Part shown: piece after piece, positions 1 through 64,000 of the stretch | Layout of the letters: each line of letters opens with the position of its first letter | Position numbering within the stretch: the stretch's first letter is position 1 | DNA from: Siphonodentalium dalli | Taxonomy: Eukaryota > Mollusca > Scaphopoda > Gadilida > Siphonodentaliidae | Direction of reading: 5' to 3' | Length of the DNA stretch: 64,000 nt | Assembly (NCBI GenBank): GCA_032622095.1 | Contig: CP136067.1 | Span: 201,558,181 to 201,622,180 of the forward strand | Translations under genes and position numbers: made by a program | Notes under the pieces: generated by a model | The model's database searches: none | What the model saw: only the letters and a program-made list of their open reading frames with translations | What the model was told of the DNA's origin: nothing

Positions 1-1400
1 TACTCGCCCTGTGTCAATCTAGGAAAAAATACATATGTCGTCCAATAGTACTCTATCGTGGAGTGTTTATTTCATATATGCATATAATGACAATGGAATG
101 GTACGCTGACAAATAAAGGCCAGGACTTGACCCAACGAATTTTAGTGCGAGTCGTGATGTAAAAATTTCCAACTGGAAATCGGGGAAAATTCCTCTTTAC
201 AAGTGACTGTAAACAATGGAAGTTTAATTGTCTGTGTGCTCTTTTTCGCAAAATAACAATAAATGGGTATACACAAAGCTACATTAAACATTTTAGCAAC
301 AAGATATATTATATGTCCGTATACTAATGGTTGGTTTGGGGAATTTCTCCCGTGACGTCATTTCAAAATGGCGGATGGATTTTACTGGCCTCTCATGACC
401 GCGAACATAACAGAGCGTCGGAGTATCATAGAGCCAGCGCCTATAGTCAAGGCTGGAACCAACTTCGGGCGCATCTGTCTCAAAATTGCGTATGCATAAC
501 ATAGATGGTCTCCAGAACGAGAGCCATGCACATATTAGAATGACTCATTTATTTTCTCACAAACTTATTAGATCATCATGCACTGTCATCTATCATTACT
601 GTATTACAATTATAATATAATTAAAATTAGTATTATTTGCGTCGAATTGGATTAACATTGTATTTTACCCAGAACCATGCTACGAGTCTCTACTCTGACT
701 AACGCCCGTAGATATCATATTCCACCAGTACAAAACTTTGGAACTTTTTGATTTTCTGACCCGTTCTGACTTGGAGCAAACAAGGCAGGGAATATAATTC
801 TTTGTTAAGAATTGTTCCTCAATAATTTACTTCACATTAGGGGGTGGTCCCAGGTTGAGATTGCATGCTTTTCGGTGAATTTTGTTAACCGATATCGCAA
901 TAAACATTTAATTAACTACCCAGGAGAAATTCCATAAGTGTAAGCGCCGCAAAGCAAAATCGCCAACAAAGTCACTTAAATCATGCAATTTCGAATTGGG
1001 ACCTTCGCCTACAGTTATTTTTTTGACTTTATAAGGTTCCCTGTCGAAACTTCAAAAAACTTCACAGGTTGTGTACTGGTGGCATATCAATCAATAGTTT
1101 ATTACTCAGTCCATTACTTATGGAACTAGAGGATACCACATGTATAATGAATTACAAAATAAATGACAGCTACATGTAAATATTATATATAATTAGTTGC
1201 CCAAACAAAAAAGGTGGATATGGATTTGAAGTAGTATTAATAGATCGTACAGATGGTTAACAGCCAAATGATTTCGTACCGATGGTTTTGTCGGATGAGT
1301 GAGTGAGTTTGTGGGTGTATATATAAGTTCTCAAACTGATGCAATATTTAAGATTTAATATATGATATATACGGGCGCTAGCCAGAGTAGAGATTCATGG
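1..1400. other. Intergenic DNA, no gene recognised
   Basis: AT-rich sequence without a convincing coding frame. The only structured block is around 340-480, where a CRE-like site and a YY1-like site sit next to a moderately GC-rich stretch (listed separately). No repeat array or transposon end was recognised. Confidence 0.5.
353..375. promoter_or_regulatory. CRE plus YY1-like motif pair
   Basis: A perfect palindromic CRE (TGACGTCA, 353-360) is followed within 6 bases by AAAATGGCGG, which matches the YY1 core in promoters. The pairing resembles a promoter-proximal element, but no adjacent exon was recognised on either strand, so the role is inferred from motifs alone. Confidence 0.3.
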
Positions 1401-1439
1401 TATGAGCTATATTGTTAGACATTATATGGAACATGCATA

Positions 1440-1600
1440 CGTGGCATATGGCAGGGGGGTCAGCAGGCGGGTCAGCAGGGGAGGGGGGTCAAACGAAAAC
1501 TTCCGTACACATGGCCGGGGTGGGTGGGTGGGTGGGTGGGTATTCTGGAGCCCAGAAAAACATTTCTTCCGGTGCTTGCAAATTGTTTTCCAATTATTTA
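1440..1600 (+). repeat. G-rich dispersed element with quadruplex-type run
   Basis: Contains five or more GGG runs separated by single T (1516-1541), preceded by a GGGGGGTCA block and a TTCCGTACAC stretch. The same order (G-run plus TCA, TTCCATACAC, GGCCGGGGTGGGTGGGT) recurs at 41395-41445, so this is a copy of a dispersed element and not a unique sequence. The open frames across it on both strands are compositional. Confidence 0.5.
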
Positions 1601-2950
1601 CTAACAATGAGACTGTTCTATTGTTCAGCAACCTAAATAACACCCTTTATGTAAGAGGGTGAATATATACATGTATGTGGCAATACTGAGGCACTTTAAG
1701 TTGCTTTAGATTGAACTGAGGTCTTAATTATATTCCAGTATGTTTGGTACCGTTCGCTAACATCGACAATAACATCAGTTTTGAGGAGATAATTTATAAC
1801 TAACTGGATAAATATTTAGTAACAAAATCTATTTTCCTAATATATTAAAATTAATTTTTATCATATTCTCTTCATATAGAATGAACATGATCCCCGTTAT
1901 CCTGAGATAACTAAATATGCTCCACTAATGATCCAGTTGATGCAGATCGATGCACATGTTCAACGATCAGTGTCTTACGTCATTAGTCCAAAGCCAGGTA
2001 TAATCAATAAGTTTTCTATAGCAGAATAGAACAGGGTATAGTACTCTGTCTAAATATGCACACATTGGCTATCAAAATAGGGGTGGCCAAACACATGCAG
2101 ATGTAGAAAATATACATATTCTATCCACATTGAAATTATTTTTAAAAATCACAAGATAGAACAATCACAATGGCGGGCACCGTGGTTTTTATGCAAATAA
2201 TTGTTATTATATACATCGCTCGAAGTCATCAAAGGTGTACCATTCAATTTGAATGCAACATTTAGGTGCAATTTAGCAAAGTCATCTAATACATGCAGGT
2301 ATACGATGACAAATATCATATCTGCTGTACTGTTAACACAGAAATAACTTTATAGCTGCATCAAATAGTCTATCGCTGCAGTGATTACTGAGAGATTTGT
2401 ATAAATTAATCAGCATTAAGGGTGATGCATAAATATTCCAATTGTCAGCAGACAACCATTGGGAATTATTTAATTTAAAAAAGCACAAAAAGCACGGATG
2501 GTGGTGGGTCCCCGGTTGGACGGACGTTGTTTTTTTCATCCCTGTGTACGGATTTATTTTTTGCAGCCCCCCCCCCCCCTCATGTGGGTGTCAGTCTGAA
2601 GTGAATTCTAAAGCGACTTGTCATTGTCAAGGTTAACTTTAAGTCTAGTGTGTATATTCGTGTGGCTTAACCATTTATATACTAAATGGATTTTACTTTT
2701 GTTTTTGCTTATCAACAGTTTCAACACTGTCGATATTGGAAAACTATTAATAATGAATATACAACAAAGTTTACCTATTTCGCCATGTTCTTTTTAGTGG
2801 TGATATTTTTACCGACTTTAATATTTATTTGCACATTTACCAATTACGAATGCATTGGGTCTCTTTAGAATACGTCCACACACTCGACAATGTGCCAGGT
2901 ATTCATTGCAGGCATTTTTGGTATAGAACACTACAATGTTGCAGAAACAG
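1601..2950. other. Intergenic DNA, no gene recognised
   Basis: AT-rich with no supported exon. A poly-C run lies near 2566-2579, preceded by TTTTTTGCAG. The reverse arrangement (G-run followed by CTGCAAAA) occurs at 9703-9721, suggesting the same dispersed element edge in opposite orientation. Confidence 0.4.
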
Positions 2951-2954
2951 AATT

Positions 2955-5674
2955 CAAGAGTACTGATAAAATACAAGAGTACGGATAAAATACAAGAGTA
3001 CTGATAAAACACAAGAGTACTGATAAAATACAAGAGTACGGATAAAATACAAGAGTACGGATAAAATACAAGAGTACTGATAAAACACAAGAGTACTGAT
3101 AAAATACAAGAGTACGGATAAAATACAAGAGTACTGATAAAACACAAGAGTACTGATAAAATACAAGAGTACGGATAAAATACAAGAGTACTGATAAAAT
3201 ACAAGAGTACTGATAAAATACAAGAGTACTGATAAAATACAAGAGTACTGATAAAATACAAGAGTACTGATAAAATACAAGAGTACTGATAAAATACAAG
3301 AGTACTGATAAAATACAAGAGTACTGATAAAATACAAGAGTACTGATAAAATACAAGAGTACTGATAAAATACAAGAGTACTGATAAAACACAAGAGTAC
3401 TGATAAAATACAAGAGTACTGATAAAACACAAGAGTACTGATAAAATACATCAGTACTGATAAAATACAAGAGTACTGATAAAATACAAGAGTAATGATA
3501 AAATACAAGAGTACTGATAAAATACAAGAGTACTGATAAAATACAAGAGTACTGATAAAACACAAGAGTACTGATAAAATACATCAGTACTGATAAAATA
3601 CAAGAGTACTGATAAAATACAAGAGTACTGATAAAATACAAGAGTACTGATAAAACACAAGAGTACTGATAAAATACATCAGTACTGATAAAATACAAGA
3701 GTACTGATAAAATACAAGAGTAATGATAAAATACAAGAGTACTGATAAAATACAAGAGTACTGATAAAATACAAGAGTACTGATAAAATACAAGAGTACT
3801 GATAAAATACAAGAGTAATGATAAAATACAAGAGTAATGATAAAATACAAGAGTACTGATAAAATACAAGAGTACTGATAAAATACAAGAGTACTGATAA
3901 AATACAAGAGTAATGATAAAATACAAGAGTACTGATAAAATACAAGAGTACTGATAAAATACAAGAGTACTGATAAAATACAAGAGTACTGATAAAATAC
4001 AAGAGTACTGATAAAATACAAGAGTACTGATAAAATACAAGAGTACTGATAAAATACAAGAGTACTGATAAAATACATCAGTACTGATAAAATACAAGAG
4101 TACTGATAAAATACAAGAGTAATGATAAAATACAAGAGTACTGATAAAATACAAGAGTACTGATAAAATACAAGAGTACTGATAAAATACAAGAGTAATG
4201 ATAAAATACAAGAGTACTGATAAAATACAAGAGTACTGATAAAATACAAGAGTAATGATAAAATACAAGAGTACTGATAAAATACAAGAGTACTGATAAA
4301 ATACAAGAGTACTGATAAAATACAAGAGTACTGATAAAATACAAGAGTACTGATAAAATACAAGAGTACTGATAAAACACAAGAGTACTGATAAAATACA
4401 AGAGTACTGATAAAATACAAGAGTAATGATAAAATACAAGAGTAATGATAAAATACAAGAGTACTGATAAAATACAAGAGTACTGATAAAATACAAGAGT
4501 ACTGATAAAATACAAGAGTACTGATAAAATACAAGAGTACTGATAAAACACAAGAGTACTGATAAAATACAAGAGTACTGATAAAATACAAGAGTAATGA
4601 TAAAATACAAGAGTACTGATAAAATACAAGAGTAATGATAAAATACAAGAGTACTGATAAAATACAAGAGTACTGATAAAATACAAGAGTACTGATAAAA
4701 TACAAGAGTACTGATAAAATACAAGAGTACTGATAAAATACAAGAGTACTGATAAAATACAAGAGTAATGATAAAATACAAGAGTACTGATAAAATACAA
4801 GAGTAATGATAAAATACAAGAGTACTGATAAAATACATCAGTACTGATAAAATACAAGAGTACTGATAAAATACAAGAGTAATGATAAAATACAAGAGTA
4901 CTGATAAAATACAAGAGTACTGATAAAATACAAGAGTACTGATAAAATACAAGAGTACTGATAAAATACAAGAGTACTGATAAAATACAAGAGTACTGAT
5001 AAAACACAAGAGTACTGATAAAATACATCAGTACTGATAAAATACAAGAGTACTGATAAAATACAAGAGTACTGATAAAACACAAGAGTACTGATAAAAT
5101 ACATCAGTACTGATAAAATACAAGAGTACTGATAAAATACAAGAGTAATGATAAAATACAAGAGTACTGATAAAATACAAGAGTACTGATAAAATACAAG
5201 AGTACTGATAAAATACAAGAGTACTGATAAAATACAAGAGTAATGATAAAATACAAGAGTAATGATAAAATACAAGAGTACTGATAAAATACAAGAGTAC
5301 TGATAAAATACAAGAGTACTGATAAAATACAAGAGTAATGATAAAATACAAGAGTACTGATAAAATACAAGAGTACTGATAAAATACAAGAGTACTGATA
5401 AAATACAAGAGTACTGATAAAATACAAGAGTACTGATAAAATACAAGAGTAATGATAAAATACAAGAGTACTGATAAAATACAAGAGTACTGATAAAATA
5501 CAAGAGTACTGATAAAATACAAGAGTAATGATAAAATACAAGAGTACTGATAAAATACAAGAGTACTGATAAAATACAAGAGTACTGATAAAATACAAGA
5601 GTACTGATAAAATACAAGAGTACTGATAAAATACAAGAGTACTGATAAAATACAAGAGTACTGATAAAATACAA
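2955..5674. repeat. 19-bp satellite array, about 143 copies
   Basis: Uninterrupted head-to-tail array of CAAGAGTACTGATAAAATA (19 bp), with a phase that never breaks over about 2.72 kb. Recurring single-unit variants are visible: GTACGG (only in the left ~230 bp), GTAATG, a terminal AACA for ATA, and CATCAGTAC. The AACAC and CATCAG variants usually sit in consecutive units (near 3427, 3559, 3656, 5004 and 5081), which shows multi-unit duplication. Because 19 is not a multiple of 3 and the minus-strand unit has no stop in any phase, all three minus frames stay open for hundreds of codons and give a hydrophobic 19-residue repeat. This is treated as an artefact. Confidence 0.95.
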
Positions 5675-5675
5675 A

Positions 5676-6160
5676 GTAGTTAAAGGTACTCAATCCGATA
5701 AAACTCCTCTCATTTACTATTTCAATGGCTTCGGGGGTCAAAAATATTTGATTCGAGTCGAGGAAGTCACCCATCAAAGCTCAGATTTGTTAGATATCGA
5801 TTTTAGAAATCTATTATTTTTCATTATCGGGAATACTATCTGACCCAGAACTCAGTCAAAATTGCGTTAAAATTACCACTTGATTTTAGAGTTATCCATC
5901 CTTGTCTGTTTGAATAGATTTGGAGTACACATCCTGAGAAGATTACGGCAGTTATTAGTACTCATCTTGAGTTAATAACAAATTTCAAAAATCAATATCT
6001 AATAACTCTGAGCTTTGTTTTATGGGTTCCTCGACTCGAATCAAATATTTTTTACCCCCAAAGCCAAAGAAATAGTAATATAGGACCCCCTGATCGGATT
6101 GTTGTTGTTGGAATCTGTTGAGATGGGGACCCTCTTTACGGATTGAGTACCTTTAACTAC
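5676..6160. mobile_element. Long inverted-repeat element (MITE-like)
   Basis: The left end GTAGTTAAAGGTACTCAATC is mirrored by GATTGAGTACCTTTAACTAC at 6141-6160. The arms stay alignable inward for about 135-170 bp, through the GATTCGAGTCGAGGA / TCCTCGACTCGAATC blocks and the AGCTCAGA / TCTGAGCT blocks. The right arm carries extra bases containing a GTT microsatellite. No long ORF is present, so the element is non-autonomous. It starts one base after the 19-bp satellite ends and stops one base before the Helitron-like 5' end. No clear target-site duplication was found and the superfamily is not assigned. Confidence 0.75.
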
Positions 6161-6299
6161 ATCTATATCTATATTTGCGAATGTCTGTCTGTATGTGTTG
6201 CATAGAAATTCACAGGGGACCATCTAGATGGTACCAAAGGGATCTACTATGGGTAATTTTTTACGAGAAAGATAATGGTGATGGTTAGGATTTTCTAAA

Positions 6300-7800
6300 G
6301 TGACGCCGTTATTGTCAGGGGCAGAAAAGGGGGAGGGCAGAAAACAATTTTGTCGCCGATTGCCACGAAACTTATATATAATCATCCCCATGATATATGT
6401 AATCTGATGGTGTGGTTTAAATATTTCAAGAGTGGCGCCGTTCGAGTCAGGGATGCACGGAAGGGGATAGGGGCACCAAAATTGATAAACTAAGTTTAGC
6501 GCGAAGGGACCATCTAGATGGCACCAAACGGTCTACTAGGGGTACATTTTTACGAGAAAGATAATGCTGCGGGTTAGAATTTTCTAAAGTGACGCCGTTG
6601 TTATAAGGGGCATAAAAGGGGGAGGCGTAGAAAAACATTTTGCAGCCGATTGCCACGAAACTTTTATATAATCATTCTCATGATATGAGGAATCTAATGT
6701 TGTTGTTTAAATATGTCAAACATGGCGCCATTCGCGTCAGGGATGCGCGGAAGGGGAGAGGGGCACAAAATTGATAAAACTAACTTTACCGCCGATTTCC
6801 CCGAAATTGGTATATATTCTTCTCCATGATACAATGCATCTAATTGTGCGATTAAAAGACGCCAAATTGCCGTCGTTTGGATGAAAGATTGTGGGAGGGC
6901 CACTCAATTTGATAAGAATGGGTTTAGTGACCGATTGCCACCACACTTATACAATATCATCACCATGGTATGAGGAGTCTAATGGTTTGGATGAGAGATA
7001 TGGGGGCTCTAATTGTTATACGAATTTGTATACTCGCCAATTTTAAACAAAATCTTATACGAAATCATCCACACGGTATGAGGAGTCTAATGTGGTGTCT
7101 TAAAGCTGTCAAAAAATGGCGTCATTCGAGTCAGGGGTACACTGAAAGGGAGAGGGGCACCAGAATTGATAAAATAATTTTTAGCGAGGATTTCCACCAA
7201 ATTAATACACATTCTTCTCCATGATACAAGGAATCTAATTGTGTGATTTAAAGACGCCAAATTGGTGTCATTTGGATGTGAGATTTGGGGGGGGGGGGGT
7301 AGGCACTAAATTTGATAAGAATTGGTTTAGTTACCGATTGCTACCAAACTTATACAAAATCATCCACATGGTATGAAGAGTCTAATGGTGTGGCTTAAAA
7401 CTGTTAAAAGTGGCGTCATCGAGTCAGGGGTGCGCTGAAAAGAAGAGGGGCACCAGAATTGATACACAATAATTTTAGCGCCAATTTCCACCAAATTGAA
7501 ACACATTCTTATCCATGATACGAGGAATCAAACCATGTGATTTAAAGATGCTATAGTGGTGCTGTTTGTGTGAGAGATGGTGTGGAGTGTGTTGTGGGCA
7601 CTAAGTTTTATAAAAAAAATTGTTTAGTCGACGATTAGCACCAAACTTATAAATATGTATCTCCATGACATCAGGAGTCTTATTGTGTGGTTTAAAGATT
7701 ACAAAAGTGGTGCCATTCGAGACAGGGGTCCACAGATGGTGAGACACAAACATGGATCAACAATATGTTTAGCGCCGAGTTCCACCAGATTGATACATAG
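6300..7800 (+). repeat. Diverged ~120-bp repeat array with two alternating types
   Basis: About a dozen diverged units share the order: CCGATTGCCACCAAACTTAT, ATCATCCACATGGTATGAGG, AGTCTAATGGTGTGGTTTAA, a GTGGCGTCATTCGAGTCAGG block, and a G-rich block ending in a GATAA motif. Two subtypes alternate: one with GAGTCAGGGGTGCGC, the other with TTTGGATGAGAGAT. This gives a dimeric period of roughly 240 bp. Divergence is far greater than in the 19-bp satellite, so this array is older. Confidence 0.75.
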
Positions 7801-7801
7801 A

Positions 7802-7947
7802 GGATCTCACATGAGTTTCTATTTTATACGGAATTTATCAACCGAGTTCACTAAATTCGATTTGAGCCGAGGTTTACCGAGGCTCAAATAGAATTTAGAG
7901 GACGAGGTTGATAAATTACGTATAAAATAGGACGAGTGTGAGATACC
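7802..7947. mobile_element. Foldback element inside the Helitron region
   Basis: Two arms of about 68 bp are inverted copies: GGATCTCACATGAG...ATTTTATACGGAATTTATC on the left and its complement ending GTGTGAGATACC on the right, around a short centre near 7872. It looks like a hairpin MITE inserted in or next to the 120-bp array. A further TTATCACAT / ATGTGATAA pair (7952 and 8120) may be an outer boundary. Confidence 0.6.
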
Positions 7948-8424
7948 TTTTATCACATGATCAAATAAACCCGAAGCAACGCGAAATATTCATCGAAAAC
8001 AACAATCATAAACTACAGCGATCGCAAGTGATTTGAAGAACGCCGTGACGTCATCGCACGCGCTGATATTAAACGTGTCTATTACCGATAATTATGAAAC
8101 TGCTTTTATGGCCAAATTATGTGATAAATATTCTTCTCCGTGATTCGATGAATCTTATGGTGTTGTTTAAATACGCCAAATTGGTGCCGTTTGGATGAGA
8201 GATATGGGGGCCCTAAATTTGATCGGACTTTGTATACTCGCCAATTTTCAACAATTTTATATATATATTCAATGTGGTGCCGCTTGAGTCCGAAATAGGG
8301 ACGGGCGGGTCGCCACAACTGATAGAAATATATTTAGTGCCAATTAACATCAAATTCATACACGTTCTTCTCAAATGATACGAGGAATCAAATCGTGCGT
8401 GTTAAAAAAGACACATTTGGTGCC

Positions 8425-8535
8425 TAGATATATTTGCAAATATATGTCTGTCTGTATGTATATGTTCACGGGTTACAATCGAGATGGCGCCAAGGCGTTC
8501 TAACAGTGGTAACTTTTTACGAGGAAGATATTTTA
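8425..8535 (+). repeat. Second copy of the Helitron 5' head
   Basis: ATATTTGCAAATATATGTCT and the following TGTCTGTCTGTATG, GAGATGGCGCCAAGG and TTTTTACGAGGAAGATA match 6165-6275 in the same order (ATATTTGCGAATGTCTGTC ... GATGGTACCAAAGG ... TTTTTACGAGAAAGATA). This head is closer to the 3' hairpin at 9351-9382 and may be that end's true partner, giving an element of about 0.95 kb. Confidence 0.55.
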
Positions 8536-8539
8536 TTGT

Positions 8540-9350
8540 ATAAGAATAGCTCATGCTAAGATTATAACACAATTGAGTCTGTCCCATTCAATATAGTTTC
8601 CACAAAAAAGTTACAAGAGATTAGGAAATATATAGTAGGCCTGTTCAACAATAGTGGTCACAGTGTGCCGTCAAATATAATTTATTCTGAGATAAAAGAA
8701 AACGGAGTCAGTGGCACATGACTTTTCGGGATCCTCCAATAGGGACATCTGACAAGGTTATATCTGCCCAATATACAGAGGATATCTTTCATGTTTTAGA
8801 ACAGACTCATAGCCTAACATAAACAACTCAAAATCTCGCTCTGTGTCAGGCACATGTAGCTGATACATGAGCATAGCAACATTTATTTTAAACTGAGAAT
8901 AATTAGCCAGTATATAGCACAATGAACAGAGGAGCACATGGACATTCCCTTAACACATCTGTATCTTCATGGAGATATGATAACCATGCAGGTGTCCCCA
9001 AAATCTTAGTCAAACCCACTAGATTGATTGATACATCCTCTATGTAAAACCCAATTGTCGTCTTTTATTTTTGCGAACTAATGTGTTCATGATGTTCATG
9101 ATGTTCATAACATCTGAAATATACGCAGTTGTAAATAAATAAATAGTTCTTTATTGGCGGGACGGATTAATCGAGATAAACAAAATGACAATCGCTCCGA
9201 TCCAACAAGGTGAGCGACTATATACTTATATTCCGTGTGTAAGAATCATGTTTTGGATATATAATTTATGAGAATATGTGTAACGCTTTGAGCAAGAGTA
9301 TCCTATATTCCCACTATATATCCAGTGTATGCAGAGGGTTTCACATCACT
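8540..9350. other. Helitron interior / intergenic, no gene
   Basis: No coding frame or repeat unit recognised except a short direct triplication of TTCATGATG near 9087-9110. Confidence 0.4.
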
Positions 9351-9382
9351 TTAACCGGGGCAACGCCGGGTAACCCTGCTAG
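9351..9382 (+). other. Helitron 3' terminal hairpin and CTAG end
   Basis: Stem TTAACCGG paired with CCGGGTAA (one mismatch) around GGCAACG, a 5-base spacer, then CTAG followed by host T. This matches the usual spacing of the Helitron terminator palindrome to the CTRR end. Confidence 0.65.
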
Positions 9383-10028
9383 TGATCAATAAAAACTATA
9401 TACTGTATGTAGTTACACTGGTAGCGGTGCTATCGAAATTAGCTTGTAATTAACATGCATCTCGTAAGAAACACTCATACAGGTATTTTAAGGTAACTGT
9501 TAGTAGCACCATTACGTGTAAAACTACTGATATTTTACTTCTCATGTCGTTGGCTTTGATAGAGACACATGCTATATATAGGCACGTTACCGATCATATT
9601 CTGGCACCATATTGTTTTCTATGAGAAAATGACTGCAAAGATACCGTTTTAACTTTCCAGTATATTCCCTTAATGGAGTTCATTTTACGACAATTTTAAA
9701 TGGGGGGGGGGGGCTGCAAAATACAATGTCTTGGTCTGTTTCATGTTTGTTTCTGTTTCCGTCTGTTTACAGTTCGGCTCACGTGTATAGATAACCTTCA
9801 TTCCTAATAACTTATAGATGGAACTCTTAACAAAAGCCACCCGCATTAAGGCTTACATAATAACGAATGCAGATTCCATTATAAATGTGTTCAATGGGAT
9901 GATTTTCGAGGATATGAGTCTATTGTATCTTTAGAGTGCTTGAATAATAGCTGCGCGCATCCGATTTGAATAGACACCATGAAATCAACTGTATATTCTC
10001 ATATTATGCACATCATTGATCAATAAGC
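9383..10028. other. Intergenic DNA, no gene recognised
   Basis: AT-rich. It holds a 12-base G-run at 9703-9714 followed by CTGCAAAATA, the inverted counterpart of the edge seen near 2560-2580. Confidence 0.4.
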
Positions 10029-10150
10029 CAAGAAATAGTGTGTCCGTCATTTGCAGAATGAGGTCCCCAGAGTGTGAATTTAGTGACGCTATCCCACACG
10101 ACGGGCTGGCGTCACAAAGTCACCGTCTGGGAATCTCATTCTGATGTGGT
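10029..10150. mobile_element. Hairpin MITE, decayed copy
   Basis: AGCCAAGAAATAG, GTCATTTGCAGAATGAGG, TCCCCAGAGTGTGAATTTAG and the inverted counterpart CTGGGAATCTCATTCTG correspond to the near-perfect copy at 63751-63893, with many substitutions in the right arm. Confidence 0.7.
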
Positions 10151-10191
10151 CTCAACTGCTATGGGAATTCAGATTTAAGTTTCCTAGTTAA

Positions 10192-10614
10192 CCCTTTACC
10201 CAACAGAACGGCCCTGTGCCAATGCTTTCTCTTATATATGCGAGTCGACCATAGGTCGCCTCGCATATATAAGAGAATGCATTGGCTTAACACATATTAA
10301 AATTATAAAATTGTCAAAGAATGTAGAAATATATTATAAAAAAAAAAATTAAATGTAAGAAAAAATTATAAAATTGTTAAAGAATGTAAGAAAAATGGTA
10401 AAAAGTGTTAAAAAAAGATTTGTTTAAGCCAATGCATTCTCTTATATATAAGAGAATGCATTGGCACAGGGCATAACTGTAACCATCACAATGTGGTCAA
10501 TGAACCGGTTCCAATGATATCCACATTTGTATGGTGTTATTGAGACAGACCGAAGATATTTTAGGCTGTTGAAGCTTTATTTGGGCGTTTTTGGCCGTTT
10601 TGTTGGGTAAAGGG
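10192..10614. mobile_element. piggyBac-like MITE with TTAA target duplication
   Basis: Flanked by TTAA on both sides (10188-10191, 10615-10618), with terminal inverted repeats CCCTTTACCCAACA / TGTTGGGTAAAGGG. TTAA duplication and a CCCTTT-type end are the known signature of the piggyBac superfamily. The interior has palindromes built from GCATTCTCTTATATATGCGAG and its complement, and an A-rich stretch with GTAAGAAAA repeats. There is no transposase. A second copy in opposite orientation is at 62915-63262. Confidence 0.85.
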
Positions 10615-10761
10615 TTAAAGTTGGTGATGCTCACCCAATAGTCATCTAGATTATGAATGTTATCTTCTTAAATTAGGGGATATAGCAACTGATGTGAAAA
10701 GTAACTAAAAACAATGTTAATTTGAAATTATAGATACTCCAATAAGAAGAGACATAAGCAG

Positions 10762-10885
10762 ATTGAGGTCCACAGAGTGTGTATTTAGTGATACTAGTCC
10801 ATTGTGTGTAGCGTCACTAAATTCACCCTCTGGGGACCTCATTCTTCAAATGACAGACACACTATTCCAAGGCTCGTCGATCAAC
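10762..10885. mobile_element. Hairpin MITE, third copy
   Basis: GATTGAGGTCCACAGAGTGT to TTCACCCTCTGGGGACCTC, then CTATTCCAAGGCTC, form inverted arms matching the 63751-63893 element. The centre differs. It sits about 150 bp after the TTAA element and about 0.7 kb from another copy of the same family. Confidence 0.7.
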
Positions 10886-11345
10886 TTAATTACATGGCGA
10901 TAAATTTAATAAGCTCTCTCTCTCTCTCTCTCCCTAAAACCCCGACATCAATAGAACTCCAATGTTTAAGCTTATATCCCAGCTAAATATTTTATATTAA
11001 TTAAGCCTTTTGTATCGATACAATCGTGCTCGCTCACAATAGAGTTGTCTTTCGTGCCAAATCACGATTATTTGTTAAGTGGTTGGTTTTTAATTGTTGT
11101 TGAATGGGGATGATATTGTCGAATTTCCACGCCACCTGTTCCGGGGACGAACATTTCCCTCTTGACCTCGTGTTAAATAGCGTCGTGTACTTGTCATACG
11201 GTAAATATGTTAAACAGGAGTCACTCGTACAACACGTAATATGCACAAAAAAAGGGTTTCTTATAACGGACAATTTGTCAAAATTATTATGACAAATATG
11301 TTCTTGGCCGTTTTGCTTTTCTCCTCAGTTGACTTTCTAAAAGGC
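10886..11345. other. Intergenic DNA with (CT)n, no gene
   Basis: A (CT)n dinucleotide tract lies at about 10914-10931. The rest shows no supported gene: the short open frames on both strands at 11034-11292 have no recognisable motif. Confidence 0.4.
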
Positions 11346-11515
11346 CTTTTGGTCCACCTGCCAGTGCATTACTCGGACTATGTCTCCCTTTTGGTCCACA
11401 TGCCATAGCATTACTCGGACTTTGTCTCCCTTTTGGTCCACCTGCCGGTGCATTACTCGGGCTTTGTCTTCCTTTTGGTCCACATGCCAGTGCATTACTC
11501 GGACTTTGTCTCTGT
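11346..11515 (+). repeat. Minisatellite, ~42-bp unit, 4 copies
   Basis: Four head-to-tail copies of CTTTTGGTCCACCTGCCAGT plus GCATTACTCGGACTTTGTCT, with small substitutions. Confidence 0.85.
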
Positions 11516-11909
11516 CATTCTCGTGTGCTAAGTGTGGTTGGTTACTTATTCTGGCAGTCAGGCTACCTGGTCAGACATCCACTTACCATTACATGGTTAC
11601 ACATAAAAAACATTTCATTGAGTTTCATATCCCTGTGCTTGGATAATTTAAAACTTGTGGCCATTTCAGGCTGAATTTTAATTTTGACTGAAAGTCAGAA
11701 CATAATTGTGCTAATTTTGGACTGAACACGACACATTTTACATTCGCTAATGCATCGAAAATATCTATCAACAATATTAAACTATCTATTCTGTCTCAAA
11801 GTTTCAACTGTTATTGATATGGGCCTCAACTTTTGAACAATTTTATCAAAATTGGGGACCCATCCTCTTGTCGCCATGTCCCTACAAATACCACGTCCCT
11901 CTATGCTGA

Positions 11910-12237
11910 TTGTGTGCGAACATGTACCACGTCAGTGCATGGTGGTGGGTGCGAACATGTACCACGTACCTGCATGGTGGTTGCGAAAATTTACCACGTC
12001 TCCGCATGGTGGTGGGTGCGAACATGTCTCACGTCCCTACATGGTGGGTAGTTGCGAACATGTACCACGCCCCTGCATGGTGGGTGGTTGCGAACATGTA
12101 CCACGCCCCTACAAGGTGGTTGCGACCATGTACCACGTCTCCGCATGGTGTGGGTGCGAACATGTACCACGTCCCTACATGGTGGATGGGTGCGAACATG
12201 TACCACGTCCCTGCATTGTGGGTGGTGCGAACACGTA
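11910..12237 (+). repeat. Minisatellite, ~34-39-bp unit, about 9 copies
   Basis: Units of GCGAACATGTACCACGTCCC followed by TGCATGGTGG(T)GG. Lengths vary by a few bases, so the phase shifts between units. Several overlapping open frames arise from the repeat and are not genes. Confidence 0.9.
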
Positions 12238-12239
12238 TA

Positions 12240-13130
12240 AGAAAAATATATCTGTTTTACTTGTTTTCGACTCACTCAACCTGGCGTGGCCGGACATTTC
12301 GTGTCAGAAACCATTTGGAGAATCTTCTACAAATTCTAACAGGCATGTCACATTATGAGGACACTCATACTCTCATCCCCTCGAGAACATATTTCCTAAA
12401 TGTTATCAAACATGTAATGTCTCAATCAACAGATAATGAAATCTTCATCCCGCTATCTACCTCCTATATAAGGCCAATCTACATCATAAAATTAACTGGT
12501 TTTATCACTCGCTTAAGGGGTATAACATACGTTTTGTTAACGACGATATTCCCCTAATGCATTCCTAATGCTAATAGACGTACGCTACGCATCTAGCGCA
12601 CCCCCGTGTCACATTTCTAGCATTTTACAACTATTTCTATACAATTCTATTGAGATTTTATTGAAAACGAACACGGTCGCTAATTATCGGCATCAGCCGC
12701 GTGCTGCGGTTCACAGGTGTCCATCGCACACAATAAAGAAAGCTTCGTGCAAAAAATAAATAATATCGGCTGAGCCGCTGTTCTGTGTGTGGGACGTTTA
12801 TGCTGAAATATACAACTTTCGCCCGCGTTGTGCGCTTTTTAAAACGTTTTTCGTCTGCGGTTAATGAATTTGATTCGATTGACCGCGACATGATTTAAGT
12901 TTCTGTGTCGACATGGCGTATGAGTGGTGGTCATAAACAAGACTTGTTTATTAAAGTCGGTCTTAGTTTTTGGTCAATTTATAAAGAATTACCATTCGCG
13001 TTATTGGCTCAGATGGACAACAGAGTTATTAGACACAATTGTTGTCCACGATGTCTACACTTGGCCTTTGTTTGGCTGACACAATAGTAACAACAATGCT
13101 CAAAATGTCCAAACAATGTCCGGACATAAT
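12240..13130. other. Intergenic DNA, no gene recognised
   Basis: No conserved coding motif, repeat array or transposon end recognised. Confidence 0.4.
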
Positions 13131-13134
13131 ATTG

Positions 13135-13345
13135 CAAAATAGCCTCGTGCAAATAGGTTCATATTGGACCTAAATATTCACAGTGGTTCATGCTGGACTT
13201 ATTTGGTTCTGAAATAAATCGAGGAATTCTACCCGTTATTCCGATTTATGGCGGGTGTCATAGTGGAAGCATACTACATGCGACATCTGACAAGTTGATT
13301 TAGGTTCATATAGAGCGACATCTGACAAGTCGATTTAGGTTCATA
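13135..13345 (+). repeat. Dispersed repeat family F copy
   Basis: CTCGTGCAAATAGGTTCATA, TTGGACCTAAATATTCACA and TTGGTTCTGAAATAA are shared with copies at 18955-19175, 20505-20700, 31000-31110, 49510-49580, 50140-50290 and 51350-51545. The tail includes two direct copies of CATCTGACAAGT plus GATTTAGGTTCATATAGAGC. No ORF or terminal repeat was identified. Confidence 0.7.
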
Positions 13346-13349
13346 TAGA

Positions 13350-13448
13350 GCGAACAGGGTCGAATGAGAACAGGGTCGAATGAGAACAGGGTCAAATGAG
13401 AACAGGGTCGAATGAGAACAGGGTCGAACGAGGACAGGGTCGAATGAG
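13350..13448. repeat. Minisatellite, 16-bp unit, 6 copies
   Basis: GAACAGGGTCGAATGA repeated six times with few changes, directly following the GTTCATATAGAGC tail of the family F copy. Confidence 0.9.
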
Positions 13449-13564
13449 GTAATGCAAGAATTAAGTTCGGACAAACTTCGGCCATTGGTTCAGATATGAA
13501 ATACAAACTATATAAGCATAGTGATTACTATATTAGCTTTAATGGCCTCTTTGTTTGTGCTTCG

Positions 13565-13690
13565 ATGTATGATTTGGTTCTGAAATAAGCCCAGAGTGGA
13601 CACCCGGCCAAGGTGAAAACATATTATAAAGAGCGTACATCTGGTAAGTCGATATAGGTTCATATAGAGCGTAACTATTTTTCAAATAAT
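13565..13690 (+). repeat. Dispersed repeat family F, partial
   Basis: TGGTTCTGAAATAAGCCCA, a GTGAAAACATATTATAAAGA block and GCGTACATCTGGTAAGTCGA match the 3' half of the other family F copies. Confidence 0.65.
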
Positions 13691-13869
13691 GCCGAAATGG
13701 GCTGATTTGTTGTGTACATACACTAAAGAGCGTCGTCTATTAGTTGTTTCGTGATGTGGGCGGAATTAAGAGCACAGATTCGGCTCATTGTCACAAAATA
13801 GAACGCTGTTAAAGATGTCCGATCCGACTTGACACGAATTAGTCAAACATTCCTGTGGTAACTTGCAGC

Positions 13870-14600
13870 TAAGGCAAAGAACATTTGTAATCACCATCAT
13901 CTACGTCGCTCTCTATTGTCGCTCCCTATTCACATTGATAACGCTCTCTATTGTCGCTCTCTATTCAGTTTGATAACGCTCTCTATTGTCTCTCTCTCTC
14001 TCTTGTCGCAAAGAACATTGAAAAAAATTGGTAATCACCGTCATCTACGTCGCTCTCTATTGTCGCTCCCTATTCACATTTGATAACGCTCTCTATTGTC
14101 GCTCCCTATTCACATTGATAACGCTCTCTATTGTCGCTCCCTATTCACATTGATAACGCTCTCTATTGTCTGTCTCTCTCTCTCTATTGTCGCTCTTTAT
14201 TCACATTGATAACGCTCTCTATTGTCTCTCTCTCTATTGTCGCAAAGAACATTGAAACAAATTGGTAATCACCGTCATCTACGTCGCTCTCTATAGTCGC
14301 TCCCTATTCACATTGATAACGCTCTCTATTGTCGCTCTCTATTCGGTTTGATAACGTTCTCTATTGTCTGTCTCTCTCTCTATTGTCGCTCTTTATTCAC
14401 ATTGATAACGCTCTGTATTGCCGCTCTCTATTCACATTGATAACGCTCTCTATTGTCGCTCTCTATCCACATTGATAACGCTCTGTATTGACGCTCTCTA
14501 TTCACATTGATAACGCTCTCTATTGTCGCTCTCTATCCACAATGATAACGCTCTCTATCGTCGCTCTCTATTGTCGCTCTCTAGCCACATTGATAACGAA
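13870..14600 (+). repeat. Minisatellite, ~35-bp unit, about 18 copies with higher-order structure
   Basis: Basic unit GATAACGCTCTCTATTGTCG followed by CTCTCTATTCACATT. Three copies of a CAAAGAACATT...GTAATCACCGTCATCTACGT block (near 13876, 14010 and 14242) divide the array into larger units. (CT)n expansions occur within some units. Confidence 0.85.
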
Positions 14601-15130
14601 CCAAAGCCGGACGCTTTGGGTCGTATATAGACTATATCTGATTTTGTGACGTCACCAATTATTATCTAATATATGACACTGGTGTTTTGAATTTTGCGAG
14701 CATAGTAGATCGGTGGGCTTAAAGCATTAATGTCGTAATCGGAAATAAAAGTATATGTCTTTCAATTGCCGGCATTCCAACATGAGGGGAGTTACTATCG
14801 GAATTATGCACAGTGAAGTTCATTCGTAGCGGCGGTTTACATTTTATTGAGAACATAATTATGACATATTAAGGACTGTCAAATATTTGCATTGGAGTGG
14901 CCTAAAATATAAATCGTGCGTGCAATGGAAAAATCTCAATCACTCTGGCAGGGCGGGTACTGGAATCGAAATTGGAATTCGTGATGCATGCAAACGTTAT
15001 TATATCGCGTTTAATACAATGTACATACGTGAATCTGATCAACCTTAGATATCGACAAGGAACACACACTTATGAACAAAGCAGAAGATACATTCGGGTT
15101 ATTGGGAACAGTTCAAACGTCTAGATTCTT
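14601..15130. other. Intergenic DNA, no gene recognised
   Basis: Ordinary AT-rich sequence. One CRE-like GTGACGTCAC (14647-14656) is the only recognisable short site. Confidence 0.4.
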
Positions 15131-15139
15131 GAACATAAA

Positions 15140-15547
15140 CGTCGGGTTTTCGAATGTAGATCCTATGAAGTCGGCTGCATATATAATGAAACATACATCG
15201 GGTTATCGAATGTAGATCCTATGAAGTGGGCTGCATATATAATGAAACATACATCGGGTTCTCGAGGGTAGATCCCATGAAGTCGGCTGCATATATAATG
15301 AAACATACATCGGGTTCTCGAGGGTAGATCCTATGAAGTCGGCTGCATATATAATGAAACATCCGGTTCTCAGTCGAATGTTGATCCTATGAAGTCGGCT
15401 GCATATATAATGAAACATACAACGGATTATCGAATGTAGATCCTATGAAGTCGGCTGCATATATAATGAAACATACAACAGATTATCGAATGTAGATCCT
15501 ATGAAGTCGGCTGCATATATAATGAAACATACATCGGGTTCTCGATT
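15140..15547 (+). repeat. Minisatellite, ~57-bp unit, 7-8 copies
   Basis: Unit: CATCGGGTTATCGAATGTAG, ATCCTATGAAGTCGGCTGCA, TATATAATGAAACATA. Copies differ at the first block (GGGTTCTCGAGGG against GGATTATCGAATG), and one is truncated near 15360. Confidence 0.9.
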
Positions 15548-15970
15548 GTAGCGGCACAATATACTAAACTGATTCCTATACTGAAACAACGTTGATTTTC
15601 TAACGTAATATTATGTGTGTCGAATTTTGAAAATTGCCGAATATTCATACTGAAGCCGAAAACTTGACTTTAGCAGTGACTTATCTGATAAACTAATTTG
15701 CACCTTGAGGCGATAATTAAATGACATGTATAATTTAGGCAATGTGCATACATGTTATCCCTATATACTGTGGATAACAAGCATAGAACACACTTTGTTT
15801 GAATTGACCGAAATGAAGACATCGATTGATTTTTTACAATAATTTAGATATAAATCTTATTGAATAATACCGAACTAACCGAAGGCAAAAAAGTAACGTT
15901 AAACCTACATTACAAAAATAGGTAGGAAACTTCATGCCTTCAAAATAGGTTGAAATTGTTCTCATAGTTT
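15548..15970. other. Intergenic DNA, no gene recognised
   Basis: No gene, repeat or element end recognised. Confidence 0.4.
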
Positions 15971-15975
15971 TTAAT

Positions 15976-16142
15976 TCCCCGACGAGTAATTCCCCGATCA
16001 GTAATTCCCCGACCAGTAATTCCCCGACCAGTTATTCCCCGATCAGTAATTCCCCGACCAGTAATTCCCCCGACCAGTAATTCCCCCGACCAGTAATTCC
16101 TGTAATTCCCCGACCAGTAATTCCCCGACCAGTAATTCCTAC
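15976..16142 (+). repeat. Minisatellite, 15-bp unit, about 11 copies
   Basis: AATTCCCCGACCAGT repeated, with occasional extra C or a truncated unit. Minus-strand reading gives a Gly/Arg-rich low-complexity frame that is an artefact. Confidence 0.9.
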
Positions 16143-16149
16143 CGACGAT

Positions 16150-16900
16150 CACACTGTTGCACTGAAATTTCCATCCTTGAAAATTGCTAATGAAACTAAC
16201 GTGACTTGTGAGTTAGGTCCGTCTGGTTGTAGCAAACTCCATACAGCGTCCTCTACGTTATCACTGCGATATAGCACTGCCACAAGGATGGTACTTTGCG
16301 GACCGATACATCTATTTTTACATATCTTCGGAACTATATTTAGTCACCTATTATCTTATTTTGATCACAAACAGTTTGAAGTAATGGTAATTATATCGGT
16401 ATTGATAAGAACGATATGAACTGAGCCAGACATAGACAATGTTAATCCTAAAACATAAGAACTGAGAACACGTGAGAAATACTTACCAAATGTCCTTATG
16501 GCAGTGGTATCTTAGTGGAGCGATGGGAGATAACTCTGCCTGGAGTTTGTGGTTGTAGTTGTTATTTTCGTGATAATTGTCATTGACCCTCCAGATATAT
16601 CATGCTATGTTGTGAATTAGTGTCTAAATAAAATTAGGTATCGTACAATTGGCCCGGAACCCTTAATACTTCTTTAACACAAAAGTCATAAACGGATTTT
16701 ATGTATATAAGGGCTGCTTTCTAGTCCTCGAATGTGCAAATTATAGGTCTCACACGAGGATAATGTTTGTAACTTTAAACTGCTCACGTCACCCATGGTC
16801 GTGTTATATCACAGCTGCTTAGGTCGTAATTGAAGTAATTAGTGGCATTAAAATGCATTTTATTGATGATTAGGCATATTGGTCATATGCCCGAACATGC
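16150..16900. other. Intergenic DNA, no gene recognised
   Basis: No supported gene. A short open frame at 16177-16419 has no recognisable domain. Confidence 0.4.
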
Positions 16901-16904
16901 GGGA

Positions 16905-17345
16905 AATTAGCTATTGTAACGTGCGATGCTTAATCATATCTGTCTGCAGTAGACTCCAGTCCATGCGCGATCCGCTTCAATCGATCTATTAATAAAAGCA
17001 TTCCGCGTCTTTGAATAATCCGTGGCGTCATCAGATCGGCGACTGCGCACTGCGCGCGGCGGGAAATTCAATTAGGATACACAAACAGGCTTATTCGAAT
17101 AGAGTTTTCTCCCTTCGAATGGACACTTTTTGGGCTATAAACGATGTTATTGCCAGCAACGCGAGCTGATAATGGATGCCGGTGACTGGTGTAGCTTATT
17201 AAAACATGATGGCAGTAAATCTTAAGTTATTGCTGCAAATTATCAACAACATGCGCCAAAGATCGCTGCATAAAGCTAATGAATTAACACTATGCATTTG
17301 ATATGGAGATCAAGATGATTGAAGAAAGAAACAAAACATCAAACC
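16905..17345. promoter_or_regulatory. Candidate conserved non-coding (enhancer-like) block
   Basis: This stretch is free of repeats, more balanced in GC than its surroundings, and rich in homeodomain-type TTATTA / TAAT cores, an E2F-like GCGCGGCGGGAA (17054-17065) and a TGACGCCA-like site. It has no open frame. The composition resembles cis-regulatory DNA near developmental genes, but that is inference only. Confidence 0.25.
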
Positions 17346-17442
17346 TTCATTGAATATCAATGTTAGATTAGCTAGTAATAACGCCTCTATGGATAGGACA
17401 CAGCTGTATTGTCATATAACCACTCTCCAAGGCTCTCAAACA

Positions 17443-17748
17443 TCACGTCGTCAATGGAACGCGCCGGATTCTCAATGGAACGCGCCCCATTCTATTATCT
17501 ACAGTGAAATCTGCGAGCGAAGCCACGTTACACAATCTTTGTGCAGGCAATTTCTGACGTAATGCTCTTTTATTAGGGTTCCAAACATCTGTCTTGGAGC
17601 CAAGACCTGCAATCCTGTTCTTCTTGCAAGTGCAGAAAACGACGTGTCCTCTTGTTATAATGTCCGCCCCGATTGCAGGTTCCAGCTGTCGATAGGAGAC
17701 GAATTCGCCGTCCATAGATACATAATAGCTCTTGAGCTTTCCAATCAA
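17443..17748 (-). CDS. Hypothetical ORF, 101 codons
   Basis: Longest non-repetitive open frame in this part of the window. It starts with a plausible ATG on the minus strand and encodes a basic protein with a Cys pair (FCTCKKNR). Base composition is more balanced than the surrounding AT-rich DNA. No family was recognised. The plus strand here contains two direct copies of CTCAATGGAACGCGCC at 17450-17487, so part may be repeat-derived. It could be a chance frame or an exon fragment. Confidence 0.2.
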   Translation of the reverse strand: MIGKLKSYYVSMDGEFVSYRQLEPAIGADIITRGHVVFCTCKKNRIAGLGSKTDVWNPNKRALRQKLPAQRLCNVASLADFTVDNRMGRVPLRIRRVPLTT

Positions 17749-17759
17749 TTATCAATAGA

Positions 17760-18950
17760 CCTCACTGAGAGGACCAACCTGCTCCAAGACCGATCAGTTG
17801 GGAATTAAGCCACCCTGACACATGCCCTGCACGAGTCGAACTTTGCTGAGCGCATGTTGTTCCAGTTGTGTTGTAAAACAATATTCAAGCATGATTAGAA
17901 TGTCTTTGTGGTTTTATTATAGCGAAATATGTTGTAAATTTGTTTTCTAGTGAACGTTTCCTGGAGTTCGTGCAAACACATTGACGCATAACAGGTGATG
18001 AGGGTTGCCCCGTGTCTGCTTCGAACATGCCCCTTTAGTTCCGGGTGCGAATGGCTCTAAAAAGAACACCAAACTCTCGAGCGACTGCCATGTATTAACT
18101 GTGAATGTGAGCTGTCGCCGGTGTGGTTTGTTGATTAATTAGTTCCGCGTGCGTTCCATTCACGACTCCAGGCTTGGCATGCATTCGACCTGCCCACGGG
18201 CCACTCCAAGATCCCTTCGCAGACTACCCATGATATATACGCCCCTCATGTTCACAACTCCTGCCGTCAGACATTATGAAGCTAGTTTGGGATGCTGACT
18301 CCGTTTGGTGGTAGCTTTGTGGCTATATCGTTTTAGTAGTATGTGTTAGCATTGAATTTTACTGTGCACCGAAACATGTAAACGCTAAGTGTGTGCCAAA
18401 AAAGAAGAGAGCCTCCCTTGGCCCAGAGCGTTCTCTAAAAGCACAGAACTTTCAAATGTATTCTCATAAACATATGGTTTATGAATGAGATATATGTAGT
18501 GAGCCGCACTATATGATAACGCTTTGGCATAAAATAACCAACTCATTTCGACACATTAAAACGTAAATCCCGATCCTCACGTAGCTGTGGTCCGCGTAGT
18601 TTATGTGCATCATTGTGTGTCCTCTACCAACAACACAATGCAACAGGTGGCCGATACATTACCATATCATAATGCTATTATCTTCTGAATTTCACCGACT
18701 TGGGCGACATTTATTCTACGTCAAATATCACATAATAAGTAGGTTTCGATCTAACTTCAGACTTCAGGTGGTGTCAGCTACCAACGGGACGGTGAATCAT
18801 GTCCGGTCAGCCTGTTTTCCTGAAAATAAGCTCACATTTAACTTATTTCAAAAACACAAATAAACCTATATCGGCATTATTTAAATCTGAAATACTCTCT
18901 GTATATATATGAACCAAAATCGACTTTATGGAATAACGCTCTTTGTAATG
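17760..18950. other. Intergenic DNA, no gene recognised
   Basis: 17990-18260 is comparatively GC-rich and repeat-free. No exon or transposon motif could be supported. Confidence 0.4.
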
Positions 18951-18954
18951 TGTT

Positions 18955-19175
18955 TTCAATATGGGCGGCGCCATAATACGGAATAAGGGTACTGTGTTAT
19001 TTCAGAATCAAATAAGTATAATATGAACATATGTGAATATTTAGGTCCAATATGAACCTATTTGCACGAGAATGTGATGGATCAGCCTGTTCGGCACGTT
19101 ATTGATTATAATACATGTAGGAGTTATTTCAACATATCGTGAAAATAGGTTCACATTGGACCTAACTATTCACAT
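18955..19175 (-). repeat. Dispersed repeat family F copy, minus orientation
   Basis: Reverse complement of the family F order: AATGTGTTTTCA, GGCGCCATAATACGGAATAA, TTTCAGAATCAAATAAG, TATTTAGGTCCAATATGAAC. It is followed by a plus-oriented fragment at about 19140-19190. Confidence 0.7.
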
Positions 19176-19539
19176 ACGTTCATATAGGCCCGCAGAGAAT
19201 ACACAGTATAAGGAGAGTGAAACTTGTAAGTCGTGTCGATGAAAAAAGAAAAAAAGTAAATGCCAATATGGGCTTATTTCGTACGAAAATAGTCCCACAT
19301 TGGACTGTTTTATGTCCATATGTAGAGCATATATTGAGGTTAAATAAAGTCAAACTGAGCTTATTTCGCTCATTATACTTTAAGTATATTATATGCTTAT
19401 TTTCACGAGAAGAAGCTGTTTAGATTCATAATCTGCGTAGAATCGCCTCACATTGATGCCATAATAAACAGAAAATGGCCGTGTTTTAGTGCCAATATCG
19501 AATCAGAATGACTTAAAGCCACATGGCGGTTTGCGTTCC

Positions 19540-19930
19540 AAAACACACATTATATTATTCGCTTTTGAATAGTTCTGGTATCGAAATCGGTCGATAAATA
19601 TCTTAACTACCTATCTACGAGTAACCCAAAATGACGTATTGGAGTAATGAAAATACAACTGTGAATACGGTGTTTGGGTCCCAAACAAAAACAACAAATT
19701 TGCACGACATGGAACAGAAAAGAGCGTTCCGTTGTAGTGTATTCCTGATATGGTAGCAATAAAGAGCGTTTGTCTGACTTCTGGCGAAAAGTTGAAAGCG
19801 GCTGAAAAATGGCAGTGACTTAGGCAAGTGTTTATCAGAGCATATGCAGCCGATATATCAATAGTTCGTTTATTTATCGACCTATCGTACCCGTCGCTCA
19901 AATAATTTGAACATTGGATCACACATCCAA
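19540..19930 (+). repeat. Dispersed repeat family E copy
   Basis: TATTCGCTTTTGAAT, TCGAAATCGGTCGATAAATA, TGTGAATACGGTGTTTGGGT, CATGGAACAGAAAAGAGCGT, CTGACTTCTGGCGAAAAGTT and ATCGACCTATCGTACCCGTC recur in the same order at 52840-53170 and, inverted, at 58146-58510. The 134-codon minus-strand frame across it is not conserved in the other copies. Confidence 0.8.
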
Positions 19931-20045
19931 GCTTATTGGGATCCGAATCAGATTTGTTATCACGTGAGTCACGTCGCGGATTCTTATTGGAATATTTTAA
20001 ATGATAGACTAGCACCTCTCAAGGGAGCTGTTTTCAAGTTCAATG

Positions 20046-20485
20046 CCAGGAACCTACGTCACCAACCAAGTCTCTAACCCCAAGCGGTTTTGGTTTCATA
20101 TCTGTTTAGAACATATCTAAACGGTCATTTGATGGACTAAACTAGTGCATGAGATGTGGAAATTGACAATGCACATTCAAATATTCGTAATCGTTAAAAA
20201 CTCATAGTATAGGTTCGACGGTGTCCCGATTGTGAACATCAAACACTCCTCAACCATTTAATAGATTGATTGATTGGTTTTTAATGTCGCTTTCAGCAAC
20301 TAAGGACATACATTGCCAGTTTTAGTAAATCATCATATTTACGGTCTGAAGCGACGATTTAGAAATTACATTAGTGACGTAGGTTCCTGAACGTCTGAAG
20401 CGACGGTTTAGATATTACATTAGTGACGTAGGTTCCTGAACGTCTGAAGCGACGGTTTAGATATTTTATTAGTGACGTAGATCCC
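20046..20485. mobile_element. Inverted-repeat element with a triplicated right end
   Basis: Left end CCAGGAACCTACGTCAC (20047 onward) is mirrored by GTGACGTAGGTTCCTG. The right end is present in tandem: three 52-bp copies of GTCTGAAGCGACGGTTTAGA plus TATTACATTAGTGACGTAGG (20343-20485), the last ending in GTAGATCCC. No ORF. Superfamily unassigned. Confidence 0.55.
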
Positions 20486-20504
20486 TAGTCCTGAGTTTGC
20501 CAAC

Positions 20505-20700
20505 ATATCCTCGTGCAAACAGTTTCATATTAGACCTAAATATTCACATATGTTCATATTGCACTCAGTGGACTTATTCCCGTTATTTCGTTTTATGACG
20601 CGGTCCGCTGTAAAAACACATTATAAATAGCGTACATCCGGTAAGTCAATTTAGGTTCATATTGAGCGTAATTCGGATTAAAATAATGCAGATGTGGGTT
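20505..20700 (+). repeat. Dispersed repeat family F copy
   Basis: ATATCCTCGTGCAAACAG, TATTAGACCTAAATATTCAC, AAAACACATTATAAATAGCG and TACATCCGGTAAGTCAATTT are in family order. Confidence 0.75.
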
Positions 20701-20709
20701 TATTTGTGT

Positions 20710-22110
20710 TTTTAAATTGAGTTCAATCTGGTCTTGTTTTCAGGAGAACAAGCTGGAATTTGTAGCACACAATTGAGACAAATGTTCAAAGAATAACGCT
20801 CTTCATTTTTCCATGCTGAACGGTCATTAATATCCTATTACTTGAGTAAGTCTTTCTGTGGCAACTTATTTTATCACAGATTTAACAGAAGCTAACATGA
20901 TTTCAGGTTCCGTATCCTTCAATTTTGGGCATTGGAAAATAAACCACAGGCCCATCACAGGCATTTAAAAACGACGAAATCGAGTGACATCTCAGTACCA
21001 TAATCGTAAATGTACATAATTAGTTGTTCTAAGTCCCTATTCAATCGGTAGCGCGAATACGACATGTCCTTTCTGATACATATCCTCAGAGTGACAAAAT
21101 CAGAAATATACCATGATGATAAACCCATAAGATGAAAAGTAAACTCGATTTGACGTGAAAATGTCAGCAAAATGACACATCAAATGATATGGGATAGAAT
21201 GCGATCAATTCATATCGTCTATATTATTTAAACAAGATGACAATCAAGATGACATGCTGGGAATCTCGATAAATTCATACCCTCTATATTATCCCGATGT
21301 ATTGGGATGAAATTCGCGGCACGCGAGTGAAATTAAAAAGTCACAAAGACAAATCAGCCAAAGATCACTCAAGTGTATGCACCATTCAGTTTTATGAGCG
21401 ACACATTAAAAATTCATTCTCAAAGGTTTTTATAAATGTTTCTAAATGAGACATTGAAATGAGTGTGCCTATTTACCTGGCGTCGCCATCAAGAAGCCGG
21501 AACACTATAAAATGTCAAAACATTCAAAGTGACCAGTACTAACTAATGCGCCTTTAATTGGTGTCTCGTTCTCCAAAACAGCCGCGTGCATATCTGTTCG
21601 TCTATCGTTTTGTTCTCCGGAAAAACTGTGTCCGTACTTTTGATCTCGCCATGTGGGAACGGTCGTCTGCTCGCATACAGGCCTAATCAAGCAGACGACA
21701 CGATCCGCGTAAACTTTTTGTCCTGTCCGTGTTTTCATGTCAACCGCGAAATTGTCTATAAATGACCTGCTCATTTTCCGATAAATTGAGTAGATTCGGA
21801 CACAGAATCCAAATGACTCTTACGCCGATCATTTATAAATGTTATTGTCATGATAACTTTCCGCTCAAGTTGAAGCCATGAATTTTCAAATAACAGCCAA
21901 CGAAATATCTGTCCATGAATGTCATACGTCTGTCATAGTTTTCAATCCCTTTGTCCACCGGTCAATTCTATATAATTCTCTTTTAGAAATTATTAGTTTA
22001 TTACCTCCATTTAGGTATATAAAGTTATATACATATTACCTGTTGCTTGTATGCATATGCATGAATGTATGATTGTATAAACTGTATATAATTTATACTG
22101 CATGGCACGG
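20710..22110. other. Intergenic DNA, no gene recognised
   Basis: No supported exon. An inverted pair of the 10-mer GTCGTCTGCT / AGCAGACGAC lies at 21662-21671 and 21690-21699. A 29-29 bp imperfect repeat with TCTATATTATTTAAACA / CTCTATATTATCCCG occurs at 21215-21300. Confidence 0.4.
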
Positions 22111-22119
22111 TCCCGTTCA

Positions 22120-22577
22120 CCATTTCTTATACTAAATACCTCATTGACGGGAAGTTCCGTCAGGAAATGTTCAGATAATACGTGTTGAACTTATTATCTA
22201 AACATTTCCCACCAATGAAAATGAATTCTTCTGCACTTGTATTTTCATTTCATCCAGTTGTCGTCTGCTCATATATCCTGACATCCCTCCAAATGAATAA
22301 TAAACTATTCCAATGTATACTTTTATAACTGAGTATGAGAATCCATTTATAACTGAGTGGGAGAATCCATTTATAACTGAGTATGAGAATCCATTTATAA
22401 CTGAGTGGGAGAATCCATTTATAACTGAGTGGGAGAATCCATTTATAACTGAGTGGGAGAATCCATTTATAACTGAGTGGGAGAATCCATTTATAACTGA
22501 GTATGAGAATCCATTTATAACTGAGTGGGAGAATCCATTTATAACTGAGTGGGAGAATCCATTTAGTATCGAAATGG
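22120..22577. mobile_element. MITE family C, minisatellite-expanded copy
   Basis: Ends CCATTTCTTATACTAAATA and ATTTAGTATCGAAATGG are imperfect inverted repeats. The interior (CTCATTGACGGG, TGAACTTATTATCTAAAC, CACCAATGAAAATGAATTC, GTTGTCGTCTGCT, TATTCCAATGTATA) is colinear with the 211-bp copy at 44508-44718. This copy is about 247 bp longer because of an internal tandem array. Confidence 0.8.
22323..22564 (+). repeat. 24-bp minisatellite inside MITE family C, 10 copies
   Basis: Ten copies of TTATAACTGAGTGGGAGAAT plus CCAT, with a TAT/TGG variant at the middle codon. The related MITE at 44.5 kb has exactly one copy (TTATAATTGAATGGGAGAAT) at the same place. The 8-residue peptide repeat read from it is an artefact. 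Confidence 0.95.
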
Positions 22578-22579
22578 TT

Positions 22580-23515
22580 TACATTGATGTTATTGTATAT
22601 ATGTGATGTCTTTCTTTATTTTTTGCTGTCTTATCTTTTGTAAAACACTACATTATGTTTTTGTTTTCTCAATGAGTCAATGTCCATATATCATATCTTG
22701 GATCAGAGAATAAAGCATATATGACGTAATTGCAAAATAATACGAACTCATTTGACCTCGCGACTTCGTAAAATTTCGAGTCTTCTCTCCACAGATCAAA
22801 CGTGAGTTACTCCTAATTAAACGATAAATGTGGGTAATTTCATAAATGTTAGATTATAATACATCATTGTGATCATCAGATATCACTCTTTCCGATAACT
22901 ATAGAAATTTGTATGATGAAATCGACTAACATAAACGAAATACCCCCACTGGATATGAGTGTAAAGTCCATTACAAGAGTGAGGCAGTCGTACTTAAACA
23001 AAAATGCAGTGGGTGTGTTTGTTATTGGGAAATACGGCGCTGTGGTCGTTAGGAAACATGTGAACCGCGAAATATGACCCCAGCGACAACAGCGCCGTAT
23101 CACCAAGAACACACACACTCACTACAATCATTTCTTACATTTATATAGGTTTTTTGATAATATATTCCCATAAAAGTTTATAAGTTTATTCATATTTTTT
23201 GTTTTCATAACATCTGCCGAGAATTCGAGACTAGCCCACGCAGCACATTAGGTCAGCCCATCATAAGATGTCCAAGCATCTTATTACGTCAGCCCAATAT
23301 AAGATGTCCACGCAGTTAGGAATGACAACGTGATCAATATAAATAACTGGCTTCAGATGCAATTCAGCTGAACTTTGAATAGCACGCCCAATTATGAGCC
23401 GATAATACAACACACTAATTATCAGTTCGTTACGGACTCAAAATGATGCGACTCTACGCCGATTATGAACATAAAACATTATAAGCCGATAACGAGCTGA
23501 TTTTCATGACACACC
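22580..23515. other. Intergenic DNA, no gene recognised
   Basis: AT-rich. An open frame at 22876-23118 (minus) is unsupported. A short imperfect direct repeat built on CCCACGCAGCACATTAGGTC / TCCACGCAG lies at about 23235-23315. Confidence 0.4.
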
Positions 23516-23519
23516 ACTA

Positions 23520-23605
23520 CAAAGGCAAACCAGCATAACAAACAACGTCCTGGTAAATCAACACGAACCACCAACACCACGGTTATTCACCAACACCATG
23601 GTCAA

Positions 23606-23644
<39 letters not shown>

Positions 23645-24115
23645 TAAATCACATGACCCACCAACATCACGGTTATTCACCAACACTATGGTCAACCAGA
23701 GAGAGAGAGAGAGAGAGAGTGGTAAATCACATGACCCACCAACATCACGGTTATTCACCAACACTATGGTCAACCAGAGAGAGAGAGAGAGAGAGAGTGG
23801 TAAATCACATGACCCACCAACACCACGGTTATTCACCAACATCACATGACCCACCAACATCGTTTTAAATCAGAATGACTGCCAACATCATGGTAAACCA
23901 GCAAAACCTAGCAACGCCACCGTAATTCAACATGATCCAACAACACCATGGCAAATCAGCACGACCCAGCAACATCACGGTAAATCGGCATGACCCAGAA
24001 ACATTATGGTAAATCGGCATGACCCAGCAACATTATGGCAAATAAGGCATGACCCAACAACACCATGGCAAATCAGCACGACCCAGCAACATCACGGTAA
24101 ATCGGCATGACCGTG
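23520..24115 (+). repeat. Compound minisatellite with (GA)n blocks
   Basis: Three ~75-bp units at 23590-23850 contain AATCACATGACCCACCAACA, TCACGGTTATTCACCAACA and a (GA)n tract of 20-34 bases. A more diverged field of ~30-bp units (ACCCAGCAACATCACGGTAA plus ATCGGCATG) continues to 24115. Overlapping frames on both strands are artefacts. Confidence 0.85.
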
Positions 24116-24469
24116 AACACTAAAATCACAGTAGGATCAGGTGCCCGGGGTTCTATATTGAAATTTACTGGGTGACACCGAATCATCGCGACTTAATCAG
24201 ACTCCGCGACGGGTTATATTTCGTGTCAGTCGTCATGTCATGTAAGCAGGACTGCAACAACGTTCAATTTTAATGCTTCCCCATCCGATTTGAAACCAAA
24301 GTCAAAACTTCATAAGCTCAGCTTGCAAGACGAACAAAATAACGTTCAATCAATTTCATTTGTGATCGTGTAAACCCCCACCAGTATACCCACAAATGAC
24401 ACCCCTGTGTGTCGGGTAGAATAGATCCACCGCGATAGAAACGAACCCCAAAAGGAGGGGCCCTGTTTG

Positions 24470-24725
24470 CCATGGTATGCACCTTGTGACAGGTGGTGTG
24501 GAAGTCCTGGTGATACTAGAACGACCTATCACTCGAGGCATCCAATGGACGATATGTCGTTACGGCTTAACCCATGGTCCACCACGGTAAGAACCACTAA
24601 AGGGAGCGCCATGGGTGTATCATGTGACGGATTGTGTGGATGTCTTGGTGGTACTAGAACGACCGTATGACGCGAGGCAACCAATGGACGATATGCGGTT
24701 AAGACTTAACCCATTGTCCATTCCA
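24470..24725 (+). repeat. Two direct ~137-bp repeats
   Basis: Copy 1 (24470-24586) and copy 2 (24606-24725) share GGTGATACTAGAACGACC / GGTGGTACTAGAACGACC, CCAATGGACGATATG and CTTAACCCATGGTCC / CTTAACCCATTGTCC. No coding function recognised. Confidence 0.75.
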
Positions 24726-24894
24726 GTTCTACATCCGTTCAAGGCTAGAAGTCGAGCTGATTCTACACAATCAATCGGCAAGTCATGATGGCGAAAGAAA
24801 GCCAACCAGGACTGAGTCAGTGCATGGCTCCCCGCAGCTAGAAGGTTTCACAAATAAGTTCAGTTCGACCAGCTTGTGATTTCAAGAACTACCA

Positions 24895-24946
24895 GATTTG
24901 AAGGTTGGATACTTGATACAGATTTGAAGGTTGGATACTTGATACA
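24895..24946 (+). repeat. 26-bp direct duplication
   Basis: AGATTTGAAGGTTGGATACT plus TGATAC occurs twice in tandem, without differences. Confidence 0.9.
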
Positions 24947-25214
24947 GCGGACTACATTTGTACCACCACTTCGTGGTGTTTTAATGCCAACAATATGCCT
25001 TGGACAAGAGAATTGGTAAATAAATAATATCTTCATAGTGTTCTGCTCTAGAACATTAACATAATAATTGCTCAGAACTGACTGAATGATAAAAACTCGG
25101 TGCACAATCAGTAATGAATTCTAAGTACAAAAACGTCAAACTGAGAAACAACTTTCTGATGAAAATTCTAAGAAAATTGCGGCAAGTCAAACCAATGCAG
25201 TTAGCAGATCTCTA

Positions 25215-25420
25215 AAACAGCCCAAACAGCATCGGCCGAATTCTGGTCCCTGGTCTGGACCAGGGTTTCATGTAAACTATAGTCTAGACCAGACCGAAAC
25301 CACGGTGATCGCCATGTGTTAACCAGCTTCGAGGCGAGTAAGCTGGGATTATTGGTCAGCACTGGTCCGTATTCTCGTCTTTTTGAAACTCAGGTTTACG
25401 TAAACCATGGTTTGCCTTCT
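25215..25420. repeat. Degenerate inverted motif block around GGTCTGGACCAG
   Basis: Contains the self-complementary CTGGTCTGGACCAG, a TCTAGACCAGAC copy, and a GCATCGGCCGAATTCTGGTC end whose complement-like GACCAGAATTCAGCCGCAT lies at 27208-27226. This could be the left end of a decayed 2-kb element. Boundaries are uncertain. Confidence 0.35.
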
Positions 25421-25424
25421 TATT

Positions 25425-26640
25425 GTCATTCAAGCCTGTGTCGGTCTGTTCATAATTCGAACCATGTGGTAACGTACAAGTTCTGGTAACAGAAATATAT
25501 GTATTATTTGGAAGCATTTATATTTATGTTAACCAAATAGGAATGGTCTTTTATTGATATGCCGTGTAGAAGAAAGATTATAATTATATATGAACTGGAC
25601 AAAATGTAATATAATCGATAATTATGTGTGTTATAGGTAATAGTCTACAACTGAGACCTAGTACCCCCCTGGTCTGAGATTTGTGTATAAACCGAGACTT
25701 GAACCTGAGACGAGAATACCTTTTTCTGTTTTCGCAGTAACGATACAGATTGGTAATTTGAATGTAAATCATGCGTGTGTTTATCTGGCTTTACAGTGGA
25801 GTTTTATTTGTAACATCCTTGCCGTGTTTGAAAGCATATTACCGTTAGATGGATTAAGTCTGATTTTCGTGCTATTATTTCTAATATGTTATCGATGGGT
25901 TTGGTTGACACGGATAAATAGGGAATGATAGTAGTTTTGCAATCGGAACGTAATCCGCATTGGATGCGGGTGTTTTTCGTTCCGTGTTTCTGAAATGAAT
26001 TGAGGTCAGAGCTAGTTTTGATAGTTCCAATTCATCATTTGAGAATAAATTATTGCTGGACTGGATATACAATATAACAGCAAAAACTCTCAAAATTATA
26101 TTAAGACGGAACGAAAAATTGTGGTTCAAAATAAGGAAATGTCCGATTAAATTGAATTAAATTAAATTAAATGCATGGGACCCCTGCACTTGATTAATGA
26201 TTTATTTGGTCCAGTTTCTTAAGCCTTGACATTTCAAATTGTTTATTTGTCATAATTTACCTTTAAACATGGATTTGGAAAAAGATTACATGGCAATGGA
26301 AATATCTGCTATCGGGAGTGTGATACAACGCACCAATCTCGATTTTTTCCGATACCCACTCAATAACATCAATCACGGCGATAGTTATTTAGAATCTTTC
26401 TAAATTTTCAACTTATTGCAAATTCCCAAGTCCGCGAAATTACATTGCACCCCAATAAATTGTTGAAAATTTCCAACGAGTACCTCACTATTTCCAGTTG
26501 TTGGAAATTCCCACCTGATATCCCCTATAATAATGGTTCGAAATGTTTTCAAGAGATGAATGTAATTTATGTGTAATATTTTGACGCAAAGTTGAACAAT
26601 ATATAGTTGATTCTTGATATGAACAAACAATATTTTACAC
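25425..26640. other. Intergenic DNA, no gene recognised
   Basis: AT-rich. A few open frames (25683-25928 plus, 25881-26129 minus) have no recognisable motif. A short (TTAAA)n tract is at 26151-26171. Confidence 0.4.
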
Positions 26641-26654
26641 TATACATTGATTGT

Positions 26655-26950
26655 AAAGGACGCCGGTGGTCGCGTCGGTAGAATGCTCGGGGCATCATGC
26701 CGCCATTTGCCATCTAGCGCTGACGAAGCTGGTTCGAATGCCGACAAGCGCGGATTCGCGATCCAATCTAAGTGAGGATAATCTGATTCGTGTATCTGGG
26801 CAAGTTAGTCGGTCCCTTTCCGGGGTCGGTATTTCTACACACGGTGTTTCTCGGTGAATTTACTCTCTGCGTAGACTTTCCTCCACCCGTAAAACTGACA
26901 ACGTCGTGACTTCCGCATATAGAAGGTGAGAAATCCACACCACCCATGCC
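26655..26950 (+). repeat. tRNA-derived SINE
   Basis: A polymerase III-type A-box-like GGTCGCGTCGGT (26668-26679) and a near-consensus B box GGTTCGAATGCC (26731-26742) are spaced as in a tRNA gene, but the flanks do not fold into a functional tRNA. The region after the B box (CAAGCGCGGATTCGCGATCC) is shared with a second copy at 48870-48975. An A/T-rich tail follows after about 26990. No function beyond a retroposed element is implied. Confidence 0.7.
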
Positions 26951-26954
26951 CCGT

Positions 26955-27660
26955 GATCCCCGTCTAACGGCGACGGCATACAGATACCGCTATATATTTA
27001 TTTCAATACCTCCATTTCTGGAGAAGAGTATTTACAACACACCAATCTCGATGGAGCGCTCAGCACGCTTTTGTCCATAGATTGTCATTGATTGTCGTTG
27101 ATTGTACAACAATGCGCAGATCCCAGCTTGCGACCAGGTGGTTTCGCGAGACCAAGTCTGATATGGAACACCGTGATTATTAGGGTGGTCAAGACCTGAG
27201 ACCAGAATTCAGCCGCATAGGTCGGAGAAAATAGAAAGTTTAGACAAATCTACTTCAGTTGATCCAATTTCTCAAAAAAGTTTGAGTCTTCACAATATAC
27301 TTATAATATTCACATAGGTTCTTTTATTACATATGCATTTAATCATTTCCCCCGATTCCACAGCTTTTCTGGCCGTTACATAATTGTGCAGGATTGCTCT
27401 AGTGAAATACGGATCACGGACTATTTCATTCATGACGTTGACTTGTTCCCTACTTTTACAACTCCGAATGCAAAGAGCCAATCAGATCGTTAGGTTATTT
27501 TTATCAATGAACAGGAAAAACCCAGTTATTTTTAATACTGAACCAATCGAATGAGACCGCGGCTTATTTGAACGACTAAAATCAAATCATTAAAGCTAAT
27601 TTTAAAACTTTAAAAAAATTAAAAGATGCCCAATAAGTCCCACGAATATAACAACATAGC
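26955..27660. other. Intergenic DNA, no gene recognised
   Basis: Contains the GACCAGAATTCAGCCGCAT block (27208) that is inverted relative to 25219. ACACACCAATCTCGAT (about 27035) is also present near 26329 (ACGCACCAATCTCGAT). No exon recognised. Confidence 0.4.
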
Positions 27661-27682
27661 CTTGGAGACTATTTATTTTAAA

Positions 27683-27725
27683 TATATATAAAAAAAACGA
27701 TAAAACTGATGCACATCGACGTCAT
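27683..27725 (+). promoter_or_regulatory. Candidate TATA box and CRE upstream of the recombinase gene
   Basis: TATATATAAAAA (27683-27694) is followed about 25 bases later by GACGTCAT (27718-27725), 110-150 bp before the first ATG. This spacing suits a TATA-driven start with a short leader. TTATTTCAG just before 27804 could alternatively be a splice acceptor. Confidence 0.35.
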
Positions 27726-27833
27726 GTTTTAGAAGTCGTCTGCAAGCTACTTCTTGGTTTCGATGTAAATAATAAAATCTCCGTCATAACAACAATTATT
27801 TCAGTGAACGAAGAACACCGAAAATTTATTAAA

Positions 27834-29600
27834 ATGTCTGTTGATAATGAATGGGGTGAATTCGGGGTAATGTCAACACCTCCTGATCTATGGGAAGCAG
27901 CAAATTATGATGATGATGATGATGTATTTGATGACAGTTTTGACATTAGTGCAATTGAAGAGTCAATGACAATGGTTGAGAATGAGACTCAGACTGTCAC
28001 TGTGTCTGATCAAAGTCCTGTCACTGCAAATATTCGTGACTTGAGAACATATATTAACAATAAGAGGTCTAGTAGATCTCATTCATCTCAAGATTGTTCT
28101 GCTTCTGAAAGCTCTGATGCTAGTCCGAGTTGTCCTACTAATTATAATTCCATGACACCCATCAATGTTTCAAATCATCAAACTCAGCAATTGAATGACA
28201 CAGCTCTAGAGTCTAGAGTAGAGCTAGATCGGTATATCAAAAGTAACATGAATCCCAACACCATAAAAAAGACTGAGTCTTCAATTAACCGATTTCAGTT
28301 GAGGCTGAATAAACAGAATGAGTTTCGCAAGATTGAAATGATTCCACCAGAGGAACTGGATGTGCAAATCGGATCATTTTTGGTCAGCTTAAGAAAGCCA
28401 GATTCAACCGAGTATGAACCGGATACAATAACGAGCTACCACCGAGGAATAGAGCGATATTTACGTGAAGTACATTACGGTGAAAATATAGTGACATCAG
28501 ACAAATTCATGACAAGTAGGAAAGTGCTACAGTCAAAACGGAAAGAATTAAAAGGGAAAGGAAAGGGGAATAAGCCGCAAAAGGCAGATGTCCTCACAGA
28601 AAGTGACGAAGAAAAGTTGTGGGAGACCGGTCAAGTTGGACAACACAATCCAGATGCATTAATGCGTTTAGTCTGGTTCAATAATACCAAACTGCTCGGA
28701 TTTTGTGGTTCGCACGAAAACAAACAATTAAAGTGGGGAGACCTTGAATTAAAGAAGACCAGTGACGGCAGCGAATACCTGGAATTTAACGAAAGACTCA
28801 CGAAGACTCGTGATGGTAGTGCTGGTGGCCACATACGACCATTTAACCCCAAAATCTTCTCAAATGTATCTGATCCTTCGCGATGTCCTATTGAAGCTTA
28901 TAAACTTTATTCGAAAAACAGACCATCTTCAACAATGACTAAAGAATCGCCATTTTATATTGCCACAAATCAAAATTATAAACTGTCAGAAAAATCTCTG
29001 TGGTACAAAAATCAGCCAATTGGAGTGAATAAAATCAATACTATTCTCAAAGACATGGCGAAGAAAGCTGGAATCGAAGGAAAGATTACCAATCACTCTC
29101 TACGAAAATCAATGTGTACAAGATTGTTACATGCAGGCGTTAATCCGCAGATGATTACACAACTATCCGGTCATAAAAATATTAACAGCCTAAACAACTA
29201 TGCGGTTGCATCTATTGACCAACAAGAGGAAATGTGCAACATATTACAGCCCTCCTCAAAGAAACGCCAACTATGTTTGCCGAAGGCATGTGACAATATT
29301 GCGACCTCAAGAATGAGAGCAATTGAAAGCACAAAAACTGTAGAAAGTGAATGTATCAGTAATCAATTACATGTAAATCGCAGTTGCAGTCAGAGCGTGA
29401 CAAACAGATTAGACAATCATGCACCGACAAATCAAAATGCCCAAGAGAAAGCTCTACAAGGAATGTTTTCAAATGCTACTATAACTGGCGGGACCTTCAA
29501 AATTAATATTCACATGGTTTCAAGTTCACAGCAGGAAAATATGGAACCAGCCAGAAAATATAGACGCATTGCTAATATCAACGATACTGATTCAGAATGA
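27834..29600 (+). CDS. Crypton-derived tyrosine recombinase (KIAA1958/DUF3504-like), first catalytic Arg replaced
   Basis: Intact 588-codon frame from the first ATG (A at -3); the frame extends 10 codons upstream only through a GTG. The N-terminus is acidic (five Asp near residues 26-30), then a Ser/Asn-rich linker. Residues ~125-240 resemble the core-binding domain of phage-integrase-type recombinases. Residues ~255-475 form the catalytic domain: a FCGSHENKQLKWGDLEL motif, ERLTKTRDG (family Lys/Arg strand), NHSLRKS with His421 and Arg424, SGHK with His447, and Tyr456 nine residues on. In this family the motif before KWGD normally reads G-L-R-G; here it is G-F-C-G (Cys291, codon TGT at 28704-28706), so catalytic Arg I is missing. 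A basic, Gln/Ser-rich tail follows. The gene is single-exon, as expected for a Crypton or a gene derived from one. No flanking inverted repeats belong to it, which fits Cryptons. An AATAAA lies 690 bp downstream (30289). It may be a decayed transposon or a domesticated DNA-binding protein; the open frame favours recent activity or selection. Confidence 0.9.
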   Translation: MSVDNEWGEFGVMSTPPDLWEAANYDDDDDVFDDSFDISAIEESMTMVENETQTVTVSDQSPVTANIRDLRTYINNKRSSRSHSSQDCSASESSDASPSCPTNYNSMTPINVSNHQTQQLNDTALESRVELDRYIKSNMNPNTIKKTESSINRFQLRLNKQNEFRKIEMIPPEELDVQIGSFLVSLRKPDSTEYEPDTITSYHRGIERYLREVHYGENIVTSDKFMTSRKVLQSKRKELKGKGKGNKPQKADVLTESDEEKLWETGQVGQHNPDALMRLVWFNNTKLLGFCGSHENKQLKWGDLELKKTSDGSEYLEFNERLTKTRDGSAGGHIRPFNPKIFSNVSDPSRCPIEAYKLYSKNRPSSTMTKESPFYIATNQNYKLSEKSLWYKNQPIGVNKINTILKDMAKKAGIEGKITNHSLRKSMCTRLLHAGVNPQMITQLSGHKNINSLNNYAVASIDQQEEMCNILQPSSKKRQLCLPKACDNIATSRMRAIESTKTVESECISNQLHVNRSCSQSVTNRLDNHAPTNQNAQEKALQGMFSNATITGGTFKINIHMVSSSQQENMEPARKYRRIANINDTDSE

Positions 29601-29603
29601 CAT

Positions 29604-30000
29604 ACCAAATTTCTTGGGACTATAACTAGTTGACTTCAATATAATATTTTTCCTGAATTAACCCTTTCAGTGCCATGGCCGAACACATTTTCCGCATTGC
29701 GAATGCACTTTCTGGTGGTTTTACTGTCATTATCCTGTACATGTATTAATTTGTGTATCGGTGTCCGAAATATCTGCGAAACATTTGTTGACAAGAGCCA
29801 TTTTGGAAATCGTTTGGCAGGAAGTGTGACGTAATATTTTGACAATTCACATGCGATCGACTACCTTCGGGTAATACAAAAATATTCTTAATTTATTTAT
29901 ATCATTATAAAACACTATCGAGATTTCTCATAGGGTGTCATTGTACAAGTTTCGCAGACTACTCTTTCACTTCTAACAGTATAATACTATTCGGTATAAA
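29604..30000. other. 3' flank of the recombinase gene
   Basis: No ORF. TTAACCCTTTCAGTGCCATG at 29657-29676 looks like the left end of a TTAA-type element, but no matching right end was found within about 1 kb. The sequence may be 3' untranslated. Confidence 0.4.
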
Positions 30001-30008
30001 TTAAGTAT

Positions 30009-30166
30009 AATAAAAAGAATGATGATCTGGCTCTCGGTGGACATTGCCTCCCTCTGGAACCAAAGTCTCTCTCGGCTATTGCCTCGGTACGAGTCAGGAG
30101 ACATTGTTTTCCCCAGCGAGACAATCTGCAATGTCCACCTCAAGCCAGGTCATCATTTTTATAATG
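30009..30166. mobile_element. Palindromic MITE-like element
   Basis: ATGATGATCTGGCTC / TCGGTGGACATTGC on the left is complementary to GCAATGTCCACCT / CAAGCCAGGTCATCAT on the right, with ~45-bp arms around a ~60-bp centre. No ORF. Target duplication not evident. Confidence 0.6.
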
Positions 30167-30169
30167 TCA

Positions 30170-30820
30170 ACTCTCTCCACTTTAACTAGGCCTATATTAT
30201 ATTCGAATTACTGAATGAATTTAACCATGTTTTGTAAGAAACTACTTTTTATTACATATTTTGAATTTTCAATTAAGACAGTTTAACAAATAAAGTATTG
30301 AAATCTGGTTTAGATTGTAACTGATTAATATCAATATGGGTTGTAAAACTTACCAAATAGTCGGGAAGTCCATCTCGAATATTTTGTCTCGAGAGTAGAG
30401 TAATGTTTTGATAATTTATTTACTTCCTTCTTTCGGTTTCTTGTAATTTTCAGGAAAACTTCCGAAAAGCCAATTCGATTAAAGTTCGATTCAAAGACTG
30501 AATTTTAAATTCCATGAATGAACATCATTATATGTTAACTCGTAATCCTTCAACATTGCACAGTAAAACCTAGCGAATATCTCATACATGGAAAACATCC
30601 TTTATATCAGCATTAATTAGTATTTTAATGCGGCGAAGTTACAAAACTTTAGCACCGCTTCGGCGACACGTTGATAAAACTGGGTCAAATTGTAGACTGG
30701 TTCCTTACTGAGAACGGCAAAATATTATGCTTTCGCCTGTTGCGCAGATTAAAATGTCTATTTAACCACACAAATGAAACAATCTGCGATAAAATTATAC
30801 AATATGGGCATATGTAATAA
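30170..30820. other. Intergenic DNA, no gene recognised
   Basis: AT-rich. It contains AATAAA at 30289-30294, which could serve the upstream recombinase gene. Confidence 0.4.
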
Positions 30821-30822
30821 AT

Positions 30823-30985
30823 ATAGAACCACATTCGTGTTTGAGTGGGTTAATCATTACTGGACTCGATCGGGTCGCGGAAGGACACCACTCGTGCCGT
30901 ACCGGCACTCGTGGTGTCCTTCCGCGACCCGATCTCGTCCAGTAATGATTAACCCACTCAAACACGAACGTGGTTCTATATATAT
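30823..30985. mobile_element. Near-perfect ~160-bp palindrome (MITE)
   Basis: Arms of about 78 bp are almost identical: TATAGAACCACATTCGTGTT, TGAGTGGGTTAATCATTACT, GGGTCGCGGAAGGACACCAC, and the mirror image, meeting at GTGCCGTACCGGCAC. TA-rich flanks suit a TA-target element such as Tc1/mariner, but that assignment is inferred. The low arm divergence implies recent insertion or arm conversion. Confidence 0.8.
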
Positions 30986-30989
30986 ATTG

Positions 30990-31115
30990 CATTATTTGAT
31001 TCTGAAATAAGCCCATGGTGGACATATCCGCTATTCCGTTTTATGACGTGAAACGGTGAAAACATGTTTAAAAAACGTATATCTGGCAAATCGTGAGTTG
31101 GTTTATTCGTGTTAT
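30990..31115 (+). repeat. Dispersed repeat family F, partial
   Basis: TTTGATTCTGAAATAAGCCC, TATTCCGTTTTATGACGTGA and CGTATATCTGGCAAATCG are in family order, directly after the palindromic MITE. Confidence 0.6.
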
Positions 31116-31119
31116 TTTC

Positions 31120-32935
31120 TAAATAATTTGATACCAATAACTATAAAAAGCATATGTTAAGAACACTCGTCAATATTCATCGTTTATGTGAAATGAAACC
31201 ATAAATCCTCTTCAGCATAGGCGTTATTTGGCACCTGACCAAAATTTAAAAAACTGCCTTGTTTGAAAGTCGAGGTCTAACCATCGAATCTTGCCATAAA
31301 TGTGTTCATATATTTCATGAATCTGCTCATATGTTTCATGTACTGCCGTATAAAACAGCATGTTCGTCTGAAAATAAGCTCATATGACATTCCTATAGTA
31401 ATTTTGTAAAACAAGACGGCATCTTCATCACGAAGACGATCCATTCTGCTTATTTTAATGACGCCCCTTTCAGTTCTCCTGTCCTTGTTAAACGACATAA
31501 TATAGCTCGTCCAATTCTCTTTCATTGTGGATAGTTTTCAGCGATAATTTGCACATGGGGCCATCGAATTAAATCTGTAATGAGATATCGTAAGATCAAG
31601 GGGAATCAGCTGGATATAACAATGATTCCCGCGAAATAAGAGCTCGTTTTACGCGTAAAAAGGATAAACTGATACCCAACGAATGGCTATAAAATCCACT
31701 ACCTTCGCATTATAGTATTATATTAATACACAACAAGTGAACACCACGACCATAGTATGTGAACTGATGAAAGTAACATGCCTTCATGAAATCCAGGGCT
31801 AATTCTTCACATTTGCCAGCAAGTATCACATTAATAAATCATGACGGAGATAGACCGCGCAGAGACACGATTCACGATTCCAGGGGCCAGTTTCATGAGA
31901 TCGTTCGATAAAAATGATCATGATTTTTTTTTAAATAGTTATCACAAAGGGATCGAAGCACAACCTGGGAGAGGGGCAATACCCGAGTGCTCTCAAATGT
32001 ACGGCACAAGTAACGGCACTTAATTATTACCCATCTCTATAAACAGTAATACAATTTTGCAAACAAAAAGTATAAAGTAAATTAAATATATGTTAGTTAG
32101 TTGTCATTTTTGAGCGATCATTGCGATATAGTTTATATAGTTTCGTAAGCAACATAGTTTTTCCTTCTTTTTCTTTTTCGAAAGGTATGGCAATTAAATG
32201 TACACGTCAAGTAAAGCAATTGCTATGGCGGATAAATTTCTGTACGACTTGGAATAATACAATGTATATGTGTTCCGAGGATATAAGTAATCCTCTGTCC
32301 TCTGTCCCTATTGTGGCGGGGGCACGTACTCCAAATTATACTCCGTACCCTCTCACACCCTGAAGAAACAGGCCTCTGACCTTCAACAACATATATTATG
32401 CTCTTCATAAGATACTATTTTGGATCAATATTGGTTTTGATCCTCCGAAAAAAATGTTAGAGGCCCTATCTGGAACATAAACTTCCATATAAATTCACTG
32501 GAGGTTTTAGAGACTGCTTTGGAGAGTAGGCTCAACTTCATTAGATTGTATTGAAACGAATATCTCACTTTAAAAAAGAAACAACATATAACACGATATT
32601 TGTATGCATTAACACGCACAATCATTATGTTTACTCCTGTTACTTCGTGCTATCATCCATTCATCCATATCATTATATATACGAGATGCCACAAATAATC
32701 ATATTCTCATTCATGATTAATAAACTTGATGTACATAATGATTTATATTTTATTGAAAATTAATACGTTTAAACTAACTTCAGAAGATGTATCCTTCGCC
32801 TGTGATACAGATTCTGAAAACAAAATCAATATCTGTATCTTCACATGCGTTGCTAATGATACTGACTACACTATTGTGACATGCTTGCATGGTATGAATG
32901 CTGGCATCAACGCATCTCATTGTGGACACAACTAC
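31120..32935. other. Intergenic DNA, no gene recognised
   Basis: No supported exon, repeat array or element end in about 1.8 kb. Short frames at 31277-31525 (minus) and 32121-32363 (plus) have no recognisable motif. Confidence 0.4.
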
Positions 32936-32939
32936 AGAA

Positions 32940-33524
32940 CATGTGCATACGGTTGGGGCCCAGCGAATTTCTGAGCGTCTGAATATGAAAGTATTTTCTC
33001 AGCTTTCTGCACGTTGAATCCATATCCCAGACAAGAGAGGAGCGATCCATTGCTGAGAGTACCGAGACAGTTTGAGAACATTTTTGGTTGTGATCAATGC
33101 GTGTGTTCATGGCCTGGGGCAAGCACCGTGTACATAAGTCGTTATTTTTTCCAATTCTCTTGGCCATGGTCATAACTTTGACACTTACAACATCTTAAAG
33201 GCGAAGGTACATATGTAGTCAAATGAAGTTGAAGTTTAACCCTGTATTGAGCCCCAGGCGGAGAGGACAATGCGCTGATGATTGTCGTCTGCTTGGGTTT
33301 GTGTGAGGCTCCATGCGGGAGTGTTATATAATGTATCCAACCTTCAACGCCGGTGGGTGTTGAGACCGATAAAGGCGATTTAATGCAATACATATTAGCG
33401 GTTTAATAAATTTATTCCATCGATTGTTTTTGGACAACATATGTACAGTTATGACTCCCCGTGGAACCGACTCAGCCACTATCTCAGAGTCAGACGTACC
33501 AGACACGTCGCGAGATCTCAACAC
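32940..33524 (-). pseudogene. Non-LTR retrotransposon ORF1 (zinc-knuckle) fragment
   Basis: Reading leftward, three frames in succession show the order typical of ORF1/gag-like proteins of Jockey/CR1/RTE-type elements. First, an RDVSGTSDSEIVAE segment and GVITVHML, then ALKVGYI (33524-33324). Second, TTYVPSPLRCCKCQSYDHG, the first CCHC-type knuckle (about 33225-33150). Third, NDLCTRC for the next knuckle and SAMDRSSLVWDM (33145-33010). Two frameshifts and a stop break it, and a knuckle Cys is missing. A short TTAA-type insertion interrupts it at 33241-33323. No reverse transcriptase follows, so this is a dead fragment. Confidence 0.65.
33241..33323. mobile_element. Short TTAA-type element inside the retroelement fragment
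   Basis: Begins right after TTAA (33237-33240) with CCCTGTATTGAGCCCCAGG and ends ...TGAGGCTCCATGCGGGAG before TTAT. It matches the layout of the 116-bp units at 40316-40778 (CCCTTCC..., GAGCCCCAT, GTCGTCTGCT, GAGGGGCTCCAT). The interruption falls between the VGYI and TTYVPSPL segments of the ORF1 fragment, as an insertion would. Confidence 0.6.
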
Positions 33525-33557
33525 AGCCCTGCTATTATTAAATGTAGTGTGAGTAGT

Positions 33558-33720
33558 CAGTGATGGGGCGGTAACATGCCTATAGTATTTGTTTAAAATA
33601 CGATGATTTTAAATTTTATGATTACCAATACAATACAAATACGTTTTCCAGTAATCAAATACAATACTTTTCTAAAAGTAATCAAATACTTTTTGATTAC
33701 ATCTGATTTCTTTTGAGGGA
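33558..33720. mobile_element. hAT-type MITE end (partial)
   Basis: CAGTGATGGGGCGGTAAC followed by repeated AGTAATCAAATAC and TTTTTGATTAC blocks is typical of subterminal sequences in animal hAT MITEs. The opposite end was not found, so it is probably truncated. Confidence 0.4.
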
Positions 33721-33974
33721 GATGAAATAAAGAAGAAATTCACATTTTATCACAGTGTGCTATTTAGTTAAAATATAGTCACCTTAACACTTAACACAGA
33801 CTCTAATTTGTGTTTAATATAGATTATAAATATTCATCACGATTAGGTCATCACGTCCTGGTATCATGAGGATAACGGTATTCTCGACATAGCATGCCAC
33901 AATAAATAACATCAAAACAGACGATTAAACAAAGGGGGGACTAATCTAATCCAATCCCCCTACGCATCAACATC

Positions 33975-35190
33975 CACTTTGTTTATATAAAGTCAATAGT
34001 CTATGTTTATATAAAGTCAATAGTCTATGTTTATATAAAGTCAATAGTCTATGTTTATATAAAGTCAATAGTCTATGTTTATATAAAGTCAATTGTCTAT
34101 ATTTATATAAAGTCAATAGTCTATGTTTATATAAAGTCAATAGTCTATGTTTATATAAAGTCAATAGTCTATGTTCATATAAAAGTCAATAGTCTATGAT
34201 AAAAGTCAATAGTCTATGTTTATATAAAGTCAATTGTCTTTATTTATATAAAGTCAATAGTCTATGTTTATATAAAGTCAATAGTCTATGTTTATATAAA
34301 GTCAAGAGTCTATGTTTATATAAAGTCAATTGTCTATATTTATATAAAGTCAATAGTCTATGTTTATATAAAGTCAATAGTCTATGTTTATATAAAAGTC
34401 AATAGTCTATGTTTATATAAAAGTCAATAGTCTATGATAAAAGTCAATAGTCTATGTTCATATAAAGTCAATAGTCTATGTTTATATAAAGTCTATAGTC
34501 TCTGTTTATATAAAAGTCAATAGTCTATGATAAAAGTCAATAGCTATGTTTATATAAAAGTCAATAGTCTATGTTTATATAAAGTCAATAGTCTATATTT
34601 ATATAAAGTCAATAGTCTATGTTTATATAAAGTCAATAGTCTATGTTTATATAAAAGTCAATAGTCTATGTTTATATAAAAGTCAATAGTCTATGATAAA
34701 AGTCAATAGTCTATGTTCATATAAAGTCAATAGTCTATGTTTATATAAAGTCTATAGTCTCTGTTTATATAAAAGTCAATAGTCTATGATAAAAGTCAAT
34801 AGCTATGTTTATATAAAAGTCAATAGTCTATGTTTATATAAAGTCAATAGTCTATGTTTATATAAAGTCAATATTCTATGTTTATATAAAGTCAATTGTC
34901 TATATTTATATAAAGTCAATAGTCTATGTTTATATAAAGTCAATTGTCTATATTTATATAAAGTCAATAGTCTATGCTTATATAATGTCAATAGCCTTTG
35001 TTTATATAAAGTCAATTGTCTGTTCATATAAAATTCAATAGTCTATGTTTATATAAAGTCAATAGTCTATGTTTATATAAAGTCAATAGTCTATGTTTAT
35101 ATAAAGTCAATAGTCTATGTTTATATAAAGTCAATAGTCTATGATAAAAGTCAATAGTCTATGTTTATATCAAAGTCAATAGATTATGTT
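33975..35190. repeat. 24-bp satellite array, about 50 copies
   Basis: TTTATATAAAGTCAATAGTC plus TATG is repeated with frequent small variants (an AAAA insertion, ATTGTC, GTTCATATAAA, a unit lacking TATAT). A marker segment with TCTATGATAAAAGTC, GTTCATATAAAGTC and GTCTATAGTCTCTG occurs twice, at about 34431 and 34690, giving a higher-order period of 259 bp. Confidence 0.95.
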
Positions 35191-35277
35191 GTAATATTTG
35201 GGTCACAATAAATTGTTTAAACAACCAAGAGATGTTAACTGGAGAAGAGCATCAGACTGAAATTGCTTTGAACACAC

Positions 35278-35388
35278 AACCAGGAGAGAGAGGGGGGAGA
35301 TAGGCAGAGCTATGTCCACACATGGCCATGATCGAGGGGGAGAGATAGGCAGAGCTATGCCCACACATGGCCATGATCGAGGGGGTTG
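35278..35388 (+). repeat. ~52-bp direct duplication
   Basis: GGGGAGATAGGCAGAGCTAT / GAGAGATAGGCAGAGCTATG plus CCACACATGGCCATGATCGA is present twice in tandem. Confidence 0.9.
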
Positions 35389-35389
35389 T

Positions 35390-36015
35390 GGGGATACCGG
35401 ATTGCTCCCTCCGTCTCTGTACATAAACTATTTTCAAAATATGTTGTTCATAATAATTATGCCCTAAGACACATTGTGGTGACTTGTTGAATTTGATACT
35501 AGTAAGAAGACAATGTGGTGACTTGTGGCATTTATACTAATAAATCCATACCAATAAATGCATACTAATAAATACGCAATGACATAATTATGCTGTTGCA
35601 ATTATTCCGTAATGGCGACAGCGCTCCGTTTTGAAAAAGGATACTTTCTATTTTAACGAATACCTGGGAGTGTGTGGTACATATTTACGGGTTTAAAATT
35701 TGTGTTTTTCCAAAATGTTATTAGTATAGGATAGTCAATACAAACAGCAAATAATATCAAATTTAGATCAGTTCAAATTTAGAGAATATATCTAATAGTA
35801 CAACAAACGTCCTGTTGGCCTATAGACGCCGGGAACAACGTTCTGTCGCCATGTAGACGCCGGGAACAAGATTTTAATAGCGATGCATCTGTTATAGGGA
35901 ATAGGTAGAATAAGGAATCTACATATTCTGTGAAATTTAGGACATTACAGATTCTTTGAAAAATGGGTTAAAATTTCCAAACACATTAGACGAATCGACG
36001 AATGGTATACAATAA
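35390..36015. other. Intergenic DNA, no gene recognised
   Basis: Short direct repeats ACAATGTGGTGACTTGT (35470 and 35509), AATAAATNCATAC near 35540-35570, and GACGCCGGGAACAA (35826 and 35858). No exon. Confidence 0.4.
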
Positions 36016-36033
36016 ATTTTGATGTTGATGCCG

Positions 36034-36064
36034 ACCCCCCCCCCCCCCAGCCCCCCCCCCCCCC
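36034..36064. repeat. Poly-C tracts
   Basis: Two C-runs of about 13-14 bases separated by AG. Assembly length here is likely unreliable. Confidence 0.8.
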
Positions 36065-36124
36065 TGGTTGATGCCCCAGAAATACGCGCTGCCTGCCGAT
36101 TACACGTTACACGTTTGGTATGAC

Positions 36125-36660
36125 GCAATCATAACGTCCCCACTTCGCGCCATCGAGTTAATCATCACATCTCCGTTGGCAGAATGTGGATTATTGGTTA
36201 TCGGCGTTCGTGGTTTCGCGCCGAATAGAACTACTTAATAAAACGAACGATGTAATATTGGGGGAAATCTCATCATTTCTCGCGGCACTTTGAATCAAAG
36301 GGACGACTGGATTGAAACAAAACGACGGTAATAGAATATATGTAAATTTAGGTCTCGAACCCGATCAATCTCCCTTAATAAAGTTATTGTGAGGCTCTAA
36401 ATGGACAACAAAGGTCATGTGATTTCTTAATAGAGAACAACATCCTTCTTCCCGCTAATTTAATATCGAATGATTGGTTCATAGAATAACAGTTCCGCAG
36501 TTAATTCCGGTCGGACAGAATTCATTCCCCTGTCATGGCAGACGACAATCTCTAATAATTGGCGGGAATTTCGAGCGATTTGTAATCTATTACTCTCCGA
36601 TTTAATAACAATATTGTTCCATCGGCCATCAGAACAAGCACTTTATTAGTTCAGGAGTTA
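36125..36660. promoter_or_regulatory. Candidate conserved non-coding (enhancer-like) block
   Basis: Repeat-free, with balanced composition and dense TF-type cores: TTTGAATCAAAG (paired TCF/Sox-like, 36290-36301), ACAAAGGTCA (36408-36417), several TAAT homeodomain cores and TGATTGG. No open frame. Regulatory role is inferred from composition only. Confidence 0.25.
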
Positions 36661-36748
36661 TTTCATTCTCACCATGCTGTTAAGAAAGGCACTATAGTAA
36701 ACAGGGGCGTAGCGAACGCGCACGCGGAATGGAAGGGTGGACAGTGAG

Positions 36749-37127
36749 TATTGCCTTCCCTCCATGCAGCCTGTAACAGTGGGTGTTGCCTTCCCTCCAT
36801 GCAGCCTGTAACAGTGGGTGTTGTCTTCCCTCCATGCAGCCTGTAACAGTGGGTGTTGCCTTCCCTCCATGCAGCCTGTAACAGTGGGTGTTGCCTTCCC
36901 TCCATGCAGCCTGTAACAGTGAGTATTGCCTTCCCTCCATGCAGCCTGTAACAGTGGGTGTTGCCTTCCCTCCATGCAGCCTGTAACAGTGAGTATTGCC
37001 TTCCCTCCATGCAGCCTGTAACAGTGGGTGTTGCCTTCCCTCCATGCAGCCTGTAACAGTGGGTGTTGCCTTCCCTCCATGCAGCCTGTAACAGTGGGTG
37101 TTGCCTTCCCTCCATGCAGCCTGTAGA
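36749..37127. repeat. 35-bp minisatellite, 11 copies
   Basis: GCCTTCCCTCCATGCAGCCT plus GTAACAGTGGGTGTT, with a second unit type carrying GTGAGTATT. Because 35 is not a multiple of 3 and the minus strand lacks stops in all phases, three overlapping minus frames of 140-151 codons arise. They are not genes. Confidence 0.95.
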
Positions 37128-37129
37128 TA

Positions 37130-38100
37130 TATTCCGCTTCTAGCCATTGTGCATGCGTGGGTGATTGTAACTTTGTAACTTTATAACTTCACAGATCAGG
37201 TGATTATACACGCTCAGTGTTTATACGCAACTGACATAATAGATCATAATAATGTACGACTTTCTCTATACTTGTATACAATAGGTTTAATTCTATTTTT
37301 TGTGTGGAATTTTGTTACATGTATTACAAAAACCTAAAGCTATATTTCTAACCAGACATTTTCAATTATTGCTGTTGTGCTAACATTAGGGTGTCGTGGT
37401 CTAAATGGCAAACAGCGTGTGATATCATAATAGATTCAGGGTCACTATATACGGTCGCTACGATCATATGGTACTCAGATCGAATCATAAAGTGAGAAAA
37501 ATCATGTGCTGAATTAAAAGTCGCATATAATCAGTTAGGGCACAATTCACCGCCATCACTTTTGAGTGCGAAAATGGCGCGATCCACTGATCATTGTCGT
37601 GATTTTCAGAAGTCTTGAATGTGTCATATGTGAGTAGCATGTACATGGGCTACTAGATTTCACATTAACCTGAAGTAGTCCTGATTATCAATTCATGTCT
37701 GACATTAATATAATTCATAGGTGATCCAAAAGCTTCCGATTTTACCTTATATATGTTGGTTATTTCACTTTGTACTTCTATGTATAATATCCACATTTCC
37801 TGTCATGTTTATATATGTTCTCAATATACTCTCCCATGGAGGAGGAATCATAGCCGGTTTTGTGTTAATAATCAAACATGGTAGTGTTTCGCCGTCAACA
37901 AGTATTACCAATTACAAAGTAACACAAGAAAACCATAGTCAGAAATGGTAACGCCACCAAGATCGTATTATTAGCCATAAATATAAATAATAATACAATT
38001 ATTCTATAAACTAGCTTTCAAATTTTATGCGGGAAATTTGCGTACTTCCATATTTCAAGTTTTCCCGTTTCTCGTGGCATACATTACTTTCATCAAACTG
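37130..38100. other. Intergenic DNA, no gene recognised
   Basis: AT-rich with no supported gene. The open frame 37721-37951 (plus) begins with hydrophobic residues but matches no known family. Confidence 0.4.
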
Positions 38101-38111
38101 TCTTCTTTATT

Positions 38112-38710
38112 ACACAAGCTGATAGGCCCGACTTCACCCGGGCTGTTTCACATCTGCTTTCCGGTGAAAGGTGCGATTTGACCTTCAATTGACTATTTCG
38201 AAAGTCAAGGTCAGGTCAGGGTCATGATTTGTCCAGTCCAAAACACCCCCACCCGTAGAAAACTACCCATAGGTATCAAATTTCGTCGAAATCCGTCCGT
38301 TTTACCCAACTTGACCTTTAATTAACAATTTTGAAGGTCAAGGTAAGGTCAGAGTCATGATTTGACCCGTCCAAAACACCCCCCCCCCCGACAAAAGTAC
38401 CCATAGGTATCAAATTTCGTCGAAATCTATCCGTTTTATCCGAGTTGACCTTTGATTGGCCATATTGAAGGTCAAGGTCAGGCCGAGGTCACGATTTGAC
38501 CCGTTCAAAACTCTCCTCAGACCAAAGTATCCCTAGTATCAAATTTCGCCGAAATTTGTCCGTTTTACCCAAATTGACCTTGCATTGACAGTTTTAAAGG
38601 TCAAGGTCAGGTCGGGGTCACGATTTGACCCGTTCAAAACACTTCCCGGACACAAATACCCATAGGTATCAAATTACGTTGAAATCTATGGAAAGCCGAG
38701 GAGGACATGT
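38112..38710 (-). mobile_element. Decayed Helitron-like element with internal ~135-bp array
   Basis: On the minus strand the left edge reads GCCCGGGTGAAGTCGGGC, then CTATCAGCTTGT: a terminal hairpin followed by a CTTGT that would be CTAGT in an intact Helitron end. Four diverged units of 129-143 bp follow (plus-strand starts about 38167, 38310, 38445 and 38574), each with TTGACCTT...AAGGTCAAGGTCAGG, CATGATTTGACC, AAAACAC, ACCCATAGGTATCAAATT and CGTCGAAATC. The array inside a hairpin-ended element parallels 6162-9382. Confidence 0.55.
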
Positions 38711-38714
38711 TGGT

Positions 38715-39095
38715 TGCTAATTGCTAGATATACGACGCGGTATTTTGAAGGTGTTTCAAACTAGGAGATAGAAGTATTCTGCCTTTCAAATGGTGATGAA
38801 TTATAGTAGTTTATTCAAATTTTATGGCATAAATTGTTATTAAAACCGTATATACTATAAAAAATAAATGACTCGAAAATTAAGTGGGCCTTTAAACAAA
38901 GTCACAATTGCATTTAGGCTCATCTCATACTCGTCCATTCAGCGATATTCTACTGCGCAGTTTGTTATAGCCTCCAGTATTTATTGAGCGTTATACCCCC
39001 AACTGTTATAATTCGCCTTTAGCAGGCGTACTCTTGCCTCAGATTATTGAGATATTAGGTCACACATAATCACATTAAATCGCATCGTAACATAG
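38715..39095. other. Intergenic DNA, no gene recognised
   Basis: AT-rich. No exon, repeat array or element end recognised. Confidence 0.4.
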
Positions 39096-39099
39096 CAAT

Positions 39100-39910
39100 T
39101 GTGTGGGCTCCTTGGCGTGAATATGTAATGAGAAATAAGGTCATACGTAATGACATTAAACTCAAGAAAACCCTCGAAAACAAAACAAAATCACATTTAA
39201 TGTTTTACGTTATTTCCTTCATAAAAAGAATCTTCGTGATAATGAACCCTCTCGTTACTTTAGAATATAGAATTAACCTTAAAATAAAAAAAATCTTTGG
39301 AACACAGAACCTTCGGAATAACGAACCTTCGGATTGGTGAACCTTCGGAATAGCGAACATTCAGAGAAATTTCGGAATAGTGGACCTTCGGGATAGTGAA
39401 CCTTCGGAATAGAGCCATGCCCCCCAATATTCATATTATATGCCCAGAGTTCAAAGGTATGGACCCATAAAATTCTAAACTTGGCCCTTAAAATAATGAA
39501 CTCCAAATTGGAGCACACACAGAACACCACTTAAGTCAACTGAACCTATGTCATGTCCCAATGCGGGAGGGTCCATATATACCACAACATTCATAGTATA
39601 TGCCAAGAATTCAAAGGTATGGGCCCACGTAATGACATAAAATCTCAAGAAAACCAGCGAAAACAAAACAAAATCACATTTAATGTTCTAAGTTAAGTTA
39701 TTTCCTCCTGTATCTGTATCGGTGTGCGCGCATGATCAGTTCGGATGTGAGCGCACACTCCATATAAAGAATCTTTGTGAAAATGAACCCTCTCAAATTA
39801 GTCTCAATACTTTAAAATATAGAATTAACCTAAAAATAACAAAAACCTTCGGAATAGAGAACCTTCGGAATAGCGGACCTTCGGGATAGCAAACCTTCAT
39901 AATAGAAGCA
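39100..39910 (+). repeat. ~500-bp tandem duplication with 16-bp CCTTCGGAATAG repeats
   Basis: Copy 1 (39130-39430) and copy 2 (39630-39910) share GTAATGACAT, ACAAAACAAAATCACATTTA, AATGAACCCTCTC and TAGAATTAACC. Each ends in tandem ~16-bp units of GAACCTTCGGAATAGC (about 8 in copy 1, 4-5 in copy 2). Copy 2 has an extra ~60 bp with a GTGTGCGCGCATGATC / GGATGTGAGCGCACAC inverted pair. Confidence 0.75.
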
Positions 39911-39914
39911 TGTC

Positions 39915-40310
39915 CCCACAATTACACCGGTGACGTAAACACATGTGCCAATCTTAGTTGTACTCTCGTAATTATCGGTACGATGAAACGGTGACGGAAT
40001 CTGACGAGGTTTGCCGAATGTACAATCACCCAGTGAATTATCGATCGCCCATGCGATACAAAAAAACCAAAAGCAATAAACACCACACTACGGTGGCGTA
40101 ATAATCGACATCTAGCCTCGTCCACGTGATACACAAGAACGTCCACGAATTCCACAGCTTCCAATGATACACACACGCTCAACAATCCGCTGAAACGATA
40201 TAAGTCAAATCTCATTGTAAAATGTGTATGTGGGTAGAGTTACAAGATTCTGAATTCTATATCATCGACCATAATTCACGGGCCATTCTCTTTCTTATGA
40301 TGGATACTGC
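39915..40310. other. Intergenic DNA, no gene recognised
   Basis: A minus-strand open frame (39922-40215) exists without a recognisable motif. No other structure seen. Confidence 0.35.
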
Positions 40311-40315
40311 ATTAT

Positions 40316-40778
40316 CCCTTCCACGACTGGAGCTTCCTGTAGGGAGCCCCATACATTTGGCAGCTTGTATTGCTGAGTGTCGTCTGCTCACGTCTATGAG
40401 GGGCTCCATTGAGGGTAGTTTAACCAATTAGCCCTTCCATGACTGGAGCTTTCTGTAGGGAGCCCCATACAGGTGGCAGCTTGTATTGCTGAGTGTCGCC
40501 TGCTCACGCTATGAGGGGCTCCATTGAGGGTAGTTTAACCAATATAGCCCTTCCATGACTGGAGCTTCCCGTAGGGAGCCCCATACAGGTGGCAGCTTGT
40601 ATTGCTGAGTGTCGTCTGCTCACGTTTATGAGGGGCTCCATTGAGGGTAGTTTAACCAATTAGCCCTTCCATGACTGGAGCTTACTGTAGGGAGCCCCAT
40701 ACAGGTGGCAGCTTGTATTGCTGAGTGTCGTCTGCTCATGTCTGTGAGGGGCTCCATGAGGGTAGTTTAACCAATTAA
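40316..40778 (+). repeat. 116-bp tandem array made from a TTAA-element end, 4 copies
   Basis: Four units starting at 40316, 40432, 40548 and 40664 (period 115-116). Each begins CCCTTCCATGACTGGAGCTT, continues with GTAGGGAGCCCCATACAGGT, GTATTGCTGAGTGTCGTCTG and ATGAGGGGCTCCATTGAGGG, and ends TAGTTTAACCAATTA. The first 20 bases equal the terminal repeat of the element that starts at 40779. Each unit contains its own inverted pair GGAGCCCCAT / ATGAGGGGCTCC. Confidence 0.9.
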
Positions 40779-41212
40779 CCCTTCCACGACTGGAGCTTGC
40801 TGAAATTTGGCGAAAACCTGGTGCCAATGGATTCTCTTATATATGAGAATCTCATATAGGGCACCTCGCATATATAAGAGAATACATTGCCCATACAATA
40901 TTTACATTTACCTTGTACGCCGGTGCATTATCTTATATACGATGTTCATGTTCCTTATGGGAGACTCACATGTATAAGAGAATGCACTGACACAGGATCT
41001 TTAATGCTGCACCAGCTCAGCCCCTGTTATGAAAGGATGAGCTTCTCCATATGGAGCCTCGCATATATAAGAGCATTCATGGCTTACAAGGTCAATGTTA
41101 GGCCAATGTATTCTCTTATATGTGCGAGGCTCCATAGGAGACTGGCATATATACGAGAATGCATTGGTACAGGGTTTTCGCCAAATTTCAGGAAGCTCCA
41201 GTTATGGAATGG
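40779..41212. mobile_element. piggyBac-like MITE, second family (P2)
   Basis: Starts after TTAA with CCCTTCCACGACTGGAGCTT, then GAAATTTGGCGAAAACC. It ends with GGTTTTCGCCAAATTTC and GAAGCTCCAGTTATGGAATGG, an inverted copy with a few mismatches. The interior has three rounds of CTCTTATATATG...GCATATATAAGAGAAT palindromes. The right-hand TTAA has decayed. No transposase. Confidence 0.8.
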
Positions 41213-41394
41213 TTTTTATGTAACAGTAACATTTTTGCGACAAATTATATGATGTTCTGTAAACACTTTTCCATTTTGTAACTAAGTCCGTTTTCTTTCT
41301 GTCCAGATGAAACATTTCACGAATTTCGTACTGTATGTTTTGAGTTCATGGGGGACAAATCGTGAGACATACACTCTTTTATTCCATCATATCC

Positions 41395-41500
41395 AGGGGG
41401 GGGTCATCCACTTTTTTCCATACACTAGGCCGGGGTGGGTGGGTGGTTCAGCTGCGAAAAAGTCACTTTTTTCCTGAGTGGTCGCAATTTTTTCCTCTTA
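41395..41500 (+). repeat. G-rich dispersed element, second copy
   Basis: GGGGGGGGTCATCCACTT, TTCCATACACTA and GGCCGGGGTGGGTGGGTGG repeat the order seen at 1470-1540. Overlapping frames on both strands here are not supported as genes. Confidence 0.5.
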
Positions 41501-41504
41501 CAAC

Positions 41505-42050
41505 ATTTCTTCAATATAAATGCCTCAAAGTGTTCAGCATCATTGTTAATGTGTGTATGACACTTAGGGCAGTGCTTAGAGGGGTAGTTAGTGTGGATAT
41601 GGGCATGATGCTTCTCAGAAATCCAGATTACGAACCAACTCTCAGGAATTCGCCTTTTACATCCGATCACATTGCCATGTACCAATGCTACTAGTTCCAG
41701 ATGAAAATGGACAGTTATATAGCACATGAATAAACTTTAATATAAATAAAATGAAAAAAGCTATTCATTTATCTCATTAATATTTACTCATTATACCTGA
41801 TCAGATCAGATATGACTCAGTCAAAATTGTATCGGAACTTGGCATGGGACTGTAGACTGCAACAACGCATATCACTGAGATAATAATCTTGAGATGGTGG
41901 GACCCAGATACAAGATTGGGCGAGCATACATAGACCTTGAATGTGTAGATATGGAGAAGGCTGCTAAGTGGAATAAACAAAATCAGAACAGATGAGTGAA
42001 AAGAAGGAAAAGAAAATATAATATAACTTAATATAATATGCAAGTCTAAA
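41505..42050. other. Intergenic DNA, no gene recognised
   Basis: No recognisable domain. A minus frame at 41425-41727 has a CPKCHTH pair of cysteines but no complete zinc-binding motif. Confidence 0.35.
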
Positions 42051-42057
42051 AAAATGA

Positions 42058-42262
42058 TCGAAGTCTGCAGAGGGCGAATTTGGCGATACTACCCGGCATA
42101 GCATCAACAAATTCAACCTCTAACGACCTCATTCTATTTTGGTCTCGACCAACCATGGAGAACTAGCTACATATGAGGGTCACATATGGTGAATTTGGTA
42201 ATGCTATAGCCCACTCTGCTGGGTAGCATCACAAAACTCACCCTCCTTGGAGCTTATTCTGC
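42058..42262. mobile_element. Two tandem decayed hairpin MITE copies
   Basis: Copy A (42063-42132): GCAGAGGGCGAATTTGGC and AAATTCAACCTCTAACGACC plus TCATTCT. Copy B (42184-42262): TATGGTGAATTTGGTAATGC, GTAGCATCACAAAACTCACC and TTATTCTGCAGAC. Both correspond to the element at 63751-63893. Confidence 0.6.
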
Positions 42263-42264
42263 AG

Positions 42265-43195
42265 ACTGCATATGACCGTCTTATTTTCAAGTTTCTATTT
42301 ACTCGCAGTACATGTATTTGTATGAATGCTTGACATGGGTCTGGCCTTAGCACAGTACCTAGCCCAAGAACTCAGCTCATGGAAATGAAAATTAGTTTTG
42401 TGATACATAGTGGATTTCAGCTGAATACCTGTATTGTTGGAGAGTTAATTGCCAGGTGGTGTTGCCCTAATAATTTTTTCAAAAATCATAATTGACATAA
42501 ATTCATGTGATACTATGGGACACATCTAAAGTTACACTTTCTGTGATGAAAAGAAGGTACACTAATGCTTTTATATTTGTTTACATGTATAATGAGCATT
42601 ATGAGCTACCTTAGACAATATTTGGGGAAGAATCAATCAATTATTTACTGATCAGCACATGTATTCTGCGTGTTATTTTGGGTTTTTCCAGGTATTTTTT
42701 TAGAACCTGTTTCGTGTTGTTACAAAAGTTGGAATGACTTAGAAGAACCAGAAATGGAAATAGGGTAACTGTAATACTGACCATCAAGCTTAAATGGTGT
42801 GATATTACAGATTTGAAGGTAAAAAGGGGGTGGGTACCCCGCATGAAATTGGAAAAAATATGTTTTCCTTCAAATAGGGGGGTGGTGGGTACCCAAGAGC
42901 CGGAAAAAAGTTTTTTCAGCCTAATGTCATGTCACTTTTTTCCGACGCCCCCCCCCCCCTGTCATATCATAAAATAAACGCTTATTATGGTAATTTTCCT
43001 TTCTGATGTGATACTTATATCACATGGTAATGTAACTTTAATCCGCATATACATACTTGATATACTTTTTGTATATTTTTTTCTCAGAAGCTTGACAAAA
43101 GCGAAATATTAATAAGTCAAATCTGATGCTTGATCAATATATATCGCTTTTAACATTTCCAACGGGGAATATCATCGGAAGACTTAGTGCTTATG
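42265..43195. other. Intergenic DNA, no gene recognised
   Basis: Contains GGGTGGGTACCC twice (42829 and 42887) and a poly-C tract at about 42949-42959. No exon. Confidence 0.4.
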
Positions 43196-43379
43196 TGGCC
43201 ACGTGGCTTATTATAAACCCTTTCTTGACCACGTTAGACGGGTCATAGAGTATTGACGGTTAATCAATGAAAACAAAGCCAAATATCCTCGAAACAAAGC
43301 GGAATGTCATCTAATATCATCAATCGTCGACCGCAAATTCGAATAAATTGATTAACTAAACAAGCGAGGATATTAACGC

Positions 43380-43690
43380 CGCCTAAATTAGGTACTGAGT
43401 CGTTTGTTTTATGAACAAATTTCGCCGCCATTGATCCTATAGTAGTTTCATTAAACACAACTCTAGCAGACGACACTCTGCTCTTATTGGAATGGAAATC
43501 GTTTCGTCTCGATTATAATTCGTTGTGTCACACAATGACAAACTAAGATCGCTCCCTCAATGAGGACTTAATTAAGGAAGGAAATTGATCGTTCCTGTAT
43601 TGCTTGATATATTTCCTTTTATTAAATTGAGACTTTCGTTGGAGAGGTTTCGCTAATTTGCGACATGTTTGTGGTGGAAAGTTTATAACC
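43380..43690 (+). repeat. Paralogous block, copy 1 (uninterrupted)
   Basis: Three blocks, ACAACTCTAGCAGACGA (43457), TGGAAATCGTTTCGTCTCGA through CACAATGACAAACTAAGATC (43491-43550), and GACTTTCGTTGGAGAGGTTT (43631), are repeated in the same order in copy 2 (44130-44830). Repeat-free, with TTAATTAA at 43568. The sequence looks like non-coding regulatory DNA. Confidence 0.7.
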
Positions 43691-43913
43691 AGTCCAAAAG
43701 ATGCGATTGGACATGTTCACATTTTATGCCCTTCAGCATTTTAACACGTTTTGAATTAAGTTTTTCAGCCTATCATCATCATCATCTTTAATGTCTAACA
43801 TTCATATATAAGACATTTAGACAAATTATATAATTATATACAATTAATATATACAATCACGCGTGCCTAGAAACAATCCCTGCGATCGTCACCCAGACGC
43901 TGTAGATAATTAA

Positions 43914-44023
43914 GAGCGTTCTCAATGATTATTATTATTATTGGTGAATTCTTGTGTGGACTTTTATGGAGCGTTCTCAATGATTATTATTATTATTGGT
44001 GAATTCTTGTGTGGACTTTTATG
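43914..44023 (+). repeat. 55-bp perfect tandem duplication
   Basis: GAGCGTTCTCAATGATTATT through GTGTGGACTTTTATG occurs twice in a row, without differences. It contains a short (ATT)n tract. A recent event. Confidence 0.95.
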
Positions 44024-44182
44024 GATGTCTGTGTCTATACGAATGGTGATAATCTGCCTGGTTATTTGAGAGTTCACGTAACAACATTTGATACAATTTG
44101 ATGTCAAATAGGACAGGGCATCTTTAAAGACAACTCTAGCAGACGATAATGTTTCTAACCCTTGCATGAGGTACACGTGGGA

Positions 44183-44420
44183 GCTGCGCTGATGCAGCGT
44201 TAAAGATCATGATGTGCAAATGCATTCTCTTATATATGAGAGTATCCCATATGAGCCTATCATATATAAGAGAATTCACTGGCTTACGAGGTCAAGGTAA
44301 ATATTGTTAGGCCAACGTATTCTCGTATATATGCGAGGCGCCCAATGTAAGACTCGCATATATCAAATATATAACATAAAATAATGCATTATAGCACAGG
44401 GTTTTCGATGGATGCTCCAG
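44183..44420. mobile_element. P2-type MITE, truncated
   Basis: GCTGATGCAGCGTTAAAGATC, TGCATTCTCTTATATATGAG, AAGAGAATTCACTGGCTTAC, TATTGTTAGGCCAACGTATT and CACAGGGTTTTCG match the interiors of the elements at 40779 and 57143. The terminal repeat is decayed. Confidence 0.7.
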
Positions 44421-44507
44421 TCATGGAAATCGTTTCCTTTCGATTATAACTCGTTTTGTCACACATTGACAAACCTAGATCCCCCCATGCAATGAGGGCG
44501 TAAGTAA

Positions 44508-44718
44508 CCCTTTCTATACTAAATAATCATTGACCTCAGGACATATGTCGTTTGTTGAACTTATTATTTGAACTTCTCCCATCAATGAATACGAATCATT
44601 CTGTTCTTGTAATACCTGTTTTTCTATCAGTCGTCTGCTTTTATTCCAAATGACTAATTGACGATTCCAGTGTATAGGTTTATAATTGAATGGGAGAATC
44701 CATTTAGTATAGAAAGGG
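44508..44718. mobile_element. MITE family C, short copy
   Basis: Terminal inverted repeats CCCTTTCTATACTAAAT / ATTTAGTATAGAAAGGG are flanked by GTAA and ATAA, near the TTAA expected for a CCCTTT-ended element. It has a single TTATAATTGAATGGGAGAAT unit where the copy at 22.1 kb has ten. Confidence 0.8.
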
Positions 44719-44834
44719 ATAAATTGGATATTGGGGGTAGGAGAAGGGACACCAAAAAATGATAAATACATTTTATAACCCAGATTTTCGTTTGAGAGGT
44801 TTCGTAATTACTCGACTACACCATGTTCGTGGGA

Positions 44835-45550
44835 GCAATTAAACTTTAAAAATCAGATATAATTATCTAACAATCAGAGGAATATCACTCTGTGCATGGT
44901 TAATATTTCCACACTCTACCGTAGATAATACAGCGAGGTTTAGCTCGGGTGCTGGCATACCCCGCGGTGCCAAATTGAAACATGGGCGGACGAGAACCTA
45001 ATTTAAAGTCAACACAAACAACGTCACACATGCACTCTGATCACAATGTTGGATCCGAACACAAAAACAAAGTATGCCATGTATAATTATTCATTAAAGT
45101 TCTGGAATCGGAAACGGAAAATGTGCGACTGTCCGGAAACTATAGTTCTTATTCGCGCATTTCTTTCTCTTCATGTTATTCATCCATCAAATTCATGTAG
45201 TATCATAAAAGTTGCATAGCTATAGATTTCCCTCCCATGATCTTAACGTGCGTTCAGTGCTATATCGACGAACTTGTTCGGAAATCTTCGGCGTAGGTAT
45301 GTGTCGAGATACATCTAAAGCAGTCTATGTAAACATACTCAGATTCATACTGATACTGAGTCTATTGCATTCCCATCAACTTTTCATTTCTGAACAGTTG
45401 TGGGCTTCCCCCAAATTACGTCACACCGCACTAAATATAAATCTGAAATTAGTTGATTGACAGGCGTAAACATGGTCACGTGCCAGTGCCGTCATGGCCG
45501 CTTCAACCCTGTGAAACGATTCTAAGAATCGGAATTAATAGGTGCAGGGT
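44835..45550. other. Intergenic DNA, no gene recognised
   Basis: No supported exon. The 45212-45460 frame has no recognisable motif. Confidence 0.4.
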
Positions 45551-45627
45551 TTGTGACTTTTCGTTCGGCGATTGTTTTGCTGACAATAAAGGGAAACGGC
45601 TCGCTTCCGGGATCCAAAATAATATGT

Positions 45628-45756
45628 ACAATAACTATGACAGATCTTCTTGAAATTATAAAAAATGTCAATTTATGTGGATCTCTTGGACTCGGACAGA
45701 ACGAATTATTTTTTAGATTGGCCGGGCGATTTGTCGCCCATGTTGTCAAAAAATAA
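45628..45756 (+). CDS. Hypothetical small ORF
   Basis: From an in-frame ATG at about 45640 the reading gives MTDLLEIIKNVNLCGSLGLG and a C-terminal AGRFVAHVVKK; the open frame itself reaches back to 45553. No family recognised. The next small ORF (45791) starts 35 bp downstream. The two could be exons or remnants of one gene, or chance frames. Confidence 0.15.
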   Translation, partial: TITMTDLLEIIKNVNLCGSLGLGQNELFFRLAGRFVAHVVKK

Positions 45757-45790
45757 CACAAATCAACGGCCACGAATAAAAAATACATGA

Positions 45791-45997
45791 ATGTCGGGAC
45801 TATCTGCTAAAACAACTACAGAACTAAAAAAAAAGTTAAATGACGTAACAAAACGATCTATCAGTTCCCAGTACAGTAGTACCACCGCAGCCAAAACGAG
45901 CGAAGAACAACACAATTCTACCACCAACCCAACCGAAACCCTCCCGACCTTACACAGCCGTATTATTAGCTCCAAAGATTGGCCAGTTGTATCCTAA
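45791..45997 (+). CDS. Hypothetical small ORF, Ser/Thr-rich
   Basis: A 68-codon frame with ATG start encodes a polar, Ser/Thr/Lys-rich peptide (MSGLSAKTTTELKKKLNDV...). A GACGTAAC motif overlaps it. No family recognised and no splice context is convincing, so it may be a chance frame. Confidence 0.2.
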   Translation: MSGLSAKTTTELKKKLNDVTKRSISSQYSSTTAAKTSEEQHNSTTNPTETLPTLHSRIISSKDWPVVS

Positions 45998-45999
45998 TT

Positions 46000-46334
46000 A
46001 CAGTTGCCTGCAATCCAAATTCCAGTGATTCTTGATTTTAAACTTTCGACCGCTCGTCAACAATCTACTTTATTTGTCGATTTGTGAATTTCTCTTCCGG
46101 TATAACATGACGTCATGGATACTATTTTAACAACATTTAGCCACACCTTCGGAATTTCCACACCGAGAGCACGTGACCTGTTACTAGTTTTTTATTGGGG
46201 CACACATTTCTTGGAGCTAAGTTTTGATTGGCGGTAATTACAAGGAATCCCGGGGTTTGGGAAATGAAAACTGAACGAAAGGTCGTCAGACCCACTATTT
46301 TTTATATGTGGGTATGTAGTTTACTCCAGACTGC
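46000..46334. other. Intergenic DNA, no gene recognised
   Basis: Contains a GACGTCA (46108-46114) and a CACGTGAC (46170). Nothing else recognised. Confidence 0.35.
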
Positions 46335-47362
46335 ATCTAAAGCAACGTTCACACTTATCCGTATTCCAGATGCATGAGTTTCTGGAAACGGTCCGTTGGT
46401 TCCTTTCACAACTGTCCGTTGCCCCGTCCGTGTCTGTCCAACAACGCATGTGCGTTACTATATAGTGCGAATGGGGGGTCTATCATTCCTTGTAAATTTG
46501 TATAAACATTGACTTACCACTCGCTATACTGTGGCCATCATTTTCTGACTGTTTTTTAAATTCTCCTCAGGAATTCAGGCAATGCTGCATGTGCGTCGTA
46601 ATGACTTCTATGCTTCGGGTCATATACGGATAAGATTTTCGATGAAATTGAGATCATTCTCTTCCCTTTGGACATTTTAAGAAAAAGATTTAAAAGATAA
46701 GCACGCGTGTACTATGGCGATAATGACGTCACGCAGAATTCCGTTAATTTATCGAGAAACGGACCATGTTTAGTCCGAGCCAATGAGATTTCCGGATGCG
46801 TTTTACTGACATGTGTGAAAAGGTCCAACAATATTTTATCTATGATTAGAGCACAATCCCATTGTTACAATCGTTCCATGATTTTTGGTAAATAAAATTC
46901 CCAAGGCTGGCGAAGGAATAGTTCAGCGATTATCCCATTGTTAGGTACACGCAACTCATAACAGACAAATCGCACGGGTGGTTTAAATTGGGACCAGTCC
47001 GTGTTGTTTCGGACATATCTATTCACATGCAACAGCGATCAGTGCATGATAATCACGTTGTTGGGCGTGGCTAATCGGCTATGTGGCTAACCGGCTATTA
47101 CGTCCAATCGCGGCCAGCGCACGGATTGTGCGTCGTGGTCAAAACACGCTCAAAGGAACATTTCCAGTTGATTGCATTATGTGGGATCAATTTGTGCTCT
47201 AAGTCGGTCAGAGCACGTGAATAGTTCTTTACCAGAATAAATCTTGTCTTTGACTCGATTGATTCTGATAAAGAACAATTCTTGTGCTTCAATTAACCAT
47301 TACTTAAAATGATCCGGAAATCTCATCTGGAAAACGGAGAGTGTGAAAGCGTCTTTACCAAG
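46335..47362. mobile_element. Terminal-inverted-repeat element, ~1.0 kb, non-autonomous
   Basis: The left end (TAAAGCAACGTTCACACTTA, TCCGTATTCCAGATGCATGA) is complementary to the right end, whose reverse reads TAAAGACGCTTTCACACTCT, CCGTTTTCCAGATGAGATTT. Arms of about 45 bp at about 75% identity. No transposase frame. Internal copies of GAGATTTCCGGATG (46788) repeat part of the terminal region. Superfamily not assigned. Confidence 0.5.
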
Positions 47363-47364
47363 TT

Positions 47365-48865
47365 ATTTATACATGTTTTTGGGACTCGAACTCGCCATTT
47401 CTGTATGATTTGACGTCTGAACATTGTGAGCCACCATAAAGACCGTTCACTAATTAAAGTGAACATGGATACGTTTGAAGTTTCTTAATTACCCATAGAG
47501 CCCATACAGGTAATCAGGCAGGTATATCCTCCGTAAACATCATTGTTTTTATTGGATTAATTACGAAGCATCTTTAACAAACACAAGAATGTCTTTATTG
47601 GATCGGAATAGAACAACCAGGAAGACGTGTAACTTTCTTCGATAGATTTCTTAGATCCCATGTTCGTCTCGATCGGATAATCACAAAGGGGTAGGCGTTC
47701 ATTAATATAATATACCGGGACTCCTGTTGTCCGCGGATTAAGGTAAACAATGTTCCGTCCACAAATGGAATCCCGTCTACCTGATATTCTCCAAGGATTT
47801 GTGTTTATAGTCAACAATCAAATATCATTATCTATCCCATATGTCTGGCGGATTCCCATGCTATATAGTATATTACCGCGGAGTGCATGCTCATTTGGTC
47901 AATCTTTATACCTGAGTGCACCAGTCATATATACTTCCTTTCTGACTCTGTCTCCGGCTGGGTACTATAAGAATCAGGGAGCTAAATGTGTTCCAGAATC
48001 TGGGAGCGAGTGCACCGTGGAATGATAGAGCTGAAGGTAACTGAAGCATGGCCTTCGTCTGATACATTAAATTTAGGATGAAATCGTGTTTATTTGATTT
48101 GTACATAATATATAAATAATTTAAACTGGTGAATTAATGGGGAAATGTATTTTTGTGAGTGGGAAATTTATTTAACTAGCTGCTTCGTTCTGGGTATTTC
48201 CAGGTAAAATTTGGCTGCGGGATAACCCTGTCGTACATTTGAGGATTTATTTTAACAAGTAAACACATTACCTATGATTTTTCTTGAGTTTCCGTGGTGT
48301 CAATCTAGCTGGGTAGACATCACTGGAGTGGCGTGCAGGCTTCAATTCAGTAAATTTGGTTGAAACGTTAACACTGTCGTCTATATGGGAAACCATTTAG
48401 TTCAGTGATTCCTATATAGTTTGTGGTTTTCTATATTTAGCGCGGGGTTTTCCAATTTCAATGGCGAACTCGATCTCACTAAATTCAAATGAACAATTCT
48501 CTCGTTAAAAACTTATTGACATGACGGAGATTTAGAGCGGTATGTCTTCGTTCGTGATTTTTGCATGCTACTCGTCAACATTGCAACCAATTAGACCTCT
48601 GTTGTTTGAATTGACTTATGTTTGCCATGCGAATTATTGTCTTGATAAAACAGTCGGAGAGCCAAAGCACTACATAGTACAAAATAGTTCCTGGAGTCTA
48701 GTGGGCTTAGTGGAATATAATGAACGAAATTTAAAAAACTGTGTTAAATATTTTGTATGCTTGACTCTGTTCGCTTAGTATATATATTAATATCGCAGAA
48801 GTCCACGAAATTTGGGTAAAATATCGGTGATATTGAGCCATCAAGTGAGATAAACCTTGTATGGA
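47365..48865. other. Intergenic DNA, no gene recognised
   Basis: About 1.5 kb without a recognised gene or repeat. The longest frame (47750-48025 plus) has no known motif. Confidence 0.4.
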
Positions 48866-48869
48866 GTTT

Positions 48870-48975
48870 GTCATTTGGTAAGGTGCATGCCGCATTAGGC
48901 TCATACAAGCCATCCCAGAGGCGCCGAAACTGGTTCTAATCCCGATAAACGCGGATTTGTGATCCATGCAAAGGG
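48870..48975 (+). repeat. tRNA-derived SINE, second copy
   Basis: B-box-like GGTTCTAATCCC (48932-48943) and the following GATAAACGCGGATTTGTGAT CC match the post-B-box region of the SINE at 26655 (CAAGCGCGGATTCGCGATCC). The A box is decayed. Confidence 0.55.
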
Positions 48976-48979
48976 GCGG

Positions 48980-49505
48980 TAACCTAAAGTACTTAATTAC
49001 TGGACTAGTTTGTTATCTGTTTTCCGGGGGTTAATTTGCGTCTGTGATAGTTTAAGAGAAAAACTAAATAGACCTGGTCTCTCCATTCGTCAATACATAC
49101 ACATGGCGCCATCGAAACTTCCACACGCAATAACACTCCTTCCAGAAATAAAATTAGGTAAAACCATGCAGAAGTTAACCATTTTTGGAGAATTCTTAAC
49201 TGTGTGGTGTTATGTTAAAATGTCATTAGTTGATTGGTGTGGTTCTGTAACTATATATTGTGACGAAAACACAAAATTGACAGGCAGTTTAAATACACGG
49301 GCTTCACAGTTTCAATGTAAAATATTTTACGATACACATTCTCACGTATATTTGTGTTTCAGATTCTGTGAAAATTAGATTCCGTGGAACAGTGAAAAAC
49401 TGGACCAAACATATTGTGTATGCTGGCATGTGAACAATATAATATATAGGTCGACAAATACCCGAAAGACTGAATAACAATCTTGGAAAAGTCAGACCGA
49501 AGTCT
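48980..49505. other. Intergenic DNA with an unsupported 122-codon frame
   Basis: The plus frame 49010-49378 is the longest non-repeat frame here but has no recognisable domain or splice context. Confidence 0.3.
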
Positions 49506-49509
49506 TATG

Positions 49510-49765
49510 AGATATTTCAACATATCCTCGTGCAAATAGGTTGACAATCGACCTATAATATTCACATAGGTTCATTTTGGAGTATTTGACAATTGGAAAA
49601 ACAATTGGAAAATGGCTGTGACCATGGCAAGTATTTGTCAGAGCACATGAAGCCGGTATATCAATATTTCGTGTATCGGTCAACCTATACATGTATGCCT
49701 CCTTCCAAATTACGTAGACAAAATTTGAATTAAATGCGATGTAGCCATTAAACATGTCAATTTAG
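49510..49765 (-). repeat. Fragments of dispersed families F and E
   Basis: 49515-49575 matches family F (CATATCCTCGTGCAAATAGG, TAATATTCACATAGGTTCAT). 49590-49700 matches the end of family E (AAATGGCTGTGACCATGGCA, GAAGCCGGTATATCAATATT, CCAAATTACGTAGA). Confidence 0.65.
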
Positions 49766-49989
49766 TTTAAACCGCTTCGCATGCAGCCTATTAGCGTTAC
49801 AATAAGTTCTGTTTATATCCGATATTTGTCCAGGAAACCAGTACGAACTTTAAACAGTCCAATGACAAACATCCTAATTTATCGGAAACGAGTAGCAAGA
49901 TTTGTTTTCAAACAGCTATCGTCGGTGTCTCCAGCCTGTTCTCCCAAAAATTAGCACATGATCTGCTTATAAAGAACTTGTTTTAGGTA

Positions 49990-50098
49990 GATAATATGCT
50001 TAGACTCCAATCATTTTGAGTCGATAAAGTGCTGAAAATGAGTGCATTTTAGTCACATTATCGACTCACAACGAGACGATTGTAAGCAGATTATATGC
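49990..50098. repeat. Imperfect foldback repeat
   Basis: ATATGCTTAGACTCCAATCA, TTTTGAGTCGATAAAGTGCT and the inverted AGTCACATTATCGACTCACA, ACGATTGTAAGCAGATTATA form a ~48-bp stem with mismatches. Confidence 0.5.
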
Positions 50099-50139
50099 GG
50101 ACAATGACACAAAAATGCCAAGTCACGACTTTTCAGGTG

Positions 50140-50290
50140 TACGCTCTTCTACATGTGTTTTCACTTTGGCCCGCGCCATAAAACGAAATAACGGATATGA
50201 CTCCATTAGCAGCTTATTTCAGAATCGAATAAGCACATTATGTACCTATTTCAAATTATAGGTCGATTATTTGCGAGAGGATATGTTGGT
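50140..50290 (-). repeat. Dispersed repeat family F copy, minus orientation
   Basis: ACGCTCTTCTACATGTGTTT, CGCCATAAAACGAAATAACG, TTATTTCAGAATCGAATAAG and GAGGATATGTTGG are in reverse family order. Confidence 0.65.
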
Positions 50291-50609
50291 GTCTCGGCTT
50301 AAACTCACACCGAACTTGGCTGTATAATACCTTCATTCGTTGAAATAAATTATCATAAATAGACACCATATCTTCCGGACTATTTCAATCACGTGATTGT
50401 TCATGTGAACACAGGCGGGAAAGTCATCTGCTGAACTTGAACTCATTATTGATATGTGTAAACTATTTATTTATTGAATCTGCTTTATTACCAGGGACAT
50501 GTATTGTAGCCTTATGCGAATATGGTGTTTATATATGGGAGAGGTTATTTCCATGCGAAAGCGGAAATAGCGAGCCGTTGGGATCGTACTATATGACACC
50601 AACTCCCAT

Positions 50610-50972
50610 ACTTATATATATATATGGCACCAATCCCCATACCTATCTCTATGGCACCAATCCCCATACCTATGTTTATGGCACCAATCCCATACCTATC
50701 TTTATGGCACCAATCCCCATACCTATCTCTATGGCACCAATCCCCATACCTATCTTTATGGAACCAATCCCCATACCTATGTTTATGGCACCAATCCTCA
50801 TTCCTAGCTTTATGGCACCAATCCCCATACCTATCTCTATGGCACCAATCCTCATTCCTATCTTTATGGCACCAATCCCCATTCCTATCGTTATGGCACC
50901 AATCCATATACCTATATATATGGCACCAATCCCCATACCTATATATATGGCACCAATCCCCATACCTATCTT
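50610..50972 (+). repeat. 27-bp minisatellite, about 13 copies
   Basis: GGCACCAATCCCCATACCTA plus TCTTTAT repeats. The unit is a multiple of 3, so both strands keep open frames of up to 216 codons (a Met-Ala-Pro-Ile-Pro repeat on plus). They have no non-repeat domain and are regarded as artefacts. Confidence 0.95.
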
Positions 50973-50974
50973 TT

Positions 50975-51345
50975 TCTTCGTCCTCAATCGTTTCCATTTG
51001 ACAGCTATTTCACTACACTTTATATTCTCGGCAGTGGCCAGGGTTTCATCCGATTCACGTCGTGTTTACGACATCTCGAGTATCTGACGCTAACATATCG
51101 TTATTTTCTATTTCCACTAAGCTCATCTAAACACGTCCCGTCGGCAATATCCGTATTAATTTGTATTCATGAAATGTGTTCGTAGACGCCCCCTGGGGGG
51201 AAACAAATCCGTTACTCTCAGGTCATCCCAACACTCTTCCAAAACAGCCCTGTTCCACAACTGTATAAGGAAAACATATTACTCTAATTCCTTTCGCAAT
51301 TCGACTAACTATTATAACAAAATGCCGCCGTCCTTTACTTGCACA
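50975..51345. other. Intergenic DNA, no gene recognised
   Basis: No supported gene or repeat. Confidence 0.4.
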
Positions 51346-51349
51346 ACAT

Positions 51350-51625
51350 ATCATCGAGAAAATAGGTTCATATTGTACCTAAATATTCACATAGGTTCAT
51401 ATTGGATTTATTTTAGTCTCAAATAAGCCCATATTGCGCTTATATTCGTTATTCCGTTAAATGTCGCGGGCCGCAGTGAAAACACATTATAAAGAGCGTA
51501 CATCTGATAAGTTTTGTCGATGAAATTAGGTAGATTAAATAATGGGAAATAGACACCATAAAGGCCGGGTTTTTTTTTAAACGCGTTTAGGCCCATGTGG
51601 AGCGTATATTGAGGTTACATACTGG
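51350..51625 (+). repeat. Dispersed repeat family F copy, near complete
   Basis: ATATCATCGAGAAAATAGG, TATTGTACCTAAATATTCAC, CAAATAAGCCCATATTGCGC, ATTATAAAGAGCGTACATCT and GAAATTAGGTAGATTAAATA. This is the most complete plus-oriented copy in the window. Confidence 0.75.
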
Positions 51626-51739
51626 CAGGCTGTCATGAATTCGTTTTCTTCAATATGATGCAGGACAATTTCCATCTTCTTGGATCCAAATGGAAATTTG
51701 GGCATCCCAACGAATATTTTATTATTTTGAAAATGTATT

Positions 51740-52795
51740 GTTCCTTATTCAATATGAACATACATCGATTAGTTTCCATGGAAATATAATATGAACATAC
51801 AGCGATTGGTTTCCATAGCAATATAGTATGAACATACATCGATTGGCTTATATAGCAATATAATATGAACCAACATCGATTTGTTTCCATGGAAATATAA
51901 TATGAACATTCAGCGATTGGTTTCCATAGCAATATAATATGGATAAAGATCCATTGATTGGCATAGTGTTGGCATAACAATATAATATTAACATACAGCG
52001 ATTGGTTTCCATAGCAATATAATATGAACATACAGCGATTGGCTTATATAGCAATATAATATGAACCAACAGCGATTTGTTTCCATAGAAATATAATATG
52101 AACATACAGCGATTGATTTCCATATCAATATAATATGATAATATGAACCAACAGCGATTTGTTTCCATAGAAATATAATATGAACATACGGCGATTGGTT
52201 GCCATAGCAATACAATATGAATATAGAGCCATTGGTTTCCATATATTGTTGGCATAACAATATAATATGAACATACATCGATTTGTTTCCATGGAAATAT
52301 AATATGAACATTCAGCGATTGGTTTCCATAGCAATATAATATGGATATATATCCATTGATTGGCATAGTGTTGGCATAACAATATAATATTAACATACAG
52401 CGATTGGTTTCCATAGCAATATAATATGAACATACAGCGATTGGCTTATATAGCAATATAATATGAACCAACAGCGATTTGTTTCCATAGAAATATAATA
52501 TGAACAGACAACGATTGATTTCCATATCAATATAATATGATAATATGAACCAACAGCGATTTGTTTCCATAGAAATATAATATGAACATACGGCGATTGG
52601 TTGCCATAGCAATACAGTATGAATATAGAGCCATTGGTTTCCATATATTGTTGGCATAACAATATAATATGATCATACATGGTTTCCATAGTAATATAAT
52701 ATGAACATATACAGCGATTGGCTTATAAAGAAATATTACATGAACATACATCTATTGATTTATAGATAGCAATATAATATGAACATTCCATATAA
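51740..52795. repeat. ~37-bp minisatellite, ~28 units, 402-bp higher-order repeat
   Basis: Basic unit GCAATATAATATGAACATAC plus AGCGATTGGTTTCCATA. A marker series (TTGGCATAACAATATAATAT TAAC, ATGGATA, ATAATATGATAATATGAACC) recurs with a 402-bp offset (51971 and 52373), showing duplication of about 11 units as a block. Minus-strand frames of up to 269 codons are artefacts. Confidence 0.9.
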
Positions 52796-52839
52796 CGAAG
52801 ACTAATCACTACGGTTAACATATATAATAGTATTATTCG

Positions 52840-53170
52840 CTTTTGAATTTTTCTCAGTATCGAAATAGGTCGATACATATCTGAACTGCCTTTCTACGAG
52901 CATTATGTAACCCAAACAGACTATTGGAGTAATGTAAAAATACAACTGTGAATACGGTGTTTGAGTCCCAAACACAAAACAGCCATTTGCATGACATGGA
53001 ACAGAACAGAGCGTTCCATGTTAGTCTCTTTCTGACTTCTGGCAAAAAGTTGAAAACGGTTGAGAAATGGATGTGACTTTGGCAAGTGTTTTTCAGAGTA
53101 TATGAAGCCGGTATATCAATATTATATATTTATCGACCTATCGTATCCTTCGCACCAAATTGCGCAGAAA
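52840..53170 (+). repeat. Dispersed repeat family E copy
   Basis: TATTCGCTTTTGAAT, TCGAAATAGGTCGATACATA, TGTGAATACGGTGTTTGAGT, CATGGAACAGAACAGAGCGT and GAAGCCGGTATATCAATATT are colinear with 19540-19930. A ~25-bp segment (ATTCCTGATATGGTAGCAAT region) is missing. Confidence 0.8.
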
Positions 53171-53484
53171 ACAATGTGAAGGTTCGAATGAGCCATGTCC
53201 GTTTAATAGGAATTTTCCGTGGCCATATATCAACTTTCAAAAGAGAAAGTGTTAGCACATTTAAAACATTTGTCGGCCTAGAAAAATTTCTACTGATTGT
53301 CTCTTATAAAGAGAAATAGATGGGAAGGTTATGGTATATGTTGGTTAATTCCAATTTCCAACACACAACAAAATAATTAATGTTCTGTTTCAATGGCAAT
53401 GTTTTTTAAATCAGTGTGGACGGGTCTTATCATTATTTTCTGACAGACCTAATTTTGTGAGTTGTAACCATTGTATTTTAGCCT

Positions 53485-54335
53485 ATTTGAGAAACATACC
53501 CTTGTTGGTCCATACTATATAATGGGTGAATGTGATAAACATACACTTGCTGGTCCATTATAGATAATGAGAAACATACCCTTGCTCGTCCATTATAGAT
53601 AATGATAAACATATCCTTGCTCGTCCATTATAGATAATGCGTAACATATCCTTGCTGGACAAGTATAGATAATGGGTAAATGTGTAAAACATACACTTGC
53701 TGGACAATTATATATAATGGGTAAATGTGTGAAACATACACTTGCTGGACAATTATAGATAATGGGTAAATGTGTGAAACATACACCTGCTGGTCCATTA
53801 TAGATAATGAGAAACATACCATTGCTCTTCCGTTATGGATAATGAGTAACATACCCTTGCTGGACAATTATAGATAATGGGTAAATGTGTAAAACATACA
53901 CTTGCTGGTCCATTATAGATAATGAGAAACATACCATTGCTCTTCCGTTATAGATAATGAGTAACAAACCCTTGCTGAACAAATGTAGATAATGGGTAAA
54001 TGTGTGAAACATACCCTTGCTCGTCCATTATAGATAATAAACACATACCCTTGCTGGACAATTATAAATAATGGATAAATGTGAGAAACACACCCTTGCT
54101 GGTCCATTATAGATAGTGAGAAACATACCATTGCTCGTCCATTATAGATAATGAGAAACATACTCTTGCTCGTCCATTATAGATAATGAGAAACACACCC
54201 TTGCTGGTCCATTATAGATAGTGAGAAACATACACTTGCTCGTCCATTATAGATAATGAGAAACATACCCTTGCGCGTCCATTATATATAATGAGAAACA
54301 TACCCTTGCTGGACAATTATAGATAATGGGTAAAT
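53485..54335. repeat. ~35-44-bp minisatellite, about 22 units
   Basis: Two unit types interleave: GAGAAACATACCCTTGCTGG TCCATTATAGATAAT (35 bp), and a longer one with GGGTAAATGTGTGAAACATA after the TATAGATAAT. GGACAATTATAGATAAT and CGTCCATTATAGATAAT are the two main internal variants. Confidence 0.9.
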
Positions 54336-54339
54336 GTCC

Positions 54340-54980
54340 GAAAAATATATAATGATGTAAAAACATCACAACCAAGAAGAACATGGACACATATTATATA
54401 ACCTTCTATTATATATATTTATTTCTGTAAATGGGGGATAAAAATAAATATATGTAAACAAATATGTGACAGTGATTAAATTTGTCAACAAGCATAGCTA
54501 AGCTTAAATATTTTAGTCTAGATTCAGAATATTTTTCTATACTTTTTCCAATGCTACCGTCAAGTTTTTATTAAACTTTGCTATCTAATTGGACTTTGAT
54601 CGGCAATGACTCTGTAACAGTAATGTTTACATAACAATGTTGTCAATATGCGAAATCTTATCATTTGAGAGTTATTAATAATGAAAAAGAGGAACAAAAT
54701 CCATATTTTTTTAGACGCTTACTTCTTGATGATTATTTTACATACTTTTAAAACATTTATGCTATTTCGCATGAACCCACTTTGAAAGTCTTGAGTTCCA
54801 TTCATCCATCCAAATGTGAGTATGCATCCACTCGAATATTATCTCAACGTAAATTTGTTTTTATTAATTGGTGTTGATACAAGCATGATATTATTAATTG
54901 GTGTTGATACAAGCATGATATTATTCCATAAGGAAGCTGTCTGGTATTCCCGGTAGTCAATCAAACAAACTGTAGATACT
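54340..54980. other. Intergenic DNA with a 31-bp duplication
   Basis: TTATTAATTGGTGTTGATAC plus AAGCATGATA is present twice (54862-54922). No gene recognised. Confidence 0.5.
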
Positions 54981-54985
54981 CCGAA

Positions 54986-55207
54986 TCATAACCTTTCTTG
55001 TAATGTAAAACCTATTGGTCCTTGTGTATATGTTACTCTTGAAACTCGCACGCTCAAACTAGAAAGCGTTCGAACGAATTTGGGGTCCGAATTTGACTCA
55101 TATTCACTGTTTGAATCGTCATTTCCTCTAGCACGTGTCCACTTACAGATACGTCCACGAAATAAGGGTTTAGATTTTTTAATCAACTGATTTTTTTTTC
55201 CAGCCAA
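54986..55207 (-). CDS. Hypothetical frame, charged, no ATG
   Basis: A 73-codon minus frame that opens at TTG, not ATG. It encodes a basic segment (GKKNQLIKKSKPLFRGRICK) followed by an acidic Asp/Ser/Glu stretch (NDDSNSEYESNSD). The composition is more protein-like than that of its neighbours, so an internal exon or transposon fragment is possible, but no family was recognised. Confidence 0.2.
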   Translation of the reverse strand: MAGKKNQLIKKSKPLFRGRICKWTRARGNDDSNSEYESNSDPKFVRTLSSLSVRVSRVTYTQGPIGFTLQERL

Positions 55208-55209
55208 CT

Positions 55210-56095
55210 AACCGTCTAAATGAAAATAGTTTTCAAACAGAGCACAAGCGTAGATTATGGTCTGAGCAAAATGCAGTTTCGTTAAATAAACTATCAAATG
55301 CAAATACATATATAATGGCCAATATTACAATTAAATATGGCGTTCACGTTGTGAAACGATTATGAAACGAGTTTGGACCTTTTATTTATTTAGTTTTTGG
55401 CGATAGCAATAAAAGCTTTAAACGCACGAGTTAAATTTAATGCGCCGAGTTCAATGAAACAAAACGTTATTATTTGTTTTTGCCAGGGAGGTCGCGAACG
55501 AAATTATTAAAAATTCGACGATAGAAAAAGAATTATGAAATTCGACCTTGAAAAAAGTTGAAACCATGCTGTTGATATCTACTTCCGATCTCAAATCTTA
55601 GACTTACAAAAGCCACAATTTGAAACTTTCCGACCGCATTGGGGGAGTTTAGTTTAAATGTTCCCATAAATGTAGTTGACAAGCGTGAGGTATAGTGGTA
55701 CCTGTGGAAAACTCAAAGTCAAGATGAGTTGCAGATAATTTGGGACTTTCAACTAGTCCATGGCGGAATGGGACAGAAACAAATTCTTAAGAGGTAGAAC
55801 GTATCCCGAGCGACAGCCATTTAGCCACGTCCTTGATACACTAACATTGATAACCAAGGCGTGTTTTTTTTTTACAGTGTATATGAATCAATCGGATAAT
55901 ATCCCCATACTTAAGATGATTCCATATGCGCCCAACCCGAATATCGAGGTAATATTCCGCAATATGTCTACGAGATATCATTAAAACTGAACGATTTTCC
56001 GAATCGCTTCTATTCATGGTTCGGATATTTCCATCATAAAACTCTATTATCCGGGAAGAAGACGTGATCCCGGGCTATAACAGGTGGATATGACA
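55210..56095. other. Intergenic DNA upstream of dbx, no gene recognised
   Basis: No repeat array. AT-rich, with no exon supported. Confidence 0.4.
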
Positions 56096-56099
56096 GGCT

Positions 56100-56765
56100 A
56101 TTAGCCCTCGATGTGTAACACTTGTCACTGTGCGCGCTCACACCACGGGGGACTTTCAACATTAACTTTTTCCAGCGAATAAATTCAGCCCCGATACATT
56201 TTTATTCCACTCAACAAAGCTGCAGCAATCGCCTTCGGAAAAATCGAACGTTCGCTGTCCACGCTGTGAATTAATCCGCGCCGACGTATCGCGCGCAGAC
56301 GACCGCCTTGTCTATTGAGCAGACGTCCGTCCTTCAGACGTAGCTCCGCCCATTAGTAACGTCTGCTTCAATAGCTTTATGGTCGAACGTTTATCATCTA
56401 TTCGTCCACGCTATTAATTTAATAGAATTTAAAACCTATAAACTGCCAATCAGGGAACTAATTCTTTATAATGACTTTGAAAATAGTTCCTGAATCTTTA
56501 TTATCGCTTAGTCCGTTCGAAGGAGCAAATGATGTTATACGTTTATATCGCTGAAGTTTAAATCGAGCTAATTGAACAACTATGAATTTAAGAAGTGTTT
56601 TCTGGATAACGAAAGAGAGTCTTATTTGTTCTTAATATCGAGATATTTGAGGTTACATTAATTGTCGTCATTACATTCGCTGGTTCCATTTCTTGTGTTG
56701 ACTTTACTATTATAAGTTCAGAACAAACATTTGAGCCGCTACTTTCGCCGACTTACTAAGTGAAA
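56100..56765 (+). promoter_or_regulatory. Probable dbx promoter / 5' leader
   Basis: Repeat-free and locally CpG-rich (56250-56400) immediately before dbx exon 1. Visible motifs: four CAGACG / CGTCTG sites within 70 bp (56296, 56320, 56335, 56360), a TATAAA (56437-56442) with CCAAT 4 bases downstream, and several TAAT cores. The position argues for promoter and leader function; the transcription start cannot be placed from sequence alone. Confidence 0.45.
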
Positions 56766-57063
56766 ATGTTCCCAAATGTGATATCGCCGACACCTTTGTA
56801 CCAGAACATGTTCAGGGCAATTCCGATGAACCCTCAAACAATCGTTTCCAGCCCGTCGTCTGCTTTCATCATGGAGAATTTGATGCGGGACAGAAATGCG
56901 TCACTTCTGGCACGGACTTTACCTGGAAATCCAGCGTTGATCGCGCACAAATCATCGGAGTTACAAACTGTTACCGCGAATAACACAAACACTACACCTT
57001 ATTTGAAATTTGGTGTCAATGCTATTCTTGGGAATGACATGAAATCAAGAAAATCGCCAAACA
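56766..57063 (+). CDS. dbx: DBX-type homeobox protein, exon 1 (N-terminus)
   Basis: The ATG at 56766 (A at -3) opens a 298-nt coding exon ending at a consensus donor (GTAAGT, 57064-57069) after one base of codon 100. The product starts MFPNVISPTPLYQNMFR, matching the MFP...P..Y..LLR start of DBX1/DBX2. It has an Engrailed-homology-1-type Groucho-binding motif (FIMENLM, residues 34-40) where vertebrate DBX has SFLVEDL, and the near-invariant DBX motif YLKFGVNAIL (residues 79-88). DBX proteins are nuclear homeodomain repressors that pattern interneuron progenitors. The frame continues open to 57143 past the donor but loses all similarity. Exon 2 at 61226 joins in phase. The homeodomain exons are outside the window. 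Confidence 0.92.
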
Positions 57064-57142
57064 GTAAGTTTATAATTTCTTATATTCTTGAAACGTTACG
57101 TCACAATATAAAATCACCAAACTTTACTGCTTTCATTGCGTG

Positions 57143-57385
57143 ATGTGCGCTGGTGCAGCATTAAAAGTCCCGTACCAGTGCATTCTCTTATATATGCGAG
57201 TCTCCCATAGGGAGCCTCGCATATATAAGAGAATCCACTGGCTTACAAGGTAAATGTAAATATTGTTAGGCCAATTTATTCTCGTATATACATGCGAGGC
57301 TCCTTATAGGAGACTCGCACACATAAGAGAATCCTTCGGCACAGGGTCTTTCGCTAAATTTCAGGAAGGTCCAATCATGGAAGGG
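57143..57385. mobile_element. P2-type MITE in dbx intron 1
   Basis: GCGCTGGTGCAGCATTAAAAG, TGCATTCTCTTATATATGCG, GCATATATAAGAGAATCCAC, TATTGTTAGGCCAATTTATT, TTCGCTAAATTTCAGGAAGG and TCATGGAAGGG before TTAA (57386-57389). It is the right half of the family seen whole at 40779-41212; the left terminal repeat is missing. Confidence 0.75.
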
Positions 57386-57689
57386 TTAAGGCCACATGGC
57401 GTAGCACCACAGTTATACCTCGGAACATTCCGCCAGTTTCCGGGATCAAAATAAGGTTGATAAATACATAAAATAGTACTTTCAATCGCAGTCATGACCC
57501 CATGATATATACTGACTATATATGCCGCGAAGTATATACCGATATTCCGTGTAGTTATCGACCTAAATATAGCCCCTGATACAAATGTACGTATACACGT
57601 TTAACCTAGTAATTTCAAACCTTTTTTGGCGTTTCGGATATCAAATGCGGTCGACAAATTCATGAAATAATTATATGCAGACATTAATT

Positions 57690-57706
57690 TCTGGGGGGGG
57701 GGGGGG
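57690..57706. repeat. Poly-G tract
   Basis: A run of about 14 G within dbx intron 1 (TTCTGG...GTTTAAACG). Confidence 0.7.
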
Positions 57707-57739
57707 TTTAAACGAATCATCTAAACTGACATGCAAGAC

Positions 57740-58510
57740 TCATTCATGTTTCCAAATTGTGTCTACGTAATTTGGAAAGAGGTATAATATAGGTTGACAA
57801 ATGCACGAAATATTGATATATATGTATATAATATATAATGTACTTGCCATGGTCACAGCCATTTTCCAGCTGTTTTCAGTTTTTCGCACAGAAGTGAAAC
57901 AATCCGCTTTGTTAGTATCGACCAACCCTTTTCCGGAAGTCCCTCTTTGCCTCTATTGGTTTGCCATGCGCACTGCGAATTGTTTGCGTTCGACAGGGGA
58001 AATTAAAAAACAATTGCAGACAAACTTACCTTTTCGCTATTTAATGACCATTTGAACCAGGATAATTGATTAAATCGTTGGGTGATATACTGCATACTAT
58101 TTTCAGTAAATGCGCAGATCCTGACTTTTATTTAAACGGATAAAATTTCTTTCTACGTAATTTGGAGCGACGGATACGATAGGTCGATAAATAAACGAAA
58201 TATTGATATATCGGCTTCATATGCTCTGAAAAACACTTGCCAAAGTCACAGCCATTTTTCGGCCGTTTTCAACTTTTCGCCAGAAGTCTGATAAACGCTC
58301 TTTATTGCTACCATATCAGGAATAGACTACCACGGAATGCTCTTTTCTGTTCCATGTCGTGCAAATGGCTGTTTTGTGTTTGGGACCCATGCATGCAACA
58401 CACCGTATTCACAGTTATATTTTTCATTACTTCAATGTATTTTAGGTTACGCGCTCGTAGAAAGGTAGATCAGAAATTCATCGACCTATTTCGATACTGA
58501 GAAAAATTCA
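57740..58510 (-). repeat. Two dispersed family E copies in dbx intron 1
   Basis: Partial copy at 57745-57930 (CCAAATTGTGTCTACGTAAT, CATGGTCACAGCCATTTTCC) and a near-complete inverted copy at 58146-58510 (GATACGATAGGTCGATAAAT, AAACACTTGCCAAAGTCACA, CTTTATTGCTACCATATCAG, TCGACCTATTTCGATACTGA, CAAAAGCGAATAC). Confidence 0.75.
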
Positions 58511-58880
58511 AAAGCGAATACTATTATGTGTGTTTTGGAGCGCAAACCGCCATGTACCTTTTACTCAGAAATATTGACATAATGGCAACTGATACAATGT
58601 TCGTTGATTCTAATACCGCCGAAACAATTGCTCATTATTTCTACAATATAAGGAACAGACTAACATGGAACGCTCTTTTATGTTCCGTGCTGTCTACATG
58701 GCTTTTGTGACCTGTGTTCAACGTTTTATTTGTTTTTACTTCAATACGTCTTTCTGTGTAAGCGCTCGTATAAAGGTAGTTTAATTGTGTATCAGAAATA
58801 TTCGAAAGCTAATATTCTTAGTGTACTTTTGGAGCTCGAACCGAATGTAACAATGAAGAGCGACACGGAAGTATAGGACA
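58511..58880 (-). repeat. Further family E-related fragment
   Basis: GTGTGTTTTGGAGCGCAAAC, AACATGGAACGCTCTTTTAT, TTACTTCAATACGTC and CGCTCGTATAAAGGTAG follow the family E vocabulary at higher divergence. Confidence 0.55.
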
Positions 58881-58887
58881 ATTGTTT

Positions 58888-58947
58888 CATATTGACATTA
58901 TATATATGCTACAACTGTTTCATATTGACATTATATATATGCTACAA
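58888..58947 (+). repeat. ~33-bp direct duplication
   Basis: TGTTTCATATTGACATTATA plus TATATGCTACAA occurs twice in tandem. Confidence 0.9.
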
Positions 58948-59256
58948 AAGAAATTAATCAAATCAAAGAATTTAGAAAATCAGTTCCGGACTCTTCAGTG
59001 TGGAATGACAAAGAGCGTCCCTGTAAAAGTATTCCTGATATGGTAAAAACTAAGAGCGTTCCTGTAAATTCATTCCTGGTATATATATGGTAATGTTCCC
59101 TAATTTAGTGATATTGACCCGATTATTTTCCCAGAATATATATACAAGGTGCCGACTGAGTATATATTTGCAGAATAGTGAGCATATATATACATATAGT
59201 GGTCGATATTTTATAGAAATGTACGATTTTTCCTCGAACAAATAAATCGCGTAAAT

Positions 59257-59475
59257 TAAATATTTATTTGACTAAGAACTAAGTTAGTCGTATCAATTTT
59301 AATTTAGTCATTATGACTAACATTTATTTGACTAAGAACTAAGTTAGTCGTATCAATTTTAATTTAGTCATTATGACTAACATTTATTTGACTAAGAACT
59401 AAGTTAGACGTATCAATTTTAACTTAGTCAAAATGACTAACTTAGCTGATGACTAAGAACAAGTTAGTGATTGTT
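59257..59475 (+). repeat. 60-bp repeat, 3 copies
   Basis: ATTTATTTGACTAAGAACTA, AGTTAGTCGTATCAATTTTA and ATTTAGTCATTATGACTAAC in tandem; the third copy is diverged at its end. Each unit contains a GTTAGTCATAATGACTAAAT-type inverted segment. Confidence 0.9.
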
Positions 59476-59479
59476 ATTA

Positions 59480-60385
59480 AGGATTTTTCTCAGTGTAACT
59501 GAAACCTATGGTATCAGTCTAACAGCTACTCTTAATTCATCGCCCCCTTAAACACGAACATGTTCAGAATATTAAGCGCACACACCTGTAGCAATGCATT
59601 TGGTTGACCGACATTCAACATATAACGTCAGTAGAAGGGTAAGTTAACAATCGTGTGTAATCATTGCTATGTTTAATTGATGAAGTGGGATATAACAAAG
59701 CAGTCATCCGGGTCGTTATTATTTATCTTTTGAACTGAAGACTGACATCCATCAAGGCAATTGTCAGGTCAGTAGAGAGCGATTATAGCAACAACAACAA
59801 CATATTATACCATTGGTTTCCAAAAGATGTAAAATATACACCCACAAATAATATACCATTCCAGCCTCACCCATTGTTTATTGCTATGTTCATGTGTTTT
59901 TGTTTTGTGTAAATATATTCGGGAGAGATGTAGTTGTTCTTCAATCCCGTGACCAAATATATACTTTACATAATTTGGCAAATATGTTCAAACTAAATTA
60001 ATTTTCAGGGTATGGTGCACTGTGTATCCACCCTCTTTCCGATTCAATCAATTTATATCTTTCTGTGTGGAGAAATATTATTTAACAAAGGAAGAAATAT
60101 GAGTGTAATTCATCGACATTTTTAATAGAATAGAATAGAATTTATTAGCAAGAACATCCATATATAAGGACAGGTTGCTGAGAATACATAATTAATAAAC
60201 AATCAAATAGCAAACATGGCGAAAAGTAGTACTAAAGCGTTCAAATAATAAAACAAATGAAACTGATAATTCACACCGCGGCAATCTACCACGGAATGAT
60301 TGTTTAATTGAAGGCATGTACGTCGACCACGCAGATAACTTGTCCGTCATCACACGAGAGAGCTACGCAGATACATTTCAATGAA
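59480..60385. other. dbx intron 1, no further feature
   Basis: AT-rich intronic sequence. A short (AATAG)n tract is at about 60125-60140. Confidence 0.4.
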
Positions 60386-60390
60386 AATAA

Positions 60391-60491
60391 CATCTTTATT
60401 TAGACCGTTTCGTCATTAATAGTGATCTTTATTTAGACCGTTTCGTCATTAATAGTGATCTTTATTTAGACCGTTTCGTCATTAATAGTGA
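60391..60491 (+). repeat. 33-bp repeat, 3 copies
   Basis: ATCTTTATTTAGACCGTTTC plus GTCATTAATAGTG, three near-identical tandem copies. Confidence 0.95.
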
Positions 60492-60744
60492 TTTCTTGGA
60501 TGAAACACATTATTCCCGTTCGCACTGGTTCGTTTGCTTCTTAAACGAACGAACGAACATGATTTAGAAATTATTTTATAATAATATTCAGTTATATTCT
60601 GTCGGTACTGCAAACATTACTATGTGTGATTCAGACCATGCAATAAACTAGAAGATTGTTATATTGTATAATATCATATTACATAACAAGATGGCTGTTA
60701 CGGCATTAAACTAGCAATTATTATCAATCAATTAATATCACTAC

Positions 60745-60860
60745 ATTATATTATATTATATTATATTATATTATATGAATATTATTTGACCTGCCAAAAT
60801 TCCATACGAATGACTATCACATAAATACAGAATGACTATCACATAAATACAGTCATTTGA
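60745..60860. repeat. (TTATA)n tract and 23-bp duplication
   Basis: (ATTAT)n at about 60746-60775, followed by two copies of GAATGACTATCACATAAATA CAG (60809-60853). Confidence 0.85.
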
Positions 60861-61144
60861 TTTAGATAGAAAACGGAGCAGGTTAACATAATACCCACGA
60901 GTTGTCAAGGCAGGATTCCGTGGACCTCTTTGTGGTTAAAAACAGAATCGGGTTTTCATCAAAATGAGCCGCCCAATCAAATCGTCGAAACATTAACATA
61001 ATAAGCGACTTGGCTAAATATAATATTTCTGGGGTTGCATACAATAAAAGAGTTATCACATTGTTTCAAGATTGAGACGATGGATCGGTGAATAGTGACT
61101 TCCTTGGGTTGACAATTCCTCGTGTCAAACTCAACACAATACGA

Positions 61145-61222
61145 TAATTATATTATATTATATTATATTATATTAAATTGCATTATATTATATTATATTA
61201 TATTATATTATATTATATATTA
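61145..61222 (+). repeat. (TATTA)n microsatellite abutting the exon 2 acceptor
   Basis: About 70 bases of TATTA repeat with one interruption (AAATTGCA) run to within three bases of the CAG acceptor (61223-61225). No C/T-rich tract is present in the last 40 bases of the intron. Confidence 0.9.
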
Positions 61223-61225
61223 CAG

Positions 61226-61411
61226 GCGACTCCAGACCGAGCAGTACGACAAACAGTCCTCCACTCATGGCCTGCTTTCCGACGACCAGCTGCTCTAAAA
61301 CATGTCCGTTCGGTTCACACAACTCACTCAACTGTTTATCGTGCGCCCCGAGACAACCATCCCTGTATGAGAACCCATTCGCCGGCATGGCGAGACATCC
61401 ATACTTCAATG
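61226..61411 (+). CDS. dbx: DBX-type homeobox protein, exon 2
   Basis: The exon lies between TATTACAG (acceptor) and G|GTAAGT (donor, GT at 61412). Its first two bases complete the codon split by exon 1 (giving Ser), and the frame is open for all 186 nt. It encodes a Ser/Thr/Pro-rich then Cys-rich stretch (MACFPTTSCSKTCPFG, LNCLSCAPR) and ends SLYENPFAGMARHPYFNG. The closing HPYFNG corresponds to the F-P-Y-F-E-G that precedes the homeodomain in vertebrate DBX1. Exon length 186 nt leaves phase 1 for the next exon, which is not in the window. Compared with vertebrate DBX the Cys-rich segment is unusual. The last ~53 bases of the exon belong to a 68-bp unit repeated downstream. Assignment rests on phase, splice sites and the terminal motif. 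Confidence 0.8.
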
Positions 61412-61690
61412 GTAAGTTACATGTACATCCCTTTAGGAGAACTCATTCGCCGCCATGGCGGGACATCCATACTTCAATGGTAAGTTACATGTACATCCCT
61501 GTATGAGAACTCATTCGCCGGCATGGCGAGACATCCATACTTCAATGGTAGGTTACATGTACATCCATGGTCCCTGTATGAGAACCTATTAGCCGACATG
61601 GTCAGACATCTATATATACTTCAATGGTAAGTTACACGAGAACCCATTCGCCGGCATGGCGATACATCCATACTTTAATGGTAAGATACT
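61359..61690 (+). repeat. 68-bp tandem repeat of exon end plus splice donor, 5 copies
   Basis: Units begin at 61359, 61427, 61495 and 61563 and a truncated fifth at about 61635. Each holds ATCCCTGTATGAGAACYCAT, TCGCCGGCATGGCGAGACAT, CCATACTTCAATG and then a donor: GTAAGT (61412, 61480), GTAGGT (61548), GTAAGT (61627), GTAAGA (61681). Unit 1 is half exon 2 and half intron. Spacing between donors (68, 68, 79, 54) shifts the reading frame for donors 2, 3, 4 and 5 relative to donor 1. Read-through from donor 1 reaches a stop at about 61504-61506. Confidence 0.9.
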
Positions 61691-61694
61691 TGTT

Positions 61695-62815
61695 TTGACC
61701 TTCTGTCAAATTTCCAACTCAAATTGCGTATAGATGGCAAAAATGTCCACTTTAGGGGAGGGGACGTTTGTTGCACTTTCTGCGACATATATTGTGAGTC
61801 GAATTCACTTCTTTGAGCGTCGTAATAATTTTGCAACAGTATTAACGCAGTTTGGGCTAAGAGGACACCAACATGGAAACAAATCGGGAGCTTTTAAGCT
61901 TCGAGGGACATCTCAATGTGCATTTCCGATCATAACATGGCCATTTCAATATGAACTGATGATATGTAAACGCATATACTATAAGCAATAAATTAAGGGG
62001 CACAATGTAGCTTACAATATTTCAAGTTGGGCATTTGATCCGGTTTAAGGACGAGTGATGTTGGAAATGTGTGGTAGACACCCTTTCCACAGAAAGGGTC
62101 CACGACAAAGTTCATGCGTTCATCATATCTGGTTTCATCTGACAGAGGTGATGGGTTCTCCGTTTGCGAAAAAGGGGAATCGCATACACAATTTTGGAAC
62201 ACAAAGTAAAGATATTACTGTCATTTGATGATTTCTGGACACCATACATCCCAGACGACATGTGAGAGTCGTCACACTATCAGTTAAACATCTCACATGC
62301 ACTCGTTAGCTCATAAACAACCGGCACGTAATTACTATGGCAACCAGATACTCGTCAAATTATCATTCCATGCTTTAAACCGGGTATTAGAATACAAAGG
62401 GATCCTATTGTAGAAACATGTTGTCGGGTGTAATCTGGAAACCCAAGGTGGTTGTTTGGTCGGTGTATCTTTAATTAGTTCTCTGATTTACAACCTCGCG
62501 TGTGTCCTTACACGACACTAGATGTCCCCCGCCGCTAGGGGTCGCTTAAGCCGACGTCTATTTATAATATTATGTTTCATTGTATTTTCTGGATTATCCG
62601 ACTGACAATGATGGTGGTAGTTAGTTTCCACGTGAACAACTTCTATCTTTATCTATTAGTCGATAAATATCTACATATGTCATGGTTAATGGGAGATAAT
62701 TCACGATGAACGACGTCCGCTAGGTGGCTCAGGTTTCAGACGATGCATGTGGTTCTCGTGTGGAGATGAACGAATTCACCCACATGTCGGGTTTTCTCGA
62801 AGTACATATGTGCCC
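61695..62815. other. dbx intron 2, no exon recognised
   Basis: No homeodomain-like frame is visible. Open frames at 61734-61991 (plus) and 61993-62202 (minus) have no known motif. Confidence 0.4.
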
Positions 62816-62816
62816 A

Positions 62817-62844
62817 GCCAGTGATATTGTACAATATCACTGGC
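62817..62844. repeat. 28-bp perfect palindrome
   Basis: GCCAGTGATATTGT followed by its exact reverse complement, no spacer. It lies in the presumed dbx intron 2. Confidence 0.95.
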
Positions 62845-62914
62845 CCATGCAGCTATGCGAAAATGGACAACCCACACGCTGCACCATCATGTGACGTTAA
62901 ACTGCGCAACTTAA

Positions 62915-63262
62915 CCCTTTACCCAACAAACCGGCCAAAACCGGCCAAATAAAGCTTCAACAGCCTAAAATATCTTCGGTCTGTCTCAATAGAACCATAC
63001 AAATATGGATATCATTGGAACCGGCTCCTAGACAACATTGTGATAGTTACAGTTATGCCCTGTGCTAATGCATTCTCTTATATATGCGAGCCGACCATAG
63101 GTCGCCTCGCATATATAAGAGAATGCATTGGCCTAAAAAAAATGTGTTAATGTGTTTAATGTGTTAAGCCAATGCATTCTCTTATATATGCGAGGCGACC
63201 TATGGTCGACTCGCATATATAAGAGAATGCATTGGCACAGGGCCCTTCTGTTGGGTAAAGGG
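62915..63262. mobile_element. piggyBac-like MITE, second copy (inverted)
   Basis: Flanked by TTAA (62911-62914, 63263-63266), with ends CCCTTTACCCAACA / TGTTGGGTAAAGGG. It is the reverse orientation of the 10192-10614 copy: its left third (GCTTCAACAGCCTAAAATAT, ATCTTCGGTCTGTCTCAATA) equals the complement of that copy's right third. It carries two full CTCTTATATATGCGAG palindromes. Confidence 0.88.
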
Positions 63263-63369
63263 TTAAAGGGAGACAAGGCATTCGAAGTGGGATTCAGGCG
63301 ATGTAGCGTAACAATCTGTAAAACGACTATCATCAATAAGTACATGGAAAAATAGATTAAATATATTCT

Positions 63370-63505
63370 TATTTTCATTATTAATAAATCTCAAATAATG
63401 AGATTTCGCATATCAAACATTAATTACTGTCACCGTACATATCAAACACTAATTACTGTCACCGTACTAATTACTGATACCGTACTAATTACTGATACCG
63501 TACGG
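63370..63505 (+). repeat. Short tandem ACTAATTACTGTCACCGTAC units
   Basis: Two units of ATATCAAACAYTAATTACTG TCACCGTAC, then two of TACTAATTACTGATACCG (63408-63502). Confidence 0.8.
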
Positions 63506-63750
63506 TGGAGCTACTTATAAAAATACATTTAGTCTAATAGGATACCAAATACTCATCACAACTTGATGAAAGCAAACATTGGAGAAGGTCAAAGCATTGA
63601 ACAATACATTGGCAAATCATATTAAGACTAAAATATGAGAACTTACTACACGATTAGCGATGTTTGAACATTGGCGAATTCACTGAGTCAGTTTCGTTTA
63701 TTCAACAATTGTTTAAATAAGAGACAATTCGCTTTTGGAGAACTATTAAT

Positions 63751-63893
63751 CAAGCCTTGAAATAGGGTGTCTGTCATTTGCAGAATGAGGTCCCCAGAGG
63801 GTGAATTTAGTGATGCTACCCCGCATAGCGGGCTAGCATCACCAAATTCACCCTCTGGGGACCTCATTCTGCTTACACCTATTTCAAGGCTTG
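63751..63893. mobile_element. Hairpin MITE, near-perfect copy
   Basis: Arms of about 65 bp: CAAGCCTTGAAATAGG, GCAGAATGAGGTCCCCAGAG, GGTGAATTTAGTGATGCTA and the mirror image, meeting at CCCCGCATAGCGGG. Flanks CTATTAAT and CTATCAAT look like an 8-bp target duplication, which would suit a hAT-type element. Four decayed relatives lie at 10.0, 10.8 and 42.1-42.2 kb. Confidence 0.85.
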
Positions 63894-63894
63894 C

Positions 63895-64000
63895 TATCAA
63901 TAATGAATATAAGAACAAAGTTGATCGATTTCTCCATGTTCTTCAGAGTTGTGATGTTTTACAGACTTTAATATTTTGCTCACATTTACACACTGCCAGT
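63895..64000. other. Window edge, no feature
   Basis: Intronic or intergenic AT-rich sequence; no exon recognised before the edge. Confidence 0.4.

What the first reader, a model, noticed from the sequence alone, without database searches (positions are those of the whole stretch)
61359..61690. Five tandem copies of a dbx exon end with its 5' splice site
A 68-bp unit spanning the last ~53 bases of dbx exon 2 and the first ~15 bases of the intron is repeated five times, and every copy keeps an exon-like end (ACTTCAATG or ACTTTAATG) and a GT donor: GTAAGT, GTAAGT, GTAGGT, GTAAGT, GTAAGA. A developmental transcription factor thus has an array of competing donors. Donor 1 keeps phase 1; donors 2 and 3 would add 68 or 136 nt and change frame, so their use would truncate the protein before the homeodomain. 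This could be a splicing-level switch (productive versus non-productive isoforms) or a neutral minisatellite born at an exon edge. Retention of donor consensus in four or five copies is notable.
Basis: partly seen in the sequence, partly recalled or inferred. Interest (0 to 1): 0.82.

Follow-up and report, generated by a model that had tools for sequence, protein, structure and literature searches.

The report
Repeat array copying a splice site
In an animal dbx-like developmental gene, the end of one exon and its splice site have been copied five times (thirteen times in a second copy of the gene); this most likely arose as ordinary repeat expansion rather than as an evolved switch, but it is a ready natural test of how cells choose among equal splice sites.

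Summary
Five copies of the end of dbx exon 2 with its 5' splice site lie at 61358-61694; spacings are 68, 68, 79 and 54 bp, not five equal 68-bp units. Only donor 1 gives the 332-aa homeodomain protein. An inverted second dbx copy 1.4 Mb away (paralogue or unpurged allele, unresolved) has 13 units. Unit 1 keeps its peptide in both copies through three synonymous changes; 1 of 16 downstream units encodes it and 4 are out of frame. Tandem repeats cover 19% of the region, and 26 of 44 comparable ones differ in length between the copies. A second array sits at the exon 3 donor (27 bp; 3 versus 12 units), and a myosin gene shows a similar duplication. Best reading: a neutral, active minisatellite at an exon edge, of the kind reported for human IFI6. 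A splicing switch is unsupported but untested, since no RNA data were available. The open question is how donor 1 wins among equal downstream donors.

The parts
56766..57063 (+). dbx exon 1, coding part from the assumed ATG; ends at phase 1 with a GTAAGT donor; holds the LKFGVNAIL motif
   Evidence: start codon inferred, 5' end not determined
61226..61411 (+). dbx exon 2, 186 nt, phase 1-1, can be skipped in frame
61358..61694 (+). array of five exon-end + donor units (54-79 bp)
61412..61417 (+). donor 1 GTAAGT, the only one of the five that gives the full protein
61480..61485 (+). donor 2 GTAAGT, +68 nt, 260-aa product without homeodomain
61548..61553 (+). donor 3 GTAGGT, +136 nt, 192-aa product
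61627..61632 (+). donor 4 GTAAGT, +215 nt, 192-aa product
61681..61686 (+). donor 5 GTAAGA, +269 nt, 192-aa product

Best explanation
The array is an actively changing, essentially neutral minisatellite that began as a tandem duplication spanning the end of dbx exon 2 and the first 14 bases of intron 2. Because the duplicated piece held the donor, every unit inherited one. Purifying selection keeps unit 1 (coding exon end plus donor 1); the downstream units are intron sequence that gains and loses copies by slippage or unequal exchange. Shown: the anatomy, the frame consequences, the copy-number difference between two gene copies, and the lack of extra donor conservation. Supported by small numbers: coding constraint on unit 1. 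Inferred: that donor 1 is the main donor in vivo, and that downstream donors act at most as weak competitors giving a minority of non-productive transcripts.
For: Five versus 13 units in gene copies with 0.6-2.9% mismatches in collinear blocks across dbx. Donor columns 3 of 9 variable against 16 of 47 others, Fisher p = 1. B donors 2 and 4 are altered (ATT|GTAGGT; an inserted A before ATG|GTAGGT). The 14-aa unit-1 peptide is the same in A1 and B1 although exon 2 has three differences, all synonymous and all inside the repeated 54 bp; 1 of 16 downstream units encodes it and 4 of 16 are out of frame. Tandem repeats cover 18.9% of the 74 kb, and 26 of 44 comparable repeats differ in length by 5 bp or more between A and B. 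Other examples: the dbx exon 3 donor (27-bp unit, 3 versus 12) and a 67-bp exon-end + donor duplication in two myosin paralogues (2 of 24 loci).
Against: All 18 units keep GT and 13 of 18 keep GTAAGT, which selection could also explain. Two of the three dbx donors lie in arrays: about 9% by chance at the local repeat density but about 1% at the 5-6% density of the sampled myosin and kinesin loci (independence assumed). No such repeat was found near the match ends of 15 kinesin loci. Both dbx arrays are longer in copy B. No junction reads were available.
Confidence: 0.8

Rival explanations
1. Splicing switch: the array is kept by selection because use of donors 2-5 (2-13 in copy B) makes truncated products, so the choice of donor sets how much Dbx protein is made.
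For: Every later donor removes the homeodomain in both copies; 13 of 18 donors have the same predicted U1 pairing of -9.1 kcal/mol.
Against: Donor columns are no better conserved than others; unit number differs 5 versus 13; B donor 2 is weakened to -5.1 kcal/mol; nearby repeats vary in the same way.
Confidence: 0.1
2. Donor edges are a hot spot: something about donors or transcription seeds tandem duplications there, so such arrays are a general feature of this genome.
For: Two of three dbx donors and one myosin exon end lie in tandem duplications.
Against: 0 of 15 kinesin loci and only one shared event in 24 myosin loci; dbx lies in repeat-rich DNA. The genome-wide pattern count is not usable.
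Confidence: 0.07
3. Assembly error: the unit number, or the second copy itself, is an artefact of assembly.
For: An inverted near-copy is what a retained second haplotype can look like; divergence within the dbx region (0.6-2.9%) would fit alleles.
Against: Both copies hold the array with unit-specific variants, including the 79-bp and terminal GTAAGA units; no N runs in the pieces read. This would change what copy B is, not the array in the window.
Confidence: 0.03

Closest known systems
[quoted passage not shown]
   Same: A minisatellite whose repeat units carry splice donors. Seen only as a title in two reference lists and in one sentence of PMC4526556, which says that two downstream repeat units serve as donors and allow three mRNA species.
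   Different: There more than one donor is reported to be used. Here only donor 1 keeps the frame, the unit is 54-79 bp, and the gene is a homeobox gene with a second array at its next exon. The 1995 paper is not held, so its details were not checked.
Tandem duplication across an intron-exon boundary in potato RdRp (PMC4974935, abstract read)
   Same: A duplication crossing a splice boundary passes on splicing signals directly from the parental structure.
   Different: There one duplication over a 3' boundary made a new intron; here repeated copies of a 5' boundary make a series of donors, and no new intron is evident.
[quoted passage not shown]
   Same: Comparable donors close together, called a good natural model for donor choice.
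   Different: Two donors 33 nt apart with the intron-proximal one normally used; here 5 or 13 donors, of which the intron-distal one must be used for the full protein.

Membership tests
Donor-carrying minisatellite (IFI6/6-16 kind) | Tandem units span an exon-intron junction | tested here: met
   exon 2 end placed by reading frame, not by RNA
Donor-carrying minisatellite (IFI6/6-16 kind) | Units carry a 5' splice site consensus | tested here: met
   18 of 18 units have GT, 13 of 18 GTAAGT; U1 duplex -8.0 to -9.1 kcal/mol in 17 of 18, -5.1 in one (U1 sequence recalled)
Donor-carrying minisatellite (IFI6/6-16 kind) | Unit number varies | tested here: met
   5 versus 13 between two copies of the locus; variation between individuals not testable
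Donor-carrying minisatellite (IFI6/6-16 kind) | More than one unit is used as a donor in mRNA | not testable with these tools
   no RNA data
Dbx homeobox gene | Dbx-type homeodomain and upstream LKFGVNAIL-like motif | tested here: inconclusive
Regulated splicing switch | Donor sites conserved beyond the rest of the unit | tested here: not met
   3 of 9 against 16 of 47 variable columns
Regulated splicing switch | Alternative donor use that changes with stage or tissue | not testable with these tools
   no RNA data

The most novel reading that the evidence does not exclude
dbx carries two donor arrays (exon 2: 5 or 13 donors; exon 3: 3 or 12 in-frame donor-like sites), both longer in the second gene copy. 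Array length could set the share of productive Dbx transcripts, a repeat-length rheostat on a developmental regulator; and the first donor must win against many equal downstream ones through a rule that overrides the preference for the intron-proximal site.
Probability: 0.12. Interest if true: 0.7.

Novelty: new member of a known kind. Interest (0 to 1): 0.36.

Why it matters
[quoted passage not shown] Here two natural gene copies offer 5 and 13 donors, most of equal predicted strength, in otherwise similar sequence, with a second series of 3 and 12 at the next exon; coding constraint predicts that the most upstream donor wins. RNA-seq of this animal would measure donor choice against array length without making constructs. 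It also shows minisatellites sitting on two splice sites of a homeobox gene whose reading frame is intact in both copies.

Tried and rejected
Genome-wide census of donor arrays: three CAGGTAAGT at minisatellite spacing gave 807 + 684 matches against 147 + 138 for the pattern read backwards, but the rows listed all fall at five places on contig 1, mostly one large satellite, so the counts are not independent and I draw no conclusion from the excess.

Mollusc haemocyanin domain to place the species: no match, and no control genome rang, so uninformative; the species stays unknown.

Haplotype or true duplication: collinear blocks have 0.6-2.9% mismatches across dbx and up to about 5% elsewhere in the window; a piece at 201.30 Mb matches the mirrored place at 203.34 Mb at 90-95% but also another local copy at 201.13 Mb at 92-96%; the mirror centre shows only short inverted repeats; a piece at 201.80 Mb had no mirrored match among those listed, but only 40 of its 12474 candidates were scored. 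Not settled.

Sampling exon edges: one search read the minus-strand loci in the wrong orientation and was redone. Edges were placed only roughly, as -30 to +60 nt around the end of the family match, and some matches end inside an exon, so 2 of 24 and 0 of 15 are rough; TRF score cut-offs were 50 for myosin and 30 for kinesin.

Repeat-length comparison: lengths were inferred from flanking matches; 8 of 52 intervals could not be compared, and the row for the exon 2 array has one flank inside the array.

Papers: searches for natural donor arrays gave the IFI6 lead and no other example that I recognised from the rows listed (one search listed 10 of 31); searches on donor competition and boundary duplication gave PMC8724738 and PMC6002489 (passages) and PMC4974935 (abstract); one search on dbx and duplication in molluscs gave one listing, not read.

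Full report
Observation. The five copies are real. The basic unit is 68 bp (54 exonic, 14 intronic), but only the first three copies are 68 bp apart; the later steps are 79 and 54 bp. A genome search with 61300-61750 found two candidate places, this one and a second dbx copy.

Gene. The window carries exons 1 and 2 of a homeobox gene; exons 3 and 4 lie in the next 10 kb (L021). The joined coding sequence is 332 aa in four exons (298, 186, 200 and 315 nt of coding sequence; exon ends placed by frame and splice consensus, start codon assumed) with one Pfam domain, Homeodomain, E = 1e-21.

Consequences of donor choice. Donor 1 gives the full protein. Donor 2 gives a 260-aa frame-shifted product whose stop ends 31 nt into the last exon. 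Donors 3-5 give 192 aa with the stop 241-374 nt before the last junction, which by the recalled 50-55 nt rule makes decay likely. In the second copy donors 2-13 all give 168 aa, although 10 of those 12 offsets are multiples of three, because of a stop in unit 2. Skipping exon 2 is in frame (270 aa with homeodomain). Predicted pairing with U1 (recalled sequence) is -9.1 kcal/mol for 3 of 5 A donors and 10 of 13 B donors, donor 1 included, so strength does not single out donor 1.

Second copy. An inverted copy of the region lies about 1.4 Mb away (C7:203.00-203.08 Mb). Collinear blocks across dbx (window 55787 onward) have 0.6-2.9% mismatches, and up to about 5% elsewhere, with many repeat and insertion differences. 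The coding sequences differ at ten codons, five of them synonymous, and the homeodomain is identical. The mirrored homology reaches at least 201.300/203.339 Mb, at 90-95% identity there. Copy B is either a segmental duplicate or an unpurged allele. Close paralogues, some inverted, also appear for myosin and kinesin genes, so true duplication is plausible but not shown.

The second copy has 13 units: steps of 69, 68, 69 and 79 bp, then eight of 54 bp. Over all 18 units, 3 of 9 donor columns vary against 16 of 47 other columns (Fisher p = 1.0), and 29 of 48 nine-column windows are as conserved as the donor or more so. Without the two first units it is 3 of 9 against 15 of 47. Donors are not specially kept. 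What seems to be kept is the coding content of unit 1: three A/B differences fall in the repeated 54 bp of exon 2 and none in the other 132 bp (chance 0.024), all three are synonymous, and the peptide ENPFAGMARHPYFN is unchanged. Of 16 downstream units only B3 encodes that peptide; A4, B2, B4 and B5 are out of frame. The numbers are small.

Setting. TRF covers 18.9% of the 74 kb of copy A (52 merged intervals). Of these 52, 44 could be placed in B, and 26 of the 44 differ in length by at least 5 bp; without the two dbx arrays that is 24 of 42. Change in repeat length is common here.

Other exon-edge arrays. The exon 3 donor begins a 27-bp array (3 units in A, 12 in B; L021:7100-7183). Each step is 27 nt and the frame stays open through the array; use of a later site would insert multiples of nine residues into the homeodomain just before its VKIWFQN segment. 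These later sites are uneven: GTGAAA twice in A; GTGAGA six times and GTGATA five times in B. In 24 myosin-head loci, the best-scoring of 85 matches, two paralogues share a 67-bp tandem duplication of an exon end with its GTAGG donor. In 15 kinesin loci, the best of 123 matches, none was seen. Many of the myosin loci are close paralogues, and edges were placed only roughly. Repeat coverage there is 5-6%. Two of three dbx donors lying in arrays has chance about 0.09 at the local repeat density and about 0.01 at the lower one (independence assumed), so dbx is somewhat unusual but within reach of its repeat-rich setting.

Known kinds. The human IFI6 (6-16) minisatellite with multiple donor sites is the direct precedent (reference lists and one sentence; original not held). 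Tandem duplication over a splice boundary is described for potato RdRp (abstract). PMC6002489 (passages) says it is not known how the intron-proximal site is favoured among comparable donors; in dbx, coding constraint predicts that the intron-distal donor wins, which makes the gene a useful natural test. The searches for natural donor arrays gave no other example among the rows listed, in an open-licence library only.

Verdict. A neutral, active minisatellite at an exon edge is best supported (0.8). A splicing switch or rheostat is not excluded, because no RNA evidence was available.

Noticed in passing
L021:7100-7183 (C7:201629280-201629363) and C7:203007730-203008056: Second donor-edge minisatellite in the same gene: 27-bp unit at the exon 3 donor, 3 units in A and 12 in B, all steps in frame.
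   Followed up: yes
C7:201.30-201.63 Mb and C7:203.00-203.34 Mb: Inverted duplication holding two dbx genes with intact reading frames; paralogue or unpurged allele.
   Followed up: partly
L033 and L035 (C4:288.89 and C4:291.68 Mb): 67-bp tandem duplication of a myosin exon end with its donor, shared by two paralogues.
   Followed up: partly
window 62915-63262: About 348 bp that has no counterpart at the matching place of copy B; its ends TTAACCCTTTACCCAACA and TGTTGGGTAAAGGGTTAA are inverted repeats, like a small DNA transposon.
   Followed up: partly
C1:231.98-232.05 Mb: Large satellite of about 26-bp units, many carrying CAGGTAAGT.
   Followed up: no
C7:207.98 (-), C7:209.49 (+) and C7:209.79 (+) Mb: Kinesin-motor exons with equal or nearly equal scores at three places, one in the opposite orientation about 1.5 Mb away.
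   Followed up: no
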